From the NCBI RefSeq assembly GCF_000828085.3, contig NZ_JXCA02000023.1, positions 30,128 through 94,127 of the forward strand: a stretch of DNA of 64,000 nt. Reading direction: 5' to 3'. Within the stretch, counting starts at the first letter, position 1, and the number at the start of each line of letters is the position of its first letter. Position numbers and translations under genes: made by a program. This DNA is from Scytonema tolypothrichoides VB-61278. GTDB taxonomy: Bacteria > Cyanobacteriota > Cyanobacteriia > Cyanobacteriales > Nostocaceae. The notes beneath the pieces are model-generated. The model was given only the letters and a program-made list of their open reading frames with translations. It was not told the origin of the DNA and did not search any database. Shown here piece by piece: positions 1-64,000 of the stretch.

Positions 1-87
1 TTTTCCACGCTTAGATGGTTCTTCAGGAAATACATCATCAAACAGTTTCCATTCAAGGTCACTTAATCCTTCAAAACGCCCAGCCAT
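1..87 (-). CDS. IS5-like transposase, N-terminal part (cut by window edge)
   Basis: Only the first 29 codons are in the window, read leftward from an ATG at 87. The peptide starts MAGRFEGLSDLEWKLF and continues with a PEEPSKRGK stretch. From memory this is the usual opening of cyanobacterial IS5-family (DUF4096-type) transposases, whose N-terminal domain precedes the DDE catalytic domain. The rest of the gene lies to the left, so it cannot be told whether the element is intact. Just upstream of the start, 99-118 holds a perfect 9-bp inverted repeat (CTCTTCTTG, 2-nt loop), which may belong to the end of the element. Confidence 0.7.
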   Translation of the reverse strand, partial: MAGRFEGLSDLEWKLFDDVFPEEPSKRGK

Positions 88-388
88 AAATAGATACACT
101 CTTCTTGCACAAGAAGAGATTACCATATTTTGATATTAGTGGGATAGGTTCTTATATTTGGCTGAATCATCCCGCATTTATGCAACGCCTGAAAAACTTT
201 TCAACACAGGACTGAACCGCTGGTATAGTTCTATTGCCAATCGTAATACTTCTCTGTAATAGGGATATTATCAACACGATGAGGTTAATGTAGGCGAACG
301 CACCCTTGATATTCATACTCTTGTAAAGGCGATCGCTACTGCTTTATTAATTAGTGCCAGCTTGCTGTCTTAGTGTAGATAGTTCGAG
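88..388. other. Spacer with possible gene debris
   Basis: No intact gene. A 9-bp hairpin lies at 99-118. The only coherent reading frame runs rightward from about 266 to a TAG at 371-373; it has no start codon and ends VKAIATALLISASLLS. It could be the tail of a decayed gene. I do not recognise the family. Confidence 0.35.
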
Positions 389-1207
389 TTACTGCTGGTT
401 TTGCAACCAAACTGCCAAGTCAGATATTTCAGAAAAGTCAAACAGCGCGTCGCTTAAATCATCTAGCTGGTTAATCGACAGTGCTTGAAGCTGTTGCTGT
501 AATTCAGGAGAAATTGTGCCAAATCGCCGTGAAAGTAGGCGAGTTAAGGTTTGTAGCTTTCCTTGCTTGGCACCTTTTTCTAGTATTTCTTGATAAATTG
601 GTGACTCTAGCATTAGTTCCTCCCTGAAATATTGGCGAATGAGTTGTTTATTGAACTTCAAGGCAGCTAGTACCTCTACGCAAGCTGTGATGTTTTGCTG
701 TTGTTCTGGTTCTTCAATTTTATCTATTTCCACAGCAACTTGTTCTAGCAAACCTGCTGGTGCATCTGTGGAAGCCAAAACTGCTAATGGTAGCAGTGCG
801 GGGTTAGCCAGAAGCGGTTTCGGATCTTGCTCCCACAAGCGTATAATTCTATATTCATGTCTTGTATTCCCAACTGCAACCTCATTGATGTAAACAGCAG
901 GGGAATCTGTTTGTTTTAGAAAAATGACTACTTGTTCGATGGGACATTCGTATTTTCGATATATCCTTAACCAGTAATCCAGCATTCTCACAGGGAGAGA
1001 TGGTTTTGATTTAGGAACAGTTTGGAACTCCAAATGAAGGATGCTGCCTCGTTCTGGTAGTTGGAATAAAGCATCAGAACGGATTGGTTCCACGCTTAAT
1101 TCTGTGGGTAAAACCTGAATATTTGTTTCTTGCGAGTTCAGCAACCACTGTACAAAAGGTAATGGATACTCAGATGTTAAAAACCGACAGATGCTATCGT
1201 ATGCCAA
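389..1207 (-). CDS. DUF4351 / Rpn-family putative nuclease
   Basis: The protein resembles the cyanobacterial Rpn/PD-(D/E)XK-like family. An N-terminal nuclease-like part carries the LEPIRSDALF and LHLEFQT segments and a RMLDYWLRIYRKY stretch. The C-terminal 55 residues (LLSRRFGTISPELQQQLQAL onward) are a DUF4351 domain. The frame is open to 1345, but the upstream 46 codons look non-homologous. A TTG at 1207 directly before AYDSICRFL has a GAAG Shine-Dalgarno-like motif 8 nt upstream, and family members begin here, so I chose it (272 aa). The longer start would overlap the end of leuS by 14 bp. Rpn-type proteins are thought to be recombination-promoting DNA nucleases, but DUF4351 members are mostly uncharacterised, so the role is inferred from the family only. 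Confidence 0.75.
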   Translation of the reverse strand: MAYDSICRFLTSEYPLPFVQWLLNSQETNIQVLPTELSVEPIRSDALFQLPERGSILHLEFQTVPKSKPSLPVRMLDYWLRIYRKYECPIEQVVIFLKQTDSPAVYINEVAVGNTRHEYRIIRLWEQDPKPLLANPALLPLAVLASTDAPAGLLEQVAVEIDKIEEPEQQQNITACVEVLAALKFNKQLIRQYFREELMLESPIYQEILEKGAKQGKLQTLTRLLSRRFGTISPELQQQLQALSINQLDDLSDALFDFSEISDLAVWLQNQQ

Positions 1208-1331
1208 GGGTATTTCTTCAAAATGTACAAAACAGATTTTAGTACGAAATAGGACTGTTACAAACAAAAAAGAAGGCAACAAAAATATCACCTTCTTCAT
1301 GTTCTTCATTTCCTCAATGAGAAAAAACCCT

Positions 1332-3911
1332 TTAACCAACGACAAAGTTCACCAACTTCCCTGGCACCACAATCACCTTTTTAATTTCCTTACCTTCAAT
1401 AAAACGCTGAACAATTTCTGACTCACGAGCATACTTTTCCAACTCTGCTTTATCAGCTTGTGCCGGAACTTGAAAATCTGCACGCTTTTTGCCGTTGACT
1501 TGAATCACCAAAGTGATTTCATCAGCAACCAAAGCAGATTCATCATACTTCAACCAAGCTTGTTTATGGACAGATTCAGTGTTACCCAATTGCTGCCATA
1601 ATTCTTCAGCAATGTGAGGTGCAAAAGGTGCCAACAAAACTATTAAAGTCTGAATACCTTCTGCATAAACTGGTGAATCTTTGCAGCTAGCTTCAGCCAA
1701 AGCGTTACTCAACTTCATCAATTCTGATACCGCCGTATTGAATTGATATTCGCCTTCCACATCTTCCGTAGCTTCTTTGATAGCAATGTGAATTGCCCGC
1801 CGCAAGTCTTTTTCTGCTTTACTCAATTGAGTTTGCTGATTATTAACCTCTCTTGGCTGGGCGGTAAAATCAGTTACCAATCGCCAAACTCTGTTCAAAA
1901 AGCGGAATTGTCCTTCCACATCAGCTTCATCCCATTCCAAGTCTTTTTCTGGGGGCGCTTTGAACAAAATAAACATCCGGGCGGTATCTACACCATATTT
2001 GCTGATAACCTCTTCTGGTGCGACACCATTACCCTTAGACTTAGACATGGTGGCGTAAAGGCGTTGCAATGGTTCACCAGTTTGCGGATCGCGAGGATCA
2101 TCTGGATTGCTGACAAGATACGAAGGAATCCATTTATCTTTTCCAGACTTGTTAGGATTCAAATAAGTTAAACCCTGCACCATGCCTTGAGTCAACAAGC
2201 GTTGAAAGGGTTCATCAAAATTCAACAAACCTCTATCTCGCAATACCTTAGTAAAGAACCGCGAATACAACAAATGCAAAATCGCGTGTTCAATACCACC
2301 TACATATTGATCGACTGGCATCCAGTCATTTGTCTTCGCGGAATCAAAAACCTGCTTGTCATTCTTAGCATCGGTAAAGCGCAAGAAATACCACGAGGAA
2401 TCAATAAAGGTGTCCATCGTGTCGGTTTCCCGCTTTGCTGGAGTGCCGCAAGTTGGGCAAGGAACATTTACCCAATCTTCCAATTTAGCCAAAGGTGAAG
2501 GTCCGCGTCCAGAGAATTCAACATTTTCTGGCAACTGCACCGGCAAATCTTCTTCAGGGACTGGTACTATACCACAGTTAGGGCAGTGAATCACTGGAAT
2601 GGGTGCGCCCCAGTACCTCTGCCGCGAAATCAACCAATCGCGTAAGCGATACTGTACCCGCGCTTTACCAAAACCTTGTTGTTCAGCGTATGCGACGATC
2701 GCACTCTTAGCATCAACAGAAGCCATTCCATCAAATTGACTGGAATTAATCACAATTCCTGGTTCTGTATATGCCTGTTGTAGAGACGTTGCATCCGAGA
2801 GTTCTACATTATCAGGTGGCACAATCACCACTTTGATGGGCAGATTCTGTTCCTTAGCAAACTTGAAATCTCGTGCGTCGTGTGCGGGAACACCCATCAC
2901 CGCGCCCGTACCGTACTCGTACAGCACGTAATCAGCAATCCAGATAGGAATTTCTTCCCCGGTAAACGGGTTAATTGCTTTACCCCCAGTCGGAATTCCA
3001 CGCTTAGGTTTATCTTCAGCGGTGCGTTCCAACTCGCTTTGATTGGAAACCTCTTGAATAAAAGCTTCTACCGCTGCTTCCCGTTCTTGTGTTGTCACAC
3101 GCTTTGTCAAGGGATGTTCTGGTGCTAACACAACGTAGCTAACACCATAAACTGTATCTGGGCGAGTGGTGTACACACCAATTTTCTCTTCCATCCCAAC
3201 AACAGGAAATTCCAAGTACGCCCCTGTTGACTTACCAATCCAGTTTGCCTGCATCAACTTGACGCGTTCAGGCCAACCTGGTAACTTATCGAGGTCATTC
3301 AACAATTCTTCAGCGTAGTCAGTAATTTTTAAAAACCACTGCCGCAAGAGTTTACGTTCAACTTTAGCACCACTGCGCCAAGAACGTCCCTCGCTATCAA
3401 CTTGCTCATTTGCCACGACAGTTTGGTCAATTGGATCCCAGTTTACAGCAGCTTCTTTTTGGTAAGCTAATCCCGCTTTTAAAAATTGCAAAAAAATCCA
3501 TTGCGTCCACTTGTAATAGTCTGGTGAACAAGTAGCAAGTTCGCAATCCCAATCAATCGAAAAGCCAAGACGCTTTAATTGTTGCTGCATCTGAGACATA
3601 TTTTCGTACGTCCACTTCGCAGGCGGTATTCCTCTGTCAATCGCGGCGTTTTCTGCTGGTAAGCCAAAAGCATCCCAACCCATAGGATGTAGTACCCGAT
3701 AACCTTGCATCCGTTTGAGGCGGGCAATCACATCAGTAATCGTATAATTACGGACGTGACCCATGTGCAGGCTGCCCGAAGGATAAGGGAACATGGACAA
3801 GGCGTAGTATTTTGGTTTACTGCTATCTGTAACAGTTTTATCTAAACCTTGTTCAGTCCATGTTTTTTGCCATTTTTCCTCAATTGCTGCTGGGTTATAT
3901 CGGGACTCCAC
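1332..3911 (-). CDS. leuS: Leucine--tRNA ligase
   Basis: Class I aminoacyl-tRNA synthetase that charges tRNA-Leu with leucine in the cytoplasm. The 859-aa length is normal for bacterial LeuRS. The HIGH motif appears as HMGH at residues 49-52 ([12 protein letters not shown]) and the KMSKS loop as MSKSK near residue 620. The CP1 editing domain sits between them, with the threonine-rich [10 protein letters not shown] segment and the [12 protein letters not shown] motif. Zn-type CPNCG and CPTCG pairs are present. The C-terminal domain ends with the usual ...[12 protein letters not shown]. The start follows the conserved [14 protein letters not shown]. One oddity is a short stretch near residues 370-378 that matches a palindromic repeat found elsewhere in the window (see 2778-2807). 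The gene is divergent from the kinase-like gene at 4053. Confidence 0.97.
2778..2807. repeat. Palindrome-derived repeat inside leuS
   Basis: A 30-bp stretch begins TGTAGA and ends TCTACA. On the leuS strand it contains TGCAACGTCTCTACA, the same 15-mer that forms the right half of the intergenic palindrome at 57124-57149. It encodes about ten residues ([10 protein letters not shown]) of the editing-domain linker, in frame. Confidence 0.5.
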
Positions 3912-4052
3912 AACGAGAACTCCTAACTGAATTTAATAGTCGCTTCTGTTTCGCTATTGTGGCATAATCTAGAGTTACCGTGACGGCACTGCGATCCGTG
4001 CATATTAAAGCGGTGGTGCTGGGAGCGGTGCTAGAGTTGACAATAGAAGAAC

Positions 4053-4640
4053 ATGAAATCAGACATCATTCTGATTGGTCCGATTGGTACTGGCAAAACT
4101 ACGATTGGGGCGCTTCTAGCTTACAGGCTCAGTCTTCCACAATACTCGATGGATGAGCGACGGTGGGACTACTACAAGGCGATCGGCTATGACGAGGAAC
4201 TAGCAAAGCATAAGCGAGAAACTGAGGGGTTCTGGGGAGTCTACCAGTATTGGAAGCCATTTGAAGCCTATGCTGTTGAAAGGCTGCTATCCGAACATAA
4301 CCAATGCATCATTGATTTTGGGGCTGGTCATTCCGTGTATGAGGACGCTGCTTTATTCCAACGAGTTCAGCAAGCTCTAGCACCGTATCCTAATGTTGTT
4401 CTTTTACTTCCATCACCCAACGAATATGAGTCAGTGCAGATCCTCAATGAGCGCAATAAGTATGTGCCAGATGATAAACCAAACATCAACGAACACTTCG
4501 TCAGACACGCCTCAAACTATGAGCTTGCGAAGTTCACGGTATACACCAAAGGCAAGACACCAGAAGAAACTTGCAGCGAGATTCTGAATTTGATAGAGGG
4601 TAACTCCTTGTATCCTTGGAACGACTCAACTAGTTGCTGA
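4053..4640 (+). CDS. P-loop kinase-like protein (shikimate/adenylate kinase fold)
   Basis: A 195-aa cytoplasmic protein with a clear Walker A motif GPIGTGKTT at residues 9-17, followed by GALLAYRLSLPQYSMDER, the arrangement seen in shikimate- and gluconate-kinase-like P-loop enzymes. An acidic segment CIIDFGAGHSVY near residue 90 could form the Walker B or substrate pocket. The usual shikimate-binding DxxR/GGG motifs are not evident, so the substrate is unknown. A GAAG ribosome-binding motif precedes the ATG. It reads away from leuS with a 141-bp shared upstream region and stands alone. Confidence 0.75.
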   Translation: MKSDIILIGPIGTGKTTIGALLAYRLSLPQYSMDERRWDYYKAIGYDEELAKHKRETEGFWGVYQYWKPFEAYAVERLLSEHNQCIIDFGAGHSVYEDAALFQRVQQALAPYPNVVLLLPSPNEYESVQILNERNKYVPDDKPNINEHFVRHASNYELAKFTVYTKGKTPEETCSEILNLIEGNSLYPWNDSTSC

Positions 4641-4937
4641 GTTTTTTGCCTGTTTTCTTTAAATTGCACTAACTGGTGTACTGCTTTGCTGCGGTAGAGC
4701 TCTACATAGCAATTAGACAGCCAGGGGTCGTATCCCTGTACCATGTTCAAATATAAGAGTTGTCATCGTCTATAGATACTCAAGGGGATTTTTCAAAAAC
4801 TTTTTATGTATTATTAGTTACTTTATTTCGGGAAGCCATACTACGTTATAATTTTTTGTAACTTAATAACATTTTAATAATTAGATACTTGTTTTTTAAA
4901 TATCAAAACTAAGCTAGCTATATTTTGTCCATTTCTT

Positions 4938-5588
4938 TTATGCTGAGGTCAATAAACTCAATAAATTTACTGCATTAACTACATATACACCATTAATTTG
5001 CTTGCTCTGCTCGATTTTCTCTAGATTAGCCTGCGTAAAACAAATGATTGGTTGCACAAAACTCACGCGCTTCATGTCTTTTAAAGCGCTTGCTTGACCT
5101 TTAACTGCTTGTAACAAGTTTTTCCTATTGTTAAAATCATGAACCTGCTTGCCGTAGCGTCGCTTCAGCATAGTACCATCAAAAAATATTCTGCCTTTGT
5201 TACTTTTGACATCTACTACAAAATAATTGCTTTTAGGGGAACGCAAAAATACATCTGCATCACCCCAGCGCTTAAGCGGAACATTGTATTCAATTATCCA
5301 GCCTTGGCGTTCCAGAGGTTTTAACAGTCGCGCTACCTCTTCTTCTCCGTGGGCACCTTGATCTGCTTGATTGGCTTTGATCCACAACTTTTGCCCTTGT
5401 TGGTAAAGCAAAGCTGCACCAACCCAGCAGCCAACCACAATCAATATTCCCAATCCCAACGTGATTGGTATCAGTAACAAAATCAAAAAAGGAGAGACGA
5501 CTAAACTAAATACTCCTCCAAAGCGTGCTAAAGCTTCACTTCTACGTTCTTGAGCTAGTTGTCTGATTCTCCTGCCAGCTTTTGGCAC
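4938..5588 (-). CDS. NERD-domain (nuclease-related) membrane protein
   Basis: A 216-aa protein beginning at a GTG. The first 35 residues are basic and glutamine/arginine rich. Residues about 30-70 form one or two hydrophobic segments (FSLVVSPFLILLLIPITLGL, then LIVVGCWVGAALLY). The NERD domain follows with GAHGEEEVARLLKPL, a WGDADVFL segment and the YFVVDVKSNKG core, where the D...DVKSNKG pattern corresponds to the PD-(D/E)XK-like catalytic motif. NERD proteins are thought to be DNA-processing or signalling nucleases, but this subfamily is uncharacterised. It stands alone, convergent with the kinase-like gene. Confidence 0.8.
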   Translation of the reverse strand: MPKAGRRIRQLAQERRSEALARFGGVFSLVVSPFLILLLIPITLGLGILIVVGCWVGAALLYQQGQKLWIKANQADQGAHGEEEVARLLKPLERQGWIIEYNVPLKRWGDADVFLRSPKSNYFVVDVKSNKGRIFFDGTMLKRRYGKQVHDFNNRKNLLQAVKGQASALKDMKRVSFVQPIICFTQANLEKIEQSKQINGVYVVNAVNLLSLLTSA

Positions 5589-5700
5589 ATCGAGTCCCCT
5601 AGTTGAAATTGTTATATTTATAATATTGGGACAATTAGCAAAATTTTACCTTGAAACAGGCATTTTTGTAACTAACAACTTCAGGAGTTATTAAGGATTC

Positions 5701-6111
5701 TTGGTGATAAAAATTTTTGTCTACGGGACTCTTAAACCAGGTGAAGAAAATTATCAAATATACTGTGCTGGTAAGGTAGTCAATACTACTAGAGCCGTTG
5801 CACAGGGAAAATTGTTTGCCCTACCAATGGGTTATCCAGCGATGACGCCAGGAGATAGCGCAGTCTACGGATATTTACTCTCATTTGAGAACCGAGACGT
5901 GTTGATGGCTTTGGACGAGTTGGAAGATTACCACCCTGATCGAGACGCATCAGAAAATCTTTACAACAGAAAACAAATAGAAACCCAGGATCTACAAGGA
6001 AACTTGCTTGGTTATGCCTGGGTTTACATAATGACAGAAGAGCTAACTATTCAATTACAAGGTATCCACCAACCCAATGGTTGGTGGAGTGGTTTGAATA
6101 AAGAGAAATAA
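5701..6111 (+). CDS. Gamma-glutamylcyclotransferase-family protein (AIG2-like)
   Basis: A 136-aa protein opening with the family hallmark IFVYGTLKPGEENY, the loop that binds the gamma-glutamyl moiety. The ALDELEDYHP segment in the middle supplies the acidic residue expected to be catalytic in this fold. The start could be the TTG at 5701 or the GTG at 5704; an AAGG motif lies 4-7 nt upstream and fits the GTG slightly better. Members cleave gamma-glutamyl amines or peptides to 5-oxoproline, but the exact substrate cannot be read from sequence. The gene ends close to and converges on the anti-sigma gene. Confidence 0.8.
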   Translation: MVIKIFVYGTLKPGEENYQIYCAGKVVNTTRAVAQGKLFALPMGYPAMTPGDSAVYGYLLSFENRDVLMALDELEDYHPDRDASENLYNRKQIETQDLQGNLLGYAWVYIMTEELTIQLQGIHQPNGWWSGLNKEK

Positions 6112-6166
6112 TGAATTATAAATTTTTTAACTGATTTTTCACTTAAAATTCATCATTCATAACTTT

Positions 6167-6805
6167 TTAATTTACATTGTATTCAGCATGAAAGTTGTGC
6201 TCAATATCTTGCGATTGAGGCTCTACTTTTTTATCATCTAAATTTTCCGGAGAGGCTTCTGCTGTTTTTGGAATTGGGATCACCGGATTATTTATAGCAA
6301 CCCTAAGCGGTGAGGCGACACCAGGAGTAGACATGACTGATTGTGTCTGCTGCATTGGTTGGTTCTGAGCCAGTTGAGGTATCCCAGACTCACCACCTGT
6401 CAGTAAACCAGATAAGGCGCTAATGACGCAAGCTGCAATAGCAGCGCCTCCAGCTATCCATACTAGCCTAGGGCGACGGCTCAAACGTGCCATCACTTGC
6501 TCGACTGTTTCTTCTACTGACCGTTGTGATTCTGGTACTGGAATAGCCCGTACACCTTGCCGCAACTTTGATAGTCGCCCATACAAACGCTTAACTGTCG
6601 CATCCTCTGCAAGCCATTTCTCGACTTGCTTGCGTTCAGCAGCCGTCACCTCACCATCGAGGTAAGCACTTAATAACTCGAAGCGATCGCGCTTCACCAT
6701 ATCCATAGCACCCGTTGATTCATTGGTATGCTCAGCATTCCCACCTGGCAAATCTTTGTGATGTTCCAAGGGAGAACGGTCATCAAACTGAGAATCAGTA
6801 GTCAT
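6167..6805 (-). CDS. Anti-sigma factor, partner of SigG
   Basis: A 212-aa protein encoded just after sigG on the same strand. Residues about 40-90 (FELLSAYLDGEVTAAERKQV...) match the helical anti-sigma domain of RseA/zinc-anti-sigma type, but no HxxxCxxC zinc motif is visible, so binding is probably zinc-independent. A single hydrophobic span (LVWIAGGAAIAACVISALSG) follows near residue 120. The remainder is a proline/glutamine-rich, probably periplasmic tail. This is the layout of a membrane-anchored anti-sigma factor released by proteolysis. I chose the ATG at 6805; the frame extends to a GTG at 6841. The gap to sigG is 157 bp, so co-transcription is likely but not certain. Confidence 0.85.
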   Translation of the reverse strand: MTTDSQFDDRSPLEHHKDLPGGNAEHTNESTGAMDMVKRDRFELLSAYLDGEVTAAERKQVEKWLAEDATVKRLYGRLSKLRQGVRAIPVPESQRSVEETVEQVMARLSRRPRLVWIAGGAAIAACVISALSGLLTGGESGIPQLAQNQPMQQTQSVMSTPGVASPLRVAINNPVIPIPKTAEASPENLDDKKVEPQSQDIEHNFHAEYNVN

Positions 6806-6962
6806 TTTAACATTATTACCAATTCCTACACGGGTAAACACGGCGGATTAAGGATGAGAAATGAATCAATTCTTCCCCTATTGGCAGAAGCACTCTGTAA
6901 TCTCTTTAATAATACTAACGAATTATCATAATCTGCCATTAACCAAAGGACGGAAACTGTCA

Positions 6963-7619
6963 TTACGAATCTAAATAATTTTGCAACTGAGATTGCAATC
7001 TCGCTCTTGCTCTAGCTATTCTCGACTTAACTGTTCCTAGAGAAACACCAGTGATTTCGGCAATTTCTTCATATGCCAATCCTTCAATTTCTCGCAGAAC
7101 AATTGTTGTGCGGAATACTTCTGGCAAATCGGCGATCGCCTCACGTAGTTGCTCATAAAATTCTCTAGTCGTGAGTTCTTCCTCTGGTCCTGGAGTATCT
7201 CCTGCAATTTCCCAATCCATCTCGCCATCGTCTACCGAACGGGGAGCATCCAGTGACAAAGGACTGACAACCCGCTTGCGCTTACGCAACTCATCGTAAA
7301 ATAAGTTGGTGGCAATACGGCTTAACCAGCCTCGGAATTTGGATGGTTCTTGTAATCGGTTAATATTCCGATACACACGAATCCAAACTTCTTGAGCCAA
7401 ATCAGCTCTGTCAGGCCAATCAGGAGCCAGATGGTATAAAACTCTATCAACCTGGGATTGATATCTACGTAACAACTCAGCAAACGCAGCACGATCAGGG
7501 CGTAATCCTGCTTGACAACGCAAAATTAGGTCGTGATTTGAGAGTTTATCAACTTGTACTGAGGTTTCTGGAAGCCTCGTATCAACCGTTGACCAGGATA
7601 CAGTAATCGATTGACTCAT
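6963..7619 (-). CDS. sigG: ECF (group 3) RNA polymerase sigma factor SigG
   Basis: A 218-aa extracytoplasmic-function sigma factor. Region 2 includes PDWPDRADLAQEVWIRVYRN and SKFRGWLSRIATNLFYDELR. Region 4 includes the helix-turn-helix LAYEEIAEITGVSLGTVKSRIARARARL. The sequence resembles cyanobacterial SigG, the envelope-stress sigma factor, as I recall it. The ATG at 7619 is preferred over a GTG at 7628 because a sigma-E-like promoter lies 33-60 bp upstream of it and gives a short leader of about 26 nt. Next downstream is its anti-sigma gene. The strong promoter match suggests that SigG drives its own transcription. Confidence 0.9.
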   Translation of the reverse strand: MSQSITVSWSTVDTRLPETSVQVDKLSNHDLILRCQAGLRPDRAAFAELLRRYQSQVDRVLYHLAPDWPDRADLAQEVWIRVYRNINRLQEPSKFRGWLSRIATNLFYDELRKRKRVVSPLSLDAPRSVDDGEMDWEIAGDTPGPEEELTTREFYEQLREAIADLPEVFRTTIVLREIEGLAYEEIAEITGVSLGTVKSRIARARARLQSQLQNYLDS

Positions 7620-7651
7620 AGATCGCACTGGCTTTAAATCATCCCTATCTA

Positions 7652-7679
7652 TTAGACCTGTTAATGAGTTGGAAGTTCC
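7652..7679 (-). promoter_or_regulatory. Sigma-E-type promoter of sigG
   Basis: On the minus strand the sequence reads GGAACTT (7679-7673), a 15-nt spacer, then GTCTAA (7657-7652). Both boxes are exact matches to the textbook RpoE/ECF -35 and -10 consensus. The predicted transcription start is near 7645, about 26 nt before the sigG ATG. Confidence 0.75.
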
Positions 7680-8005
7680 TTGATTGAGTGACGGATTTTT
7701 GACTGGAACACTCTTGGTATACTAAACTGGGCAGAACTACATGGAACAAAAAACGACCACCAACGTCTTTTACAAAGACACTCGCCTTGGTGCACCTCTT
7801 TTGTTGAAGGTACAAGCTATCGGGCAATGTTACTTATATTTGTGCGATCTTGAGAACTGACCACCTACGCTTGACAAATTTGAACCAGAAACAAACCAGA
7901 ACGAAATCAACTCAGTAAGATTCAACAATCCCAAACTGAAGACTGCATTTTGTGTTCTGTGAGTTCTGAATTCAATGCAAGTCAATTGCTTGTTTTAGAA
8001 AACTT

Positions 8006-8158
8006 TTATTGCCGTGGCAACGTTACCACGATATTTGGTGCTGTTTCAGCTTCTTGTTGGTAATGGATATTTGTATTCGTTTGCTTGGGTATGTGAACCT
8101 GCGAAAATAGATTTAAAGAAAAAGTAATCGTAACTGCTAGCAATAGTTTTTCCAACAT
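8006..8158 (-). CDS. Small secreted peptide, unknown function
   Basis: A 50-codon frame starting MLEKLLLAVTITFSLNLFSQ, which looks like a signal peptide, and ending with a short hydrophilic tail (ETAPNIVVTLPRQ). A GAGAG ribosome-binding motif sits about 9 nt upstream of the ATG at 8158. The frame extends to 8221 but the extra residues are unlike a secreted start. It lies between sigG and the L,D-transpeptidase gene. I do not recognise the family. The signal-like start and spacing argue for a real gene, but it is short. Confidence 0.5.
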   Translation of the reverse strand: MLEKLLLAVTITFSLNLFSQVHIPKQTNTNIHYQQEAETAPNIVVTLPRQ

Positions 8159-8524
8159 AATTTTTCTCTCACCCACGCCAATAATGATTGCTACATTTAG
8201 TGAAGAGTTCCACCAGAGCAAAGTTTTTTACCTGAACTTGATTCACCTGAAAGCAGTAACGCAATGTCCTTAAGACCAGTTTGCCTGGGACTATTGACAA
8301 ATTCATGAGGGAACTGATAAGTCTTGATGAATTTTTGGTAACTCGATCATGAAAAGATAAAAAAATACCAGTATAACTATTCCTAGACCAAGATCATTAA
8401 ATGCCAGTTTCAAAGAGTTGGCACAGGGCAAGGGTATGGTGGGTGCAGTAGGTCAAAGGTTAGAGTAAGGTAGGGTAAGCTGATAGCTAAATGGAAGAAC
8501 TGGGTCTGCTAAAGAGAATAGACG
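8159..8524. other. Divergent intergenic region, no gene seen
   Basis: This 366-bp spacer must hold the promoters of the small secreted peptide and of the L,D-transpeptidase. A GGAACTC element near 8206-8212 on the minus strand resembles an ECF -35 box but lacks a matching -10. I see no hairpin or repeat of note. Confidence 0.4.
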
Positions 8525-9196
8525 ATGGCGAGAGTAAGAAACGACTTATTAACACGTGTAGTGATGTTGCTCTGTTTTGGTACAGCACTGCTATCTCTGG
8601 CTGTCCGGTGGCACATGACGAGTTCTACGACTGCTGATACAAACTTAAAAACAGGTGGAAACGTTATGTTATCGGAAAAAGCCTTTGCAGCAGAAAAACC
8701 GTGGCAAGCGATACAGGGAAGACAAAATTCAATTGCGTCCAACATCTCAAATTTTTTATCAGCCAAAGGTTCGGTTCAAGAAAAATTATCTTTCAGCTTG
8801 GCTTCTGCGAAGACTCAATTGGTTGTTGCTTTGAGCGATCGCCGCGTTTACGTTTATCGTGGGGATGTTGTGATCGCAAGCTACCCAATCGGTGTGGGGA
8901 AGAAAGGCTGGGAAACCCCCATTGGTACCTTCCAAGTTATACACAAGCAACTAAATCCGATGTGGCGTCACCCAATTACTGGCAAAGTCTTTCCGTCAGG
9001 TGAGGATAGTCCTTTAGGAGACCGATGGATTGGTTTTTGGTCAGATGGACGCAATCAAATTGGCTTTCACGGCACACCAGATGAGGAGGTTGTGGGCAGT
9101 GCAATATCTCACGGGTGCTTGCGGATGCGTAATCCCGATGTGCGCCTACTTTACCACCAGGTGAGTTTAGGTACACCAGTGGAAGTACGTCAATAG
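8525..9196 (+). CDS. L,D-transpeptidase (YkuD domain), membrane-anchored
   Basis: A 223-aa protein with an N-terminal membrane anchor or uncleaved signal (residues about 8-28, LLTRVVMLLCFGTALLSLAV). The YkuD domain occupies residues about 95-222. It contains the HGTPDEEVVGSAISHGCLRM block, with the catalytic cysteine in SHGC near residue 197 and the conserved histidine in FHGT. Family members form 3-3 cross-links in peptidoglycan or attach proteins to it in the periplasm. Placement beside sigG suggests an envelope-maintenance role. A palindrome follows the stop codon immediately. Confidence 0.92.
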   Translation: MARVRNDLLTRVVMLLCFGTALLSLAVRWHMTSSTTADTNLKTGGNVMLSEKAFAAEKPWQAIQGRQNSIASNISNFLSAKGSVQEKLSFSLASAKTQLVVALSDRRVYVYRGDVVIASYPIGVGKKGWETPIGTFQVIHKQLNPMWRHPITGKVFPSGEDSPLGDRWIGFWSDGRNQIGFHGTPDEEVVGSAISHGCLRMRNPDVRLLYHQVSLGTPVEVRQ

Positions 9197-9214
9197 TTGA
9201 CTGTTAACAGTCAA
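9197..9214. terminator. Palindrome between convergent genes
   Basis: TTGACTGTTAACAGTCAA is an 18-bp perfect palindrome directly after the L,D-transpeptidase stop and 15 bp before the end of the oppositely oriented ComFB gene. It probably serves as a bidirectional terminator. A partial copy (AACTGTTAACAATCA) follows. Confidence 0.5.
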
Positions 9215-9229
9215 CTGTTAACAATCACT

Positions 9230-9775
9230 TTATTTTTGCTCAAAATGGGGTGCGTATGCTTGGAGTAAGGTACTAACTTGGCGCAGAACCTCATTACCAG
9301 TATTTTTAGTTCCGACTGGCGTCCTGTCATCATTAGGTCGGTCTAAGTTTCGAATGATCGCCTCGCCAACCCGGTGGGCAATCAATTCCTGCAGTTCTTT
9401 TTTAGCACGTTGGCGCTGGTAGTTGGCACCTTCTTCTGTCGTGGCATACAAAGGTGGTAGGCGGTTGAGGGCGTAAGCGGCAATATCCCCAACATCCAAA
9501 GAACTTTCGCTAGTTGCCTCAATTTCTGCTACGCGGGATATCGCTTCTGTAAGTACCAACTCTTCCATAACGTTGATAAATTGTTTGCGTGGTACCGCCA
9601 CCACTTCCTCAGTCAATAGCGCTCTCATCAGATGATCCAACGCCATGTACTCTTCTCTTGAGAGTTCATTAGCGCTGTCACAGATTCGCCCGACTTCTGC
9701 TTCCATTGCGGGTGTAAGATAACCATCCAGGAGAGCTTGTTCCACAATTTTTTCAATACTCATAACGCTCATCAT
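9230..9775 (-). CDS. ComFB-family protein (late competence, cyclic-dinucleotide receptor family)
   Basis: A 181-aa cytoplasmic protein. The ComFB domain covers residues about 65-140, recognised by NVMEELVLTEAI and the conserved DIAAYALNRLPPLYATTEEG. The N-terminal 60 residues are helical and acidic. ComFB proteins are found in competence operons of Gram-positives and widely in cyanobacteria, where a homologue has been reported as a cyclic-dinucleotide receptor. Three clustered ATGs (9775, 9772, 9763) are possible starts; the third begins the conserved MSIEKIVEQAL. It is convergent with the L,D-transpeptidase gene. Confidence 0.85.
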   Translation of the reverse strand: MMSVMSIEKIVEQALLDGYLTPAMEAEVGRICDSANELSREEYMALDHLMRALLTEEVVAVPRKQFINVMEELVLTEAISRVAEIEATSESSLDVGDIAAYALNRLPPLYATTEEGANYQRQRAKKELQELIAHRVGEAIIRNLDRPNDDRTPVGTKNTGNEVLRQVSTLLQAYAPHFEQK

Positions 9776-9862
9776 TTTTTAGCCATCCAAGCAAGGGGGG
9801 CACGGTACCAATCAATCCTATTCATTTTGCCCACATATGAGCAAATAATACGCAAATAGTTA

Positions 9863-10798
9863 CTATTTTACTGCCTGATTCCTCCAAGGTACAGGGTCAA
9901 TAGATTTTCCATTCACATAAAGTCCCCAATGTAAATGCGGACCTGTAGAAGCACCAGTTGAACCCACCGCGCCAATGAGTTGACCAGGTTTGACAATATC
10001 ACCTTCTTTGACATTAATACGACTTAGATGCATAAAAATACTTGCCACTCCTTGCCCGTGGTCAATTCCAACAACATTACCATGAACTCGGAACCCTTGA
10101 GATACTTTACCTACTAAGACAACTCGTCCAGCAGCTGGAGCGACAACAGGCGAACCAGCAGCGCCAGCATAATCAACGCCACGATGATAATAATCATTTG
10201 CAAATTTACCATTATAATAGCGACGTACACCATAAATTGTTGTGATCGGTCCTTTATTCGGTGCCAAAAAAGGACCATCCCAAAACTTTTCTGGTGTTCG
10301 TACTGCCCTGAATTCTTTGGCACGATTGAGTTCATACTCTGTGGCTTTCACCCCAGCTTTTCCTGGGGGCAGATTAATGCGCTGTACGGGGAATTTGCGA
10401 TCGCGTACTTGTATAGATAAATTCTGCACTTGACCTTCAACAGAAACCTGAACATTTCTGGTTCCAGCTTTTTCCAAAGGCGTGGTGGGGATAAAAGCCC
10501 GATACTGTTGTGGTGCTATTTCATATGCTGGATAAGTCTCATCACCATTAGTGACTGTAACATTGCTACCATTAGCTGGATTATCTAAATTCACGACAAC
10601 TGATATAGTATCGCCAAGTCTAGGAGTTTCTGGACTGACTTGTACTTGTAACGCTTTAGCTTCCCCCGCTAAAGCAATGGGCAAAGCAGCGAATATTCCT
10701 AGGACAACACTGATTGCGCTGAAGTTCGCTTTTTTAGCTGGAACGCCTAAACTCAGCACTTTCTTATTAAAGTTAGTGGTGTGATACTCAACAGTCAT
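9863..10798 (-). CDS. M23 (LytM-type) peptidoglycan metallopeptidase
   Basis: A 311-aa exported protein. An N-terminal signal (ISVVLGIFAALPIALAGEAKA) ends near residue 45. A beta-rich region follows (QVSPETPRLGDTISVVVNL). The C-terminal LytM domain has the zinc ligands in YHRGVDYAG and in the GPHLHWGLY motif near the end. These enzymes cut peptide cross-links of peptidoglycan or, when degenerate, activate amidases; the metal ligands look intact. I chose the ATG at 10798 (MTVEYHTTN) because the frame's upstream 32 codons would bury the signal peptide. It is read in the same direction as the site-2 protease gene upstream, separated by a strong hairpin. Confidence 0.9.
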   Translation of the reverse strand: MTVEYHTTNFNKKVLSLGVPAKKANFSAISVVLGIFAALPIALAGEAKALQVQVSPETPRLGDTISVVVNLDNPANGSNVTVTNGDETYPAYEIAPQQYRAFIPTTPLEKAGTRNVQVSVEGQVQNLSIQVRDRKFPVQRINLPPGKAGVKATEYELNRAKEFRAVRTPEKFWDGPFLAPNKGPITTIYGVRRYYNGKFANDYYHRGVDYAGAAGSPVVAPAAGRVVLVGKVSQGFRVHGNVVGIDHGQGVASIFMHLSRINVKEGDIVKPGQLIGAVGSTGASTGPHLHWGLYVNGKSIDPVPWRNQAVK

Positions 10799-10905
10799 AA
10801 AGATGGTACAAAAATTTTCAATCCTTCTGTTGAACAACAGACTACCGTATTGTTTCAGGTGTTTCCCAATTTTGACTAATACTAAAATGACCAAAACCTA
10901 AATAT

Positions 10906-10946
10906 GAGTTTCCTCCCCACTTCTAAAAGGAGTGGGGAGGAAACTC
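10906..10946 (-). terminator. Strong hairpin, likely terminator of the site-2 protease gene
   Basis: A perfect 16-bp stem (GAGTTTCCTCCCCACT and its complement) with a 9-nt loop lies 23 bp past the site-2 protease stop codon. The following T-tract on the minus strand is weak (ATATTTAGGTTTT). The very long perfect stem also resembles IS200/IS605-type end hairpins, so a transposon origin is possible. Confidence 0.55.
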
Positions 10947-10969
10947 GATGTTCTTTGAACAACGAATTA

Positions 10970-12094
10970 TTATGCAGGATTCGCTTGCATTCTCCTTTGC
11001 AGGAGACTGATAATTGAAGCTTTCTCTAGAAGTCCGACGAGTACGCCATTGTCACAAATTACGGCAAGTGCAGATAACTTCCGTTGTTCTAAAAGCTGCA
11101 TCACTTCCAACAAGGGTTTGTCAGATTGCACAGTGACGACCTGTTGAACTGGTCGCATCACTTCCCGCACTTGAGTTTCTGACCAAAGTACTGTAGAGAC
11201 GGTTCGCAAATCTTGAACGGATATTGATCCTACCAATTGTCCACTTTCATCAGTCACCAAGAAGCGATCCCAGTTTTGACCATTCAAAATACGCTCATCA
11301 GCAAACTCTCTGAGGGTTAGATCAGCAGACACAATTGGACTATCCAGCGTGACTGCATCGCCTGCTGTGAAACCAGTCAGCTGTTCCTGTACTTTAGCAA
11401 ACTGAGCTGCATTCCCAGCATTTTGCAGTAAGAAGAAACCGACTAATAAGTTCCACAAGTTAGCAAAGCTACCAAATAACAGTATTGGGAGTAAACCAGA
11501 GGCTATTGCAGCGCCACCAAAGATTTGCCCAACTCGACTGGCAAAAACCACACCTCTATATGGATTACCTGTCATTTTCCAAACAATAGATTTCAGTATA
11601 TTTCCACCATCTAGAGGCAAGCCCGGAATAAGGTTAAACAGAGCTAATGCCAAGTTAACAGAAGCCAGTAGTCCAAGAATCGCTGCTAATGGTCCTGTTG
11701 GAGTAGCCACAAAACCAATACCTGTCAGTATCCCAAATAACACTAAGCTAACCAAAGGACCTGCAATTGCAACCCAAAAAGCTTCCGCTGGGGTTTTCGA
11801 CTCTCTTTCTAGACTTGCCAATCCACCAAATATGAATAGCGTGATTGATTTTACATCTATTCCTTGACGAATAGCGACAAAGCTATGTCCTAATTCATGA
11901 GCGACAACCGAGGAAAATAACAATAGTGCTGTCAGCAATCCCAGTGGCAAAGTTAATCCACTACTAACCAGAGGAAATTGTGCTGCTAGTCCACCGCTGT
12001 AGCTTAAAGTCACTAGGAACAGGATTAAAAACCAAGACGGATGGATATAGAAGGGAATCCCGAAGAGATTGCCAACGCGAATAGTCCCATTCAT
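10970..12094 (-). CDS. Site-2 protease family (M50) membrane peptidase with CBS domains
   Basis: A 374-aa polytopic membrane protein. The zinc-binding HELGH motif is in VAHELGHSFVAIRQG near residue 65, and the second metal site is in NLIPGLPLDGGNIL near residue 155. Several transmembrane spans surround them. Residues about 245-370 form two CBS modules (DSPIVSADLTLREFADE..., and the C-terminal LLEVMQLLEQRKLSALAV), expected to sense adenosine nucleotides. M50 proteases cut regulators such as anti-sigma factors within the membrane. The ATG at 12094 is preferred over 12136 because it has an AAGGTG ribosome-binding site and opens with the family start MNGTIRVGNLFGIPFYIHP. Its proximity to the sigG/anti-sigma pair makes the anti-sigma factor a tempting but unproven substrate. 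Confidence 0.92.
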   Translation of the reverse strand: MNGTIRVGNLFGIPFYIHPSWFLILFLVTLSYSGGLAAQFPLVSSGLTLPLGLLTALLLFSSVVAHELGHSFVAIRQGIDVKSITLFIFGGLASLERESKTPAEAFWVAIAGPLVSLVLFGILTGIGFVATPTGPLAAILGLLASVNLALALFNLIPGLPLDGGNILKSIVWKMTGNPYRGVVFASRVGQIFGGAAIASGLLPILLFGSFANLWNLLVGFFLLQNAGNAAQFAKVQEQLTGFTAGDAVTLDSPIVSADLTLREFADERILNGQNWDRFLVTDESGQLVGSISVQDLRTVSTVLWSETQVREVMRPVQQVVTVQSDKPLLEVMQLLEQRKLSALAVICDNGVLVGLLEKASIISLLQRRMQANPA

Positions 12095-12364
12095 ACCTTT
12101 CACCTTTGATTTAAACTTGCAGAGGTTTTGTTTCACCTCTGTTGATGTTTCTATCGTAACGAAATGTTAAGCATTTTTAATCTTTGTAACTGTCGTGATA
12201 TCCGTCTGTTTAGATGCGGTAATCATACCGAATAGTTGGTGAAACTATAGGTAAATATTACATATTCTGAGAAACCATCTGGTGATTTCACCTTGGTGTC
12301 ATACAGTCAGCTTGGGAAGAGGGTATATGTTTACCCTCCTCGCTTGCTTCAGCAATGCTGGCTT

Positions 12365-13594
12365 TTAATTTCCAATTGGTGGTGCCAAAGGTTGGCGTGG
12401 TGTACCACCTCCACCAATGTTATTCGATTCGTTGTTGTCCACTACCTTCACGGCAGCAATAATTTTGGCGAAGTCAGCTTGAAGCGCTGTATCTCCATCT
12501 ATCTGATGTCCGGTGACTGCCTGGTACTCTTGGTCGGCACTTCGCTCAACGCAAAGGTAATTGTAGTCCCAGCCTGCATCATCAACGACGTAAGCACCAT
12601 AGTCTTGCATGGCTTGAAAGATTTTTTTGCCAGCTTTGGAGGTCACTCCTAGGCTTTGTGCTGTCACATTAGGTGGAATTGCTAACAACGAACCCATGAC
12701 CAGCGCCGGGTTGGAACCCTGGTATTGGTATGCTGCATTAGCATCAGCCAGACGGGCTGGCCACCGGCGACCGGGGGTTGAGGATGAAAAATTGTAGTGC
12801 AGCCACTTGCCCCAAATCACCATCTTGAGTGCGTGACGGATAGGCTTGTTGTTCAACAACTCACCTTTGCGAATGCTACCACCAATGCTCGACATCCCTG
12901 AGCCACCATGTCCACCGTCAATGCCATCGCCGTAAATGTCTTGCTGTCCAAACCAAACGCCGTAAAGTGGACCACCCTCCTGACAACGGGTGGTCACGTT
13001 AAAAGACACCAATGTTCTGCCATCCGGCTTTAAGAATGCTGAGGAGTTATTTGGCGTAAAGTTTACCTTTGCATCCTCAATGATCAAATTTTTAGGAACC
13101 TTCAACGGCTGACCCGCTTCAGGATGCCACAGCGCTTGCTGCTGCACAGCAAAGCCACTGCAGCGAGCTGAACTCCATGAGCCAGGCATGTAGGTTGGTA
13201 CAGCCGGGTCGCTTTCCTGGGTTATGATGAACCAATCTGTGTCAACTCCAACGCCCTTTGAGCCGATGTAAGCATCAACATATTTTGCGTTGGCTCCAAT
13301 TGGCATATTCCAAATGCTGTCGCAGGCAAACGGCTGTGTGTACTTGTCGCGTGATTGACCACGACCGCATTTGCTTGTATCTGAGTTTGGTGTTGAGGTG
13401 GTGGTTTGGACTGTGAGACTAGGGATAGTCGTTCTTGTCAAAAATGAAAGCTTTCTTGGGCTATTTGCTAACTCTAATTGAGTCTTTTGACTCAGACTCA
13501 AGGTTGATTGATTTTTAGTGTTAACACTGATGACAGAAGTTGTATTGATAGTATGGTGCATCGCACTCAGGGTTATAGGGTCGAAAATGATCAT
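12365..13594 (-). CDS. Protein of unknown function, probably extracellular
   Basis: A 409-aa protein I cannot assign to a named family. After a low-complexity, Thr/Ser-rich N-terminal 75 residues comes a globular region with CDSIWNMPIGANAKYV, a Gly-rich DGGHGGSGMSSIGGSIRKGE block near residue 230, HALKMVIWGKWLHYN, and ALVMGSLLAIPPNVT with QDYGAYVVDDAGWDYN near the end. Similar blocks occur, as far as I recall, in secreted hypothetical proteins of actinobacteria and chloroflexi. The aromatic and glycine-rich motifs suggest a carbohydrate-related extracellular protein, but this is inference. No clear signal peptide is visible at the chosen start. Flanking spacers are long, so it is probably a single-gene unit. 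Confidence 0.7.
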   Translation of the reverse strand: MIIFDPITLSAMHHTINTTSVISVNTKNQSTLSLSQKTQLELANSPRKLSFLTRTTIPSLTVQTTTSTPNSDTSKCGRGQSRDKYTQPFACDSIWNMPIGANAKYVDAYIGSKGVGVDTDWFIITQESDPAVPTYMPGSWSSARCSGFAVQQQALWHPEAGQPLKVPKNLIIEDAKVNFTPNNSSAFLKPDGRTLVSFNVTTRCQEGGPLYGVWFGQQDIYGDGIDGGHGGSGMSSIGGSIRKGELLNNKPIRHALKMVIWGKWLHYNFSSSTPGRRWPARLADANAAYQYQGSNPALVMGSLLAIPPNVTAQSLGVTSKAGKKIFQAMQDYGAYVVDDAGWDYNYLCVERSADQEYQAVTGHQIDGDTALQADFAKIIAAVKVVDNNESNNIGGGGTPRQPLAPPIGN

Positions 13595-14034
13595 TTTTTC
13601 TTTTGTTTAAAATTGGTTCAATTTCACATATCGTCAGTCTTTGTACTCTAAATAGATAGAGGAAAAACCCTGAAAAATTGTTTAAATTTCGTTATACCAA
13701 TTCTGTATAAAGATGCGCCCAACTATATGAAGAACGAACTACAAAGAAACAAATAAAGAAGAAGTCAAGAAGAAGTCAAGAAAATTTGGTGCCGCCTCAC
13801 AAATGGTATGAGAAGAGATTTCACGCCTAGAGTGAAGCCAAGCTTTCTTGACGAAAATTAGATTTGTTCATACCTTTGTTCAGGTTATTTAATGAAAACA
13901 ATATGTGAGAAAATATTTGAAGATATCAATCTCTATAAACAGAAAATATCTTCTAATTTTTCAGCCCTAAGGTAGAAGTTATCACTTAATTTTCGCGCCT
14001 TTTGTCCTCATAAAACACAATACTAGGCATTGTT
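13595..14034. other. Intergenic, no gene seen
   Basis: 440 bp, AT-rich. It contains the direct repeat AAGAAGTCAAG twice near 13760-13780. I see no convincing promoter or RNA gene. Confidence 0.4.
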
Positions 14035-14685
14035 ATGGAGAAACCTGCTCATACGCAATTTCCAATTGATGATTTGCTGAAACGACGCTGGAGTTCCCTG
14101 GCATTTTCCAGTCAACTTGTTGAAAAAGAAACGCTTTGCAGTTTCCTAGAAGCTACTCGTTGGGCAGCATCTTCATATAATGAGCAGCCTTAATACTTTA
14201 TCGTTGCAACTCAGGACAATCCAGAGGAATTCAACCATCTGCTGAGTTGTTTAGCAGATGGAAATCAAGTGTGGGCAAAAAACGCCTTCGTTCTGATGCT
14301 TTCAGTAGCAAAGCTTTACTTTGAAAAAAATGACAAGGAGAATCATCATGCATTTCATGATGTTGGGGCGGCGACGAGTCTTCTGACAATTCAAGCAACT
14401 TCTTTGGGTCTGTTTATCCACCAGATGGCAGGATTTGATGTGCCCAGGGCGAGGAAGTTGTACAATATTCCTGAAGGGTATGAGCCAGTAGCGGCGATCG
14501 CTGTTGGATACCCTGGCCTATGCGCAAAGCGCACGCCCTCTGGGCTAAAGCGAAGCGTGTCCGTTCGCCGCAGGCGAAGACAGGCGTACGACATACCCGA
14601 AGCACTACCAGAACAATACCAACAGCGCGAGTTTTCTCTATGCCAGCGCAAGCCCATTGAGACGTTTGTCTTCACTGGAAGCTAG
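14035..14685 (+). pseudogene. Nitroreductase-family pseudogene (internal stop, repeat insert)
   Basis: Read from the ATG at 14035, the frame encodes a nitroreductase-like protein: IDDLLKRRWSSLAFSSQLVE, then TRWAASSYNEQP, the FMN-binding start of the fold. A TAA at 14191-14193 interrupts exactly where family members have the W of NEQPWRF. The same frame continues to 14685 with FHDVGAATSLLTIQATSLGL and the C-terminal VAIAVGYPG. After VGYPG, about 24 codons (14517-14586) are palindromic repeat sequence, before the tail EALPEQYQQREFSL. With the stop read through, the product would be 216 aa. Family members reduce nitro compounds or quinones with NAD(P)H and FMN. This copy is probably inactive. 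Confidence 0.8.
14517..14586. repeat. Interspersed palindromic repeat inserted in the nitroreductase frame
   Basis: GC-rich, self-complementary segments (ATGCGCAAAGCGCA and TTCGCCGCAGGCGAA) typical of cyanobacterial interspersed repeats lie in frame within the pseudogene, giving an arginine-rich stretch (VRRRRRQ) not expected in the enzyme. Confidence 0.6.
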
Positions 14686-14720
14686 AGACAAACTTCGCTT
14701 GTGTTCAACTATTAGTTATT

Positions 14721-14745
14721 AAAAAAGAGGGATTTTCCCTCTTCA
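14721..14745 (+). terminator. Hairpin after the nitroreductase remnant
   Basis: AAGAGGG, a 5-nt loop ATTTT, then CCCTCTT lies about 40 bp past the pseudogene stop. The T-run after the stem is poor, but the A-run before it would give a U-run in the opposite direction. Confidence 0.5.
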
Positions 14746-14771
14746 CCCAGTATTTTTTCTAAGCTTTCTTT

Positions 14772-15110
14772 TTGACACTCCCCTGACTTATAGTCAGGAG
14801 ATTCTTGGTTCTTCCACAAATCTTACCCCAACAGGACGTATCCAGCGAGAGAAAAAGATTCATGTCCCAAAGCAAAAATTTCGGTAGGGCATACCGTATT
14901 TTGCTTGATAACAATTAATTTTTGACGTTTTTTTGGTTTTCGTAGGTGACTCAATCGTTAGATTGGTTTACGCACCATTTCAACTTAAAGATGCTTTTTA
15001 CGTTACCTACTTATTGTTAGGCAGTATACCAATCTAGGCTAAAGCCTGTCAAGCTGCCCTAAATCCCTGCCTTTTTGGGACAGGGTTTTCGGGCTGGCGT
15101 CCTTATAAGC
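14772..15110. mobile_element. Decayed IS200/IS605-like element or derived miniature element
   Basis: The left part starts TTTGACACTCCCCTGACTTA with the hairpin CCTGACT-TAT-AGTCAGG and continues GAGATTCTTGG. This matches the layout of the right end of the intact IS605-type element at 55378 (TTGACA, hairpin, GATTCTTG). About 250 bp further, at 15065-15085, is another hairpin (CCCTG ... CAGGG). No transposase frame survives between them, so this is either a miniature derivative or debris. Boundaries are approximate. Confidence 0.4.
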
Positions 15111-15152
15111 TTTACTAAATAGCCGGTGTATCCAACCACAACGGCAAATGCA

Positions 15153-16190
15153 TTACTCTTCAATAGCTGCTGGTATTTCTTCTTCAGCTGCTTGAAATGC
15201 TTCAACTTCAACTGCTTCAACTGCTGGTGGTATTTCTTCAGTAATATCACTGGCTTCATCTGATGGAGCACTCACAGTAGTAGCACCTTGCTGTTTCGCT
15301 AGCAACTGTTCCCTATACTTAGCAGCCATTTCTTCTGCCTTGTCATATACCAAATCGCGATTTTTAATCATGTCACCTGGTTCAGGTTCCAGTTGTTTGG
15401 TAGACAAGGAAATACGACCACGTTCTGCATCTAAGTCAATGATCATGACTTTGACTTCATCATTGACATTAAAGACACTATGAGGTGTATCTATATGCTC
15501 GTGGGAAATTTCGGAGATGTGGAGTAGACCACTGACACCGCCAATATCGATAAAGGCACCGTAGGGCTTGATACCGCGTACAGTACCAATCACGACCTCA
15601 CCAACTTCTAGACGGTTCATCTTGCGCTCAACCAGCGCACGACGGTGAGATAAAACAAGGCGGTTACGCTCTTCATCTACCTCTAAGAACTTCAATGGTA
15701 GTTCTTCACCAACCAATTCTTCTTTTGGTTTGCGCGTGCTAATATGAGAACCAGGAATAAATCCACGTAAGCCTTCTATCCGAACCAAAGCTCCGCCACG
15801 ATTGGTGGCAAATACACCAGAACGAACAGTAGCATCTTCTGCTTGCAACTGTCGTACGCGTTCCCAAGCCCGCATGTATTCAATACGGCGAATGGATAGC
15901 GTCAGCTGACCATCTTCGTTTTCATCGGTAAGGATGAAAAATTCTCTTGTTTCGTTGGATTGTAATACTTCTTCCGGGCTATCTACCCGGTTGATAGACA
16001 TTTCTTGTATAGGTATATATGCTGCTGTTTTAGCACCGATGTCAATCAGAGCGCCGCGCGGCTCTATGCTGAATACTGTTCCTGGTACTATATCACCTGG
16101 GCTAAAATGATAATCGTACTTGTCTAGCAGAGCAGCGAAATCATCGTGAGTAAATCCAATTTCAGGAGCGGTTAATTTCTGATTGACCAT
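15153..16190 (-). CDS. rpsA: 30S ribosomal protein S1
   Basis: A 345-aa RNA-binding protein with three S1 domains, as is usual for cyanobacterial S1 rather than the six of E. coli. The repeats begin near GDIVPGTVFSIEPRGALIDI (residue 31), TVRSGVFATNRGGALVRIEG, and GEVVIGTVRGIKPYGAFIDI. The C-terminal region is acidic and low in complexity (repeated EE, PAAIEE), also typical. S1 unwinds and binds mRNA leaders during translation initiation. The ATG at 16190 begins MVNQKLTAPEIGFTHDDFA, the conserved start; the upstream 43 codons in frame are not part of the family. It lies downstream of psbT on the same strand, separated by a terminator-like hairpin. Confidence 0.95.
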   Translation of the reverse strand: MVNQKLTAPEIGFTHDDFAALLDKYDYHFSPGDIVPGTVFSIEPRGALIDIGAKTAAYIPIQEMSINRVDSPEEVLQSNETREFFILTDENEDGQLTLSIRRIEYMRAWERVRQLQAEDATVRSGVFATNRGGALVRIEGLRGFIPGSHISTRKPKEELVGEELPLKFLEVDEERNRLVLSHRRALVERKMNRLEVGEVVIGTVRGIKPYGAFIDIGGVSGLLHISEISHEHIDTPHSVFNVNDEVKVMIIDLDAERGRISLSTKQLEPEPGDMIKNRDLVYDKAEEMAAKYREQLLAKQQGATTVSAPSDEASDITEEIPPAVEAVEVEAFQAAEEEIPAAIEE

Positions 16191-16420
16191 GCTGATTGTT
16201 TCCCGGTTATTATTCTCCGTAAAGGTTTTGCCTCCTAGCGATGTAATGCAAGAGCCGAATAGGCATTCCACACCTACATCATTTTTCATCCTAGCGCAGA
16301 AAAGTAGATCTGAACACATTACCTTCCAGATCGTACATCATACCATAAATTATTTACTCTTTTGTATTCGTTAATAATTAATTATCAATAATAGTTGCGC
16401 GCACTCTTTTTTGTGCAGAA

Positions 16421-16444
16421 AGGGCGCAATTGTTGATGCGCCCT
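16421..16444 (-). terminator. Intrinsic terminator after psbT
   Basis: AGGGCGCA, an 8-nt loop, TGCGCCCT, followed on the minus strand by TTTCTGCAC. It lies 59 bp downstream of the psbT stop and upstream of rpsA, so it probably ends the psbB-psbT transcript. Confidence 0.65.
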
Positions 16445-16502
16445 AAGATTTCTACCACTTTACACCATTAGCGTGGATGGATAATGGTAATTGTATTTCT
16501 CT

Positions 16503-16601
16503 TCATTTCTTTTGGATGCGAGGAGGTTCGCGGAAGGCGATCGCAAAGAAGAGAGTTCCGAGTGCCAAGGTCAAAATTAGGATGTACGCAACGCTTTCCA
16601 T
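16503..16601 (-). CDS. psbT: Photosystem II reaction center protein T
   Basis: A 32-aa single-span membrane protein: [20 protein letters not shown] followed by the stromal tail [12 protein letters not shown]. The length, hydrophobic helix and REPPR tail match PsbT, a small subunit at the photosystem II dimer interface that supports assembly and repair. It is encoded 171 bp downstream of psbB on the same strand, the standard psbB-psbT order. Confidence 0.96.
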
Positions 16602-16655
16602 AGCTGTAGTTCCTGCCTATTTATCCCACTATTATTAGTGTACCAAGTTACAAGA

Positions 16656-16754
16656 AAGAATGGTCTAGGGAATTGGGGGTTAGGGATTGGGGATGAGGAA
16701 GAATTTTTCCGTTCCCAGTTGCCAGTCCATAGTCCCTCTCATTAGACCATTCTT
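16656..16754. repeat. Inverted repeat with G-rich tract between psbB and psbT
   Basis: AAGAATGGTCTA (16656-16667) and its exact complement (16743-16754) bracket a tract of GGGGxTTAGGGATTGGGG-like repeats. It could fold into a large hairpin in the psbB-psbT mRNA, or be a small mobile repeat. Confidence 0.55.
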
Positions 16755-16772
16755 AACTTTTCATGACAAAGT

Positions 16773-18302
16773 TTAGAGAGGTTCCGCACGGCGGGTTGTT
16801 TTGTCACCCACTTTCTGGAACAGACCCCATTCAACTTGCTCTTCAAGATCCGCATCAACACCAGCAAAGACATCTCGGTAGATTGTCCTTGCGCCGTGCC
16901 AGATATGACCAAAGAAGAACAACAGCGCAAACACAGCGTGTCCAAATGTAAACCAACCTCTGGTACTGGTGCGGAATACACCATCAGAGTTTAAGGTTTC
17001 TCTATCAAATTCAAAGATTTCGCCGCCTTGAGCTTTACGGGCATATTTCTTCACATCAGCTGGGTCTGTGAAGGTTTGACCGTCTAAGTCACCACCGTAG
17101 AAGCTAGCGGTAACGCCTGTTTGTTCAAAGCTATACTTGGATTCTGCTCGACGGAAAGGAATATCAGCACGGATAACACCATCACTGTCGGTCAAAATCA
17201 CTGGGAAGGTTTCAAAGAAGTTGGGGAGACGACGCACGGTCAACTCACGACCTTCAGCATCTGTGAATACCGCGTGACCTTGCCAAGATTGGGCAATACC
17301 ATCACCCTTATTCATTGGACCTGTACGGAATAGACCGCCTTTTGCAGGGCTATTGCCGACGTAATCGTAGAACGCGAGTTTTTCTGGAATGTGTGACCAA
17401 GCTTCAGAAAGGCTTGCACCTTGACCAAGGTCAGCTTGCACGCGGCGATCAATCTCTTGCTTGAAGTAAGTCTGATCCCACTGATAGCGGGTCGGTCCAA
17501 ACAGTTCGATTGGTGTGGCGGCATTTCCGTACCACATGGTGCCAGCAACAACGAACGCTGCAAAGAAGACAGCAGCAATACTGCTAGACAACACTGTTTC
17601 GATGTTACCCATCCTGAGAGCTTTGTAGAGCCTCTCGGGAGGTCTGACTGCCAGGTGGAATAAACCAGCAATAATACCTACGATTCCCGCAGCAATGTGG
17701 TGAGCAGCGATACCACCAGGGTTAAACGGGTTAAAACCATCTGGTCCCCACTCTGGTGCGACTCCTTGGACATGGCCTGTTAAGCCGTAGGCATCAGAGA
17801 CCCATATTCCAGGTCCAAATAATCCTGTGACGTGGAAAGCACCAAAACCAAAGCAGAGTAGACCAGACAAGAACAGGTGAATGCCAAACATCTTTGGCAG
17901 GTCAAGGGCGGGTTCACCAGTGCGGGGGTCTTGGAACAACTCCAAATCCCAGTAAACCCAGTGCCAAACAGCAGCTAAGAACAGCAAACCGGAAAGAACG
18001 ATGTGAGCTGCAGCGACGCCTTCAAACGACCAAAAACCAGGGTCGGTTGATGGACCGCCAGTAACGTTCCAACCGCCCCAAGATTGGGTGACGCCTAAAC
18101 GTGCCATGAAGGGTAGCACGAACATACCTTGACGCCACATCGGGTTGAGTACTGGGTCGCTGGGGTCATAAATAGCGAGTTCGTACAAAGCCATCGAACC
18201 AGCCCAGCCCGCCACCAAGGCTGTATGCATCAAATGTACAGAAATCAGCCGCCCTGGGTCATTCAGAACAACTGTATGTACTCGGTACCAAGGTAGTCCC
18301 AT
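16773..18302 (-). CDS. psbB: Photosystem II CP47 chlorophyll-binding protein
   Basis: A 509-aa inner antenna protein of photosystem II in the thylakoid membrane. It starts [19 protein letters not shown], has six membrane spans with chlorophyll-ligating histidines (for example [39 protein letters not shown] and the last-span [19 protein letters not shown]) and the large lumenal loop between spans five and six. The length is normal. A strong GGAGGAG ribosome-binding site precedes the ATG. psbT follows downstream. The 377-bp upstream spacer suggests a long, regulated leader. Confidence 0.98.
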
Positions 18303-18679
18303 CGACTACGCTCCTCCTCGACGATTTATGTTTACAAAGCAAACAAAGCAATTTTTCAGTTTTTGTTATTGCCACAGCCGGAGTTATCCCACAGCGAATG
18401 TCTTATGGATGAGACAGTGTGGTTTATTTGGCAAGTGTTAAACACTTCGGGAGTTTTCATCCCAAAGAGTCGTGGTCGCCAAGTGAAAAATGAGAATGTT
18501 TAAAAAAGTGTAACTTTTGATGGAGCTGTTTGCAAGCGTGTCAACATAAGCATATACGTAGCTTGAGGGTGTCTCAAACTACGTAACTTTTGAGGATAAA
18601 CAAAGCAGGGGATAAGAAAATTCACGCATTCGCTCATTTTCATCCCCTTGATCTGGTGTAACCTTCGTGATCCCTGAAA
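18303..18679 (-). promoter_or_regulatory. psbB upstream region with two hairpins
   Basis: No gene is present. A hairpin at 18555-18585 (TACGTAG ... CTACGTA with an inner TTGAG/CTCAA) may lie in the psbB leader. The second hairpin at 18608-18647 (GGGGAT ... ATCCCC) lies just downstream of the hypothetical gene at 18680 and probably terminates it. No confident -35/-10 pair was identified. Confidence 0.5.
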
Positions 18680-19012
18680 CTAAACCATAGATTTAATATC
18701 TTGCAGCTGACATCTAGCTGAGGCTGTTCCCAAGCGTTCAATAACCTGTTCAGCACTCATCAACCGCTTGAGGACAACTTGACCTATGGCAAGACCCGAT
18801 TTACTGACTTGTAGTTGTGTTGTCGGTTTCACTTCCACAGTTAAAACGACGTCTTCAACCTGATAAAGCCATAACACTTCGTTTTGTTCTACTAGACAGA
18901 TATTCATGCGCTGAATGTCTGGTTGGCGTCGCCATGCAGTCATCTGCCAAAGTCCATCAGATGCCCACACTCTGCCAACTGTCCAACCCTCAGATAGGAA
19001 GAAGTATTTCAC
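18680..19012 (-). CDS. Hypothetical protein upstream of psbB
   Basis: A 110-aa soluble protein starting MKYFFLSEGWTVGRVWASDG, rich in W, Q and V, with no signal peptide, membrane span or recognisable motif. The C-terminal part LKRLMSAEQVIERLGTASAR looks helical. I do not recognise the family. It lies about 380 bp upstream of psbB on the same strand with a likely terminator in between, so functional linkage to photosystem II is not implied. Confidence 0.6.
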   Translation of the reverse strand: MKYFFLSEGWTVGRVWASDGLWQMTAWRRQPDIQRMNICLVEQNEVLWLYQVEDVVLTVEVKPTTQLQVSKSGLAIGQVVLKRLMSAEQVIERLGTASARCQLQDIKSMV

Positions 19013-19322
19013 ACTTTTTAGTCTCGCTATTAGACTCGAAATCTACTTGTTCTCGATTGGCATTGGTGGGTGCCACTCGGTTTCCCTGAAGCTAAGTATT
19101 TTTTCCTGTATTGAGATGCACGTAGACAAAGCTATAACGTAAAGCTTTGAGACTACGAGAAAAGCTTAACAAATGTTTGCCCTGGTATAGTTTAAATTTA
19201 AAACAAATTTAGGCACTGTTTATATGTTTAATCAAATAAAATTTTTTCTGTTATTCAGGAACATGAAATTCTATATATTGGTCAATTTTTTTGATTTTGA
19301 CGCTAGGACTTAAATAAACTTA
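19013..19322. other. AT-rich spacer, nothing recognised
   Basis: 310 bp without a supported gene. It separates the hypothetical gene from the right end of the decayed IS605-type element. Confidence 0.4.
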
Positions 19323-19439
19323 GTGACATCCTCCTACACGTTCACGGAGTACCGTTACAGTGTAGGCTTCCCAAACTTGCGGTTGGGCTTTCCTGCTTCT
19401 TTGGTCGTGTCTAGACTTACGTCCCCGAACAACGATACC
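19323..19439 (-). ncRNA. Omega-RNA-like right end of a decayed tnpB element
   Basis: On the minus strand, immediately after the tnpB stop, come CCCAAC/GTTTGGG pairing and then a two-tier hairpin: CCTACAC (19366-19360) pairing with GTGTAGG (19339-19333), enclosing ACGG/CCGT. The sequence ends GAGGATGTCAC at 19323. This position and fold match the guide-RNA scaffold that overlaps the 3' end of tnpB genes in IS200/IS605 elements. Whether it is still transcribed is unknown. Confidence 0.5.
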
Positions 19440-19674
19440 CTAAAGGGTTCGGAAGTTTCGACTCGCCGGGAACCGCCAAGACTCGAACTTCCTCACCTCC
19501 ACAGGCAGCTTGACTGCGAATCCCGCAGCTGCAAGACCTCTCTGTTCTACTACCATTGCAGCAGCAACATCGCGGTCTGTTGTATGTCCACACTCATGGC
19601 AAACATGAACGCGTTCAGACAGTTTCTTCTTCCCGGTATGAGTTCCACATTGAGGGCAGGTTTGACTAGTGCCG
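19440..19674 (-). pseudogene. tnpB C-terminal fragment (IS200/IS605)
   Basis: The frame ending at the TAG at 19440 encodes NGTSQTCPQCGTHTGKKK, then CHECGHTTDRDVAAAMVVEQ. This is the zinc finger (CPQC ... CHEC) and last RuvC motif (DRDVAAA) of TnpB. The upstream part of the gene is missing: from 19679 the sequence becomes an interspersed repeat (GGGCACGCTGCGCTATCAAA) that recurs near 37800. The catalytic RuvC-I and RuvC-II residues are therefore gone. Confidence 0.85.
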
Positions 19675-19906
19675 TTGGGGCACGCACTTTACAAAATTCA
19701 AAGTATGCCCCCAGGGCACGCTGCGCTATCAAAATTAAGTATCTGAATTCTGGCTTGTGAATTCTGAATTCTTCTTTAAACTTGACTTACAAGAACTCAA
19801 AACTCACAAAATGAGAAGGTCTTCTCCTAAATTTTGATTTTTTTATCGGCATATTGCCCAAAAAATAGTATAATGCGTGACCACTAAGCTTAGAAATATT
19901 CAAGTT

Positions 19907-21556
19907 ATGACCAGGTTTTCCTTGTCCGCAAGACAGTGGAGTCGAATTACTAAATTCTTTTGTTTAATTTGTTTCTGTTTACTTTTGGTGGCTAGTTGTT
20001 CGCGAAGCCAACAGGTGACGACAACATCTGGTGCAGTTAATGCTTTAACAGGAAATGGTCGCATTACTATAGGCACGACGCTTAATCCTCGTACTCTTGA
20101 TCCAGCTGATGCTTATGAATTGCGATCGCTTGGGTTAGTGTACAACATGAGCGATCGCCTTTACACCTACGAACCAGACAGCACTAAAATTAAACCTCAG
20201 TTAGCCACAGCTTTACCCAAAGTGAGTCAAGATAGTTTGACTTACACAATCCCTCTACGCCAAGGAGTTATTTTTCATGATGGAACTCCTTTTGACGCCA
20301 AAGCAATGGCGTTTAGTCTGGAACGCTTTATCAAAAATGGTGGAAAGCCTTCTTTTTTGTTATCAGATGTAGTCGCTTCAGTAAAAGCAACGAGTGAGTA
20401 TGAGTTAACCATACAACTGAAAAAACCCTTTGCAGCGTTTCCATCACTGTTAGCATTTTCGGCTTTTTGTCCAGTTTCCCCCAAAGCTTATGAAATTGGT
20501 ACAGATAAATTTAAGCCAAATATCTTTATTGGTACTGGTCCATATAAATTAGCACGGTATGGCACAGATTCTATACAATTTGATGTGTTTGATAAATACT
20601 GGGGAGAAAAGCCAGCGAATAAAGGCATTAATTTGCAAATTTTAAGTAGTTCAGCTAATTTGTATAATTCCTTCCGCACAGGTGCAATTGATGTTGCTTA
20701 CCTCACTTTAGAACCAGATCAAATTCGCAACTTACAAGAAAATGCTAAAAAAGAAGATTGGCAACCGATTGCAGTTCAAGGTAGTGTAGTTAGTTACTTG
20801 GTTTTAAATCGAAATCAAAAACCATTGGATAAGCCAGAAGTTCGACAAGCCATAGCTTCAATGGTTGATCGTTTACTAATGACTCAGCGTGTTGTGTTGG
20901 GTCAAGGCAGTCCCTTGTACAGCATGATACCAACAACGCTTGATGTTTCCCAACCATTATTTAAAGAGAAATACGGTGATGGTAATGTAGACAAAGCTAA
21001 ACAATTGTTGACTTCTGCTGGTTTCTCCAAACAAAATCCAGTTAAGCTACCAGTTTGGTATCCTGTCAGTTCTCCAACCAGAAGTTTGGCAGCACAACTA
21101 CTAAAAGCTTATGCCGATAAATATATGGATGGAATGCTGCAATTTGAACTGAACGTTGTGGACGGTGCTACCTTCTTTAAAAATATGCCTAGGAGTTTTT
21201 ATCCCACTGCTTTGCTAGATTGGTATCCAGATTTTATAGATGCAGATAATTATATTCAACCGTTTTTGGGTTGTGATAAAGGATCAGAGGCGAAGGGATG
21301 CGAACAAGGAGGAAGTCAGACGCAGGGTTCATTCTACTATAGTCAGACTATGAATAAATTGATTGCAGACCAACGTCAGGAACAAAATCCTGAAGTACGT
21401 AAGAAAATTTTTGCAACGATTCAAGCACAAATAGCAACTGATGTTCCATATATTCCCTTATGGCAAAGCAAAGATTATGTATTTGCTCGCAAGGGAGTTA
21501 GTGGTGTGCAAATTGATCCGACTCAAAATTTGGTTTACAAAGCAATTAAAAAATAG
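19907..21556 (+). CDS. ABC transporter substrate-binding lipoprotein (SBP family 5)
   Basis: A 549-aa extracytoplasmic solute-binding protein of the peptide/nickel class. The N-terminal signal ICFCLLLVASC carries a lipobox (VASC), so it should be a membrane-anchored lipoprotein. The family start of the mature domain, ITIGTTLNPRTLDPADAYEL, is followed by FHDGTPFDAKAMAFSLERF, and GTGPYKLARY near residue 210. The last region (QAQIATDVPYIPLW) is also typical. A GTG at 19877 would add ten residues. The permease gene follows after a 155-bp spacer holding a multi-hairpin repeat. The transported compound cannot be deduced; oligopeptides are the usual guess. Confidence 0.92.
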   Translation: MTRFSLSARQWSRITKFFCLICFCLLLVASCSRSQQVTTTSGAVNALTGNGRITIGTTLNPRTLDPADAYELRSLGLVYNMSDRLYTYEPDSTKIKPQLATALPKVSQDSLTYTIPLRQGVIFHDGTPFDAKAMAFSLERFIKNGGKPSFLLSDVVASVKATSEYELTIQLKKPFAAFPSLLAFSAFCPVSPKAYEIGTDKFKPNIFIGTGPYKLARYGTDSIQFDVFDKYWGEKPANKGINLQILSSSANLYNSFRTGAIDVAYLTLEPDQIRNLQENAKKEDWQPIAVQGSVVSYLVLNRNQKPLDKPEVRQAIASMVDRLLMTQRVVLGQGSPLYSMIPTTLDVSQPLFKEKYGDGNVDKAKQLLTSAGFSKQNPVKLPVWYPVSSPTRSLAAQLLKAYADKYMDGMLQFELNVVDGATFFKNMPRSFYPTALLDWYPDFIDADNYIQPFLGCDKGSEAKGCEQGGSQTQGSFYYSQTMNKLIADQRQEQNPEVRKKIFATIQAQIATDVPYIPLWQSKDYVFARKGVSGVQIDPTQNLVYKAIKK

Positions 21557-21570
21557 TCATTAGTCACCCG

Positions 21571-21675
21571 CAAGGAAATAAATTTCCTTGCTCATGACAC
21601 CAAGTCCATTGAAATGGACTAAATTATTTTCCAGTCTTCTGAAGGGAACTTGTGCTATTCGCCTGCAAATTTCTG
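21571..21675. repeat. Multi-hairpin interspersed repeat, copy 1
   Basis: Successive hairpins: CAAGGAAATAAATTTCCTTG (21571-21590), AGTCCATTGAAATGGACT (21603-21620), and the imperfect AGTCTTCTGAAGGGAACT (21633-21650), followed by TGTGCTATTCGCCTGCAAATTT. The same order of hairpins occurs at 24452-24580, so both are copies of one structured repeat family. Confidence 0.7.
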
Positions 21676-21711
21676 TGTGGGTAAATCATCTATTAGGTGC
21701 AACATATAATT

Positions 21712-22737
21712 ATGTCTAGATCCAAAGCTTTACAATATTACATCATCGTCCGTGTACTTTTAGCTCCATTGATGCTATTGACTGTAACAACAGTCGTATT
21801 TCTTTTACTACGTGCAACACCAGGAGATCCAGTCGATGCAATTATTGGTGGACGTGCGCCAGAAAGTGCGAAGGAAGAATTGCGAGCTAAACTGGGTTTG
21901 AACCTTCCAATATGGTTACAGTATTTGAATTACATAGGAAGATTGCTGCAGCTAGACTTAGGAACTTCTATAGGGAGTCGTGGACAATCTGTTTGGGAAA
22001 TAATTGGGCAATATTTTCCTGCAACTGTGGAATTGGCGGTTTGTAGTATGGCGATCGCACTCACAGTTGGAATTGGAATTGGTGTGATTTCTGCCTCTCG
22101 TCCTGGAAGTTATCTAGATATTGGAGGGCGATTATTTGGGATTATCACATATTCTTTGCCTATGTTTTGGGCCGGGATGATTCTGCAATTGATTTTTGCA
22201 GTCCAATTGCGTTGGTTTCCTTTAGGAACACGCTTTCCGACAACAATGCCAACTCCTCATGGTATCACTGGTTTATATACAGTTGATAGTTTATTAACTG
22301 GAAACTTGAATCAGTTTTTTACTGCTTTATATTATCTTGCGCTTCCTAGTATCACTTTAGGTCTTTTGCTGAGTGGTATTTTTGAGCGAATTGTGCGAGT
22401 GAATTTAAAACAGACGATGAAAGCAGATTATGTGGAAGCAGCAAGAGCAAGGGGTATTCCTGAAAGAAAGATTTTGTTTTCTCACGCTTTAAAAAATGCG
22501 TTGATTCCTGTGATTACTGTTATGGGTTTGACGTTTGCTTCACTATTAGGTGGGGCGATTTTAACTGAGGTTACTTTCTCTTGGCCTGGATTGGCAAATA
22601 AGTTATATGATGCGATTAATGCGCGGGATTATCCTTTAATACAGGGAGTATTAGTGTTTTTTGCGGCAATTGTGGTTTTTGCCAGTATTGTGATTGATAT
22701 TATTAATGCTTATGTAGATCCAAGGATTAAGTATTAG
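21712..22737 (+). CDS. ABC transporter permease (DppB/OppB type)
   Basis: A 341-aa inner-membrane permease with the family opening VRVLLAPLMLLTVTTVVFLL, the ATPGDPVD and GLNLPIWLQYLNYIGRLL segments, and the EAA cytoplasmic loop EAARARGIPERKILFSHALK that contacts the ATPase. The C-terminus has the GGAILTEVTFSWPGL motif. The ATG at 21712 (MSRSKALQYY) is preferred to 21697. It follows the binding-protein gene, so the two probably form one importer. The second permease (DppC-like) and the two ATPase genes are not adjacent and must be elsewhere. Confidence 0.93.
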   Translation: MSRSKALQYYIIVRVLLAPLMLLTVTTVVFLLLRATPGDPVDAIIGGRAPESAKEELRAKLGLNLPIWLQYLNYIGRLLQLDLGTSIGSRGQSVWEIIGQYFPATVELAVCSMAIALTVGIGIGVISASRPGSYLDIGGRLFGIITYSLPMFWAGMILQLIFAVQLRWFPLGTRFPTTMPTPHGITGLYTVDSLLTGNLNQFFTALYYLALPSITLGLLLSGIFERIVRVNLKQTMKADYVEAARARGIPERKILFSHALKNALIPVITVMGLTFASLLGGAILTEVTFSWPGLANKLYDAINARDYPLIQGVLVFFAAIVVFASIVIDIINAYVDPRIKY

Positions 22738-23092
22738 GGATTGGTGATTTTTCGATTGAAGTTTGATGTATGAGTTTTCGGATTGATTCCGGAAACTTTT
22801 TTGTTTCAATACATTTTTTAACGTTCGCGTAGCGTGCGCCCTTGTTCCTACCGCCAAGACGCAAAAAACGCAGAGAGAAGAGGAGGATTTGTTTTTAGTC
22901 GCAGTCGAGCATGGTATTCTGTCATTGCGACTGGAACGTAGACGCCGAAGGCGGCTTCCCGAAGGGTAGTGGAAGGAAGCAATCTTAATAAGAGGCGATC
23001 GCACTTTTAATGCTGGCAAATCCCCTCGATAAGCGTGATCCAATCATTATAGTGTTATATTCTTCAGTAACTGAACTCTTATAATTACCTAA
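22738..23092. other. Repeat-filled spacer
   Basis: 355 bp without a gene. It holds fragments of common interspersed repeats: CGCCAAGACGCAAAAAACGC near 22855, and a GTCATTGCGACTGGAAC ... GGAAGGAAGCAATC unit with internal GACGCCGAAGGCGGC between about 22921 and 22985. Confidence 0.45.
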
Positions 23093-23671
23093 ATGAGCGG
23101 TGCTATTTCTATAAAAATTCTGTTTTTAGCAGCCGATCCGAGTGATGCTTCTCGGTTACGTTTAGGGCAAGAGTTACGAGATATTAAAGAAAGATTGCGA
23201 ATAGCCAAAGCACCAGAAAAATATCACTTAGAACAGCGAGAGTCAGTTCGTGTTGGGGATATAACCCAGGCTATCTTTGATATTGAGCCAAATATTATAC
23301 ATTTTTCTGGACATGGTACGAGTCAAGGAGAGCTTTGCTTTGAGAATGGACTGGGCAAAGTCCAATCTGTGAAGGCTGATGCTTTGGCAGCAATGTTTGA
23401 ATTGTTTGCACAGCACGTAAATTGTGTGGTGCTAAATGCTTGCTACTCTGAAATTCAGGCAAAGGCGATCGCTCAACATATCCCGTTTGTGATTGGGATG
23501 AATGACGCAATTGGTGATCAAGCGGCGATTTCTTTTGCTGTTGGTTTTTACAAAGCATTAGCTGCAAATCGTTCGATTGAGGATGCTTATAAGTTTGGCT
23601 GTGTAGAAATTCAATTACAAGGTATTCCAGAGCATATCAAACCAGTTATTTTTGTAAAAAAAAAGATTTAG
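23093..23671 (+). CDS. CHAT-domain (caspase-like) protease
   Basis: A 192-aa CHAT domain. It opens ILFLAADPSDASRLRLGQEL, has the catalytic histidine in IIHFSGHG near residue 71 and the catalytic cysteine in VVLNACYS near residue 120, then VIGMNDAIGDQAAISFAVGF. CHAT proteases are relatives of caspases and separase; in bacteria some act as immune or cell-death effectors. The paralogue at 38487 carries the same domain fused to a STAND ATPase. Here the frame stops right after a run of nine A, while a one-base shift would continue directly into the ATPase gene at 23689. It is therefore either a free protease or the first half of a frameshifted or slippage-expressed fusion. Confidence 0.88.
   Translation: MSGAISIKILFLAADPSDASRLRLGQELRDIKERLRIAKAPEKYHLEQRESVRVGDITQAIFDIEPNIIHFSGHGTSQGELCFENGLGKVQSVKADALAAMFELFAQHVNCVVLNACYSEIQAKAIAQHIPFVIGMNDAIGDQAAISFAVGFYKALAANRSIEDAYKFGCVEIQLQGIPEHIKPVIFVKKKI
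23656..23664 (+). other. Run of nine A at the CHAT-ATPase junction (slippage or frameshift site)
   Basis: The A9 run in TTTTTGTAAAAAAAAAGATT lies at codons 188-190 of the CHAT gene. Adding one A makes the frame read KKKDLVLVPKAVTPNPFIPQ, joining the CHAT domain to the downstream ATPase without a stop. Confidence 0.7.
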
Positions 23672-23688
23672 TTCTTGTTCCAAAAGCG

Positions 23689-24411
23689 GTGACTCCCAAT
23701 CCCTTCATTCCCCAGCATGGCAGAGTAGAAGATACACAACGGTTCTTTGCACGAGAAAGGGAAATGCAACGGGTGTTTGAGGTACTTAACAGCGGAAGTA
23801 GTGTTGCTTTGATAGGAGAAGAAGGAATTGGCAAGTCATCTTTACTATGGGCGATTTGCCAACAAGCGAAAAATCGCCTGCAACCGTCGCGTCAGTCAGT
23901 TTTTCTAGATTTGAATTATATAGATAATGAAGAAGACTTTTACAGCGCGTTGTGTCACGAGGTGGGTATGGCGGAATGTACAGGATATCTGTTAACCCGA
24001 AATTTGAAAGCGCATAAAAATAAAGTGCTGCTGGCTTTAGATAATGTAGGAAAGATGACTTGGCAGGGGTTTACCCGTGGAGTTAGGGATAAGTTGCGCG
24101 GTTTAGCTGAGGGAAGCAATGCGCCGCTGAAGTTGATTTTAGCTGCGACTGAACCACTCAACGATTTGTTTAATGATAGTCATGATGATGGTAAGACATC
24201 ACCGCTGGCGGGTATTTGCCAAGAGGAACATATTCAGCCTTGGGATGAAATTACCATACGTGATTTTATTGCTAGTCGTCTGGCTGGGGGTTCTGTGAGG
24301 TTTACTGAGGAGGAAATTGTGCAACTGTTGGCGGAAAGTCGCGGACATCCTCGGAAACTCATGCAGCTATGCTATGGAATTTATGCGCGGTATATGAGAG
24401 GTGTGGAATGA
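23689..24411 (+). CDS. AAA/STAND-type ATPase domain (likely second half of the CHAT protein)
   Basis: A 240-aa P-loop ATPase domain. Walker A is GEEGIGKSS near residue 43 and Walker B is KVLLALDN near residue 115, followed by LKLILAATEPLNDLF, a sensor-1-like strand, and AESRGHPRKLMQLCYGIYARY at the end, typical of AAA_16/STAND modules. The only start in frame is a GTG at 23689 with no good ribosome-binding site. Sequence 5' to it in this frame is open and continues into the CHAT gene across the A9 run, so a CHAT-ATPase fusion is the likelier native form. Confidence 0.8.
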   Translation: MTPNPFIPQHGRVEDTQRFFAREREMQRVFEVLNSGSSVALIGEEGIGKSSLLWAICQQAKNRLQPSRQSVFLDLNYIDNEEDFYSALCHEVGMAECTGYLLTRNLKAHKNKVLLALDNVGKMTWQGFTRGVRDKLRGLAEGSNAPLKLILAATEPLNDLFNDSHDDGKTSPLAGICQEEHIQPWDEITIRDFIASRLAGGSVRFTEEEIVQLLAESRGHPRKLMQLCYGIYARYMRGVE

Positions 24412-24614
24412 ATTCAGTTCTTGCACAATTATCGTATATCGTCCACGATCGCCTAGGATTAAAATCCCAGGCTGATAGCGAAAGTCCACTCAAGTGGACT
24501 CTCATAATCATTATGCTTTGCAGTCCTCTTCAGAGGACTTTGCCTACTCGCTGTGGAAATTTATTTCCTGGCGGATTGTGCGGCTTACTGAAAATGGCGC
24601 AGAACCTACAATGA
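24408..24614 (+). pseudogene. Short frame cut by a repeat, overlapping both ATPase genes
   Basis: An ATG overlapping the stop of the previous gene (ATGA) starts MNSVLAQLSYIVHDRLGLKS; after about 15 codons the sequence turns into the multi-hairpin repeat at 24452-24580. The rest of this 68-codon frame is repeat-derived. The first codons may be the original beginning of the following gene before the repeat arrived. Confidence 0.4.
24452..24580. repeat. Multi-hairpin interspersed repeat, copy 2
   Basis: Hairpins in order: CCTAGGATTAAAATCCCAGG (24452-24471), AGTCCACTCAAGTGGACT (24483-24500), AGTCCTCTTCAGAGGACT (24522-24539) and GGAAATTTATTTCC (24555-24568), then TGGCGGATTGTGCGG. Same architecture as 21571-21675. 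Confidence 0.75.
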
Positions 24615-27037
24615 ACCAACACCCACCCGTACCCCGCCTAGACTTAGCCCCCAAACTCAAGCGCCCCCTCTCGCTGTGGAACCCCCTGGATTACCTGCGC
24701 CTGTTGTACTGGGTGTTTTACTTCCCCCAAGCTTTGCGATGGTATGTGGACACCTTTGGGGGTGGGTATATTCCTGAAGGAGAAATGAATTGGCGCAAGG
24801 GATGGGAGTTGCTGCGTCAAAATCGCATTCAACGGAATTTGCTTTTCCAAGGATTGGTGTTAACAGTTGTGACACCTCTGGCTTTGAGTGGACTTCTTGA
24901 ACAAATAGCTGTTCCTGTTAATTGGTTAGGCGTGGCGTTTGGCGTGGCGTTTGGCGTGGCGGGCGGCGTGGTGTTTGGTATGGAGTTTGGCGTGGTGTTT
25001 GGTGTGGCGTTTACCGTGACGGGCGGCGTGGCGATACTCCGTCTGGAAAATTGGCTTTTAGGTTTACCTCTTGTTGTGCGGTTCCCCAACAATAGACAAT
25101 GGCAAATCCCCCGTGTTACCGCACTTCCCCTTTACTCCCTATCTTCATGGTTGAAAAATTGGCTGCGTCGGGAGTGGAAGACTGGTTTGTATAATGCTAA
25201 CCAACTGCTAGCTTACACTCTTCAGTTCATTCCCGTGATTCAAGCTGTAAATCAGGTACTAGCAGAAACGCCTCCAGAGCAAGTCGTTTTTCGTGTCGTT
25301 CAGCTAGCTGAAGCCCCTTTTGATTGGCAACTCGTGCGTTTTGTCTCAGCTTCTCTCAATGAAACGCTCAAGTCAACATTTGTCAAATCTTTCTTTTCTT
25401 ACCTGTGGTTCTTTTTCTTACCTCGTCGTTGGAAAGAACAACTCCAAGCTCGTTTTTCCACAGACACTCGCTTAGACACTCCCGCCCGTGCTACTGCGGC
25501 TGGTTTTTGGTATCTGCATGAAAAAGAACCAGCGAAAGCAATGCAGGCTTTTGAAGTCGTGCGTTCTCTCCTCTACGGTGAGGAAATGTTCACCCTCGCC
25601 CAAACTCTAGCCGCCTTTAATAAAGCTGAAGAAACAGATGCGATCGCTACTGTTCAAATTCCTCCTTTTCCACAAGAACCTCTGCTGCGTCCAGTCACTT
25701 GGCAAACTCTCACATCTCTACGTTCTGTCGTTGAAATTGCCAACATTATACAGCGCAGTCGGTCTGCTTATCAACGCTCCTCAGCCCTCAACCGCGCTTT
25801 AGGGGAACTCACAGAAATTCTAGATAATCCTGATACTCTGCCGCAAGCTGAACGCGGGTTAATTGTAGACATTGCCCAGACTTGGAGAAAAGCCTTGGAG
25901 GGGATAGCCAAGGAAGTCGGGGAAATTGCCATCACTGAGCCTGTGAGTAATCCTTACATCATTGGCGATCCAGTTGTGGGCGATCGCTTTGTTGGACGGG
26001 AAGACTTGATCAGACAGTTACAGGAGTTGTGGGTGAGAAGTTCTCAACTCCAGTCTGTTGTGATCTACGGTCACAGGCGGATGGGCAAAACTTCCATCTT
26101 GCGGAATGTCGCCAGATTTGTCGGAGAAGGTGTACAGGTAGCTTATGTTAACCTCATGGCATGTGATCCCCAAAGAGTGGTAGAGGTGCTGATGGCAATT
26201 TCTGATGCAATTTCTGAAGTGATGCAAATTCCACCTCCAAGCGATAAAGATTTGCTGAGTCTTCCGCAACCGACATTTAGAAGATACTTGACACAGGTGG
26301 AGAAAGAACTTGGAACTAAAGGTTTAATTATCGCCTTAGACGAGTTTGAAGAAATCGAAAAACTGATTGAGGCGAAAAAAATTCCTGTAGATTTTATGGG
26401 ATATCTCCGGGGGTTGACGCAGAAAAGTTCTAAAATCGCTTTTGTCTTGGCAGGTTTGCACACCTTGGAGGAGATGACAGCCGATTACTTTCAACCTTTC
26501 TACGCCAGTGTCATCACAATCAAAGTTGGTTTCATGGAAGCCGGGGCGACTCACCAAATTCTTGCAAATCCATCTATTGAAGACTTTCCCCTCGACTACA
26601 CGCCGGAAGCCCTTGATAAAATCTACGAACTCACCCACGGACAACCTTATTTAGTACAACTTGTCGCTTTCCAACTCGTCCGCCGTTACAATGAGCAAGT
26701 TTTTGAGACAGGACGCGCCCGATATCATATCCTTACAATAGGGGAAGTTGAGGCTGTTGTCAACGACTCTGAGTTTTTCCAGCGGGGACGTTACTACTTT
26801 GATGGCGTTTGGGGTCAGGCGGCGCGGGGTGCTGCTGGTCAGCGGGCGATACTTCAGGCGTTAGCGTGTCATCCAGAAGGATTAAGTCTGGAAATGTTAT
26901 CAGATTATACAAAGATAGAAATTGCTCTTTTAGAAGAAGCGCTTAATACTCTGATGCGTCATGATGTTGTTGAAGAAATTGAGGGACGCTGGCAAATTAT
27001 TGTAGAACTATTTCGTCGGTGGGTTTTACAATTGTAG
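24611..27037 (+). CDS. Membrane-anchored AAA/STAND ATPase
   Basis: An 808-aa protein in three parts. Residues 1-150 include hydrophobic spans: LLYWVFYFPQALRWYV, a VLTVVTPLALSGLLE span, and a glycine-rich GVAFGVAFGVAGGVVFGMEF stretch coded by 12-bp repeats. Residues 150-440 are helical without a recognised family. From about 446 comes an ATPase: FVGREDLIRQLQEL, Walker A GHRRMGKTS near 487, Walker B LIIALDEFEE near 575, a HGQPYLVQLVAFQL motif, and a C-terminal winged helix (CHPEGLSLEMLSDYT). I start it at the ATG at 24611 because the upstream 39 codons are repeat sequence. It follows the CHAT and ATPase genes and probably works with them at the membrane. Confidence 0.85.
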   Translation: MNQHPPVPRLDLAPKLKRPLSLWNPLDYLRLLYWVFYFPQALRWYVDTFGGGYIPEGEMNWRKGWELLRQNRIQRNLLFQGLVLTVVTPLALSGLLEQIAVPVNWLGVAFGVAFGVAGGVVFGMEFGVVFGVAFTVTGGVAILRLENWLLGLPLVVRFPNNRQWQIPRVTALPLYSLSSWLKNWLRREWKTGLYNANQLLAYTLQFIPVIQAVNQVLAETPPEQVVFRVVQLAEAPFDWQLVRFVSASLNETLKSTFVKSFFSYLWFFFLPRRWKEQLQARFSTDTRLDTPARATAAGFWYLHEKEPAKAMQAFEVVRSLLYGEEMFTLAQTLAAFNKAEETDAIATVQIPPFPQEPLLRPVTWQTLTSLRSVVEIANIIQRSRSAYQRSSALNRALGELTEILDNPDTLPQAERGLIVDIAQTWRKALEGIAKEVGEIAITEPVSNPYIIGDPVVGDRFVGREDLIRQLQELWVRSSQLQSVVIYGHRRMGKTSILRNVARFVGEGVQVAYVNLMACDPQRVVEVLMAISDAISEVMQIPPPSDKDLLSLPQPTFRRYLTQVEKELGTKGLIIALDEFEEIEKLIEAKKIPVDFMGYLRGLTQKSSKIAFVLAGLHTLEEMTADYFQPFYASVITIKVGFMEAGATHQILANPSIEDFPLDYTPEALDKIYELTHGQPYLVQLVAFQLVRRYNEQVFETGRARYHILTIGEVEAVVNDSEFFQRGRYYFDGVWGQAARGAAGQRAILQALACHPEGLSLEMLSDYTKIEIALLEEALNTLMRHDVVEEIEGRWQIIVELFRRWVLQL
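24926..25035 (+). repeat. 12-bp tandem repeats encoding a Gly-rich membrane stretch
   Basis: About nine degenerate copies of GGCGTGGCGTTT encode (GVAF)n. The DNA periodicity is sharp at the left and decays rightward, suggesting replication slippage. Confidence 0.7.
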
Positions 27038-27054
27038 AATATTTGTTCTCTAAC

Positions 27055-27145
27055 AGGACTTACGCAAAATCATGAAAAAACAAACCGCAAAGGACGCAAA
27101 GGACACAAAGGAATAAGAGTTTTAGAGAGTTATTGCGTAAGTTCT
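27055..27145. repeat. Small element with inverted ends (AGGACTTACGCAA type)
   Basis: AGGACTTACGCAA at 27055-27067 and its near-complement TTGCGTAAGTTCT at 27133-27145 flank GCAAAGGACGCAAAGGACAC repeats. This looks like a 91-bp miniature inverted-repeat element. Confidence 0.65.
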
Positions 27146-27210
27146 ATCTAAAGGTGACATATTTTGGAGAATAAATATGATTAAAGTATACTATTGATGG
27201 CAGAAAATCC

Positions 27211-29685
27211 ATGACATGGACACCTTTAAGAGAACGGATTAATCAACTGCCACTTGTTCTCGCTGGACCAATTTTACGACGCACTGAACCCAACGCTGTA
27301 ACTGTATGGGTGGCTTTGAAAGAAAGCCGTAATGTTACTCTAGAAATATTTGATACGAAGAAAAGAAGACTTTTTAGTGGTAGTCAGAAAACGATTAAAG
27401 TTGGTACTTATTTGCACATCGTTGCTGTCACAGCTAAAACTTCATCAAGTCTCTTACACGGAGAAAATTATCTTTACAATTTATATTTTGGTCATGGGGA
27501 AACGCTGAATCAGCCCGGTGTGTTAACTCCAGAAGGTTCAATTGAAAACATTATATATCCTCCATATGACTTACCAAGTTTTGCGCTTGTGCCAAGTCGT
27601 TTAAATGATGTGCGAATTATTCACGGTTCTTGTCGCAAGCCTCACGGCGAAAGTCTTGATGCGCTTGTGACAGTGGACAAAATGATTAGGGAAGCATTAG
27701 AAGTAGACTCAAAAAAACGACCACATCAACTCTTTCTCACAGGCGATCAAATTTATGTGGATGATGTGGCTGATGCTTTACTTTTCATGTTGATGGATGC
27801 TAGCCAGACGCTTTTGGGATGGACGGAAACTTTACCGGATGTCCAAAATTTGGAAGAGTTGAATCCAGGAAAGCGTAATAACTTGGCAACATATACTGCT
27901 GGTTTAACGGCAAGTTTTAGTAAACTGAACAAAATTTCTAATGTTGCCAAAAGTCATTTATTCACATTGGGTGAATTCTTAGCAATGTATTTATTTGCTT
28001 GGAGTGATGTGCTGTGGATAAAACCCGAAGACTTCCCAAGCTTTGAAGATGTTTTTCCCGATGCGCGAAACGTTCATCCTGATGTCAAAATATCTGGAGA
28101 AAATAGAACTTCATTTACAGAAGACGTTGTTTATTTAGAATATTTTCGAGCAGCTACTAAGGATATTAGGCGTGCTTTAGCAAATGTTCCTACATACATG
28201 ATCTTTGATGATCATGAAATAACTGATGACTGGTTTTTAAATATTGCGTGGTGCGATCGCACTCTCAACAAACCCCTCGGTAGGCGCATACTCCAAAATG
28301 GTTTACTCGCTTATGCTATCTGCCAAGCTTGGGGAAACACACCAGAACAGTTTGAACAAGGAAACCCAGGAGAAGCACTACTCAAAGCAACCGAAGCATG
28401 GTTAGCTTCCTTTGGCACAAACCCACAGTATGAACAAGAAATTGCCCTGCGTGTTGGTTTGCCATCCTTTGCAGATATTAAAACAAGTCAGCCAAGACGA
28501 GTCATCCATCAAGAAGGTTCTTTAAAATGGCACTATACTGTAACTACTCCAGAATATGAAGTCTTAGTTTTGGATACGCGCATGTGGCGGGAATTTCCAG
28601 GGAAGGACTTTGATTTTCCCGGACTTTTAAGCGCTGAAGGATGCGATGAACAAATCTCAAAAGTCGTTCGTCCCCAAAATACACGAGTGACTTTGGTGAT
28701 CGCGCCTAGTCCAGTTATTGGCTTACCGTTTTTAGAAACCTTACAAAAAACAGCTAAAAGTATTGCAGAAAAACTGGGTGCTGCTGCTTGGGGTTTTGAT
28801 CCAGAAGCTTGGGGTTTAGAAGAAACAGCATTTGAAAGATTGTTTGCTAGACTCGCACTACGGGCATTACCTGCAAGGCAAAGTCGTGTCATTATCTTAT
28901 CTGGGGATGTTCACTATAGTTTCACCGCGCGTCTACAATATTCGGCAATACGTCCTTTCCAAAGTTCCAAAAATGTCAAAACTGAACTTATTGTTGCCCA
29001 ATTTACGAGTAGTTCGCTTAAGAATGAAGCTAAGGGATTCGGTGGAAGTCATTCCTTGCATAAGAAAGGTTTTGTTCCTTTTGCAATTATCAAGTATCTG
29101 CCAACAGCAGAGGTTATAGGGTGGGAAAATAAAGGAGGGAAGGAACTAGAAATTGGTGGTTTTTATACTCTTGTCGATCAAACCGTTCAACATCTTCCTT
29201 GGAGAGTCAAATGTAGTCCGGCTAAAGTGGATTTAGTCCAAGAACGCGATTGGTTTAGAGTCTTACAAATCACGAAACAACCTGAATGGTGGTACCGGAT
29301 TGATTTTTTATCAGCGAAACCAGAAGAAATTAATGAACCGAGAAATTACAATTCTCAGCAATTATATTCTGTCAAAGCACCTCTACCAGGACAAGACCGT
29401 AAGCAGCCTTTGGAACAATACCTCGCAATGGCAAAAAACTCTCATGATTATATAGGTAAGAAAGGAAAAGGCAGAGAAGTTGTCGGATTAAATAATATTG
29501 GTGAAATCACTTTTGAGTTTGTTGATGGTAAGGAGATAGCTGTACAAACTCTTTGGTGGCGTTTGGAAAGTCGGGAAAAGGGCAAGCTTTTGGAACCTTT
29601 TCCGTTAACTAGATGTGAAGTGTCGCTCGCGTTTGATAATCCAAATTATCCAATGGATGAGGTGTTGAAGGAAGTGAAATGGTAA
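27211..29685 (+). CDS. PhoD-like metallophosphatase
   Basis: An 824-aa enzyme of the PhoD-like alkaline phosphatase family. The N-terminal beta domain (LAGPILRRTEPNAVTVWVAL) precedes a calcineurin-like catalytic domain with RIIHGSCRKPHGE near residue 135, LTGDQIYVDDVADAL near 177, the metal-binding MIFDDHEITDDWFLN near 332, and ILSGDVHYSFTARL near 568. The C-terminal 230 residues are less conserved. No signal peptide or Tat motif is visible, unlike secreted PhoD, so a cytoplasmic location is possible. Family members hydrolyse phosphate mono- or diesters with metal cofactors. Confidence 0.88.
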   Translation: MTWTPLRERINQLPLVLAGPILRRTEPNAVTVWVALKESRNVTLEIFDTKKRRLFSGSQKTIKVGTYLHIVAVTAKTSSSLLHGENYLYNLYFGHGETLNQPGVLTPEGSIENIIYPPYDLPSFALVPSRLNDVRIIHGSCRKPHGESLDALVTVDKMIREALEVDSKKRPHQLFLTGDQIYVDDVADALLFMLMDASQTLLGWTETLPDVQNLEELNPGKRNNLATYTAGLTASFSKLNKISNVAKSHLFTLGEFLAMYLFAWSDVLWIKPEDFPSFEDVFPDARNVHPDVKISGENRTSFTEDVVYLEYFRAATKDIRRALANVPTYMIFDDHEITDDWFLNIAWCDRTLNKPLGRRILQNGLLAYAICQAWGNTPEQFEQGNPGEALLKATEAWLASFGTNPQYEQEIALRVGLPSFADIKTSQPRRVIHQEGSLKWHYTVTTPEYEVLVLDTRMWREFPGKDFDFPGLLSAEGCDEQISKVVRPQNTRVTLVIAPSPVIGLPFLETLQKTAKSIAEKLGAAAWGFDPEAWGLEETAFERLFARLALRALPARQSRVIILSGDVHYSFTARLQYSAIRPFQSSKNVKTELIVAQFTSSSLKNEAKGFGGSHSLHKKGFVPFAIIKYLPTAEVIGWENKGGKELEIGGFYTLVDQTVQHLPWRVKCSPAKVDLVQERDWFRVLQITKQPEWWYRIDFLSAKPEEINEPRNYNSQQLYSVKAPLPGQDRKQPLEQYLAMAKNSHDYIGKKGKGREVVGLNNIGEITFEFVDGKEIAVQTLWWRLESREKGKLLEPFPLTRCEVSLAFDNPNYPMDEVLKEVKW

Positions 29686-30043
29686 GTCATTAAATTTTTA
29701 AAAACATCTAATTTTTAACGAACCGCCAAGACGCCAAGAACGCCAAGAAAAGAGAGAAGAGAGAAGAGAGAATTTTACGAATGATTTAAGATTGTAATAA
29801 ATTAGTTATATTTGCTATTTGTATAATCATTTTTGCTCATATCAAATCTGTTTGTACCGAAATTATCTCTCCTTCTTCTCCCTCTGCGACGGACACATTC
29901 CTCAACGGGGGGGAACCCCCGCACGGTGAGACAGCGCTGCAGGAGGGTTTCCCGACCTAGGCGACTGCGAACCCGAAGGGAAGTGTCCTCTTCTCTGCGT
30001 CTGGAGCGGTTTTTTAAGAATTCAGATTTAACCAAAAACGATA
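29686..30043. repeat. Repeat-rich intergenic region
   Basis: Holds ACCGCCAAGACGCCAAGAAC-type repeats (29720-29750), a purine-rich (GAGAGAA)n tract, then a palindromic block at about 29900-30000 with GGGGGGGAACCCCCG and GGAGGGTTTCCC. The second block is related to the stretch inside the TetR gene at 34955-35025. Short open frames here are repeat artefacts. Confidence 0.55.
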
Positions 30044-30637
30044 TCATTTATTTTTTAAAAATCTCCAATACTGGTGTGCTGCTTCAGCTTCAATTTGATG
30101 ATCCACATGCCATTTCTTGATAGAGGATATATCGTAATACCCAACATTAATAGTTTCATGGGACTCTTGCAACGTTCCACCGACAACCGTGCAATAAAAC
30201 TGGAGATGGTAAGTGGTGTGGGGCTGTCCAAAATCTCCAGGCATACGATAACCAAGACGAATCAACGAACCAACTTCCACAAGTAAACCTGTTTCTTCTT
30301 GCACCTCGCGCATAATCGACTGCTGCGGCGTTTCTCGAACTTCAGCCCAACCACACGGTAAGCACCACGTACTATCATCAGTTCGCTGAACCAACAATAA
30401 CTCGCCGTGATCGTTTAAGATTGCAGCTGACACTCCTATTTTTGGCGTAATGTACCCCAGTTCTGCGCGAAATCGCTTTTCTACTTCTGAACGAGTGAGG
30501 GAAGAGAGTGCTGAATACTGTGAGGAAGCAAGAGTGAGAAGTCGTTCGTAGCGTTCGCGATCATAAATGTCTTTTGAATAGTTTAATCCAAGTTGTGCGA
30601 TCGCTCGCAGTTCTTCTAGCAATTCGATAATACTCAT
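30044..30637 (-). CDS. Nudix hydrolase
   Basis: A 197-aa protein. The Nudix box is intact: G-WAEVR-E-TPQQSIM-REVQEETGLL near residues 97-120, with the RE and EE residues that bind the metal. Residues 1-60 form the helical N-terminal extension (ELLEELRAIAQLGLNYSKDI) found in a subgroup of ADP-ribose or nucleotide-sugar pyrophosphatases. The substrate is not predictable. It lies 21 bp after the ABC ATPase gene on the same strand and is likely the last gene of that operon. Confidence 0.93.
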   Translation of the reverse strand: MSIIELLEELRAIAQLGLNYSKDIYDRERYERLLTLASSQYSALSSLTRSEVEKRFRAELGYITPKIGVSAAILNDHGELLLVQRTDDSTWCLPCGWAEVRETPQQSIMREVQEETGLLVEVGSLIRLGYRMPGDFGQPHTTYHLQFYCTVVGGTLQESHETINVGYYDISSIKKWHVDHQIEAEAAHQYWRFLKNK

Positions 30638-30658
30638 GGATAAATATTTGAAATAAAT

Positions 30659-31546
30659 TTATTGCGTTAACTCTAAATAAATATACTCTAACCGCACTGG
30701 CTGACGAGCAATCGAATCGAGAGGAATACCATCAAAGCGAGAAAGAATTTCTTTTAATTCTAGTTGTTCAGGTACCCAAAATGCCAAATCACGACCATAA
30801 CGTCGGGGTGTGAAACCGTATTCAAGTCCTCGTGCGATCGCCCCTTCCTCTTCTGAAGTCTGTACAATGACAATTTCTTGTGCTGGAATTTTTTTTCTAA
30901 GTTCAGAGAGACTTCCTTCAGCCAAAATTCGACCACTTTTTAAAATACCAATATTATCACAAAGACGTTCAGCTTCATCTAATAAATGAGTCGTCAGTAA
31001 AATCGTAATTCCTTGATTTTTCAGTTGTCGAATCAATTCCCAAATTTCGTATCGCGCTTCAATATCTAAGCCTGTCGTTGGTTCATCAAGAATAACGAGC
31101 TTTGGCTGATGTACCAATGCAACAGCAATATTTAAACGTCGTTGCATTCCTCCACTGAGAGTCTCTACCGGACTTTTTGCCCTATCTAATAGATTAACAG
31201 CCTCCAAAGTTGCTTCTACTTGTTGGCGACGAGTGTGAGAGTCTAATCCATAGATGAGAGCAAAAAAATTGAGATTTTCTTGACAAGATAGAGTTTTATA
31301 TAGTAAATTTTCTTGAGGGGCAATTCCAATTAATTTTTTGGTGTCTTCTGAAACTTGCTGATTGTATATCGTCACATACCCACTATCAGCTTTGACTAAG
31401 TTACAAATAATATTAATTGTTGTTGTTTTACCGGCTCCATTTGCACCCAGAAGACCATAAATTTCCCCATATTCAATATGTATGCTCAAATCTTGAAGAA
31501 CTTTTCTTTTTCCGTAAGCCTTATTCAGATTTTTGATTCTTAACAT
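30659..31546 (-). CDS. ABC transporter ATP-binding protein (ABC-2 type exporter)
   Basis: A 295-aa ATPase with Walker A GANGAGKTTT near residue 38, signature LSGGMQRRLN near 135, Walker B LVILDEPTTGLD near 155 and the switch histidine in LLTTHLLDEAE. The C-terminal 70 residues are the regulatory tail common in CcmA/drug-exporter ATPases. The ATG at 31546 (MLRIKNLNKAYG) is preferred over 31579. The matching permease gene lies immediately upstream, separated by 152 bp that contain a heptamer repeat. Confidence 0.93.
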   Translation of the reverse strand: MLRIKNLNKAYGKRKVLQDLSIHIEYGEIYGLLGANGAGKTTTINIICNLVKADSGYVTIYNQQVSEDTKKLIGIAPQENLLYKTLSCQENLNFFALIYGLDSHTRRQQVEATLEAVNLLDRAKSPVETLSGGMQRRLNIAVALVHQPKLVILDEPTTGLDIEARYEIWELIRQLKNQGITILLTTHLLDEAERLCDNIGILKSGRILAEGSLSELRKKIPAQEIVIVQTSEEEGAIARGLEYGFTPRRYGRDLAFWVPEQLELKEILSRFDGIPLDSIARQPVRLEYIYLELTQ

Positions 31547-31698
31547 ATTTCTGAGATTAGTATAATTGCAACTACACATAAACCACGCAGTTACTCTGTT
31601 CCCTGTTAAGAGTTCCGTGTTCCCTGTGTTTTTAAAAATTGATTTACTTATCGAGATAATTATCTGCGTCGAGAATGCAAGAAAAAACAGAAATCATT

Positions 31699-32472
31699 TC
31701 ACAGCCTTTTTTCTACCATCAACATTCGTCGATAAGATAACCATCCACCTAGAACCATGAACAGAGAAAATACCGTTAAAAATTGAAAGTGAGATGCGAT
31801 ATCAGATACTGTATTATTCTGAGCAGATACTCCCAAAAGTGCTTCATTCATATGATATATTGGATTAAAGTTGGCGATATCTAATAGTGTTTTAGGAAAC
31901 AATGAACTGGGCAAGAAGACGCCACCTAGAATTAACAAAGGAACTCCAAACGCTGCTACCAAAGCATTAACATCTTCGGTACGACGCGCTAATTGTGTAC
32001 CCAAAATAAATCCTAAGCCGACATAAGCGACTATACTCATAACAATAATAATGAGTCCTAAAAATATAGAACCTTTAAAAGTAGCACCCCAAAATCCAGC
32101 AATCGTATAAACAAGCAATGTTTGTCCAAAACCAATACAACTATGAGCCAGAAAAATTCCCAAGAAATAAGATATACCACTTAATGGGGAAATAAAAAGG
32201 CGTTTTAGAGTGTGCTGTTCTCGTTCTGCTACCACTGTTGCGACACTACCGCCCAAACAACTAAAAAACAATGCTGCACCAACTAAAGTTGAGGGTGCTG
32301 CATTCTCAAAAGCACGATCCATTGATAACTTGGCCCGTTCTGCCAAAATCATGCCGTTCAGAATTAAGACTGAGATTGGAAAAATACCCCAAAAAATCAA
32401 GCTGCGTTTCCGGCGCAATAATTCAACTAGAATCCGTTGAGTTACAGCTATTGTTTCACGCCAATACTTCAT
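31699..32472 (-). CDS. ABC-2 type permease
   Basis: A 257-aa inner-membrane protein with six predicted spans (for example SLIFWGIFPISVLILNG, STLVGAALFFSCLGG, LIIIVMSIVAYVGLGFILG and the last LTVFSLFMVLGGWLSY). The ABC-2 signature region is GVPLLILGGVFLPSSLFP, then ANFNPIYHMNEALLG. The ATG at 32472 lies one base after the stop of the Omp85 gene, so translation is coupled. It partners the ATPase gene downstream. The exported substrate is unknown. A degraded copy of its N-terminal coding region lies at 35306-35503. Confidence 0.92.
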   Translation of the reverse strand: MKYWRETIAVTQRILVELLRRKRSLIFWGIFPISVLILNGMILAERAKLSMDRAFENAAPSTLVGAALFFSCLGGSVATVVAEREQHTLKRLFISPLSGISYFLGIFLAHSCIGFGQTLLVYTIAGFWGATFKGSIFLGLIIIVMSIVAYVGLGFILGTQLARRTEDVNALVAAFGVPLLILGGVFLPSSLFPKTLLDIANFNPIYHMNEALLGVSAQNNTVSDIASHFQFLTVFSLFMVLGGWLSYRRMLMVEKRL

Positions 32473-32473
32473 A

Positions 32474-33952
32474 TCAAAACCGCTGACCAGTGGTAATTTC
32501 AAATCTTATATCTCCCTGGTCGTTAATCCCCAAGTCACCCCGAATTAGCCCAAACGGTGAGTTGACTCGCAGTCCTAACCCGTAACCAAACCCACTCCCA
32601 GATTTACCTCGCACTACACCCGGTTCCCCTAGCACCGTTTTGCCAGATCCAAAATCCGAGGCGAAGTCAGCAAAGACAACTCCTCCCACTGACTGAAGAA
32701 TCGGGAAACGATATTCCATAGAAACCAAGCCATAACTACGTCCACTGGCGACTTTACCACCTCCGTAGCCTCGTACAGAATTTAGTCCACCCAAATCAAA
32801 CGCTTCTGCTGGTGGAAACTCCCCAATATTTGTACCAGCTTGCAAATTAAAAGCCAACATTTCTGGATTTTGAGTTAAGCGACCATGACCTATCCAGGTG
32901 ACTGGCACATATAAAATATAGTTTGCCCGCAGTCGGTTGCTGGAAATCTTACCCAGTCCAATCGGAATTGCTTGTTCAGTGCTGAGGGTGAGAAGCGATC
33001 CTTGAGTTGGATTGTCACGGCGATCGCGCTGATCTTTACTCACAGCAAAGGACACCGTAACCAAATCATCTATGCCAGTACCGCTGACTGACAGAGGGCT
33101 TCCTAGTCTATCCACTCGTGCAAGATTATAATCGCGATCGCGAAGGCTAATCCTGGTGTAGTTAAGACCAAAAGCTGTATCCCAGTCATTGAAAGATTTT
33201 AAAACTGCTATAGACCCGCCAAATCGTCCTTCCCGCGCTGTGCTACCGTTAGACAGCTTGATATCATCGTTGAAGGTGCGAGATAAATCTCGCTCACGAA
33301 AAACTCTGAAGCTGTAGCCTAGGCGGTTTGGTTGTCCACGACGATAAGGACTGGTAAACTGGCTGTCAAACTGAACATCTTTACCGCTGACCTGAACGCT
33401 GGTATCTAGCTGTTCATTAAGACCATTAATATTTGCATCTTCATAACCCACTTGACCATAAAGCCCAACATCACCGTTATTACCACCGCCGAAGCTTAGA
33501 GAAGGGAAATGACGTTCCTTAATGTCGTAGATGATATTAACACCAGTATCATCTTCTTGTAGGGAAACATTGACTTTATCTAATGAATTTAATCTCCGCA
33601 GTCGTTGCAAGTCTTTTTGAAGTAAATCCTCACGGAATACTTGACCTGGCTTTAGTTTCAGATTGTCGATGATAAAATCTTTCTGAGTCCGCCCTTCAAT
33701 GGGTTGACCCTTATCATCGACAAACTTGCCTTTATTATTGATAAAACGGATCTGGATATCTTTGACAATTTTTTGGGCAATCTCACCAGTCTGGGCACTT
33801 TTGCCTCTAAGTTTTTCGAGTATTGGAGAAGTTGGCGATGGGGTTAAATTATCTGTTTGCAAGACAGTAGATTGAGAGTTTGCCAGCACTTCCTGATTTT
33901 CCTGAAACACCACCAGCCCCACAATGAAAATGACAACTATTTGAATACGCAT
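32474..33952 (-). CDS. Omp85-family outer-membrane protein (BamA/TamA-like)
   Basis: A 492-aa protein with a signal peptide (MRIQIVVIFIVGLVVF), one POTRA-like domain (KDFIIDNLKLKPGQVFREDL ... NVIYDI), and a 16-strand beta-barrel marked by the LNSVRGYGGG motif (the VRGY lid residues near residue 405) and a C-terminal F. It is shorter than BamA (one clear POTRA rather than several), fitting small TamA/FhaC-like or cyanobacterial Omp85 relatives. Its ATG overlaps the stop of the DUF2141 gene (TAATG). The operon with an ABC-2 exporter suggests export across both membranes. Confidence 0.9.
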   Translation of the reverse strand: MRIQIVVIFIVGLVVFQENQEVLANSQSTVLQTDNLTPSPTSPILEKLRGKSAQTGEIAQKIVKDIQIRFINNKGKFVDDKGQPIEGRTQKDFIIDNLKLKPGQVFREDLLQKDLQRLRRLNSLDKVNVSLQEDDTGVNIIYDIKERHFPSLSFGGGNNGDVGLYGQVGYEDANINGLNEQLDTSVQVSGKDVQFDSQFTSPYRRGQPNRLGYSFRVFRERDLSRTFNDDIKLSNGSTAREGRFGGSIAVLKSFNDWDTAFGLNYTRISLRDRDYNLARVDRLGSPLSVSGTGIDDLVTVSFAVSKDQRDRRDNPTQGSLLTLSTEQAIPIGLGKISSNRLRANYILYVPVTWIGHGRLTQNPEMLAFNLQAGTNIGEFPPAEAFDLGGLNSVRGYGGGKVASGRSYGLVSMEYRFPILQSVGGVVFADFASDFGSGKTVLGEPGVVRGKSGSGFGYGLGLRVNSPFGLIRGDLGINDQGDIRFEITTGQRF

Positions 33953-34416
33953 TAGCCTAAAAAGTTCAGCAATTGAATTTGAATGTTGGTCTGTGGACCG
34001 GCAACTAGAACCGCACAATCCCCAAATTTGGGCGGACCTGTGAGAATTTTGGGGTTTTGAGAAAAGCCAAACTGTTCAGTGGGGATACCCAATAGATTGC
34101 GATTGAGGATGCCGTCGTTGTTGGCATCATGATAGGCGGCGATCGCATAATTTCCTGATTTTAAGTTTTCAAATTTAACTGTCAGCGGAGCGTTTTCTAG
34201 TTTGACGCAACGGGCAGCCACCGCGCGATCGCTACTGCTAGGAAATCCTCGCCCACCAGAAAACACGCTCAGACAAACTTGCCCACGCTGGTTTTTCAAG
34301 CCGTTAATGGTGATGGTGAGACTACTGTTAGACAGTGCAAAAGCACCGGGTGAAGCTGTCAAGTTTATGACAGCGCTTATAAGTAAAAAGCTCCCTAAAG
34401 AACGTTGCATCGTCAT
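33952..34416 (-). CDS. DUF2141 secreted protein
   Basis: A 154-aa exported protein: signal LGSFLLISAVINLTASPGAFA, then a DUF2141 beta-sandwich with ITINGLKNQRGQVCLSVFSG, AIAAYHDANNDGILNRNLLG and PTEQFGFSQNPK. The function of DUF2141 is unknown; the DANNDG loop resembles a calcium-binding turn. A GGAG ribosome-binding site precedes the start. Its ATG overlaps the stop of a 43-codon frame upstream (ATGA), and its stop overlaps the Omp85 start, so all three are likely translated from one mRNA. Confidence 0.88.
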   Translation of the reverse strand: MTMQRSLGSFLLISAVINLTASPGAFALSNSSLTITINGLKNQRGQVCLSVFSGGRGFPSSSDRAVAARCVKLENAPLTVKFENLKSGNYAIAAYHDANNDGILNRNLLGIPTEQFGFSQNPKILTGPPKFGDCAVLVAGPQTNIQIQLLNFLG

Positions 34417-34544
34417 TGACTCCTATGTAAAACACTATTGATTTGATTGCAATACGGTGACATTTGTTGCTCAAAACGTGCTTGCATCTTGCGATATTCA
34501 ATGATGGGGCGATCGCCTTTGCGTTGGCGGGCACGGAGTGCCAT
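34413..34544 (-). CDS. Small ORF (43 aa) coupled to the DUF2141 gene
   Basis: A basic peptide starting MALRARQRKGDRPIIEYRKM and ending VLHRSQ. The stop codon overlaps the DUF2141 start as ATGA, and a GAGAG motif precedes its ATG at 34544. The overlap suggests a real coupled ORF or leader peptide, but the short length and the HIP1 octamer inside it leave doubt. I do not recognise it. Confidence 0.4.
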   Translation of the reverse strand: MALRARQRKGDRPIIEYRKMQARFEQQMSPYCNQINSVLHRSQ

Positions 34545-34564
34545 CGATCGCTCTCAATCAACCA

Positions 34565-35260
34565 CTAGTCCCTTTCTACTTGAGGTTTTATTCCATCCAG
34601 CAAAACGGAAATTATTTCATTCACTATCACTTCACTCTTAGCAGCATCTGGAAGTTTGGTGACGTAGGGAATGCTTTCAATACATGACAAAAAGAATCCA
34701 GTTAGTAGTTTCGGACGAGTGTCGTCTCGGATTTCCCCTCGTTCTTGCGCCTCGGTAAAGATTTGTCGAATTGGTTCAAAGATAGATTGTTCAGCACAAG
34801 CTGATAGCCGTTTGATATTTTCTTCCCCTAATAACGGCATATCTGTGTGGAACATACTCAAGAAATGGATGGGAGGTTGAGAGAGAAACCACGTAGAAGC
34901 TGCATGAAGTTGCGATCGCACAAGCTTAACCGAACCTTCACCTCCAGATTGCAATCTTTGAGACTGCAAGGAAACGTCGTGCGCCCTATGGGTTCGCACC
35001 TCGCCTCCTGCATCCTGAATAGCCTGCTGTAAACCTGTTCGGTGGCGTTCAAACATTCGCTCAGTGACTCCCACAAAAAGTTGCTCCTTACTGGGAAAAT
35101 GATAGTACAACGATGCTTGACGAATTCCCACCTCACGAGCAATATCCCGCATGGTTACTGTATTGTAACCTTGTGTGCGAAATAACCGTTCTGCCTGCTC
35201 AAGGATACGCGAGCGTCCACTACAGGAGACTTCTTTTGGAGAGAGAGAGTCGTCTGGCAA
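34565..35260 (-). CDS. TetR/AcrR-family transcriptional regulator
   Basis: A 231-aa repressor-type protein. The N-terminal helix-turn-helix is RILEQAERLFRTQGYNTVTM then MRDIAREVGIRQASLYYHFP. The C-terminal ligand-binding helices include FLSQPPIHFLSMFHTDM and LTGFFLSCIESIPYV. The start is a TTG at 35260 behind an AGGTAGG motif. Residues about 78-106 (DAGGEVRTHRAHDVSLQSQ ...) are rich in R, Q and G and correspond to interspersed-repeat-like DNA (34940-35025), an in-frame insertion between helices. It lies directly upstream of the DUF2141-Omp85-ABC operon and is the likely regulator of it. Confidence 0.9.
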   Translation of the reverse strand: MPDDSLSPKEVSCSGRSRILEQAERLFRTQGYNTVTMRDIAREVGIRQASLYYHFPSKEQLFVGVTERMFERHRTGLQQAIQDAGGEVRTHRAHDVSLQSQRLQSGGEGSVKLVRSQLHAASTWFLSQPPIHFLSMFHTDMPLLGEENIKRLSACAEQSIFEPIRQIFTEAQERGEIRDDTRPKLLTGFFLSCIESIPYVTKLPDAAKSEVIVNEIISVLLDGIKPQVERD

Positions 35261-35305
35261 TCTGGAACCTACCTAACGTTTAGTAGTCAACTATTAAAGA
35301 TTATA

Positions 35306-35503
35306 TTACACTGGCAAATAATGTTCTCTTTTTTTACCTAAATCTTCCAATTTTCTTGTTCCATCAGCTAGACACTCGTCAGCGACTAAAGTTGAGGATG
35401 CAGCATTCTCAAGGGGATATGCTTTTGAGAATTTTGCCGATTGCTCAAAATCAATTCGTTGAGAAAAACTCCAAAATATGAGGCTGTGTCTATGTTCCAA
35501 CAA
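35306..35503 (-). pseudogene. Degraded copy of the ABC-2 permease N-terminal region
   Basis: The frame reads HSLIFWSFSQRI ... FEQSAKF ... ENAASSTLVADE. It aligns with RSLIFWGIFPIS ... RAKLSMDRAFENAAPSTLVGA of the permease at 31699-32472. The DNA (GTTGAGGATGCAGCATTCTC) also aligns with the permease gene. It is a fragment without start or catalytic context, located just upstream of the TetR gene. Confidence 0.75.
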
Positions 35504-35709
35504 TTCTATTAAAATGCCCTGTTGTGATGGCTATTGTGTCACATCAGAAGAATCCAGAATACAGGAGTCAGGGATCAAAATAATCCTATAGATTCATCTA
35601 GGAACTTGTAACCCCAACTCAACCCCTAGAATTCAAATTCTTTTTGAATTATGACTTCTGAATTCTTCTTCGGTTAGTACTTCATGGTGAGGAGTTAATT
35701 GAGTAACGC

Positions 35710-37668
35710 ATGAGTCAAGTATTCAATTCCCCAGAATTATCTACTATTTCCCGTCGCACATTACTAAAATTATTTAGTGTCGGTGCTGCTACAGGAGTTT
35801 TGGGATACTCTCGTTTGACTAAACCAAAACCAACAGTTTTTCGACAAGATACCCTAAGTTTGCCACTGTTATTAAATCAACCAAAAAGTGTTGTCGTCGT
35901 TGGAGGTGGGTTAGCTGGTTTAGCTTGTGCTTATGAACTGAGTCAGAGAGGATTTGCAGTCACATTATTGGAAAAATCTCCCCAACTTGGGGGCAAAATT
36001 GCCAGCTGGCAAATTGAAGTTCTGGGTGACACCTTCAAAATGGAGCATGGCTTTCATGGCTTTTTTCCTCAGTATTATAATCTGAATAATTTAGCTTATG
36101 AACTAGGAATTTCGGAAAATTTCAAGTCATTAAATTCTTACTCTGTTGTTTATCGTGACACTAAGTATCAACCAGAGGTCTTTCGTCCCAGTCGTTCAGC
36201 TTTTCCTTGGAACATTGTGGATTTAGCCATAGCATCTCCCAATCGCTTTCAATGGGGTATAAATCTCACAAAATTGAAACATTTACAAGTTTTCCAAGCA
36301 ATTGGTGGTTTTGAGAGAGAAAAGAATTATCGGCGTTTTGATAATATTTCAGTTGCTGATTGGGTAGAGAAAGAATTTCCCAGAGGTTTATACGACTTGT
36401 ATTTTCTGCCTTTTGCTAAATCTAGTTTGAATGCACCAGACGTGATGAGTGTTGCTGAACTTTTACAGTTCTTCCACTTTTATTTTTTTGGTAACCCAGA
36501 AGGACTTGCTTTTAATGGTACCAAAGATGATATGGGAACAAGTTTGGTGCAACCCATAGCTGAAGCGATTCAAAGTAAGGGTGGCAAAATAATTACAGAA
36601 GCAATGGTGAGTGAAATTCAATTTTTAAAAACTAAAATAGACTCACTTAGCTATCAGATTGGTAATAATACAAACAATGTTCCTTTTGGGGTTAAGCGTA
36701 ATCATACTATAGAGACGCGCCAAGGAACATCTCTACAATATTTTGGTGCGGCTGATGAAGTCTTTGCTTTATCAGATAATAGTCAAGAAGCAATTTCTCT
36801 TACCTGCACTCACCAAGGTTGTACCGTGAAAATGGCGGAAGATGGTAAGTTTCATTGCCCTTGTCATGGAGCTGTGTTTGCGGCTGATGGTAAAGTATTG
36901 AAAGGTCCAGCCCAACGTGATTTATCTAAATTTAAAGTTGTCCAACGTCAGGATGATGGTTTGCAGTTGGTAGCAGCAAATCTCGATTCACCATCATCAC
37001 AGACAATTCAAGCAGATTATTATGTCTTTGCTACTGATGTACCAGGTGTACAGCAGTTGTTTCGGCAAATAAATGGTAATGTTGATGGAGTTGTGGGTAC
37101 TACGCGATCGCAAATCAAAAAACTAAACGTCGCCGATCCATTCGCTGTCTGTCGTTTCTGGTTTGATCGTGATTTTGAGTGGAACCACAGTCATTTTACC
37201 TCTTTGTCAGGCTATCAACTCACAGACAGCATCACTCTCTATCACCGCATTCAAGAACAATTCATTGAGTGGACAAAACGCACTGGCGGTAGTGTGGTGG
37301 AATTACACGCTTACTGTTACAAAGAAAAACAATTCCCCACCCAAGAAGCATTGTTAACAACTTTTGAGCAAGAACTCTACGAAATTGTCCCTGAGTTGAA
37401 GCAAGCAAAGATGTTGCACAGAGAATTGGTGAATCAAAAGAACTTTTCTGGATATCCGCCAAATAGTTACGCCGAACGCCCAGAAACAAGCACCAATATT
37501 CCTAACTTAGTGTTTGCAGGCGACTGGGTAAAAATGCCATTTCCTTCCGGCTTGATGGAACGCGCGGTGAGTAGTGGCTTACTTGCAGCCAATGAAATTT
37601 TACATCGGGAGGGTTTGCAGAGGCGAACACTTTTGTCAGTTAATCCAGAGGGGTTATTGCAGATTTAA
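35710..37668 (+). CDS. FAD-dependent amine-oxidase-fold enzyme with inserted Rieske domain
   Basis: A 652-aa protein. The N-terminus has a Tat-like signal (SRRTLLKLFSVGAATG). FAD-binding begins at VVVVGGGLAGLACAYELSQR near residue 62, and FAGDWVKMPFPSGLMERAV at the end closes the flavin site; this fold is shared with carotenoid desaturases and isomerases. A Rieske [2Fe-2S] domain is inserted near residues 345-415, with CTHQGC and CPCHG supplying two Cys and two His ligands. The enzyme probably passes electrons from the cluster to FAD. CrtU/CruE-type carotenoid enzymes are the nearest relatives I can suggest. The start of the insertion (36708-36740) contains repeat-like DNA. Confidence 0.85.
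   Translation: MSQVFNSPELSTISRRTLLKLFSVGAATGVLGYSRLTKPKPTVFRQDTLSLPLLLNQPKSVVVVGGGLAGLACAYELSQRGFAVTLLEKSPQLGGKIASWQIEVLGDTFKMEHGFHGFFPQYYNLNNLAYELGISENFKSLNSYSVVYRDTKYQPEVFRPSRSAFPWNIVDLAIASPNRFQWGINLTKLKHLQVFQAIGGFEREKNYRRFDNISVADWVEKEFPRGLYDLYFLPFAKSSLNAPDVMSVAELLQFFHFYFFGNPEGLAFNGTKDDMGTSLVQPIAEAIQSKGGKIITEAMVSEIQFLKTKIDSLSYQIGNNTNNVPFGVKRNHTIETRQGTSLQYFGAADEVFALSDNSQEAISLTCTHQGCTVKMAEDGKFHCPCHGAVFAADGKVLKGPAQRDLSKFKVVQRQDDGLQLVAANLDSPSSQTIQADYYVFATDVPGVQQLFRQINGNVDGVVGTTRSQIKKLNVADPFAVCRFWFDRDFEWNHSHFTSLSGYQLTDSITLYHRIQEQFIEWTKRTGGSVVELHAYCYKEKQFPTQEALLTTFEQELYEIVPELKQAKMLHRELVNQKNFSGYPPNSYAERPETSTNIPNLVFAGDWVKMPFPSGLMERAVSSGLLAANEILHREGLQRRTLLSVNPEGLLQI
36708..36740. repeat. Palindrome-like repeat inside the FAD/Rieske gene
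   Basis: The stretch begins ATAGAGACGCGCC and ends CATCTCTACAATA, the arms of the TAGAGACG ... CGTCTCTA palindrome family seen at 41701, 45858 and 57124. It is in frame, encoding TIETRQGTSLQYF just before the Rieske domain. Confidence 0.5.
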
Positions 37669-37763
37669 GGCTGGGTGAAGAAAAAAGCCACTAGGGGTGT
37701 AGGGGCAAAACAATTCAAAATTCAAAGTATGGCACTTCGTGCCACGCTACGCTATCAAAGTAT

Positions 37764-37799
37764 GCCCTATGGCGTTCCGCCACGGCTACGCCATAGGGC
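37764..37799. repeat. Palindromic repeat
   Basis: GCCCTATGGCGT and its complement ACGCCATAGGGC form a 12-bp stem. The surrounding CACGCTGCGCTATCAAA unit (37798-37815) also occurs beside the tnpB remnant at 19717-19735. Confidence 0.7.
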
Positions 37800-38106
37800 A
37801 CGCTGCGCTATCAAAAAAAAGAGTTATTGTGAATTATTTCTTAATTTTGAATTTATAATTTTGAATTTTGAATTCCCCCGGAGGGGGTGTGGGGTATAGG
37901 GGAATAAGAGAATAACAGAAGAAATGCATTTTCTCTATCCCAAGCGTAAATGCATTTCCCCAAATACCAACAATTCACCCTAAGCTGGTAAAACACCCAA
38001 GGTTGGTGATGCGGCTCACAATCACGAGTAATGAATACTTTAAGCCACCAATTCCACGTTGTGACTTAAAAGGTGTAACGCAATGTGACTCAATGATTTT
38101 CAGCTA

Positions 38107-38238
38107 TATTCAGATCTTGCACCACTATCAACAACGAGGCAGAGCCTCGATATCTCGTTCCCAGGCTGCAGCCTGGGAACGAGGGTTAGGAGGCTCAGCC
38201 TCCCGATTATTGAGAATGGTGCAAAATCTCAGTATAAA
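38107..38238. mobile_element. Miniature inverted-repeat element
   Basis: Outer arms ATTCAGATCTTGCACCACTA and, as complement, ACTGAGATTTTGCACCATT enclose a perfect 30-bp palindrome at 38154-38183 (half: CTCGTTCCCAGGCTG), with smaller hairpins GAGGCAGAGCCTC and GGAGGCTCAGCCTCC. No coding capacity. Confidence 0.7.
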
Positions 38239-38486
38239 TTTTTTACTTTGATTGCAGAATTCAGAACAGAGACAGTGTAGTAATAAGTAAATAGAAAACT
38301 GTTAGACGAGGTAGTATATGCAAGCATTTACTGCGGTTTAGTCCATGAGCAATTTACAGGGATTTATTCTGTTTCTATCCCATTACTGCATAAGTTAATT
38401 TCGGTTTCACCTATAAAGAAGTGTTTATCCTGTAGCATTTTTGATGCATATTTTTTACTTTTTATAGAAATTAATACTAATATTAT
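38239..38486. promoter_or_regulatory. Upstream region of the CHAT-STAND-TPR gene
   Basis: About 250 bp of AT-rich sequence between the miniature element and the CHAT-STAND-TPR start. No confident -35/-10 pair could be assigned. Confidence 0.3.
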
Positions 38487-41195
38487 ATGGTTTCTCAGCA
38501 ACTGTCCTATGGTAACAATCCCGATGTCAAAACTATTTTAATTTTGGCAGCAAATCCAACAAGTACCTCAAGGCTACGACTGGACGAAGAGGTACGGGAA
38601 ATTGATGAAGGATTACGACGCGCTAACAAACGAGAGGAATTCAAGTTAGAGCAAAAATGGGCAGTGCGATCGCGTGACTTCTACCGAGCCATGTTAGATT
38701 TTCAGCCCCAGATTGTTCACTTCAGTGGGCATGGTGCTGGGCAAGATGGTATTGTTTTAGACGATGAGACGGGACAGCCAGGGTTAATCTCTGCAGATGC
38801 ACTGGGAAGTATGTTCAAGCTGTTTGCCACAAAAGGAGTGCAGTGTGTACTTCTCAATGCCTGCTATAGTGAGGTGCAAGCAAAAGCTATTAGCCAACAC
38901 GTCAATTATGTGATTGGCATGAACCAAGTGGTTGGGGATCAAGCAGCAATAGCATTTTCTGTCGCATTTTATGATGCTCTAGCAGCAGGACAACAGGTGG
39001 ATTTTGCTTATGAATTAGGTTGTGCAGTCTTAATTAAACATTTAGAACAGCAAACTCCAGTTCTGTTTAAAAAAGAGCAAATTAGTATCATCCCCAGCCA
39101 ACCAGAAGTAGACATTATTCCACCCAATCCCTATCAAGGATTAGCAGCATTTGGAGAAGAAGATGCAGCATTCTTTTTTGGAAGGGAAACATTTGTTAAC
39201 GGTTTGGTAGAAGCAGTTAAAAAACAGCCCTTAGTAGGAGTCATTGGTCCTTCTGGTAGTGGAAAATCTTCTATTGTGTATGCAGGGCTAATTCCCCAAC
39301 TGCGTATGACAGAAAACTGGGTGATTGAATCATTTCGTCCTGGTAATCAACCATTTTATCACCTCGCATCTGCGTTAGTTCGTCAATTAGTGCCAGGAGT
39401 TGATGAAATTCAACAATTGCGCTCAGCAGCTGGACTAGATAAAAATATACAGCAGGGTTTGGTTACTTTGGAGCAGATAACATCTCGGATTATGAAACGT
39501 AACCCTGGTAAACGTCTGCTGCTGTTTGTCGATCAATTTGAAGAACTCTACACCCTTTGTCAGAAGGAAGAACAAGAACGCTTTGCTGATTTGATGCTTC
39601 AAGCTATCCATCAGGAAAATTTAACATTGGTTTTCACTTTACGGGCTGACTTTTATGGCTTTGTCCTTGCTTATCGTCCTTTACGAGACGCATTGCAGCA
39701 GTTTACACCGCAACTGTTGAGTGCAATGAATCGAGAGGAACTACTTCGAGCAATTGAACAACCAGCCCAGAAGATAGAAGTCCAATTAGAAGCACAATTG
39801 GGGCAACGAATTTTAGATGATGTTGGCAATGAACCAGGGAATCTCCCATTGCTGGAATTTGCCCTGACTCGACTTTGGTCTTTACAGCAAAACCGCACAC
39901 TCACTCATCAAGCATACCAAGAGATAGGGGGTGTGAAAAAAGCGCTAGCTAATCATGCCGAGCAAGTTTACCAAAAATTGAGTGAAACAAAACAAAAAGC
40001 TGCACAGCGCATCTTTGTGCAATTGGTGCGCCCAGGGGAAGGAACAGAGGATACTCGTCGCATCGCCACCCGCAAAGAAGTAGGAGATGAGAATTGGGGA
40101 TTGGTGAGTGATTTAGCAGGATACACAGCCCGTTTGGTTGTCACCGGACATGATGAGAAATCTGGAGAAGATACAGTGGAAGTTGTCCATGAAGCCCTCA
40201 TCCGCGAATGGCTGACTCTGCGCGAGTGGATGAAAAAAGACCGTTTGTTTCGAGCTTGGCAAGAGCGGTTAAGGGATATTATACATCAGTGGGAAGAGAC
40301 GAAACGAGATGAAGGAATATTGTTGCGTGGTGTGCCGCTGTCAGAGGCAGAAGAAAAATTAAAGCAACGTCGCGAAGAGCTAAGTATACCAGAACAAGAT
40401 TTTATTCAACTTAGTATTGAAATGCGCGATCGCCAGCGTCGAGAAGAGAAAGCGCGTAGGCGAAGGGGAATTTTTGGCGTTTCAGGGGCAGTATTGACGA
40501 TTATGACGACATTGGGTGGGGCAGCTTGGTATCAGTCGAATCAAGCAGAAACTAGCTCTACTATAGCTGAGCACTACTCACGAGCGTTTATTCAGGCTGC
40601 AACGGGAAACAAGAAAGGCGCATTAAACTATTTTGACCAAGCGGTGAAACTAAATCCTAACTATGCTATTAACTACTTTGCCCGAGCATTTGTCCGTGAT
40701 GAGTTGGCAGACAAAAAAGGGGCATTAGAAGATTTGAACCAAGCCCTGCGCCTAGATCCTAACTATGTTGACGCCTACAACAACCGAGGGCTTGCCCGTA
40801 GTGACTTGGGAGACAAAAAAGGCGCAATAGACGATTACAACCAAGCGCTGCGCCTCAATCCTAAGTATGCTGACGCTTACTACAACCGAGGGAATGCCCG
40901 TGATGACTTGGGAGACAAAAAAGGCGCAATAGAAGATTACAACCAAGCCCTACGCCTCAATCCTAACTACGCTAACGCTTACTACAACCGAGCGCTTGTC
41001 CGTAGAGATTTGGAAAACAAAAAAGGCGCATTAGACGATTACAACCAATACGTGCGCCTTAATCCTAACGATCCTGACGCCTACAACAACCGAGGGCTTG
41101 TCCGTAGTGAGTTGGGAGACAAAAAAGGCGCAATAGACGATCGTAACCAATACGTGCGCCTAAGGGGCGAGGGCGCGAAGAACCAAAAAAATTAA
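38487..41195 (+). CDS. CHAT protease - STAND ATPase - TPR protein
   Basis: A 902-aa multidomain protein. Residues 1-195 are a CHAT protease (catalytic His in IVHFSGHG, Cys in VLLNACYS), closely related to the protein at 23093. From PNPYQGLAAFGEEDAAFFFG near residue 212 comes an nSTAND1-type ATPase with Walker A GPSGSGKSS near 255 and Walker B LLLFVDQFEELYT near 345. After an arginine-rich linker, one membrane span (VSGAVLTIMTTLGGAAWY) lies near 665-685. About six TPR units of 34 aa follow (DKKGAIDDYNQALRLNPKYA type). Such proteins resemble caspase-like immune or death effectors in which TPRs sense a target and the STAND ATPase oligomerises. No partner gene is adjacent. Confidence 0.92.
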   Translation: MVSQQLSYGNNPDVKTILILAANPTSTSRLRLDEEVREIDEGLRRANKREEFKLEQKWAVRSRDFYRAMLDFQPQIVHFSGHGAGQDGIVLDDETGQPGLISADALGSMFKLFATKGVQCVLLNACYSEVQAKAISQHVNYVIGMNQVVGDQAAIAFSVAFYDALAAGQQVDFAYELGCAVLIKHLEQQTPVLFKKEQISIIPSQPEVDIIPPNPYQGLAAFGEEDAAFFFGRETFVNGLVEAVKKQPLVGVIGPSGSGKSSIVYAGLIPQLRMTENWVIESFRPGNQPFYHLASALVRQLVPGVDEIQQLRSAAGLDKNIQQGLVTLEQITSRIMKRNPGKRLLLFVDQFEELYTLCQKEEQERFADLMLQAIHQENLTLVFTLRADFYGFVLAYRPLRDALQQFTPQLLSAMNREELLRAIEQPAQKIEVQLEAQLGQRILDDVGNEPGNLPLLEFALTRLWSLQQNRTLTHQAYQEIGGVKKALANHAEQVYQKLSETKQKAAQRIFVQLVRPGEGTEDTRRIATRKEVGDENWGLVSDLAGYTARLVVTGHDEKSGEDTVEVVHEALIREWLTLREWMKKDRLFRAWQERLRDIIHQWEETKRDEGILLRGVPLSEAEEKLKQRREELSIPEQDFIQLSIEMRDRQRREEKARRRRGIFGVSGAVLTIMTTLGGAAWYQSNQAETSSTIAEHYSRAFIQAATGNKKGALNYFDQAVKLNPNYAINYFARAFVRDELADKKGALEDLNQALRLDPNYVDAYNNRGLARSDLGDKKGAIDDYNQALRLNPKYADAYYNRGNARDDLGDKKGAIEDYNQALRLNPNYANAYYNRALVRRDLENKKGALDDYNQYVRLNPNDPDAYNNRGLVRSELGDKKGAIDDRNQYVRLRGEGAKNQKN
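40660..41165 (+). repeat. 102-bp tandem repeats encoding TPR units
   Basis: Near-identical copies of a 102-bp unit (GACAAAAAAGGCGCAATAGA ...) encode successive TPRs; they differ by few bases, which suggests recent expansion. Confidence 0.8.
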
Positions 41196-41439
41196 TTTTA
41201 TTATGGCTTATCCTAATTATGGCAACAATTTTAAACTTAGTTATTAGGGCGCGTAATTTAACTGGGTAAGCTTTTTCTTCATTACAATCAAGAAAAGTGT
41301 GTTTCTTTGATATGTTGCTAGTGACGATTGTCCAAAGGGCTTCATCCTTAAGAAAGAGGACTAATTCTTTCCAATAGAAGTGGCATAGCTATAAAATTAG
41401 CGACTTAATTGAAATTAAAAAGTATGAAAGATAAAAAAG

Positions 41440-41622
41440 ATGAATAAAACATTGATATCAATTCTAATGTTTGGATTCTTACTGTTGTTTATCATTTCTC
41501 CCTTTGCTGGTCTTGCAAGCTTGATGATTTTGTTGTTATTCACAGCTTTTTTCTCTTTAGTATCGAACATCTTCCAAGCAATTATTGGTAGCAGTGATAC
41601 CAACTCTAATTCCTCAGGTTAA
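41440..41622 (+). CDS. Small membrane protein, unknown function
   Basis: A 60-aa protein made almost wholly of two hydrophobic helices (ISILMFGFLLLFIISPF and LMILLLFTAFFSLVSNIF) with a short polar tail ending NSNSSG. Composition, length and tail look like a genuine small membrane protein rather than a chance frame. A purine-rich AAAAAAG motif precedes the ATG. It stands alone and is not in a family I recognise. Confidence 0.55.
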   Translation: MNKTLISILMFGFLLLFIISPFAGLASLMILLLFTAFFSLVSNIFQAIIGSSDTNSNSSG

Positions 41623-41700
41623 CGGGCTATGAACCCCGCATCAATAGCAGTTTGTATTTATAGCGGTTCTCATTTGAATCACATACACCACCACGAATGA

Positions 41701-41730
41701 TGTAGAGACGTAGCATGCTACGTCTCTACA
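41701..41730. repeat. Perfect 30-bp palindrome
   Basis: Half-sequence TGTAGAGACGTAGCA, repeated as its exact complement. Located between a small membrane protein and a convergent alpha/beta hydrolase gene, where it may also terminate transcription. It belongs to a family with copies at 45858-45896 and 57124-57149. Confidence 0.75.
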
Positions 41731-41750
41731 GCTGTGTAAGGAAAAGCTCT

Positions 41751-42656
41751 TCAAATAGGCGACTCAAGTAAAGGTAAAAATTTCCTAATCAACCCAATCG
41801 TAACAGCAGGAAGTTCCAATTGGGGAGTCAAACCCACGTCCTCCAAACGATAAAAGATACGAATTGCCTGAGGGTTCATTTCTGCCAGTCGCCGACCGAC
41901 TTCAGGTCCTGTAAATTCTGACTTTTGCCCCCAAATTATGGCAGTAGGAACGGTCAATTGAGTGATATATTGAGATAAATCAAAAGATAAATCACCACGT
42001 ACGAAAGCAAGAGCAGCATACTCTCCATTAAACTGTTGAGCAGATTGCAAATATGCTTCGACAATTTCAGGATAAACTCGTTCTGGACGAGCAAATTGAC
42101 GTTCTTCCAAAAAGCTGCGAATGCCAAAACTGCTAGAAACCCCAGTCATGTAAAGCAATCGATCTACAAGTGGGATATTGACGATTTGAGCAGATAAACT
42201 CTTGCTGTAATCTTGTCCAAATTCAGCCAAACCTGCTGGTGTGGTCAAAATTAAAGACTTGAATAAATCGGGGCGAAGAATCGCGGCGCGAATTGTGAAA
42301 GCAGCGGTGAGTGAAGAGGCGATCGCACTAATCGGACCATTGCAAGTCCTCTCTATGAACTCAATAATAGTTTGAATGTAGTCATTAACACTATAACTTC
42401 GAGCCGGATGATCAGAGCGTCCCCACCCAATCAAATCCGGCGCGACAATTCTATAGTCACAAGCAAAAGCTGGATAAACTTTAGACCACTCGTAAGCAGA
42501 AGAACCACCACCAAACGCGTGTAGGAAAACTAATGTTTTTTCGCTTGATTGCTCAATTTCTGTGTCAGACCACGGTTTTCCAACAGCAGTATAGTATACC
42601 ATTCTTCCTAGCGTGGTCATCACATACTTTTCACCAAACCCAGGGGGTAAAAACAT
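41751..42656 (-). CDS. Alpha/beta hydrolase
   Basis: A 301-aa protein of the alpha/beta hydrolase fold. LVFLHAFGGGSSAYEW supplies the oxyanion-hole strand, RIVAPDLIGWGRSDHP is the classical loop, and the nucleophile elbow is IASSLTAAF near residue 113, an A-x-S-x-T variant of GxSxG. The acid is probably in IIWGQKSEFTG. The C-terminal histidine normally following is not obvious (LEDVGLTPQLELP). The family is common in cyanobacteria, but the substrate is unknown. The missing histidine makes classical esterase activity uncertain. The gene converges on the small membrane protein gene. Confidence 0.85.
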   Translation of the reverse strand: MFLPPGFGEKYVMTTLGRMVYYTAVGKPWSDTEIEQSSEKTLVFLHAFGGGSSAYEWSKVYPAFACDYRIVAPDLIGWGRSDHPARSYSVNDYIQTIIEFIERTCNGPISAIASSLTAAFTIRAAILRPDLFKSLILTTPAGLAEFGQDYSKSLSAQIVNIPLVDRLLYMTGVSSSFGIRSFLEERQFARPERVYPEIVEAYLQSAQQFNGEYAALAFVRGDLSFDLSQYITQLTVPTAIIWGQKSEFTGPEVGRRLAEMNPQAIRIFYRLEDVGLTPQLELPAVTIGLIRKFLPLLESPI

Positions 42657-42834
42657 AGAAATACCTCAGGTGCTGCATCATCCATTTCCATCGTGGAGAC
42701 GCATAAGGGAAACGACATCATTCTAAAGTTAAATCTAATATGCTGTCGTTTAAATTAACCCCTTGCTTCTATGGAATTCCTATTTGATTTTTGAACAGAA
42801 CTCCGTACAGTTTATGTTAAACGTTAAGAGTTCT

Positions 42835-42894
42835 CTGTTCCCTGTTCCCTATTCCCTATTCCCTATTCCCTATTCCCTGTTCCCTGTTCCCTCT
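42835..42894. repeat. Heptamer tandem repeats (TTCCCTA/TTCCCTG)
   Basis: Eight or nine copies of CTATTCC/CTGTTCC in tandem. Shorter runs of the same heptamer family are at 31600-31630, 46100-46160 and 51470-51500. These are the short tandem repeats typical of heterocystous cyanobacteria. Confidence 0.85.
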
Positions 42895-42926
42895 ACCCAA
42901 ACAACTTTGCCCAATCAGAGAGTCGG

Positions 42927-43247
42927 TTAATGTGGAGAAACTAGCCTCAGTCCTATCACACCCGTGACAATGAAGCCAATGCAAGTGAGGCGGCGCGCTT
43001 CAAAAGGTTCTTGAAATAAAATTATACTCAACACAACCGTACCAACAGCTCCTATACCTGTCCAGATAGTGTAAGCAGTTCCAACTGGTAGTGTACGCAG
43101 GGCTTTAGACAAAAAGGTCAAACTGAGTATATAGAAGGTAATAGTGGCGACACTGGAACCAAACTTAGTAAACCCTTGTGCATACTTTAAACTAATTGCC
43201 CACCCTACCTCAAATAAAGCAGCAATAAAAAGATAGATCCACGCCAT
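42927..43247 (-). CDS. sugE: SMR-family exporter, guanidinium (Gdx/SugE) type
   Basis: A 106-aa four-span inner-membrane protein. The first helix has the essential glutamate in LFIAALFEVGWAISLKYAQG, whose ALFEVGWAIxLKY form is that of Gdx/SugE rather than EmrE. The third helix has GTAYTIWTGIGAVGTVVL. Gdx members export guanidinium by proton antiport as antiparallel dimers. I looked for guanidine riboswitch motifs in the upstream region and did not find them. Single gene. Confidence 0.88.
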   Translation of the reverse strand: MAWIYLFIAALFEVGWAISLKYAQGFTKFGSSVATITFYILSLTFLSKALRTLPVGTAYTIWTGIGAVGTVVLSIILFQEPFEARRLTCIGFIVTGVIGLRLVSPH

Positions 43248-44070
43248 GTGCTCGTCCTTATAGGTTGCAATAACTTAGAACTGTGATTTGATTTTTTTAG
43301 TAGATGCAACCAAATACGAGGAGTTTCTATCTGAGTTATAATAGGGGACACTTTCTCGCAACTAAGCCCGTGTACGTGGTATCTAGTGTAACATAGTTGT
43401 CAGAGTTGTCTATAACGAAATCTGTCTCATAATTTCAGTTTCCGACTTCCAAAGAGCTGCTGGCGATAAGCCCGCTTGCTTGACGCTAGCCTCGATAGGC
43501 AAAGCTGTGCCGTAGGCATAGGGGGCGCGATCCGCTACGCAAACGCAAACGCGTATCGCCAGTAAAAACCATTTTTCCGTTCCATAAGCTGATAACCGAT
43601 AAGTTCCCGTCGTAATGTCGCATAGTCACTCAGAATTTTCGGTTAAAAAGTATTGTAAGCTACAGTTTTTTTAGGCACTTTCATATTTACCCTGACTTCT
43701 TGTCTCTAAGTTAGTCTACATAGCTGAAAATTGCTGTAAGTGTCTATGTTTAAAAAGCTAGGATAGAGCTTTTTCTCAACGAGTCCTAAAATTTCTTCAA
43801 ATTTGAGCACAGTTTTGTCAAAAACTGCGTCTAGCGAAACAGTATCTCATGCTCTAGGTTAGGTAGAATCATCTATCATCTCAATTTTTTCAAGGCAAAC
43901 TGGCTACGTCACCACTTGACTATGGTTATTTGGTGTCTATCCACGTCAAAAGGTTGTGTTACATTAACTACTGAAATGACCGACCTTTTAAATAACTGAA
44001 GTTGATACACTAACTTGAGCAATTGCCTTGACTTAACTTCACGTAGGTATGCAAATACTGCGCCGCAGGA
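43248..44070. other. Long spacer with small inverted-repeat element
   Basis: 823 bp with no supported gene. The only clear structure is the 103-bp element at 43460-43562. The last 500 bp upstream of the WD40 gene contain no obvious hairpins. Confidence 0.4.
43460..43562. mobile_element. 103-bp inverted-repeat element
   Basis: CTGGCGATA (43460-43468) and its exact complement TATCGCCAG (43554-43562) flank a GC-rich repeat block containing GGCATAGGGGGCGCGATCCG. No coding capacity; probably a miniature interspersed repeat. Confidence 0.6.
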
Positions 44071-45837
44071 ATGCAAATGGATTGGATTAGCTTACTAAAG
44101 GCTCAACAAGCTGATTTCCTTCAACGAATCAAAAAACCTAAGACTTACGATCTCTTTTTGCTGGAAAGTCAAGTCAAAGGTTGCCATAGCGAAATTATGG
44201 GATTTTGGGGCGAATCATTGGCAAAACTGCTGGAGATTGCTTGCCAACAAGCAGAAATTATTGCCAAAAATCCCCCTCCGACACCGCCTGAATATCCTGA
44301 TCCTCCTGACTGGGCAATTCCTTTTCCAAGATACTTCCAGCACCAAGCGGAAGATTATCTTTTGCGAGAGCAAATCGTTGACCGAGTCATGAGCGATCGC
44401 CTAAGCAAGCAGGTGAAAAAAGTGGCACAAGATACCTTGAACAATATAGTTCTAGATGATGAGGGAAATTTACGTGGTGAAAGCAAATTTTCCTACGTGC
44501 TTAGCTTAAATCCCAAAGTCACTCTTCAAGTTTATGCTGCTGATGGAGAAAGTTTTAACAGTATCAAGAAAGACAAAGTTAGATGGTCGATCACACAAGA
44601 AGATTTAAAAAATCATCAAGTGTTAATTTTTCTATGTTTGTTTTACCCATTTACTGGTCAAAGAGGTTATGAGAAGCAGGCAATTATAGCAGGTTTTTTA
44701 CCCACAAATCAAATTGAATTTAGTGAGCCAAAACTATACATTACCCCAAGTCAGTTGTTGTACGCGGGAGGGCTGAGTTGGTATTTAGAATCACTCAGTA
44801 CTCAAAAAGACAAGCTACGAGTCTTGAATGAAATTGTGATCACAGAAACGACTCAGACTCTATCATCAGACCATCCACTCAAGACAATAGTAGGTGAATG
44901 GGAATGCTGGCAGACCTTAAAAGGACATACCAGGGGAATTAATTGCTTAGCCTTCAGTCAGAGGGGTAACAACAGCAACACATCTCCCCTTGTAGCAAGT
45001 GGTAGTCGTGGGGAGACAAAGCTATGGGATTTGACCAAAGGTGAGTTAGTAGGGACATTATCAGAATATCCTTGGATTTTATCTGGGTTGGTTGATGAAG
45101 TGAATTCCCTAGCTTTCAGTCCAGATGGGCAGACATTAGTCAGTGCTGGTGCAGACTCCACAATTAAACTTTGGCACGTAGGCGCACAAGACCTGATTGA
45201 TATTTTGCACAAGCATAATGGAATGGTGCGGTGTGTAGCCTTTACCCCAGATGGACGAATGTTAGCAACTGGGGGGGATGATAGAACAATTATGTTTTGG
45301 GACTTAATGCAGCGTCGGGTTGCTACTGCCTTATCTCTAGAAGATACAGCAGCCCATTCACTTGCTTTGAGTCCTGATGGACAAATTCTCATCACCGGAA
45401 GTTACCGCAAAATTAAAGTCTGGCGCATGTCCCAACAGGAACTTGAGATACCTTTGGTTCCCGAATTGCTGCACTCGTTTACAGGTCATTCCCATATTGT
45501 TCGTTCCTTGGCTGTCAGTACGGATGGCAAAATTTTGGTCAGTGGTAGTCGAGATAAAACGATTAAAATTTGGCACTTAGATAGTGGAGAATTACTTAGG
45601 ACATTGAACGGACACACAGATGGAGTGTACGCCATTGCGTTGAGTCCGGATGGACAAATTATCGCCAGCGGTAGTGCAGATAAAACGATTAAGTTGTGGC
45701 ACCTAGAAACGGGAGAACTGCTTGGTACGTTTACAGGTCATACGCATACGGTGACAGCATTGGCTTTTACTGCTTCAGGGGAACTATTAGTGAGTGGGAG
45801 TTTGGATAAGACGATTAAAATTTGGCAGCGGAGTTGA
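44071..45837 (+). CDS. WD40 beta-propeller protein with unknown N-terminal domain
   Basis: A 588-aa protein. The first ~280 residues (MDWISLLKAQQADFLQRIKK ...) form a helical then alpha/beta domain with no family I recognise. From about residue 285 seven WD40 repeats follow (LKGHTRGINCLAFS, HNGMVRCVAFTPDGRMLATG, FTGHSHIVRSLAVSTDGKIL and others), each ending in a KIW/KLW-type motif, enough to close a seven-bladed propeller at the C-terminus. WD40 propellers bind partner proteins. The upstream spacer is long and the gene is probably a single unit. The second ATG at 44077 could also start it. Confidence 0.85.
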   Translation: MQMDWISLLKAQQADFLQRIKKPKTYDLFLLESQVKGCHSEIMGFWGESLAKLLEIACQQAEIIAKNPPPTPPEYPDPPDWAIPFPRYFQHQAEDYLLREQIVDRVMSDRLSKQVKKVAQDTLNNIVLDDEGNLRGESKFSYVLSLNPKVTLQVYAADGESFNSIKKDKVRWSITQEDLKNHQVLIFLCLFYPFTGQRGYEKQAIIAGFLPTNQIEFSEPKLYITPSQLLYAGGLSWYLESLSTQKDKLRVLNEIVITETTQTLSSDHPLKTIVGEWECWQTLKGHTRGINCLAFSQRGNNSNTSPLVASGSRGETKLWDLTKGELVGTLSEYPWILSGLVDEVNSLAFSPDGQTLVSAGADSTIKLWHVGAQDLIDILHKHNGMVRCVAFTPDGRMLATGGDDRTIMFWDLMQRRVATALSLEDTAAHSLALSPDGQILITGSYRKIKVWRMSQQELEIPLVPELLHSFTGHSHIVRSLAVSTDGKILVSGSRDKTIKIWHLDSGELLRTLNGHTDGVYAIALSPDGQIIASGSADKTIKLWHLETGELLGTFTGHTHTVTALAFTASGELLVSGSLDKTIKIWQRS

Positions 45838-45857
45838 CAGGATTTTCGATGCTAAAT

Positions 45858-45896
45858 TGTAGAGACGTGAAGCGCAAAGTTTCTCACGTCTCTACA
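45858..45896. repeat. Hairpin repeat after the WD40 gene
   Basis: TGTAGAGACGTGA and its exact complement TCACGTCTCTACA with a 13-nt loop. It lies 20 bp after the stop and may act as a terminator; it belongs to the TGTAGAGACGT palindrome family. Confidence 0.7.
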
Positions 45897-46232
45897 GCAG
45901 GTAATTCTCATATGATATAGCCATAGCCATATACGTTAGAGGATGTTTGTAAAGTCTACCGTTGTATCGAGAACCCCCCTACCCCACTTCAAAACGGGGG
46001 AATATCCCTCTCAAAGTCCTCCTTTTTAAGGAGGATTTAGGAGGATCTAAAATTTTGGATACCTCAGCCACCACTTTTAAAACATCCTCTTAGGACATAT
46101 AGCAGGGAACAGGGAACTCTTAACAGGGAACAGGGAATAGGGAACGCTTAACGCTTAACTCTTAACAGCCGTGTGAAAGTCTGGTGGTGTCCGTATTTTC
46201 TCATTAGTTCATGTCCTAATCTACCTGGCTAC
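45897..46232. other. Spacer with repeats
   Basis: Contains a GGGGGAATATCC-type AT/GC-rich block with AAAGTCCTCCTTTTTAAGGAGGA (about 46012-46035) and a heptamer repeat (GGGAACA) at 46100-46160. No gene. Confidence 0.45.
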
Positions 46233-46457
46233 TGCTATATTTTAAAGGCAGCTCTTGCAGAATATAACTTAGAGCAAACCAACGCCTCTTTATTAAGAAG
46301 TTTGGGTAACTCGACATATAAAGTTATTGCTGATGATGAGAAATGTTTTTCCTTAAGAATATATTCGCCAGATAACTTTGATGAAGCTCAAGTTTCTTCC
46401 GAATTAACTTGGCTGCGTTTCCTATCCTCAGAAAATAGTATAGCAGAATGTCATTAA
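46233..46457 (+). pseudogene. Remnant of an aminoglycoside-phosphotransferase-fold kinase (N-terminal part)
   Basis: The frame encodes AALAEYNLEQTNASLLRSLG then NSTYKVIADDEKCFSLRIYS and SSELTWLRFLSSEN. This is the N-lobe of APH/ChoK-type kinases: Gly-rich loop, YKV strand, LRIY and the helix ELxWLxxL. It ends at residue 94, before the catalytic HxDxxxxN, so the C-lobe is missing. Confidence 0.6.
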
Positions 46458-46488
46458 TTTGACATATTTTTTCCAAGTGCAAGATGTT

Positions 46489-46521
46489 AGATTCCGGACT
46501 TTTTTGAGAAGTCGGGAATCT
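46489..46521. repeat. Hairpin with 12 of 13 bp stem
   Basis: AGATTCCGGACTT, a short loop, then AAGTCGGGAATCT. It lies in a spacer after the kinase remnant. Role unclear. Confidence 0.6.
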
Positions 46522-46747
46522 TAGCATGCACGATTTATGTGCTACGCGCAGGCACTTTCACACAAATCTGCGGAGGATTGCTATATCTAAGTTTAACCAT
46601 TACCGCTGATGACATGAAAACTGTAAGCTGTTGATACTTCCTCTACTCTCTCGTAACATGGAAAAAATAAGGTAGAGATGTTTCGCTCTCCCAAAATACC
46701 GTAATGATTTTGACATTTTTTCCAGGTGCAGGAAGTCAGTTAAATTT

Positions 46748-47782
46748 TTATTCGTGTCGCGATAAAGATGGAATTGACTTGAGGCTGTCTGGATTCCATG
46801 TATAGTTTTTCATATCGCTTGGCCATGATACTTCATCGGGTGTGGCAATTTCTAGAGTGCTGGAATTGAGTTTATTATATAAGCCCATAAAATCACCAAC
46901 ATCAATCTTATTTTTTTCAAAGGTTTTGCGAATAAGTTCAATTGTAAACATCATGTTATGGGCTTCAAAGCTGCCTTTAGGAAACAAACGCTCAAATATC
47001 AAAAATTTTATATCCTTTCGTTTTTGTTTAATAGCTCTTTGGGGTGTTATTCCAAAATTCTCTGTTAATGGATCGCCTTGAATAAAAACCATAATGTAAT
47101 TTGGACCTGCTACCCATTTTCGATAGCCGTTTCCGAAGGTGAAAACATTGATAAGTTGACTAGTGCGCTGCTTCCAGATCTGTTCTTGAATTCGTCGTTG
47201 TTTAAAGTCAAACACTTTAGCGTGTTCACAAATAAAGTTTGTTTTAGCAAGCTTAATAGCTCTAGCCAAAAAAATTGTTCCAAGACTATCGCCTGAGAAA
47301 TTAAGAGGTGTTGAGTTGTTGACAGCATAAGTAATCAAAGTTGCTGCATTTTCAATGACTGGACTACCAGATAAACCAACATAGTCAAGAACAGCATTAA
47401 CCCAGTCAAGGCGTCGGTTAATGCAAGCGATAATTGGACGTTGTTTAAGAAAAGTGGAGTTGTTCATATTGGCAATGCCAGTTAAGAGAGTATTAGCATA
47501 CCTACGGCTCCTTTTTGAAGACTCTGACTCACGTTGTCCCAGACCAGAGATAAATACTGCAAAAAGTTCGCGCTGATCGCTTTCTGGATAATAAGTAATC
47601 TCAGATGCAATCATATTGATTGGGTCAGGTGATGCCATCACCGAGTCAAAATCAAAAACTTGTTCGTTACCTGGATTTTGAAATTGTCCATCAAATTTTT
47701 TATCCGGGAATAGAACTTCAAGAGGCCAGCGCCACCACGGAGATACGATTTGTTTTGCCTTATCTGCATCTGATATCTTCAT
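46748..47782 (-). CDS. Putative alpha/beta-hydrolase-like protein, unknown family
   Basis: A 344-aa protein starting MKISDADKAKQIVSPWWRWP behind a GGAGAG ribosome-binding site at 47782; the frame extends to 47986 but the added 68 residues are repeat-like. Features are AVFISGLGQRESES near residue 100, NFSGDSLGTIFLARAIKLAK near residue 190, where GDSLG has the GxSxG nucleophile-elbow form, and VFTFGNGYRKWVAGPN near 240. These suggest a serine-hydrolase fold of a type I cannot name. No signal peptide is visible. It lies beside an IS element. Confidence 0.7.
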   Translation of the reverse strand: MKISDADKAKQIVSPWWRWPLEVLFPDKKFDGQFQNPGNEQVFDFDSVMASPDPINMIASEITYYPESDQRELFAVFISGLGQRESESSKRSRRYANTLLTGIANMNNSTFLKQRPIIACINRRLDWVNAVLDYVGLSGSPVIENAATLITYAVNNSTPLNFSGDSLGTIFLARAIKLAKTNFICEHAKVFDFKQRRIQEQIWKQRTSQLINVFTFGNGYRKWVAGPNYIMVFIQGDPLTENFGITPQRAIKQKRKDIKFLIFERLFPKGSFEAHNMMFTIELIRKTFEKNKIDVGDFMGLYNKLNSSTLEIATPDEVSWPSDMKNYTWNPDSLKSIPSLSRHE

Positions 47783-48057
47783 AAAAGACTCTCCTAAAGT
47801 ACTCGAATTTAGACTAAAAAAGCACAAGCGTGAGAAAAGCAGTGTGTTTGTACAAGTATAAAAAGAAAAGGAGCCTGTGTTTAAGACAGACCCCTCGGAA
47901 ACTAGGGGTGCAGGGGTGTAGGGGAAACAAGGACTGTTTTCCCTGGTGACGCTACCCCGAAGCCCACGGGGTAAAGTTCCCACCAAAATCGTAGATTTTG
48001 ATGGTTCTAACTGCTAGTGCAGGAGTGCCGCTACTAATTAATTTCCCCTCCTCCCCC

Positions 48058-49434
48058 GATCCCCAGAGCTTTCAAGGGTAGGTATTTAAGAATCAGGCAG
48101 TAGAGAGAGTGATTTGAGAGACATGGAGTTGTGGAGTGAAGGTGGGCCAAGGTTCAGGGAAAAAACTACCTTGAGGTAGTGGAAGGCGATTGAGAACGGT
48201 AGCCTTAATAATCAAAAATCCACGTCTAAAGCAACTAAGCCATCGATGGGGGAGACTATTTTTAAAATTACGTCGCGCAATATGAGTTTGTGGTAATTCA
48301 TCTAAACCGCTAATGGGCATATTGGCATCAACAGAACCACCAACACTGACTTGCCATAAAGTAGCGATCGCCAGCGCTAACCAATGTCTTTCAGCACGTT
48401 TGGGGTCAGTCATTTTAGTTTGATGCCAAGCAAAACCACCTCGTTTACCGTCTTTAAATAGACACTCAATCCAAGAACGCATCGAATACCAGCAAGCATC
48501 CGCAACTTCAGGCTGCAAATCGGTGAGAATCAACCAAGGTTCGGCATAACCCTGATCATGACGAGCTAACAAGGTACACTCAATGGGGTTACTTTTAAAA
48601 CAAGTTACCAATGCCTCGAATGACTGACCAGTTTCTGGGACAAGACTATTTAGAGGTAGCCAAAAATCCTGACCCTTAATTTGAAACTGTCCTTGAAGGT
48701 TAATCCGCATAAAAGGATGCCAACCAATGTTCTTGATTTGTTGGTATAACCACTGACCATAAAGCCCTCTGTCCGTGGTGACAATTACAAACCAATCTGA
48801 TGGTACGGTGTTGTTTATATGACGAAATAATTCTTCCCAGTGAGGCTTCCAACTTCCTGGTTTGGTTGCTTCAACTATTTTCCAGGCAATCGGAATTCCA
48901 CAGCCACGGTAAACAATGCTAATCGCTAATACTGTAAAGCGATCGCTTAGAGTCGAAGCATCTGCCGCCAATGCTAGCCGTTTTTCACCTCCGGGCCACA
49001 GACTTAGAATCCAGGATAGTAGTGGACTAAAACAAGATGTCACATCCAATGAAATTCGACCAGTTTTTGTTTTATCTTCAGCGTCTCGATACCATTCCCG
49101 CAGTTGCTGACGTATGGTATTTTCCTTTTTATCCAGTAGTTCTGCTAAAAAAACTGAAACCGTTGTTAATCCGCTTGATTGGGTCATTACTATCCCAAAA
49201 GTCCACATTGCAAGTACTACTGCTTGAGGCTTTGTGAGATTTGGGATTTTTTCAATCACTTTTCTAGTCCATTCTCTTAATTCCTCACTTTTCCCTACTT
49301 GCATTCCCCCTCCTGCACCCTTAGATTCTGCTTTGCTGCTACCTTGGATATTTCTGCTGACGATAGTCAGATAAGTATTTTACCTGCTAAAAGACTCCTT
49401 TGTTAAATACCTACCCTTGAAAGGATCCCCAGAG
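48058..49434 (-). mobile_element. IS4-like insertion sequence with 11-bp target duplication
   Basis: The element proper is 48069-49423. The ends are a perfect 21-bp inverted repeat, CTTTCAAGGGTAGGTATTTA at the left and its complement at the right. The flanks are GATCCCCAGAG on both sides (48058-48068 and 49424-49434), an 11-bp direct repeat. One complete transposase gene fills the element. The perfect repeats and duplication indicate a recent, probably still mobile insertion. An 11-bp duplication fits IS4/IS231-type transposition. Confidence 0.92.
48093..49304 (-). CDS. IS4-like DDE transposase
   Basis: A 403-aa transposase, intact from a strong GGAGGGGG ribosome-binding site and ATG at 49304 to the stop near the left inverted repeat. 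The DDE catalytic core is recognisable from LALAADASTLSDRFTVLAIS (first D), VIVTTDRGLYGQWLYQQIKN (second D) and the final WIECLFKDGKRGGFAWHQTK block that matches the Y-(2)-R-(3)-E-(6)-K-like signature of IS4-type enzymes. It probably cuts and pastes its own element. Confidence 0.9.
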   Translation of the reverse strand: MQVGKSEELREWTRKVIEKIPNLTKPQAVVLAMWTFGIVMTQSSGLTTVSVFLAELLDKKENTIRQQLREWYRDAEDKTKTGRISLDVTSCFSPLLSWILSLWPGGEKRLALAADASTLSDRFTVLAISIVYRGCGIPIAWKIVEATKPGSWKPHWEELFRHINNTVPSDWFVIVTTDRGLYGQWLYQQIKNIGWHPFMRINLQGQFQIKGQDFWLPLNSLVPETGQSFEALVTCFKSNPIECTLLARHDQGYAEPWLILTDLQPEVADACWYSMRSWIECLFKDGKRGGFAWHQTKMTDPKRAERHWLALAIATLWQVSVGGSVDANMPISGLDELPQTHIARRNFKNSLPHRWLSCFRRGFLIIKATVLNRLPLPQGSFFPEPWPTFTPQLHVSQITLSTA

Positions 49435-49600
49435 GGGACCGGTGAGTCCCCCCTATTCCCTTACAGAGTTACACAGCTTTTTTTGACACTAGCGCAGTAT
49501 TCAGAATATATGAAATTACCCTGAAATTTTGATTATTGAGTGCTGCTAATCGTTTAATCTACTACTAAATATATCTCACCTTTGAAATGTTAAAAAACAT

Positions 49601-50680
49601 ATGGGAAAATGCAAGCGTATTGGCATTCTTACTAGTGGAGGAGACTGTTCTGGTTTGAATGCGGTGATTAGAGCTGTTGTCCATTGTGCTTGTGGAAAAG
49701 GTTGGGAAGTGCTAGGAATTCGTCAAGCAACTGTGGGGTTAATGGCGCGTCCACCGCAATTCACAAAACTGGAAATTGACCAAGTTGACCCGCTGTTAAC
49801 TTCTGGTGGGACAATGTTAGGAACCACCAACAAAGGTGATCCTTTTGCTTTTCCTATGGCTGATGGCAGCGTATGCGATCGCTCAGAAGATATTATTGCA
49901 GGTTACCATCAACTCGGTTTAGATGCTTTGATTGGGATTGGTGGCGATGGTAGCTTGGCTATTCTCCGTCGCTTGGCACAACAAGGCGGTATTAATTTAG
50001 TGGGTATTCCCAAAACAATTGATAATGATATTGGGATTACTGAACATGCCATCGGTTTTGATACCGCAGTTAATATTGCCACAGAAGCACTCGATAGGTT
50101 ACATTTTACAGCGGCTTCTCACAGTCGAGTCATGATTTTAGAAGTCATGGGTCGTGATGCAGGACACATTGCCATTGCTGCGGGAATTGCTGGGGGAGCA
50201 GATGTGATTTTAATTCCAGAAATTCTCTACACGATTGACCACATTTGCCACAAAATTAAACAGCGTCAAGACAAAGGGAAAAACTATTGTTTAATTATTG
50301 TTTCTGAGGCAGTTCGTACCCAAGATGGTGAAACTCTCACAATGACAAATCGTTTGGGTCAATCTCGGTATGGTGGTATTGGTCAATACTTAGCTGACCA
50401 AATTAGCGATCGCATTGGTGCAGAAACCAGAGTCACAGTCTTAGGACACATCCAACGGGGTGGAACCGCTTCACCACTGGATCGACTCGTGGCAGGTGCC
50501 TTTGGTGTAGCAGCAGTCAATCTCATAGATGAAGGTAAATATGACTACATGGTGACATGGCAAAATCGCCAGGTTTTTGCTGTGCCTATTGCTGAGGCGA
50601 TCGCTCAGTATAGAGCAGTCAACCCAGAGGATACTTTAGTCAAAACTGCTCGTGGTTTGGGTATTTATTTGGGAGATTAA
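49601..50680 (+). CDS. pfkA: 6-phosphofructokinase
   Basis: A 359-aa glycolytic kinase. It begins RIGILTSGGDCSGLNAVIRA with the nucleotide-binding loop. GIGGDGSLAIL near residue 105 has the Gly typical of ATP-dependent enzymes, and GIPKTIDNDIG near residue 128 contains the catalytic DND motif. The lysine before TIDND is usual for PPi-type enzymes, so this belongs to the mixed class with G at one position and K at the other. Family knowledge places such forms as ATP-using enzymes, but phosphoryl donor should be considered open. MGRDAGHIAIAAGIAGG is the substrate helix. A terminator hairpin follows at 50689. Confidence 0.93.
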   Translation: MGKCKRIGILTSGGDCSGLNAVIRAVVHCACGKGWEVLGIRQATVGLMARPPQFTKLEIDQVDPLLTSGGTMLGTTNKGDPFAFPMADGSVCDRSEDIIAGYHQLGLDALIGIGGDGSLAILRRLAQQGGINLVGIPKTIDNDIGITEHAIGFDTAVNIATEALDRLHFTAASHSRVMILEVMGRDAGHIAIAAGIAGGADVILIPEILYTIDHICHKIKQRQDKGKNYCLIIVSEAVRTQDGETLTMTNRLGQSRYGGIGQYLADQISDRIGAETRVTVLGHIQRGGTASPLDRLVAGAFGVAAVNLIDEGKYDYMVTWQNRQVFAVPIAEAIAQYRAVNPEDTLVKTARGLGIYLGD

Positions 50681-50688
50681 CATTTGTG

Positions 50689-50711
50689 AAGACGTTGCAG
50701 TGCAACGTCTT
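50689..50711 (+). terminator. Terminator hairpin after pfkA
   Basis: AAGACGTTGCA, a G, then TGCAACGTCTT: an 11-bp perfect stem 8 bp past the stop. The stem also belongs to the repeat family with core ACGTTGCA, so it may be a repeat used as a terminator. Confidence 0.65.
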
Positions 50712-50772
50712 GACGCTGCTCATAAATTGGGGAAAGAATGAAAAGTTACAACGTGACACTCTTGGTGCTTCT

Positions 50773-51402
50773 TTAATTATTTCCTTTCAAAACTGCGACT
50801 AAAATTCGCATAACTTGCTCCAAATCTTCAGGAACCCGATAGCTATTAATCCCTTGTTCAAAATGCTTTGTGTTGCGGTCGAGCCTACCGAATTGCCATA
50901 TTGTGCCTGTAGAAACAACGCCAATTAAAATTGGTTGTTGGTCAACTGTAGTCGCTGCTGACCACTGATCGAGTGCCACCAATTCGGCGACTAACTGCGT
51001 AAAACCTCGCGTCAAATCCTCGTATTTTGCCTCAATGACTAATAGTTTATTTCCGGAATTTACCCGCAATAAATAATCTAAATTGCCCTGAAGCCAATTA
51101 GAAACTTTCAAACTATATTCAATTCGTAATTCTGCCTGTGTGTAGTGAATTAACTCCGTCACTACCCGCGAGATGAGGATTTCTCGTCTTGCGAGTTCGT
51201 TAGTCAATGGTACAAATGGTAGTACTTCTTCAATGCGAGCGCGTAATTCCTCCAAGCGGTCAAGTTCATCAGGAAACTGCGGTAAATTGAGTATTTTTCG
51301 AGTTAAACTATAGCCAAATTCTTGAGCCAGTTCGCTAGCTTCAAAGCCAAGCTCAAAGTATCGGCTGAAAGTATAACTTTGATTGGAGTCAAGAATTGAC
51401 AT
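50773..51402 (-). CDS. PD-(D/E)XK nuclease-like protein
   Basis: A 209-aa protein. The core is GNLDYLLRVNSGNKLLVIEAKYEDLTRG, in which GNLD and EAK form the D...ExK catalytic pattern of the PD-(D/E)XK superfamily, and Q in FTQLVAEL fits the following helix. The N-terminal ~70 residues are helical. No methyltransferase or target-recognition gene is adjacent, so restriction activity is not implied. It is convergent with pfkA. Confidence 0.8.
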   Translation of the reverse strand: MSILDSNQSYTFSRYFELGFEASELAQEFGYSLTRKILNLPQFPDELDRLEELRARIEEVLPFVPLTNELARREILISRVVTELIHYTQAELRIEYSLKVSNWLQGNLDYLLRVNSGNKLLVIEAKYEDLTRGFTQLVAELVALDQWSAATTVDQQPILIGVVSTGTIWQFGRLDRNTKHFEQGINSYRVPEDLEQVMRILVAVLKGNN

Positions 51403-51431
51403 AAGCTACGCTGCACATGAGATTTTTCTTA

Positions 51432-51554
51432 TAGGAATCCGGTTTGATTTCTGAACAACTCGTCAGGGCAGGGAACTCTTAACAGGGAACTCTTAACAGG
51501 GAAGAAGCAATACAGGTGTACGGAGTTTTTTTCAAAAATCAAATAGGAGTCCCA
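51432..51554. mobile_element. Miniature element flanked by imperfect inverted repeats
   Basis: Left arm GGAATCCGGTTTGATTTCTG and, as complement on the right, GGACTCCTATTTGATTTTTG flank a heptamer tract (AGGGAACTCTTAAC twice). The right-arm sequence recurs at 42775-42810 (CCTATTTGATTTTTGAACAG), so the family has several copies. Confidence 0.55.
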
Positions 51555-51991
51555 TATATAGCAATCCTAAATCATTTGTGAAAAATTCAACTCATCGATA
51601 AGCTTGATATAAATCGTACCTGTTACACCTGCTATCAATCTGCTACTTAATGGATTGAACGTGTTCATTTATTTGAACAAGACATTCATTCTAACCCTTT
51701 GAAATTAGCGTTACGCCCTTGGCGTCTGCGTTCCGCGCAATCGCCTATGGGTGAAAAATCACCTTGATCCTGACGAGGAAAAACTACGGGTTTCAACGTA
51801 GACGAGGTTTATAATGAGTACGATTACTTTTGGGGTTGCCTTCACACAGTGGCTTGCTGCTTCTTGACGGGCGCATATCCGCGCCTATTGTCAACAAAAA
51901 GTTACAAACAACCACTTTTGTCTAAAAACCTGGTATGAGTACTCAAGGACGGTAATTGGACAACTTCTCTTAAGAATACTGTTTTTTAAAT
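51555..51991. other. Intergenic region upstream of the exoprotein gene
   Basis: 437 bp with no gene. An interspersed repeat fragment (TTACGCCCTTGGCGTCTGCG) lies near 51711-51730. No clear promoter. Confidence 0.4.
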
Positions 51992-54900
51992 ATGAAACAG
52001 GTGCGTCACCCATTCTTTCTTCTCACCTTACCCTTTGCAGCTGTATTCAGCTTGACCTACTTTACTGTTGCAAGAGCACAAATCACTCCCGATAACAGTC
52101 TCGGTGCAGAAAATTCTGTCGTCACGCCCAACGTCCAAATTAACGGCACCCCTAGCGACAGGATAGATGGAGGCGCAATTCGTGGAGGGAACCTGTTTCA
52201 CAGCTTTCAAGAATTTAACATCAATGCGGGTAGAGGAGCTTATTTTTCCAATCCAGCGGGAATTGCAAACATACTCACCAGAGTGACTGGAAGTAATATC
52301 TCAAACATTCAGGGTGTGTTGGGTGTGTTGGGCGGTGCTAATCTGTTTTTGATCAACCCCAATGGAATTATCTTTGGACCAAATGCCCGGTTGGATGTGG
52401 GTGGTTCATTTTTGGGAAGTACGGCAAATAGTCTGATTTTTAACAATAATTTTGAATTTAGTGCGACGAATCCACAAGCACCGCCATTGTTAACAATAAC
52501 TGCTCCGGTTGGGTTGAGCTATCGGGAGAATTTCAAAAATATCACCAATCAGTCGAGGGCTGTTGATAATAGTGGTAATTTTGTTGGTCTTACCGTTCCA
52601 CAAGGAAATTCTTTAACACTGGTGGGTGGTAATGTCAACTTAGATGGTGGAATACTGTTTGCACCAGGAGGACGAGTTGAATTAGGAGGATTATCTGCTC
52701 CTGGGACGGTAGGACTCAATGGTGATGGCAGCTTGAGTTTTCCTGTGGGAGTGCAACGAGGCGATGTATCGCTGACGAATGGTGCGGGAGTTGATGTAAC
52801 ATCAGGTGGTGGGGGTAGTATTGCAGTTAATGCTCGGAATTTAGAGATGACGGGAGGAAGTTTCCTCGGCGCTGGAATAGGAGAAGGTTTGGGGACAGTT
52901 GGTACTCAGGCGGGAGATATTTCGGTTAATGCTACTGGGGCAATAAACCTTAATAATAGTGACATTTTTAATCAGGTGCAATCACGAGCAAATGGACAAG
53001 GAGGTGATGTCAGCATCAGTGCGAGCAGCTTGCGGCTTGAGGGTGGGGCACAGATAGGTGCTAGTACTAGTGCTGCGGGCAAGGGAGGGAATTTGAGGGT
53101 TGATGCCCAAGATGTGCAACTGATTGGTACAAGCGCTGATGGTCAGTTTTCCAGTACCTTGGGTGCTTCTGCAGAGCCAAACTCAACAGGGAATGCGGGT
53201 GATTTGACAATCAAAACCAATACTTTGCTAGTGCGAGATGGGGCACAGGTAAGTGCTAGCACTTCCGGTGCGGGCAAGGGGGGTTCTTTGAGGGTTGATG
53301 CCCAAGATGTGCAACTGATTGGTACAAGCGCTAATGGTCGGGTTTCCAGTGGCTTGTTTGCACGAGCAAACTCAACAGGGGATGCGGGTGACCTTAGTAT
53401 CAAAACCAATACTTTACTAGTGCGAGATGGGGCACAGGTAGATGCTAGTACTTCCGGTGCGGGCAAGGGGGGAAATTTGAGGGTTGATGCCCAAGATGTG
53501 CAACTGATTGGTACAAGCGCTAATGGTCGGGTTTCCAGTGGCTTGTTTACTCAAGCAAACTCAAACTCAACAGGGGATGCGGGTGATCTTACAATCAAAA
53601 CCAATACCTTGCTAGTGCGAGATGGGGCACAGGTAAGTGCTAGTACTTCCGGTGCGGGCAAGGGGGGAAATTTGAGAGTTGATGCCCAAGATGTGCAACT
53701 GATTGGTATAAGCGCTAATGGTCGGGTTTCCAGTGGCTTGTTTGCTCAAGCAAACTCAAACTTAACAGGGGATGCGGGTGATCTTACAATCAAAACCAAT
53801 ACCTTGCTAGTGCGAGATGGGGCAGTGGTAGGTGCTGGCACTTTCGGTGCGGGCAAAGGGGGTTCTTTGAGCGTTGATGCCCAAGATGTGCAAATCATTG
53901 GTACAAGCGCTGATGGTCAGGCTGCCAGTGCCTTGGGTGCTTCTGCAGAGCGAAACTCAACAGGGGATGCGGGTGATCTGACAATCAAAACCAATACCTT
54001 GCTAGTGCGAGATGGGGCACAGGTAGGCGCTGCCACTTTCGGTGCGGGCAAGGGGGGTTCTTTGAGCGTTGATGCCCAAGATGTGCAACTGATTGGTAGA
54101 AGCGCTGATCGTCGGGCTTCCAGTGGCTTGTTTGCTGATGCACAGCGAAACTCAACAGGGAATGCGGGTGATCTTACGCTCAGAACTAATACTTTGCTAG
54201 TGCGAGATGGGGCACTGGTAAGTGCTGGCACTTACGGTGCGGGCAAGGGGGGTTCTTTGAGCGTTGATGCCCAAGATGTGCAACTGATTGGTACAAGCGC
54301 TGATGGTCAGTTTTCCAGTGGCTTGTTTGCTTCTACAACGCCAAACTCAACAGGGGATGCGGGAGATCTTACAGTCAGAACCAATACCTTACTAGTGCGA
54401 GATGGGGCAGAAATAACCGTGGAGAGTCGTGGAACAGGAACCGCAGGCAAGATGACATTAAATGCACGCTCTATCCGTTTAAACAACAATGCCTCACTCA
54501 GCGCCAATACACAAAGTGCTAAAGTTGACCCCAATAGAGAGCAAGCGACAATTAATATTAACTCAAAAGATTTGATTATGACTGGCAACAGCAACATCAG
54601 AACTGACGCCAGAGGAGAAAACGTTATTGGCGGCAACATTAATATTAATACTGATGTTCTGGTTGGCTTTGACAATAGCGACATCACTGCTAACTCTGCT
54701 AATTCTCGTGGCGGTAATGTCAGAATCGATACTAAAGGTATTTTTGGCTTTCAGTCTCAGAATCCACCTGACCCAAACACAAGTGACATCACCGCCACAG
54801 GGGTAAATAGCTTGTTGAGTGGTAATGTGCAAATAAATATACTTAATATTGACCCCAGCCAAGGGTTATTTGAATTGACAGAAGCTGTCATCGACCCTGC

Positions 54901-55231
54901 ACAGCAGATTGCTCAAAATGTCTGTATCAAAGGGTTTGGCAGTAGTTTCACCATCACCGGACGTGGGGGGCTTCCAACGGATCCAAATAAAATCCTCAGT
55001 AGTGACAATGTGCGGGTTGATTTGGTTAAGCCTGTCCCTAGTAGGGTAAGTTCAACAAGTACAACACAAAAGCAGCCATCTCAAAAGCCACCTGTCAAAG
55101 AAATAATACCCGCCCAAGGATGGATATATAACGAAAAAGGTGAGGTGTTGCTGGTTGGTTATGATCCGACTAAGACTGGTGTACAGCGTAAGCAGCCAGC
55201 ACCTACTAGTAGTTGTGCTGCAGTGAAATAG
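51992..55231 (+). CDS. Filamentous-haemagglutinin-type exoprotein (TpsA)
   Basis: A 1079-aa secreted protein. A signal peptide (FFLLTLPFAAVFSLTYFTVA) ends near residue 29. The TPS domain follows, with DGGAIRGGNLFHSFQEFNIN, GVLGGANLFLINPNGIIFG (the NPNGI motif) and LGSTANSLIF. Residues 340-820 are seven or eight 65-residue repeats built of beta-helix-like strands (GAGKGGNLRVDAQDVQLIGT type). The C-terminus (ITGRGGLPTDPNK and a Thr/Pro/Gln tail) is typical of cyanobacterial exoproteins. Members are exported by an FhaC/TpsB-type pore and act in adhesion. No TpsB gene is adjacent; the Omp85 protein at 32474 is too different to claim as partner. A terminator follows at 55275. Confidence 0.93.
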   Translation: MKQVRHPFFLLTLPFAAVFSLTYFTVARAQITPDNSLGAENSVVTPNVQINGTPSDRIDGGAIRGGNLFHSFQEFNINAGRGAYFSNPAGIANILTRVTGSNISNIQGVLGVLGGANLFLINPNGIIFGPNARLDVGGSFLGSTANSLIFNNNFEFSATNPQAPPLLTITAPVGLSYRENFKNITNQSRAVDNSGNFVGLTVPQGNSLTLVGGNVNLDGGILFAPGGRVELGGLSAPGTVGLNGDGSLSFPVGVQRGDVSLTNGAGVDVTSGGGGSIAVNARNLEMTGGSFLGAGIGEGLGTVGTQAGDISVNATGAINLNNSDIFNQVQSRANGQGGDVSISASSLRLEGGAQIGASTSAAGKGGNLRVDAQDVQLIGTSADGQFSSTLGASAEPNSTGNAGDLTIKTNTLLVRDGAQVSASTSGAGKGGSLRVDAQDVQLIGTSANGRVSSGLFARANSTGDAGDLSIKTNTLLVRDGAQVDASTSGAGKGGNLRVDAQDVQLIGTSANGRVSSGLFTQANSNSTGDAGDLTIKTNTLLVRDGAQVSASTSGAGKGGNLRVDAQDVQLIGISANGRVSSGLFAQANSNLTGDAGDLTIKTNTLLVRDGAVVGAGTFGAGKGGSLSVDAQDVQIIGTSADGQAASALGASAERNSTGDAGDLTIKTNTLLVRDGAQVGAATFGAGKGGSLSVDAQDVQLIGRSADRRASSGLFADAQRNSTGNAGDLTLRTNTLLVRDGALVSAGTYGAGKGGSLSVDAQDVQLIGTSADGQFSSGLFASTTPNSTGDAGDLTVRTNTLLVRDGAEITVESRGTGTAGKMTLNARSIRLNNNASLSANTQSAKVDPNREQATININSKDLIMTGNSNIRTDARGENVIGGNININTDVLVGFDNSDITANSANSRGGNVRIDTKGIFGFQSQNPPDPNTSDITATGVNSLLSGNVQINILNIDPSQGLFELTEAVIDPAQQIAQNVCIKGFGSSFTITGRGGLPTDPNKILSSDNVRVDLVKPVPSRVSSTSTTQKQPSQKPPVKEIIPAQGWIYNEKGEVLLVGYDPTKTGVQRKQPAPTSSCAAVK
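53040..54430 (+). repeat. 195-bp tandem repeats within the exoprotein gene
   Basis: The landmark GTGCGAGATGGGGCA recurs at 53231, 53420, 53615, 53810, 54005, 54200 and, with variation, 54395. The step is 195 bp throughout except the first (189). The repeats are nearly identical at the DNA level, which points to recent duplication and easy length change. Confidence 0.9.
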
Positions 55232-55274
55232 CATCCGTTAATGCACCTTTCCGCAAACTGTACAGGATTTTAAG

Positions 55275-55304
55275 ACCCCACTGGTCAAGTGGGGTTTAAT
55301 TTCG
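55275..55304 (+). terminator. Rho-independent terminator of the exoprotein gene
   Basis: ACCCCACT, a 5-nt loop, AGTGGGGT, then TTAATTTCG. It lies 44 bp after the stop codon. Confidence 0.75.
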
Positions 55305-55386
55305 TCACCTCACTCGTCACCAAGTGCCACCACCGCTGGGTATTTCATCCTCATTTCATTTCTGTTTGAAATACTTATTGACATAC

Positions 55387-55512
55387 TCACCGCCCTAAAG
55401 GGTCGGTGATTCTTGACACTTCGTTGAGATGTGCTGGCGAACCAGTCTTACCTTCTCTCCATGTCCGTTTAAAGTCTGGCAATGCCCTATCCCGACTTTG
55501 ATAAGGATTAAT
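55387..55512 (-). ncRNA. Omega-RNA-like region downstream of tnpB
   Basis: The stretch between the tnpB stop and the right end, on the tnpB strand, contains the hairpin TCACCG ... CGGTGA and the CAAGAATCACCG and GTGAGTATGTCAA segments. In IS200/IS605 elements, this region encodes the guide RNA scaffold used by TnpB, with the guide drawn from DNA next to the right end (here just left of 55378). Exact RNA ends cannot be read from sequence. Confidence 0.6.
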
Positions 55513-55532
55513 CCCCGTCCTTAAGGACGGGG
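55513..55532. repeat. 20-bp palindrome over the tnpB stop codon
   Basis: The same sequence as 56249-56268; the TAA stop (55521-55523) is part of it. Confidence 0.85.
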
Positions 55533-56639
55533 TCTTTCCTTGTTTATATTTTTAGCTGCGTTCTCGTCTCTGTCTTGCTCAATTCCGCAATTTAGGCAGA
55601 GCACAGAACGAATCGACAAATCAAGTTTGCCCCACTTAAAACCACAATCAAAGCAAACCTGGCTAGTTGGTTCCCACCGACTGATGACCCTAAACGTTCT
55701 ACCCAGTTTCTCGGATTTTGCGAGCGCAAGCGTTCTGAATTCGCGCCAACCCTGCAAACTAATCACTCGTGCTAGTTTACGATTTTTGACCATTCCTGAA
55801 ACACTTAGATCCTCCAAGACGATTGTTTGGTTCTCGCTAACCACCTTGGTTGATAATTTATGTAGAAAGTCTTTCCTCGTATCTGCAATTCTGTTGTGCA
55901 ACTTGGCTACTTGAATCCGGGTTTTATTCCGACGTTTTGAATCTTTCTGTTGTCGTGCTAGTTTGCGTTGCTTGCGGCGTATTCTTTTGTCCAGCCTTGA
56001 ATAATTGGGGCTGACAGCTTTTTCACCATTACTCATTACCGCAAAAGTTTTTATACCCAAATCAATCCCGATACTTTGGTTTTTAGCATCTACATGAATT
56101 GGTACAACTTCTACTACGAAGCTAAGAAAATAGCGGTTTGCGCAATCTTTGATTACAGTTACCGAACTGGGTGCAGATGGTAGTTGCCTAGACCAAACTG
56201 GCTTAATATTGCCAATCTTGGCTAAGTAGACTTCATCACCTTTTGAATCCCCGTCCTTAAGGACGGGGTATTTAAACCCACCAATTCTGAATCTTGCTGA
56301 TTGCTGGTTTGTCCGCTTCTTGAATTTAGGGCTACCAATTTTCTTCCCTCTGCGTTTACCTTTGAGCGAATCAAAAAAGTTTTTGTAGGCGACACCTAAA
56401 TCTGCGACCGATTGTTGCAACGGAATATTTGAAACATCAGCAAGCCAGGAACGACACTCAGTTTTTTTGGCTTGAGTAATTACCAATTTTTGCAAGTCGT
56501 TGTTACTGGGCAGTTTCTCCGATTGTTTGCAAAGCGCCAGAGCATCATTCCAGACTACGCGAACACAACCAAACAACTGAGCTAGAAGCTGCTGCTCTTG
56601 GTCTGTTGGGTAGAAACGGAATTGGTACCTGGCTTTCAT
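55521..56639 (-). CDS. tnpB: RNA-guided DNA endonuclease TnpB (OrfB)
   Basis: A 372-aa transposon nuclease. The N-terminal helix-turn-helix (MKARYQFRFYPTDQEQQLL) is followed by the RuvC-I aspartate in SIGIDLGIKTFAVMS, the RuvC-II glutamate in TIVLEDLSVSGM, a zinc finger (CFDCGFKWG ... CLNCG) near residues 328-350 and the RuvC-III aspartate in DRDENAAKNI. All catalytic residues are present, so it looks active. Near residue 126, KYPVLKDGDSK comes from a palindromic insert (56249-56268) inside the coding region. The stop codon lies within the 55513-55532 copy of the same palindrome. Confidence 0.93.
   Translation of the reverse strand: MKARYQFRFYPTDQEQQLLAQLFGCVRVVWNDALALCKQSEKLPSNNDLQKLVITQAKKTECRSWLADVSNIPLQQSVADLGVAYKNFFDSLKGKRRGKKIGSPKFKKRTNQQSARFRIGGFKYPVLKDGDSKGDEVYLAKIGNIKPVWSRQLPSAPSSVTVIKDCANRYFLSFVVEVVPIHVDAKNQSIGIDLGIKTFAVMSNGEKAVSPNYSRLDKRIRRKQRKLARQQKDSKRRNKTRIQVAKLHNRIADTRKDFLHKLSTKVVSENQTIVLEDLSVSGMVKNRKLARVISLQGWREFRTLALAKSEKLGRTFRVISRWEPTSQVCFDCGFKWGKLDLSIRSVLCLNCGIEQDRDENAAKNINKERPRP
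56249..56268. repeat. 20-bp palindrome inserted within tnpB
   Basis: CCCCGTCCTTAAGGACGGGG, in frame. An identical copy at 55513-55532 covers the tnpB stop, and a near copy at 57081-57097 covers the tnpA stop. Confidence 0.9.
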
Positions 56640-56690
56640 TGCTCATGCTATTATTGGTCTGTATTTTAATACTATATTGGTCTACACCAG

Positions 56691-57089
56691 ATGACAACCC
56701 AGTTCCGGAAAGAAAGGCACAGCGTTACAGACTTAAAAATTCACTTGGTCTGCGTAACGAAATATCGTCGGTCTGTGTTTACTGGTGAAAGTTTAAACTT
56801 AATTGAACAGTCGTTCCGAGAAGTTGCTAAAGCAATGGATTTCCAAATATTGGAATTCAATGGTGAGGAGAATCACGTTCACACACTGATTGAGTATCCC
56901 CCAAAGTTATCTATTTCTCAGATGGTTAACGCATTGAAAGGCGTATCAAGTCGTCGGTACGGGCAATCAGGCTACAAAAAACCGCATAAAGAATCTTTGT
57001 GGAGTCCAAGTTATTTCGCTGTTTCTGTGGGAGGTGCGCCACTGGAAGTGTTGAACAGATACATTAAAGAGCAAAAAAAGCCGTCCTAG
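56691..57089 (+). CDS. tnpA: Y1 transposase TnpA (IS200/IS605)
   Basis: A 132-aa HUH single-strand transposase. The HUH motif is HVHTLIEYP near residue 62, and the catalytic tyrosine is in VLNRYIKEQKK near residue 124. LKIHLVCVTKYRR is the family start. Length is normal. It nicks and joins single-stranded ends of the element. The stop codon lies in a hairpin (57081-57097). The divergent tnpB starts 51 bp away. Confidence 0.93.
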   Translation: MTTQFRKERHSVTDLKIHLVCVTKYRRSVFTGESLNLIEQSFREVAKAMDFQILEFNGEENHVHTLIEYPPKLSISQMVNALKGVSSRRYGQSGYKKPHKESLWSPSYFAVSVGGAPLEVLNRYIKEQKKPS

Positions 57090-57123
57090 AAGGACGGGGC
57101 TTGCATCCCATTCTTTTGGTCAA

Positions 57124-57149
57124 TGTAGAGAGGTTGCAACGTCTCTACA
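57124..57149. repeat. 26-bp near-palindrome after tnpA
   Basis: TGTAGAGAGGTTG followed by CAACGTCTCTACA, with one mismatch. It is the same family as 41701 and 45858 and shares TGCAACGTCTCTACA with the leuS insert. Confidence 0.75.
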
Positions 57150-57300
57150 CATGTGCAATCTATGGCACATTCGTACCATGCTATACCCTGCGGCACAGAC
57201 TCGCGTTCACTATCACCAACAATTCTTAACTGAATCATATTAAATGATAGTTGACTCTCTAGTTGACTAGAGATTTCACAATAGAGGAACAAACCACAAT

Positions 57301-58008
57301 ATGGATAGAAATTCTATGCAATCTATTTCCTGGAAAACTGGGTTTTTTACGGTTACCTTTGTCGCACTCGCATCCCTAACCGCCTGTTCTACGCCTGCTT
57401 CCCAAGATCAAACTCAAACGCCAAACACCACCCCGACTGAGGCTAGCGACAAGCAGCAGATGAACCACAACGGTATGCATCATGGTGGTAGTATGAATCA
57501 CGGCATGGATTTAGGCCCAGCGGATGCGAACTACGATTTGCGGTTTATTGATGCGATGACTCCACACCATGAAGGTGCTGTGGTGATGGCAAAAGAAGCC
57601 CAGCAGAAATCAAAACGTCCTGAAATTAAAAAGCTGGCAGACGAAATCATCAAAGCTCAAAATAAAGAAATTGCCCAGTTGAAACAGTGGCGCACAGCAT
57701 GGTATCCCAAAGCATCTAGCACGCCAATGGCTTGGAACGCCCAGATGAATCACATGATGGAAATGTCTCCTGAACAATCTAAAGCTATGCGAATGGACAT
57801 GGACTTGGGAGCTGCGGATACTCAGTTTGATCTACGCTTTATTAATGCAATGATTCCGCATCATGAAGGAGCGCTGACAATGGCGCAAGATGCGTTGAGT
57901 AAGTCTAAGCGCCCTGAAATCAAAAAACTGGCTCAAAATATCATCACCTCTCAACAGCAAGAAATTGCACAAATGAAGCAGTGGCGACAAGCTTGGTACA
58001 AGCAGTAA
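57301..58008 (+). CDS. DUF305 lipoprotein, tandem domains, putative copper handling
   Basis: A 235-aa protein. The signal ends in LASLTAC, a lipobox, so it is a lipoprotein. A Met/His-rich stretch (NHNGMHHGGSMNHGMD) near residue 58-73 is well suited to bind copper. Two DUF305 ferritin-like domains follow: residues 78-138 and 172-235, each with YDLRFI/FDLRFI, M-T/I-PHHEGA and E-IAQ. DUF305 proteins such as CopM of Synechocystis bind copper in the periplasm. The RND adaptor and pump genes downstream strengthen this. The repeat GGGGAGCA starts right after its stop. Confidence 0.92.
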   Translation: MDRNSMQSISWKTGFFTVTFVALASLTACSTPASQDQTQTPNTTPTEASDKQQMNHNGMHHGGSMNHGMDLGPADANYDLRFIDAMTPHHEGAVVMAKEAQQKSKRPEIKKLADEIIKAQNKEIAQLKQWRTAWYPKASSTPMAWNAQMNHMMEMSPEQSKAMRMDMDLGAADTQFDLRFINAMIPHHEGALTMAQDALSKSKRPEIKKLAQNIITSQQQEIAQMKQWRQAWYKQ

Positions 58009-58094
58009 GGGGAGCAGGGGAGCAGGGGAGCAGGGGAGCAGGGGAGCAGGGGAGCAGGGGAGCAGGGGAGCAGAGGAGCAGGGGAGCAGGGGAG
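58009..58094 (+). repeat. GGGGAGCA tandem repeats
   Basis: Ten or so copies of GGGGAGCA-type octamers. The last unit (GGGGAG) serves as the ribosome-binding site of the next gene. The same repeat type is found in frame inside the RND adaptor at 60126-60183. Confidence 0.9.
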
Positions 58095-58481
58095 ATGGAA
58101 AGAGAACCAATTAAAAGTCATAAAGATTTAAAAGTTTATCAAATGGCTTTTGATGCTGCAATGAAAATATTTGAGGTGTCTAAAAAGTTTCCTATAGAGG
58201 AACGGTATTCTTTAACTGACCAAATTCGTCGATCCTCACGTTCGGTTTGTGCCAATTTAGCAGAAGCATGGCGCAAACGAAGATATGAAGCTGCATTTGT
58301 GGCTAAGTTGAGCGATTGTGAGTCAGAGGCTGCTGAAACCCAAACTTGGATAGAATTTGCTGTTAAATGTAATTATTTGGATGTTGATACAGGTCGAGAA
58401 CTTTACGGAATTTATAACCAAATTCTAGGTAGCTTAGTCAACATGATCAACAATCCATCTCCTTGGTTGATGAAGCATTAG
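58095..58481 (+). CDS. Four-helix-bundle protein (S23/IVS-type)
   Basis: A 128-aa helical protein: KSHKDLKVYQMAFDAAMKIF, then RYSLTDQIRRSSRSVCANLA, and CESEAAETQTWIEFAVKCNY. This is the four helix bundle family first seen in intervening sequences of 23S rRNA, and often found as a free gene in cyanobacteria. Its function is unknown. The ATG at 58095 follows a GGGGAG motif that is part of the tandem repeat; the longer frame starting at 57981 would translate the repeat as GEQGSRGA units and is unlikely. Confidence 0.88.
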   Translation: MEREPIKSHKDLKVYQMAFDAAMKIFEVSKKFPIEERYSLTDQIRRSSRSVCANLAEAWRKRRYEAAFVAKLSDCESEAAETQTWIEFAVKCNYLDVDTGRELYGIYNQILGSLVNMINNPSPWLMKH

Positions 58482-58589
58482 ACATTGTTTCTTCCCTGCT
58501 CCCCCGCACCCCTGCACCCCTGCCTGTTCTAAGCGTGATTTCATCCTAATTTCATTTCTGAGTGCAAAACTAAAAGGTGTGTGCATCAA

Positions 58590-58704
58590 CAGTGAACAGT
58601 GAACAGTGAACAGTGATAACTGGTAACTGGTAACCGATAACTGATAACTGGTAACTGATAACTGGTAACTGGTAACTGATAACTGGTAACTGATAACTGA
58701 TAAC
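58590..58704. repeat. Heptamer tandem repeats (AACTGGT/AACTGAT and AGTGAAC)
   Basis: Three AGTGAAC units are followed by about thirteen AACTGRT units, ending 15 bp before the adaptor start. Typical heterocystous-cyanobacterium short tandem repeats. Confidence 0.9.
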
Positions 58705-58719
58705 GACTTTTGAAGCGCG

Positions 58720-60450
58720 ATGCCTAACTCTCTGCGTTCCCAACCACCCTCAGCAATTCGTTGTGTTTCTGGCACACTTGCAAGCTTGCTGTTATTCGCA
58801 AGTCCTGCAGCTGTTTTAGCTCACGGCGGACACGGAAATGAATTTCAAGGAGGAAGTCAAGCAAGTAGTGCTACTAGTTCTATTAAGGTGGATGCTCAAA
58901 CTGCTAAACGGCTTGGAATAAAAGTTGAGCCAGCAAAACGCCACCGGTTAGCTGTTGGAATTAAAACCACTGGACAAATTGAAACTCTACCCAGTCAAAA
59001 AGCGGAAGTCAATACTCCAATTTCCAAGGCAAAAGTGGTTGAGTTATTGGTGGAACCGGGTGCAGTGGTGAAAAAAGGTCAACCCGTTGCTGTTGTCACC
59101 AGTCCGGACTTGGTAGAACTGCGGGTTAACTCTCAAGAAAAACTCGCTGAAGCTCAGGCTGATTTACAGCAAGCGGAAGCTGATTTAAAATTAGCTCAAC
59201 AAAACTACGACAAATATCAGCAAATAGCTGCAGCAGAAATAGCGTCTGCACAGAGCCAAGTCGCATTTGCTCAAGAAAAGTACGACAAGGACAAGCAGTT
59301 GGCAGATTCCGGCGCTTTACGACAACGTGATGCTCTAGAATCTGAAACTAAGTTAGCAGAGGCAAAAGCTGAACTCACCAAAGCTTCCAGCCGTCGAGAC
59401 GTGATTGATGCTGAAAATAAACTCAAACGTGCTAAATCCGCAGTAGAGGTAGCAAAAAAACATATTCAACTTAGTAATGCTACTTATCAAACTCGGTTGG
59501 AACAACTGGGAAATCGTGGCAATGCCAAGGGGCTGGTAACGGTAAGTGCCCCGATTTCTGGTCGGGTTGCGGATAGGGAAGTCACCTTAGGGCAATCCTT
59601 TGAGGATGCAGGTGGCAAGCTGATGACGATTGTTAATGACAGTCGAGTTTATGCTACTGCAAATATCTATGAAAAAGATTTAGGTCAGGTAAGGAGGGGT
59701 CAACGGGTAAGCTTGAAGGTGACTTCTGTGCCTAATCGCACATTCACAGGACGAATTGCTGTGATTGGTTCAGTGGTGGAAGGCGAAACGCGGATAATTC
59801 CTGTGAAAGCCCAAATAGATAATTTAGGAGGAGTTCTCAAGCCAGGGATGTTTGCAGAACTAGAAGTTTTGACGAACCAAACATCAACAGCTACCTTGGT
59901 TATTCCTAGTTCGGCTGTGGTTGAGGCGAACGGTAAGAAACAGGTTTATGTACAAAATGGTAACGCTTACCAGCCTGTTGAAGTGACTTTAGGTCAAACT
60001 TTTGGGGATATGGTTGAGGTGAAGACTGGTTTATTTGAAGGTGATATGATAGTGACTCAGCGTGCGCCTCAACTTTATGCTCAGTCTTTGCGGGGTGGTG
60101 GACATGTAGAGGAGCATAGCAAGGAAGCAGGGGAGCAGAGGAGCAGAGGAGCAGGGGAGCAGAGGAGCAGAGGGGCAGGGGAGAAAGATGTAGCTGAAAA
60201 TTCAGCACTTCCTTGGTGGGTTGTAGTGGGGGGAGGGGGTGCGATCGCCACTTTTGCTTTTTGGGTAGGTCGTCGTACCAAACCTCAACTGGTAGCATCC
60301 AAAGAGGATGTTATAACTACCAGTCTTTCTGAGAGAGAAGAAACACATAAGGTTCCCTCTTTTCCCACCAAAACCCATCTACACCCCAACTCAACCCACC
60401 CAACCTCACAGCAACAGCAGGTAGATGTCCAGTCGGAGCTGAAGAGTTGA
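58720..60450 (+). CDS. RND efflux periplasmic adaptor (CusB/CzcB type)
   Basis: A 576-aa membrane-fusion protein. Signal peptide GTLASLLLFASPAAVLAHGG, then a His-rich start (HGGHGNEF). The lipoyl half-motifs are in TTGQIETLPSQKAEVNTPIS and VVELLVEPGAVVKKGQPVAVV, and the helical hairpin spans about 140-250. VTVSAPISGRVADREVTLGQ and IPVKAQIDNLGGVLKPGMFA follow. After residue ~470, the tail contains EAGEQRSRGAGEQRSRGAGE, coded by a tandem repeat, then a span VVVGGGGAIATFAFWVG. The last 40 residues are antisense to the GUN4 gene. It bridges the pump at 61216 and an outer-membrane channel, probably for copper or related metals. Confidence 0.9.
   Translation: MPNSLRSQPPSAIRCVSGTLASLLLFASPAAVLAHGGHGNEFQGGSQASSATSSIKVDAQTAKRLGIKVEPAKRHRLAVGIKTTGQIETLPSQKAEVNTPISKAKVVELLVEPGAVVKKGQPVAVVTSPDLVELRVNSQEKLAEAQADLQQAEADLKLAQQNYDKYQQIAAAEIASAQSQVAFAQEKYDKDKQLADSGALRQRDALESETKLAEAKAELTKASSRRDVIDAENKLKRAKSAVEVAKKHIQLSNATYQTRLEQLGNRGNAKGLVTVSAPISGRVADREVTLGQSFEDAGGKLMTIVNDSRVYATANIYEKDLGQVRRGQRVSLKVTSVPNRTFTGRIAVIGSVVEGETRIIPVKAQIDNLGGVLKPGMFAELEVLTNQTSTATLVIPSSAVVEANGKKQVYVQNGNAYQPVEVTLGQTFGDMVEVKTGLFEGDMIVTQRAPQLYAQSLRGGGHVEEHSKEAGEQRSRGAGEQRSRGAGEKDVAENSALPWWVVVGGGGAIATFAFWVGRRTKPQLVASKEDVITTSLSEREETHKVPSFPTKTHLHPNSTHPTSQQQQVDVQSELKS
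60126..60183 (+). repeat. GGAGCAGAG-type repeats inside the RND adaptor gene
   Basis: The repeat is of the same family as the intergenic tract at 58009-58094. It reads in frame as GEQRSRGA units. Confidence 0.85.
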
Positions 60451-61129
60451 AGGTCAATTCATTGATTTGTAACCAATTTTTATGCACGCGCCATTCCACA
60501 CAATCACCAAAGGCTTCATAAATCTTATCGTTAGCTTTGAGATTTCCTCCTACGCTTTTCCAAATGCGCTGTTGAACGCTAAATCCAAAGCGACTATTGG
60601 AATATTCTACCCAAAGTTGGTCGATAGCGCGGAGGTCTTCGCGTGGGAAGTTGTGGATGGATGCTACATTTAGCCAACCTTCTTGTTCTCGATTTGTCAC
60701 GTTAAGCATAATCCTGAGTGTTTCCTGATCAGCTTCTTTCCATCTTTCAGATACTAGGAGATCGCGCAATGTTGTAGTTAACTTTGGTGTCCTTTGTAGG
60801 CTCAACTGCTCTTGACTCAAGTCTTTGAGCTTTCTTGCTTCTTGATGCTGGCGTTTTTCGTGTTCGAGTTGAGTGAGTAAACGATGTTCTGCTTCTTGAT
60901 GCTGGCGTTTTTCTTGTTCGAGTTGAGCGAGTAAACGATGTTCTGTTTCTTGATGCTGGCGTTTTTCTTGTTCAAGTTGAGCGAGTAAACGATTCTCTGT
61001 TTGTTGACGCTGGTGTTTTTCTTGTTCGAGTTGAGTTAAGAGGCGCTTTTTCCATTTAGACCACAATAATACTCCTACTGCTACTGTCACAACTACTACA
61101 ACGCTTATGCTTATGACAAGCCAATTCAT
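60317..61129 (-). CDS. GUN4-domain protein with coiled coil
   Basis: A 270-aa protein. One membrane span (LVISISVVVVVTVAVGVLL) is followed by a coiled coil of three near-identical 21-aa repeats (LLAQLEQEKRQHQETEHR), then a GUN4 domain from about residue 120: LRDLLVSERWKEADQETLRI, DLRAIDQLWVEYSNSRFGFS and IYEAFGDCVEWRV. GUN4 proteins bind porphyrins and activate Mg-chelatase, but many cyanobacterial GUN4-domain proteins with extra N-terminal parts are uncharacterised. The 3' end overlaps the RND adaptor gene by 134 bp on the opposite strand. Confidence 0.88.
   Translation of the reverse strand: MNWLVISISVVVVVTVAVGVLLWSKWKKRLLTQLEQEKHQRQQTENRLLAQLEQEKRQHQETEHRLLAQLEQEKRQHQEAEHRLLTQLEHEKRQHQEARKLKDLSQEQLSLQRTPKLTTTLRDLLVSERWKEADQETLRIMLNVTNREQEGWLNVASIHNFPREDLRAIDQLWVEYSNSRFGFSVQQRIWKSVGGNLKANDKIYEAFGDCVEWRVHKNWLQINELTFNSSAPTGHLPAVAVRLGGLSWGVDGFWWEKREPYVFLLSQKDW
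60830..61045 (-). repeat. 63-bp tandem repeats in the GUN4 gene
   Basis: Three to four copies of a unit containing GATGCTGGCGTTTTTCTTG, encoding the coiled-coil heptads. Confidence 0.75.
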
Positions 61130-61215
61130 ATTTATGCCTTCCGTAATTTCACGCTGATTTCATTATTATGTTGTCAAATCTTTACAAGATAGCTTCTAAA
61201 ACTGATACCTGACAA

Positions 61216-64000
61216 ATGCTGAGTGCGATTATTAAATGGGCGATCGCCCGCCGTTGGCTAGTCATTCTTGGTGCAATTGTTGTCACGTTTTGGATATTTC
61301 GTACAATCATCCAAATGCCTTTGGATGTTTTCCCCAGCTTTGCACCACCCCAAGTCGAAATTCAAACTGAAGCCCCCGGACTTGCCCCGGAAGAAGTAGA
61401 ATCTCTAGTAACTTTACCGATTGAAAGTTCCATCAATGGAACTCCTGGAGTCACAGCAGTACGTTCTTCGAGTGCGTCGGGACTTTCGGTTGTCAAAATT
61501 ATTTTTAACTGGGATACTGATATCTATCAAGCTCGCCAACTGGTAACAGAGCGATTGCAACAAGCACAAAGTAAACTTCCTGAAGGAGTCGAAACGCCAC
61601 AAATTTCCCCCACGAGTTCTCCCATCGGGACTGTATTACAATATGCTTTTACTTCAGAAAGTACTCCTTTAATGGAAGTACGGCGTATAGTTGATTGGCA
61701 AGTCACAAACCGTATCTTGGCTGTTCCAGGTGTTAGCCAAGTTATAGCTTATGGTGGCGATGTTCGCCAATATCAAGTCTTAGTTGATCCACAAAAACTC
61801 CAAGCTTTTAATGTCACTTTAGAAGATATTGTAGAAGCCACATCTGCTGCTAATGTCAATGCTCCTGGCGGGTATTTTATCACTCCTGACCGAGAAAAAT
61901 TAATTCGGGGTATTGGTCGGATTGAATCTATCGAAGAATTGCAGCAATCAGTCATTACTGCTCGCAATGGTACGCCTATCAAAATATCCGATATTGCTGA
62001 TGTACAAATTGGTGCGGCTATCAAACGGGGCGATGGCATTTTTAACGGTCGAAAGGCAATTATTGTGATGATTAATAAACAGCCTCAAGCCGATACTCCC
62101 ACGGTTACCCGTGCCATTGAAGCAGCAATGAAGGAGATTCAAGCAGGCTTACCTAAAGATGTTAAGGTACAAGCTACATTTCGGCAAGAAAATTATATTG
62201 ATTCTTCTATTGAAAATGTTAGAGAAGCTTTAGTTGAAGGCAGTATTATTGTTGCCCTCATCCTCATACCGTTTCTCATGAATTGGCGTAACTTAGCTAT
62301 TTGTTTAACTGCTCTTCCCTTGTCTCTTTTGATAGGAGTTTTACTACTGAATTGGTTAGGACAAGGTTTAAATACAATGACTTTGGGAGGATTAGCAGTT
62401 GCAATTGGTTCAGCGGTTGATGATGCAATTGTCGATGCTGAAAATGTCTACCGCAACTTGCGAGAGAATAAACACTCTTCCAATCCGCGTCCTATTTTAG
62501 ATGTGGTCTTTGACGGGTGTCAGGAAGTGCGGGATTCGGTCTTTGGAGCTACCATCATTACTATAGTTGTCTTCTCTCCAGTTTTTGCTTTGACTGGTGT
62601 AGAAGGAAGTATTTTTATTCCAATGGGTTTGGGTTATATGGCAGCAGTTATTGCTTCTAGTCTGACAGCATTAACTGTGACTCCAGCTTTATGTGCAGTT
62701 CTTTTGCCTTACGGGAATTTACCAGAAAGAGAACCTTGGATTGCAAGATTCTTCAAGGGGTTGTACCATCCGCTTTTAACTTTTTCAATGCGTTATTCTG
62801 GAATTATTTTAGCTTTAGCTGCTGCCAGCCTCATAGCGGCAATTGTGATTGTTCCCTCGTTTGGAAGAGTGTTTTTACCTGAGTTTCAAGAACAAACTTT
62901 AGTCAATACTTTAACACTTTATCCGGGTGTGTCTCTTGAAGCGACAAATAGTGCAGGATTTGCTCTTCAAGATGCACTAAAAAATGACCCGAGATTTCCT
63001 TATATACAATTACGTTCTGGACGTGCGCCTGGTGATGCGGATGCAGCAGGGGTGAACTTGGCACATTTGGATATTGAGTTAAGCGACAAGGGAATGAAAG
63101 ATAGGGAGGGAAGTATTGAGAAGCTGCGGGAGGAATTTAACAAATTACCGGGAGTTGCACCAAATATTGGGGGTTTTATTTCTCACCGGATGGATGAGGT
63201 TTTGTCGGGGGTGAGGAGTGCGATCGCCGTCAAAATCTTCGGTCCCGACTTAGAACAACTCCGCACTATTGGGAGTCAAGTTAATGAGGTGATGAAAACC
63301 ATTAATGGTATTGTTGATTTACAACTAGAACCTCAAGTTCCAGTAGAACAAATTCAAATTAAGTTTAACCGTCCTGCTGCTGCGAGATATGGTTTAACAG
63401 TAGGAAAACTTTCCGAAATTCTCGAAACAGCCCTCAATGGAAGAGTCGTCTCTCAAGTTTTAGAAAACCAACAAACCTTTGATTTAATTGTCTGGTTAAA
63501 ACCGGAAGCACGTCAAAACCTAGATACTATTCGTAATTTGTTAATAGATACCCCTTCTCAAGGAGGGGATGAAAAGGGGGGTAAGATTCCTTTAGCACAA
63601 GTTGCCACAATTGAAAATGGTACTGGTGCCAACACGATCAACAGAGAAAATGTTTCCCGTTTGATTGTTGTATCTGCAAATGCTAGCGGTAGAGATTTGC
63701 GCTCTATTGTTAATGAAATTCAAGACAAAGTAAATCAACAAGTACATCCACCTTCTGGTTACTATATTCAGTACGCTGGGCAATTTGAGGCGCAAGAAAG
63801 AGCAACTCAAAATATTTTAATTACTAGTGTGATTGCTTTTGTCATCATTACTGTCATCATGTACCTTTCAGTTAAATCTATTCCTTCAACCGCCATGATT
63901 ATGATTAACTTACCTTTGGCATTAGTAGGAGGAGTCTTTTCTGTGGCTTTGACTGGCGGTGTTATTTCTATCGCTTCTTTGGTTGGCTTTATCACCTTAT
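61216..64000 (+). CDS. RND efflux pump, CusA/CzcA type (runs off window)
   Basis: 928 residues of an inner-membrane proton-driven metal pump are visible, from ATG 61216 to the window end with no stop. It opens LSAIIKWAIARRWLVILGA; PLDVFPSFAPPQVEIQTEAP, SVVKIIFNWDTDIYQARQLV and YGGDVRQYQVLVDPQKL are in the first porter domain. GSAVDDAIVDAENVYRNLRE carries the acidic residues of TM4, and GVEGSIFIPMGLGYMAAVIA and SLTALTVTPALCAVLLP are typical. About 2-3 transmembrane helices at the C-end are missing. A stretch DTPSQGGDEKGGKIP near residue 780 seems to contain a short inserted repeat. It pairs with the adaptor at 58720. Confidence 0.9.
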   Translation, partial: MLSAIIKWAIARRWLVILGAIVVTFWIFRTIIQMPLDVFPSFAPPQVEIQTEAPGLAPEEVESLVTLPIESSINGTPGVTAVRSSSASGLSVVKIIFNWDTDIYQARQLVTERLQQAQSKLPEGVETPQISPTSSPIGTVLQYAFTSESTPLMEVRRIVDWQVTNRILAVPGVSQVIAYGGDVRQYQVLVDPQKLQAFNVTLEDIVEATSAANVNAPGGYFITPDREKLIRGIGRIESIEELQQSVITARNGTPIKISDIADVQIGAAIKRGDGIFNGRKAIIVMINKQPQADTPTVTRAIEAAMKEIQAGLPKDVKVQATFRQENYIDSSIENVREALVEGSIIVALILIPFLMNWRNLAICLTALPLSLLIGVLLLNWLGQGLNTMTLGGLAVAIGSAVDDAIVDAENVYRNLRENKHSSNPRPILDVVFDGCQEVRDSVFGATIITIVVFSPVFALTGVEGSIFIPMGLGYMAAVIASSLTALTVTPALCAVLLPYGNLPEREPWIARFFKGLYHPLLTFSMRYSGIILALAAASLIAAIVIVPSFGRVFLPEFQEQTLVNTLTLYPGVSLEATNSAGFALQDALKNDPRFPYIQLRSGRAPGDADAAGVNLAHLDIELSDKGMKDREGSIEKLREEFNKLPGVAPNIGGFISHRMDEVLSGVRSAIAVKIFGPDLEQLRTIGSQVNEVMKTINGIVDLQLEPQVPVEQIQIKFNRPAAARYGLTVGKLSEILETALNGRVVSQVLENQQTFDLIVWLKPEARQNLDTIRNLLIDTPSQGGDEKGGKIPLAQVATIENGTGANTINRENVSRLIVVSANASGRDLRSIVNEIQDKVNQQVHPPSGYYIQYAGQFEAQERATQNILITSVIAFVIITVIMYLSVKSIPSTAMIMINLPLALVGGVFSVALTGGVISIASLVGFITL

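Follow-up and report, generated by a model that had tools for sequence, protein, structure and literature searches.

The locus analysed here, within a 64,000-nt window of Scytonema tolypothrichoides VB-61278 (NZ_JXCA02000023.1; all coordinates are those of the window), raises the question of which genes are the true partners of an ABC-2 permease encoded directly behind an Omp85 barrel, and what the permease may export. An initial annotation had treated the interval 30044-34544 as a tightly coupled trans-envelope operon forming a single export route.

Genes and junctions of the locus

The genes for the DUF2141 protein, Omp85, the ABC-2 permease, the ATPase and the Nudix hydrolase exist, all on the minus strand, as judged by Pfam domain matches, and the junctions ATGA (34413-34416), TAATG (33952) and TGA-t-ATG (32474-32472) are present. 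As a unit, the interval is correct in its genes, but it leaves out two neighbours, the TetR gene upstream on the same strand and the cruE-like gene in divergent orientation. The features are as follows.

30044..30637, minus strand: Nudix hydrolase (PF00293, 2.2e-16)
30659..31546, minus strand: ABC ATPase, DrrA/NodI-like (PF00005, 3.7e-34; the ORF is 30659-31579)
31699..32472, minus strand: ABC-2 permease, type-V exporter fold (PF01061, 1.2e-21; PF12698, 2.4e-17)
32474..33952, minus strand: Omp85 barrel with a single POTRA (PF01103, 3.2e-61; PF07244, 5.5e-8)
33952..34416, minus strand: DUF2141 protein (PF09912, 2.9e-38; 130.7 bits against a cut-off of 24.4)
34413..34544, minus strand: 43-aa ORF, coinciding in part with conserved leader DNA and with the ribosome-binding site of DUF2141
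34565..35260, minus strand: TetR-family regulator with a TTG start (PF00440, 2.7e-18)
35279..35298, no strand: imperfect 20-bp palindrome just upstream of tetR, a possible operator
35385..35542, minus strand: decayed 5' fragment of a permease gene, about codons 12-65 (tblastn and blastn against the permease)
35710..37668, plus strand: CruE-like FAD amine-oxidase/desaturase with an inserted Rieske domain (Amino_oxidase, 3.5e-39; Rieske, 2.1e-11)

The ATPase probably starts at ATG 31546, because in most tblastn alignments with relatives the match starts only at residue 7-12. The tight coupling is local to the window: a locus of another genus (G155) has gaps of about 131 and 74 nt between the matches, and DUF2141 and Omp85 are separated by 143-1449 nt in seven other pairs. 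No Rfam match was found in 34200-35800 at E <= 1.

The 43-aa ORF, initially counted as the first gene of the operon, fared worse: it has no Pfam or NCBIfam match, and its frame is broken in relatives. Ten relatives were compared at this site before DUF2141; three are uninformative (L048, L055, L057), and stops interrupt the frame in all seven others (L049-L054, L056). A DNA block of 66-81 bp with 94-96% identity to the window is present in L048-L051, about 180-550 nt upstream of DUF2141 in L048, L050 and L051. In this block, L049 has a frameshift and L051 a stop just ahead of the matched peptide core, and in L050 a stop precedes the block by a few codons; only L048 is open, within a longer frame. 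The DUF2141 ribosome-binding site, AGGAG, sits in the final codons of the ORF. From these comparisons, we read the region as conserved leader DNA and not as a conserved gene.

Omp85, DUF2141 and Nudix as neighbours of the permease

Gene distributions were determined in three overlapping samples, of the order (120 genomes), the family (135) and the phylum (194). If the barrel, DUF2141 and the ABC-2 pair formed one obligate trans-envelope export machine, as first proposed, the overlapping junctions in the window would fit, and so would the recurrence of the gene order, which is not unique to this genome: in G155, cruE is divergent from tetR-DUF2141-Omp85-permease. Moreover, Omp85 lies at most 400 nt upstream of the permease gene in 14 of the 16 family genomes holding both; the two genes are on different contigs in G077 and apart in G141. 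However, the gene content argues against a single export route. Omp85 (presence threshold E <= 1e-158) and the permease occur together no more than expected by chance, as their co-occurrence in 16/135 genomes is reached by 16759 of 20000 within-genus shuffles; 19/35 Omp85 genomes have no permease and 59/75 permease genomes have no Omp85 (family sample). Omp85 is thus rejected as an obligate partner of the permease, its presence being independent of it. Brasilonema CT11 and G130 even keep DUF2141-Omp85-Nudix with only 53 and 43 codons left of the permease gene; the locus DNA examined of these two contained no ATPase, and their whole genomes, at E <= 1e-120, no CruE. Across the order sample, the association of DUF2141 with the permease is negative (6/27, p = 3e-4), and among the proteins of 30044-37668 no periplasmic adaptor domain of the MacAB/LptBFGC-type tripartite exporters was detected at E <= 0.1. 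We therefore regard the obligate machine as improbable. Judged by these genomes, TetR-DUF2141-Omp85-permease is an order shared with one other genus, yet it is not the conserved unit.

The relatives of the Omp85 protein are Toc75/BamA, and it combines a POTRA domain with an Omp85 barrel; one POTRA was matched, and the score against the curated BamA model stays below its cut-off (OM_YaeT, 108.4 versus 297.15 bits). DUF2141 relatives are present in 106/135 family genomes, few of them within 3 kb of Omp85. The DUF2141 protein likely has a signal peptide (by eye) and is predicted to be a beta-sandwich (model pLDDT 82). Searches retrieved no solved structure by sequence at E <= 10 and no Foldseek match at E <= 0.001, and the VIA matches are a mixture of pilotins, adhesins and fibronectin-like folds: Z is 9.2 to 2yjl_A and 7.6 to 5wec_B, secretin pilotins of the ExsB/AspS type, and 7-8.6 to adhesins and other beta-sandwiches. 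These matches are ambiguous, and therefore no function is read from the fold. The Nudix gene was rejected as a member of the unit; it was found in no relatives other than Brasilonema (among the 57 named loci L142 and L178, and in addition L193).

The permease and the divergent CruE-like gene

The protein encoded by 35710-37668 contains an FAD desaturase domain and a Rieske domain (Pfam). This is the architecture of CruE, of which A1248/Sll0254 are the characterised proteins, and we take the gene product to be CruE, an aromatic carotenoid synthase of the CrtU/Sll0254 family. We thus read it as the CruE of synechoxanthin synthesis, from the literature rather than from a reference sequence; synechoxanthin is an aromatic carotenoid with carboxy groups, made from beta-carotene. 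The top NCBIfam model, HpnE (hydroxysqualene dehydroxylase), was rejected for this enzyme at 157.1 bits against a cut-off of 283.05. Synechoxanthin synthesis is described as involving both CruE and CruH (PMC11857680, PMC9958174, excerpts), and the set of genomes with a CruH-like Rieske gene is identical to the set with the CruE-like gene (57/120, order sample). The CruH-like gene lies beside cruE in L156, L161, L166, L168 and L179, and in the order sample it is within 6 kb of cruE in 24/57 genomes and of the permease gene in 16/46. Its product is of the Rieske-oxygenase type (L161:6706-7764, PF00355, 1.1e-24), with a VanA_C score of 24.8 bits in L168 and one of 23.0 bits in L161, the latter just below the cut-off of 23.5; the name CruH-like is inferred from domain and distribution, not from a comparison with a characterised CruH sequence.

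The permease and the CruE-like enzyme co-occur in all three samples. In the order, the permease is present in 64 genomes, the CruE-like enzyme in 57 and both in 46 (Fisher p = 8e-9). The two genes are within 6 kb of each other in 21 of these 46, divergently in 20, and 18 of the divergent pairs have 29-104 bp between the matched ends. In G053 and G106, the permease gene is near cruH and not near cruE; a permease gene within 6 kb of either cruE or cruH was found in 23/46 genomes, from eight families. In the family sample, 75 genomes have the permease, 62 CruE and 60 both, within 6 kb in 44/60. In all seven genera in which permease and CruE vary, every genome has both or neither, and none of 20000 within-genus shuffles, which control only part of the shared ancestry, reached the 60 genomes. 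In the phylum sample, the corresponding numbers are 37, 42 and 31 (p = 8e-21); 10/31 pairs are within 6 kb, including a genome of another order (G307) in which the genes diverge at 187 bp. The permease occurs without CruE/CruH in 18/64 order genomes and the reverse holds in 11/57, and therefore neither requires the other. In Symploca (L179), moreover, the cruE and cruH-like genes adjoin a permease fragment comprising residues 1-55 only. Going by gene content and order, the stable partner of the permease is the divergent CruE-like enzyme, which lies outside the interval first delimited.

The window itself holds a further sign of this arrangement. The fragment at 35385..35542 was detected with tblastn of the permease against 35261-35720 (E 2e-7, 22/54 identical) and with blastn (26/28 and 56/82). 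In L124, L131, L141 and, with a weak match (E 0.10), L151, a similar fragment is found 25 bp away from the start of cruE, and another is near cruE in L123. As far as these alignments go, the fragment is a trace of an ancestral cruE|permease junction. It may be asked whether the operon in the window was instead put together recently and locally from unrelated envelope genes that have no function in common. The local nature of the Nudix gene and of the tight junctions, and the coming and going of Omp85 and DUF2141, would agree with such a chance neighbourhood, but several families and one further order have the cruE-permease part, and within genera its genes are retained or lost together, which makes this explanation very unlikely.

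The permease has an ABC-2 membrane domain (Pfam), and in structure comparison exporters of lipids and glycolipids come closest to its model, with VIA Z-scores of 16.9 for the ABCH-9C ceramide exporter, 16.4 for KpsM and 15.6 for ABCA1; the 50 matches listed have Z 13.4-16.9 over 215-248 residues. A cognate ATPase is encoded in the window (30659-31546). An ATPase with at least 45% identity is present at 43/57 named loci, with none in the locus DNA examined at the other 14; at a level of at least 50% identity, none was found around the G053 and G106 loci or in 16 kb at G155. The best NCBIfam models of the ATPase are DrrA and NodI, both under cut-off, and the curated DrrAB scores were not reached (DrrA 241.7 versus 312.45 bits; DrrB 33.2 versus 223.05 bits). 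For Synechocystis, slr0251, described in one excerpt as an ABC ATP-binding protein, was considered as a possible ATPase counterpart of this pair and not retained.

These ATPase matches leave room for another view, namely that the ABC-2 pair exports lipids as a pump of the stress or drug type (DrrAB/NodIJ-like), at times under TetR control, and belongs to one light- or oxidative-stress regulon together with cruE and cruH without carrying their product. The genomes with a permease and no CruE/CruH would also fit, as would the TetR gene found between cruE and the permease gene at 9/57 named loci. Its possible operator is of limited distribution: the palindrome is shared only with Brasilonema sp. 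UFV-L1 (L123) among the 10 cruE-tetR intergenic regions scanned. However, the all-or-none variation with CruE in seven genera and the short divergent intergenic region shared by several families are better explained by a link to the pathway than by a general efflux pump, and we consider the stress exporter rather unlikely.

A candidate carotenoid exporter and its comparison with known systems

The view that we put forward, and to which we give about even chances, is that the carotenoid pathway of CruE and CruH is served by a type-V ABC-2 exporter, to which TetR, Omp85 and DUF2141 were added later and optionally. Besides the co-occurrence and the permease fragments near cruE, CT11 and G130 speak for it, in which a truncated permease goes with the absence of CruE; the genomes that hold only one of the two, the permease fragment of Symploca and the loci at which no ATPase was found speak against it. 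The core would be the permease-ATPase pair, often divergent from cruE. CruE and CruH would make an aromatic carotenoid in the membrane, and the ABC-2 dimer with its ATPases would take it from the inner-membrane bilayer and extrude or flip it to the periplasmic side, from where it could pass on to the outer membrane or out of the cell. A TetR regulator, if encoded, may tune the pair, perhaps by sensing the pathway product. The one-POTRA Omp85 and DUF2141 would have been inserted later between cruE and the permease gene in some Nostocaceae, where they might aid envelope assembly or hand-over without being required. In a stronger version, those Nostocaceae that have the full set of TetR, DUF2141, one-POTRA Omp85 and ABC-2 pair would use it as a dedicated trans-envelope route placing an aromatic carotenoid acid in the outer membrane, with Omp85 as a lipid/carotenoid port instead of a protein-insertion machine; this seems improbable to us.

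To our knowledge, it is an open question how carotenoids of cyanobacteria get from the synthesis membranes into the outer membrane and the medium, and no dedicated carotenoid transporter of cyanobacteria was named in the titles and abstract openings of the literature searched. A permease gained and lost with aromatic-carotenoid enzymes is a concrete candidate gene for this movement: the exporter may be a pump moving aromatic carotenoid pigment toward the cell surface, with the barrel as an optional extra. According to excerpts of the respective papers, carotenoids are present in the medium of Synechocystis, and a mutant in KpsM, another ABC-2-type permease, has less of them there and also less Sll0254 (PMC7885315), which speaks for this view; the assignment of CruE and CruH to thylakoids and not to the plasma membrane in Synechocystis (PMC6878006) speaks against it. 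Aromatic carotenoids are described as a source of sedimentary biomarkers (PMC9560492, excerpt), and therefore the destination of the pigment bears on its shedding and preservation.

With the type-V ABC exporters (ABCG/ABCA/ABCH, Wzm, KpsM, TarG), the pair shares the ABC-2 permease fold and the ABC ATPase domain, and by ATPase sequence it resembles DrrAB and NodIJ. It differs from the type-V exporters in its carotenoid-type neighbour genes and in NCBIfam scores below the curated cut-offs, for the best 25 of 194 models with the ATPase and for all 10 with the permease. The Omp85 protein resembles, in described architecture, Anabaena Alr0075, which has one POTRA and a barrel and for which the excerpts mention no exporter partner. 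A DUF2141 gene adjoins the carotenoid-modifying gene crtG in Sphingomonadales (PMC5989583, PMC9241875, excerpts), unlike the gene here, which lies between tetR and Omp85. Finally, the genes for the CruE-like FAD/Rieske and CruH-like Rieske-oxygenase proteins, with their identical distribution, recall the synechoxanthin pathway of Synechococcus sp. PCC 7002, for which the excerpt of PMC11857680 names CruE and CruH besides one unknown enzyme, without mention of a transporter. If our view is true, the exporter would be an addition to this pathway.

Gene content and junctions of the locus

The window spans C6:30128-94127 in a 7.9 Mb genome of 31 contigs, and the genes of the locus are read away from the cruE-like FAD/Rieske gene (35710-37668, plus strand) as follows:

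34565-35260, minus strand, tetR
33952-34416, minus strand, DUF2141
32474-33952, minus strand, Omp85 with one POTRA
31699-32472, minus strand, ABC-2 permease
start probably at 31546, minus strand, ABC ATPase
minus strand, Nudix gene

The initial annotation had described a 43-aa ORF and the genes from DUF2141 to Nudix as one coupled trans-envelope operon. The junctions on which it relied are present in the sequence. The 43-aa ORF is unsupported as a conserved gene: its frame was checked at the same place before DUF2141 in ten relatives, three of which were read on the wrong strand, and the seven read on the right strand all carry stops. The DNA beneath it includes a block of 66-81 bp with 94-96% identity to the window in four loci (L048-L051), located at a variable distance from DUF2141 among relatives. 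This block has a frameshift in L049 and a stop in L051, is shortly preceded by a stop in L050, and stays open, within a longer frame, in L048. The conserved block upstream of DUF2141 (34436-34545 in the window; L048-L051) is probably non-coding.

A large PhoD-like phosphatase gene (27211-29685) adjoins the locus, as it does in L124, L142, L178 and L193. A CHAT-like protein with nSTAND1 and TPR is encoded at 38487-41195, and a relative adjoins DUF2141 in Brasilonema sp. CT11 (L178).

The conserved partner of the permease and the history of the locus

The permease, DUF2141, Omp85 and the FAD/Rieske gene were searched in order (n=120) and family (n=135) samples, and the permease and FAD/Rieske gene in a phylum sample (n=194); the samples overlap in genomes, and thresholds differ between searches (permease E <= 1e-20, 1e-60 and 1e-40, respectively; FAD/Rieske gene E 1e-120; Omp85 in the family E 1e-158). 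The conserved partner of the permease is the FAD/Rieske gene. The two occur together in 46/120 order genomes (permease in 64, FAD/Rieske gene in 57), 60/135 family genomes (75 and 62) and 31/194 phylum genomes (37 and 42), and lie within 6 kb of each other in 21/46, 44/60 and 10/31 of these, respectively. Of the 21 close order pairs, all but one are divergent, and in 18 of these 20 the matched ends are 29-104 bp apart. In the family, seven genera vary for the two genes, and each genome there has both or neither; within-genus shuffling never reached the observed 60 joint genomes in 20000 trials (mean 54.0). The enzyme is found without the permease in two family genomes (G058, G160), and the permease without the enzyme in 15/75.

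In the window, the stretch separating tetR from cruE holds a degenerate remnant of the permease gene's 5' end (35385-35542, E 2e-7). In L124, L131, L141 and, weakly, L151 (E 0.10), comparable fragments start at a distance of 25 bp from the start of cruE, and L123 has one between cruE and tetR; none was reported in the other five tetR-bearing named loci (L126, L140, L144, L155, L157). These remnants suggest that permease and cruE were once immediate neighbors, an order that many genomes retain, and that the fragment marks this ancestral arrangement. Among the 57 named loci, tetR occurs in 9, Omp85 in 11 (L172 holds an additional remnant) and DUF2141 in 3, one of which is cut by a contig end; all three appear to be later arrivals between cruE and the permease. 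In Brasilonema sp. CT11 and in G130 (L193), the permease breaks off at codons 53 and 43, respectively; DUF2141, Omp85 and Nudix are still present, neither an ATPase nor TetR was seen in the DNA fetched, and CruE was not found genome-wide. Brasilonema sp. UFV-L1 (L123) and T. campylonemoides (L124) keep the permease without the window-type Omp85. In these patterns, permease and enzyme behave like one unit, and barrel and DUF2141 like another.

In Symploca (L179), the permease next to the cruE and cruH-like genes is a fragment whose match is confined to residues 1-55.

Proposed assignment to the CruE/CruH pathway

A Rieske oxygenase gene (~350 aa) adjoins the FAD/Rieske gene in 5/57 named loci (L156, L161, L166, L168, L179), and in the order sample the oxygenase (E <= 1e-90) occurs in the identical 57 genomes, with zero exceptions. 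A Rieske-containing FAD desaturase paired with an identically distributed Rieske oxygenase is the combination expected for CruE and CruH, the synechoxanthin enzymes, and we infer these names from domain architecture, distribution and published descriptions. The primary paper on the two enzymes is reportedly that of Graham and Bryant (2008). Published passages attribute synechoxanthin to CruE and CruH (PMC11857680, PMC9958174), describe cruH as a Rieske-domain gene (PMC9769825), give sll0254 as the Synechocystis homologue of A1248/crtU (PMC7880944) and call Sll0254 'carotenoid phi-ring synthase' (PMC7885315).

The permease lies ~1.7 kb from the cruH-like gene in G053 and G106; in L184 (G029:C1:2333000-2348000), several ORFs that look restriction-modification-like by eye separate the two. 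The cruE-like genes of G155 and G003 have one internal stop each, and that of G118 was matched as two pieces.

A putative exporter and its outer-membrane neighbor

The permease-ATPase pair would move a CruE/CruH product out of the inner membrane by extrusion. A structural model of the permease (pLDDT 76, built with 20 sequences) has a type-V exporter fold; among the solved chains closest to it are those of a ceramide exporter, of the glycolipid exporter KpsM and of ABCA/ABCG transporters. This similarity suits an amphiphilic C40 acid, but many other lipids too. Against this reading, CruE and CruH occur without the permease in 11/57 order genomes and the permease without them in 18/64, and a passage in PMC6878006 assigns both enzymes to the thylakoid in Synechocystis. 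Also against it, no recognizable ATPase gene was found in the fetched DNA of 14/57 named loci, some ending at contig ends (among them L123, L130, L131, L132, L133, L136, L140, L155 and L157); the missing ATPase may be encoded elsewhere in those genomes. The titles, abstract openings and passages covered, which mostly exclude the subscription literature, mention no transporter dedicated to synechoxanthin or to carotenoids in cyanobacteria.

In four loci (L128, L137, L139, L175), the gene directly downstream of the permease, ahead of the ATPase, resembles a membrane acyltransferase (HGSNAT_cat, PF07786, by Pfam on L128 only).

As for the single export route proposed initially, Omp85 and permease are statistically independent in their presence across the family sample; the two are neighbors in 14/16 family genomes holding both, so they may have a local functional link. 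Going by the descriptions in passages of PMC12548389 and PMC9705863, the one-POTRA Omp85 of the window resembles Alr0075 of Anabaena.
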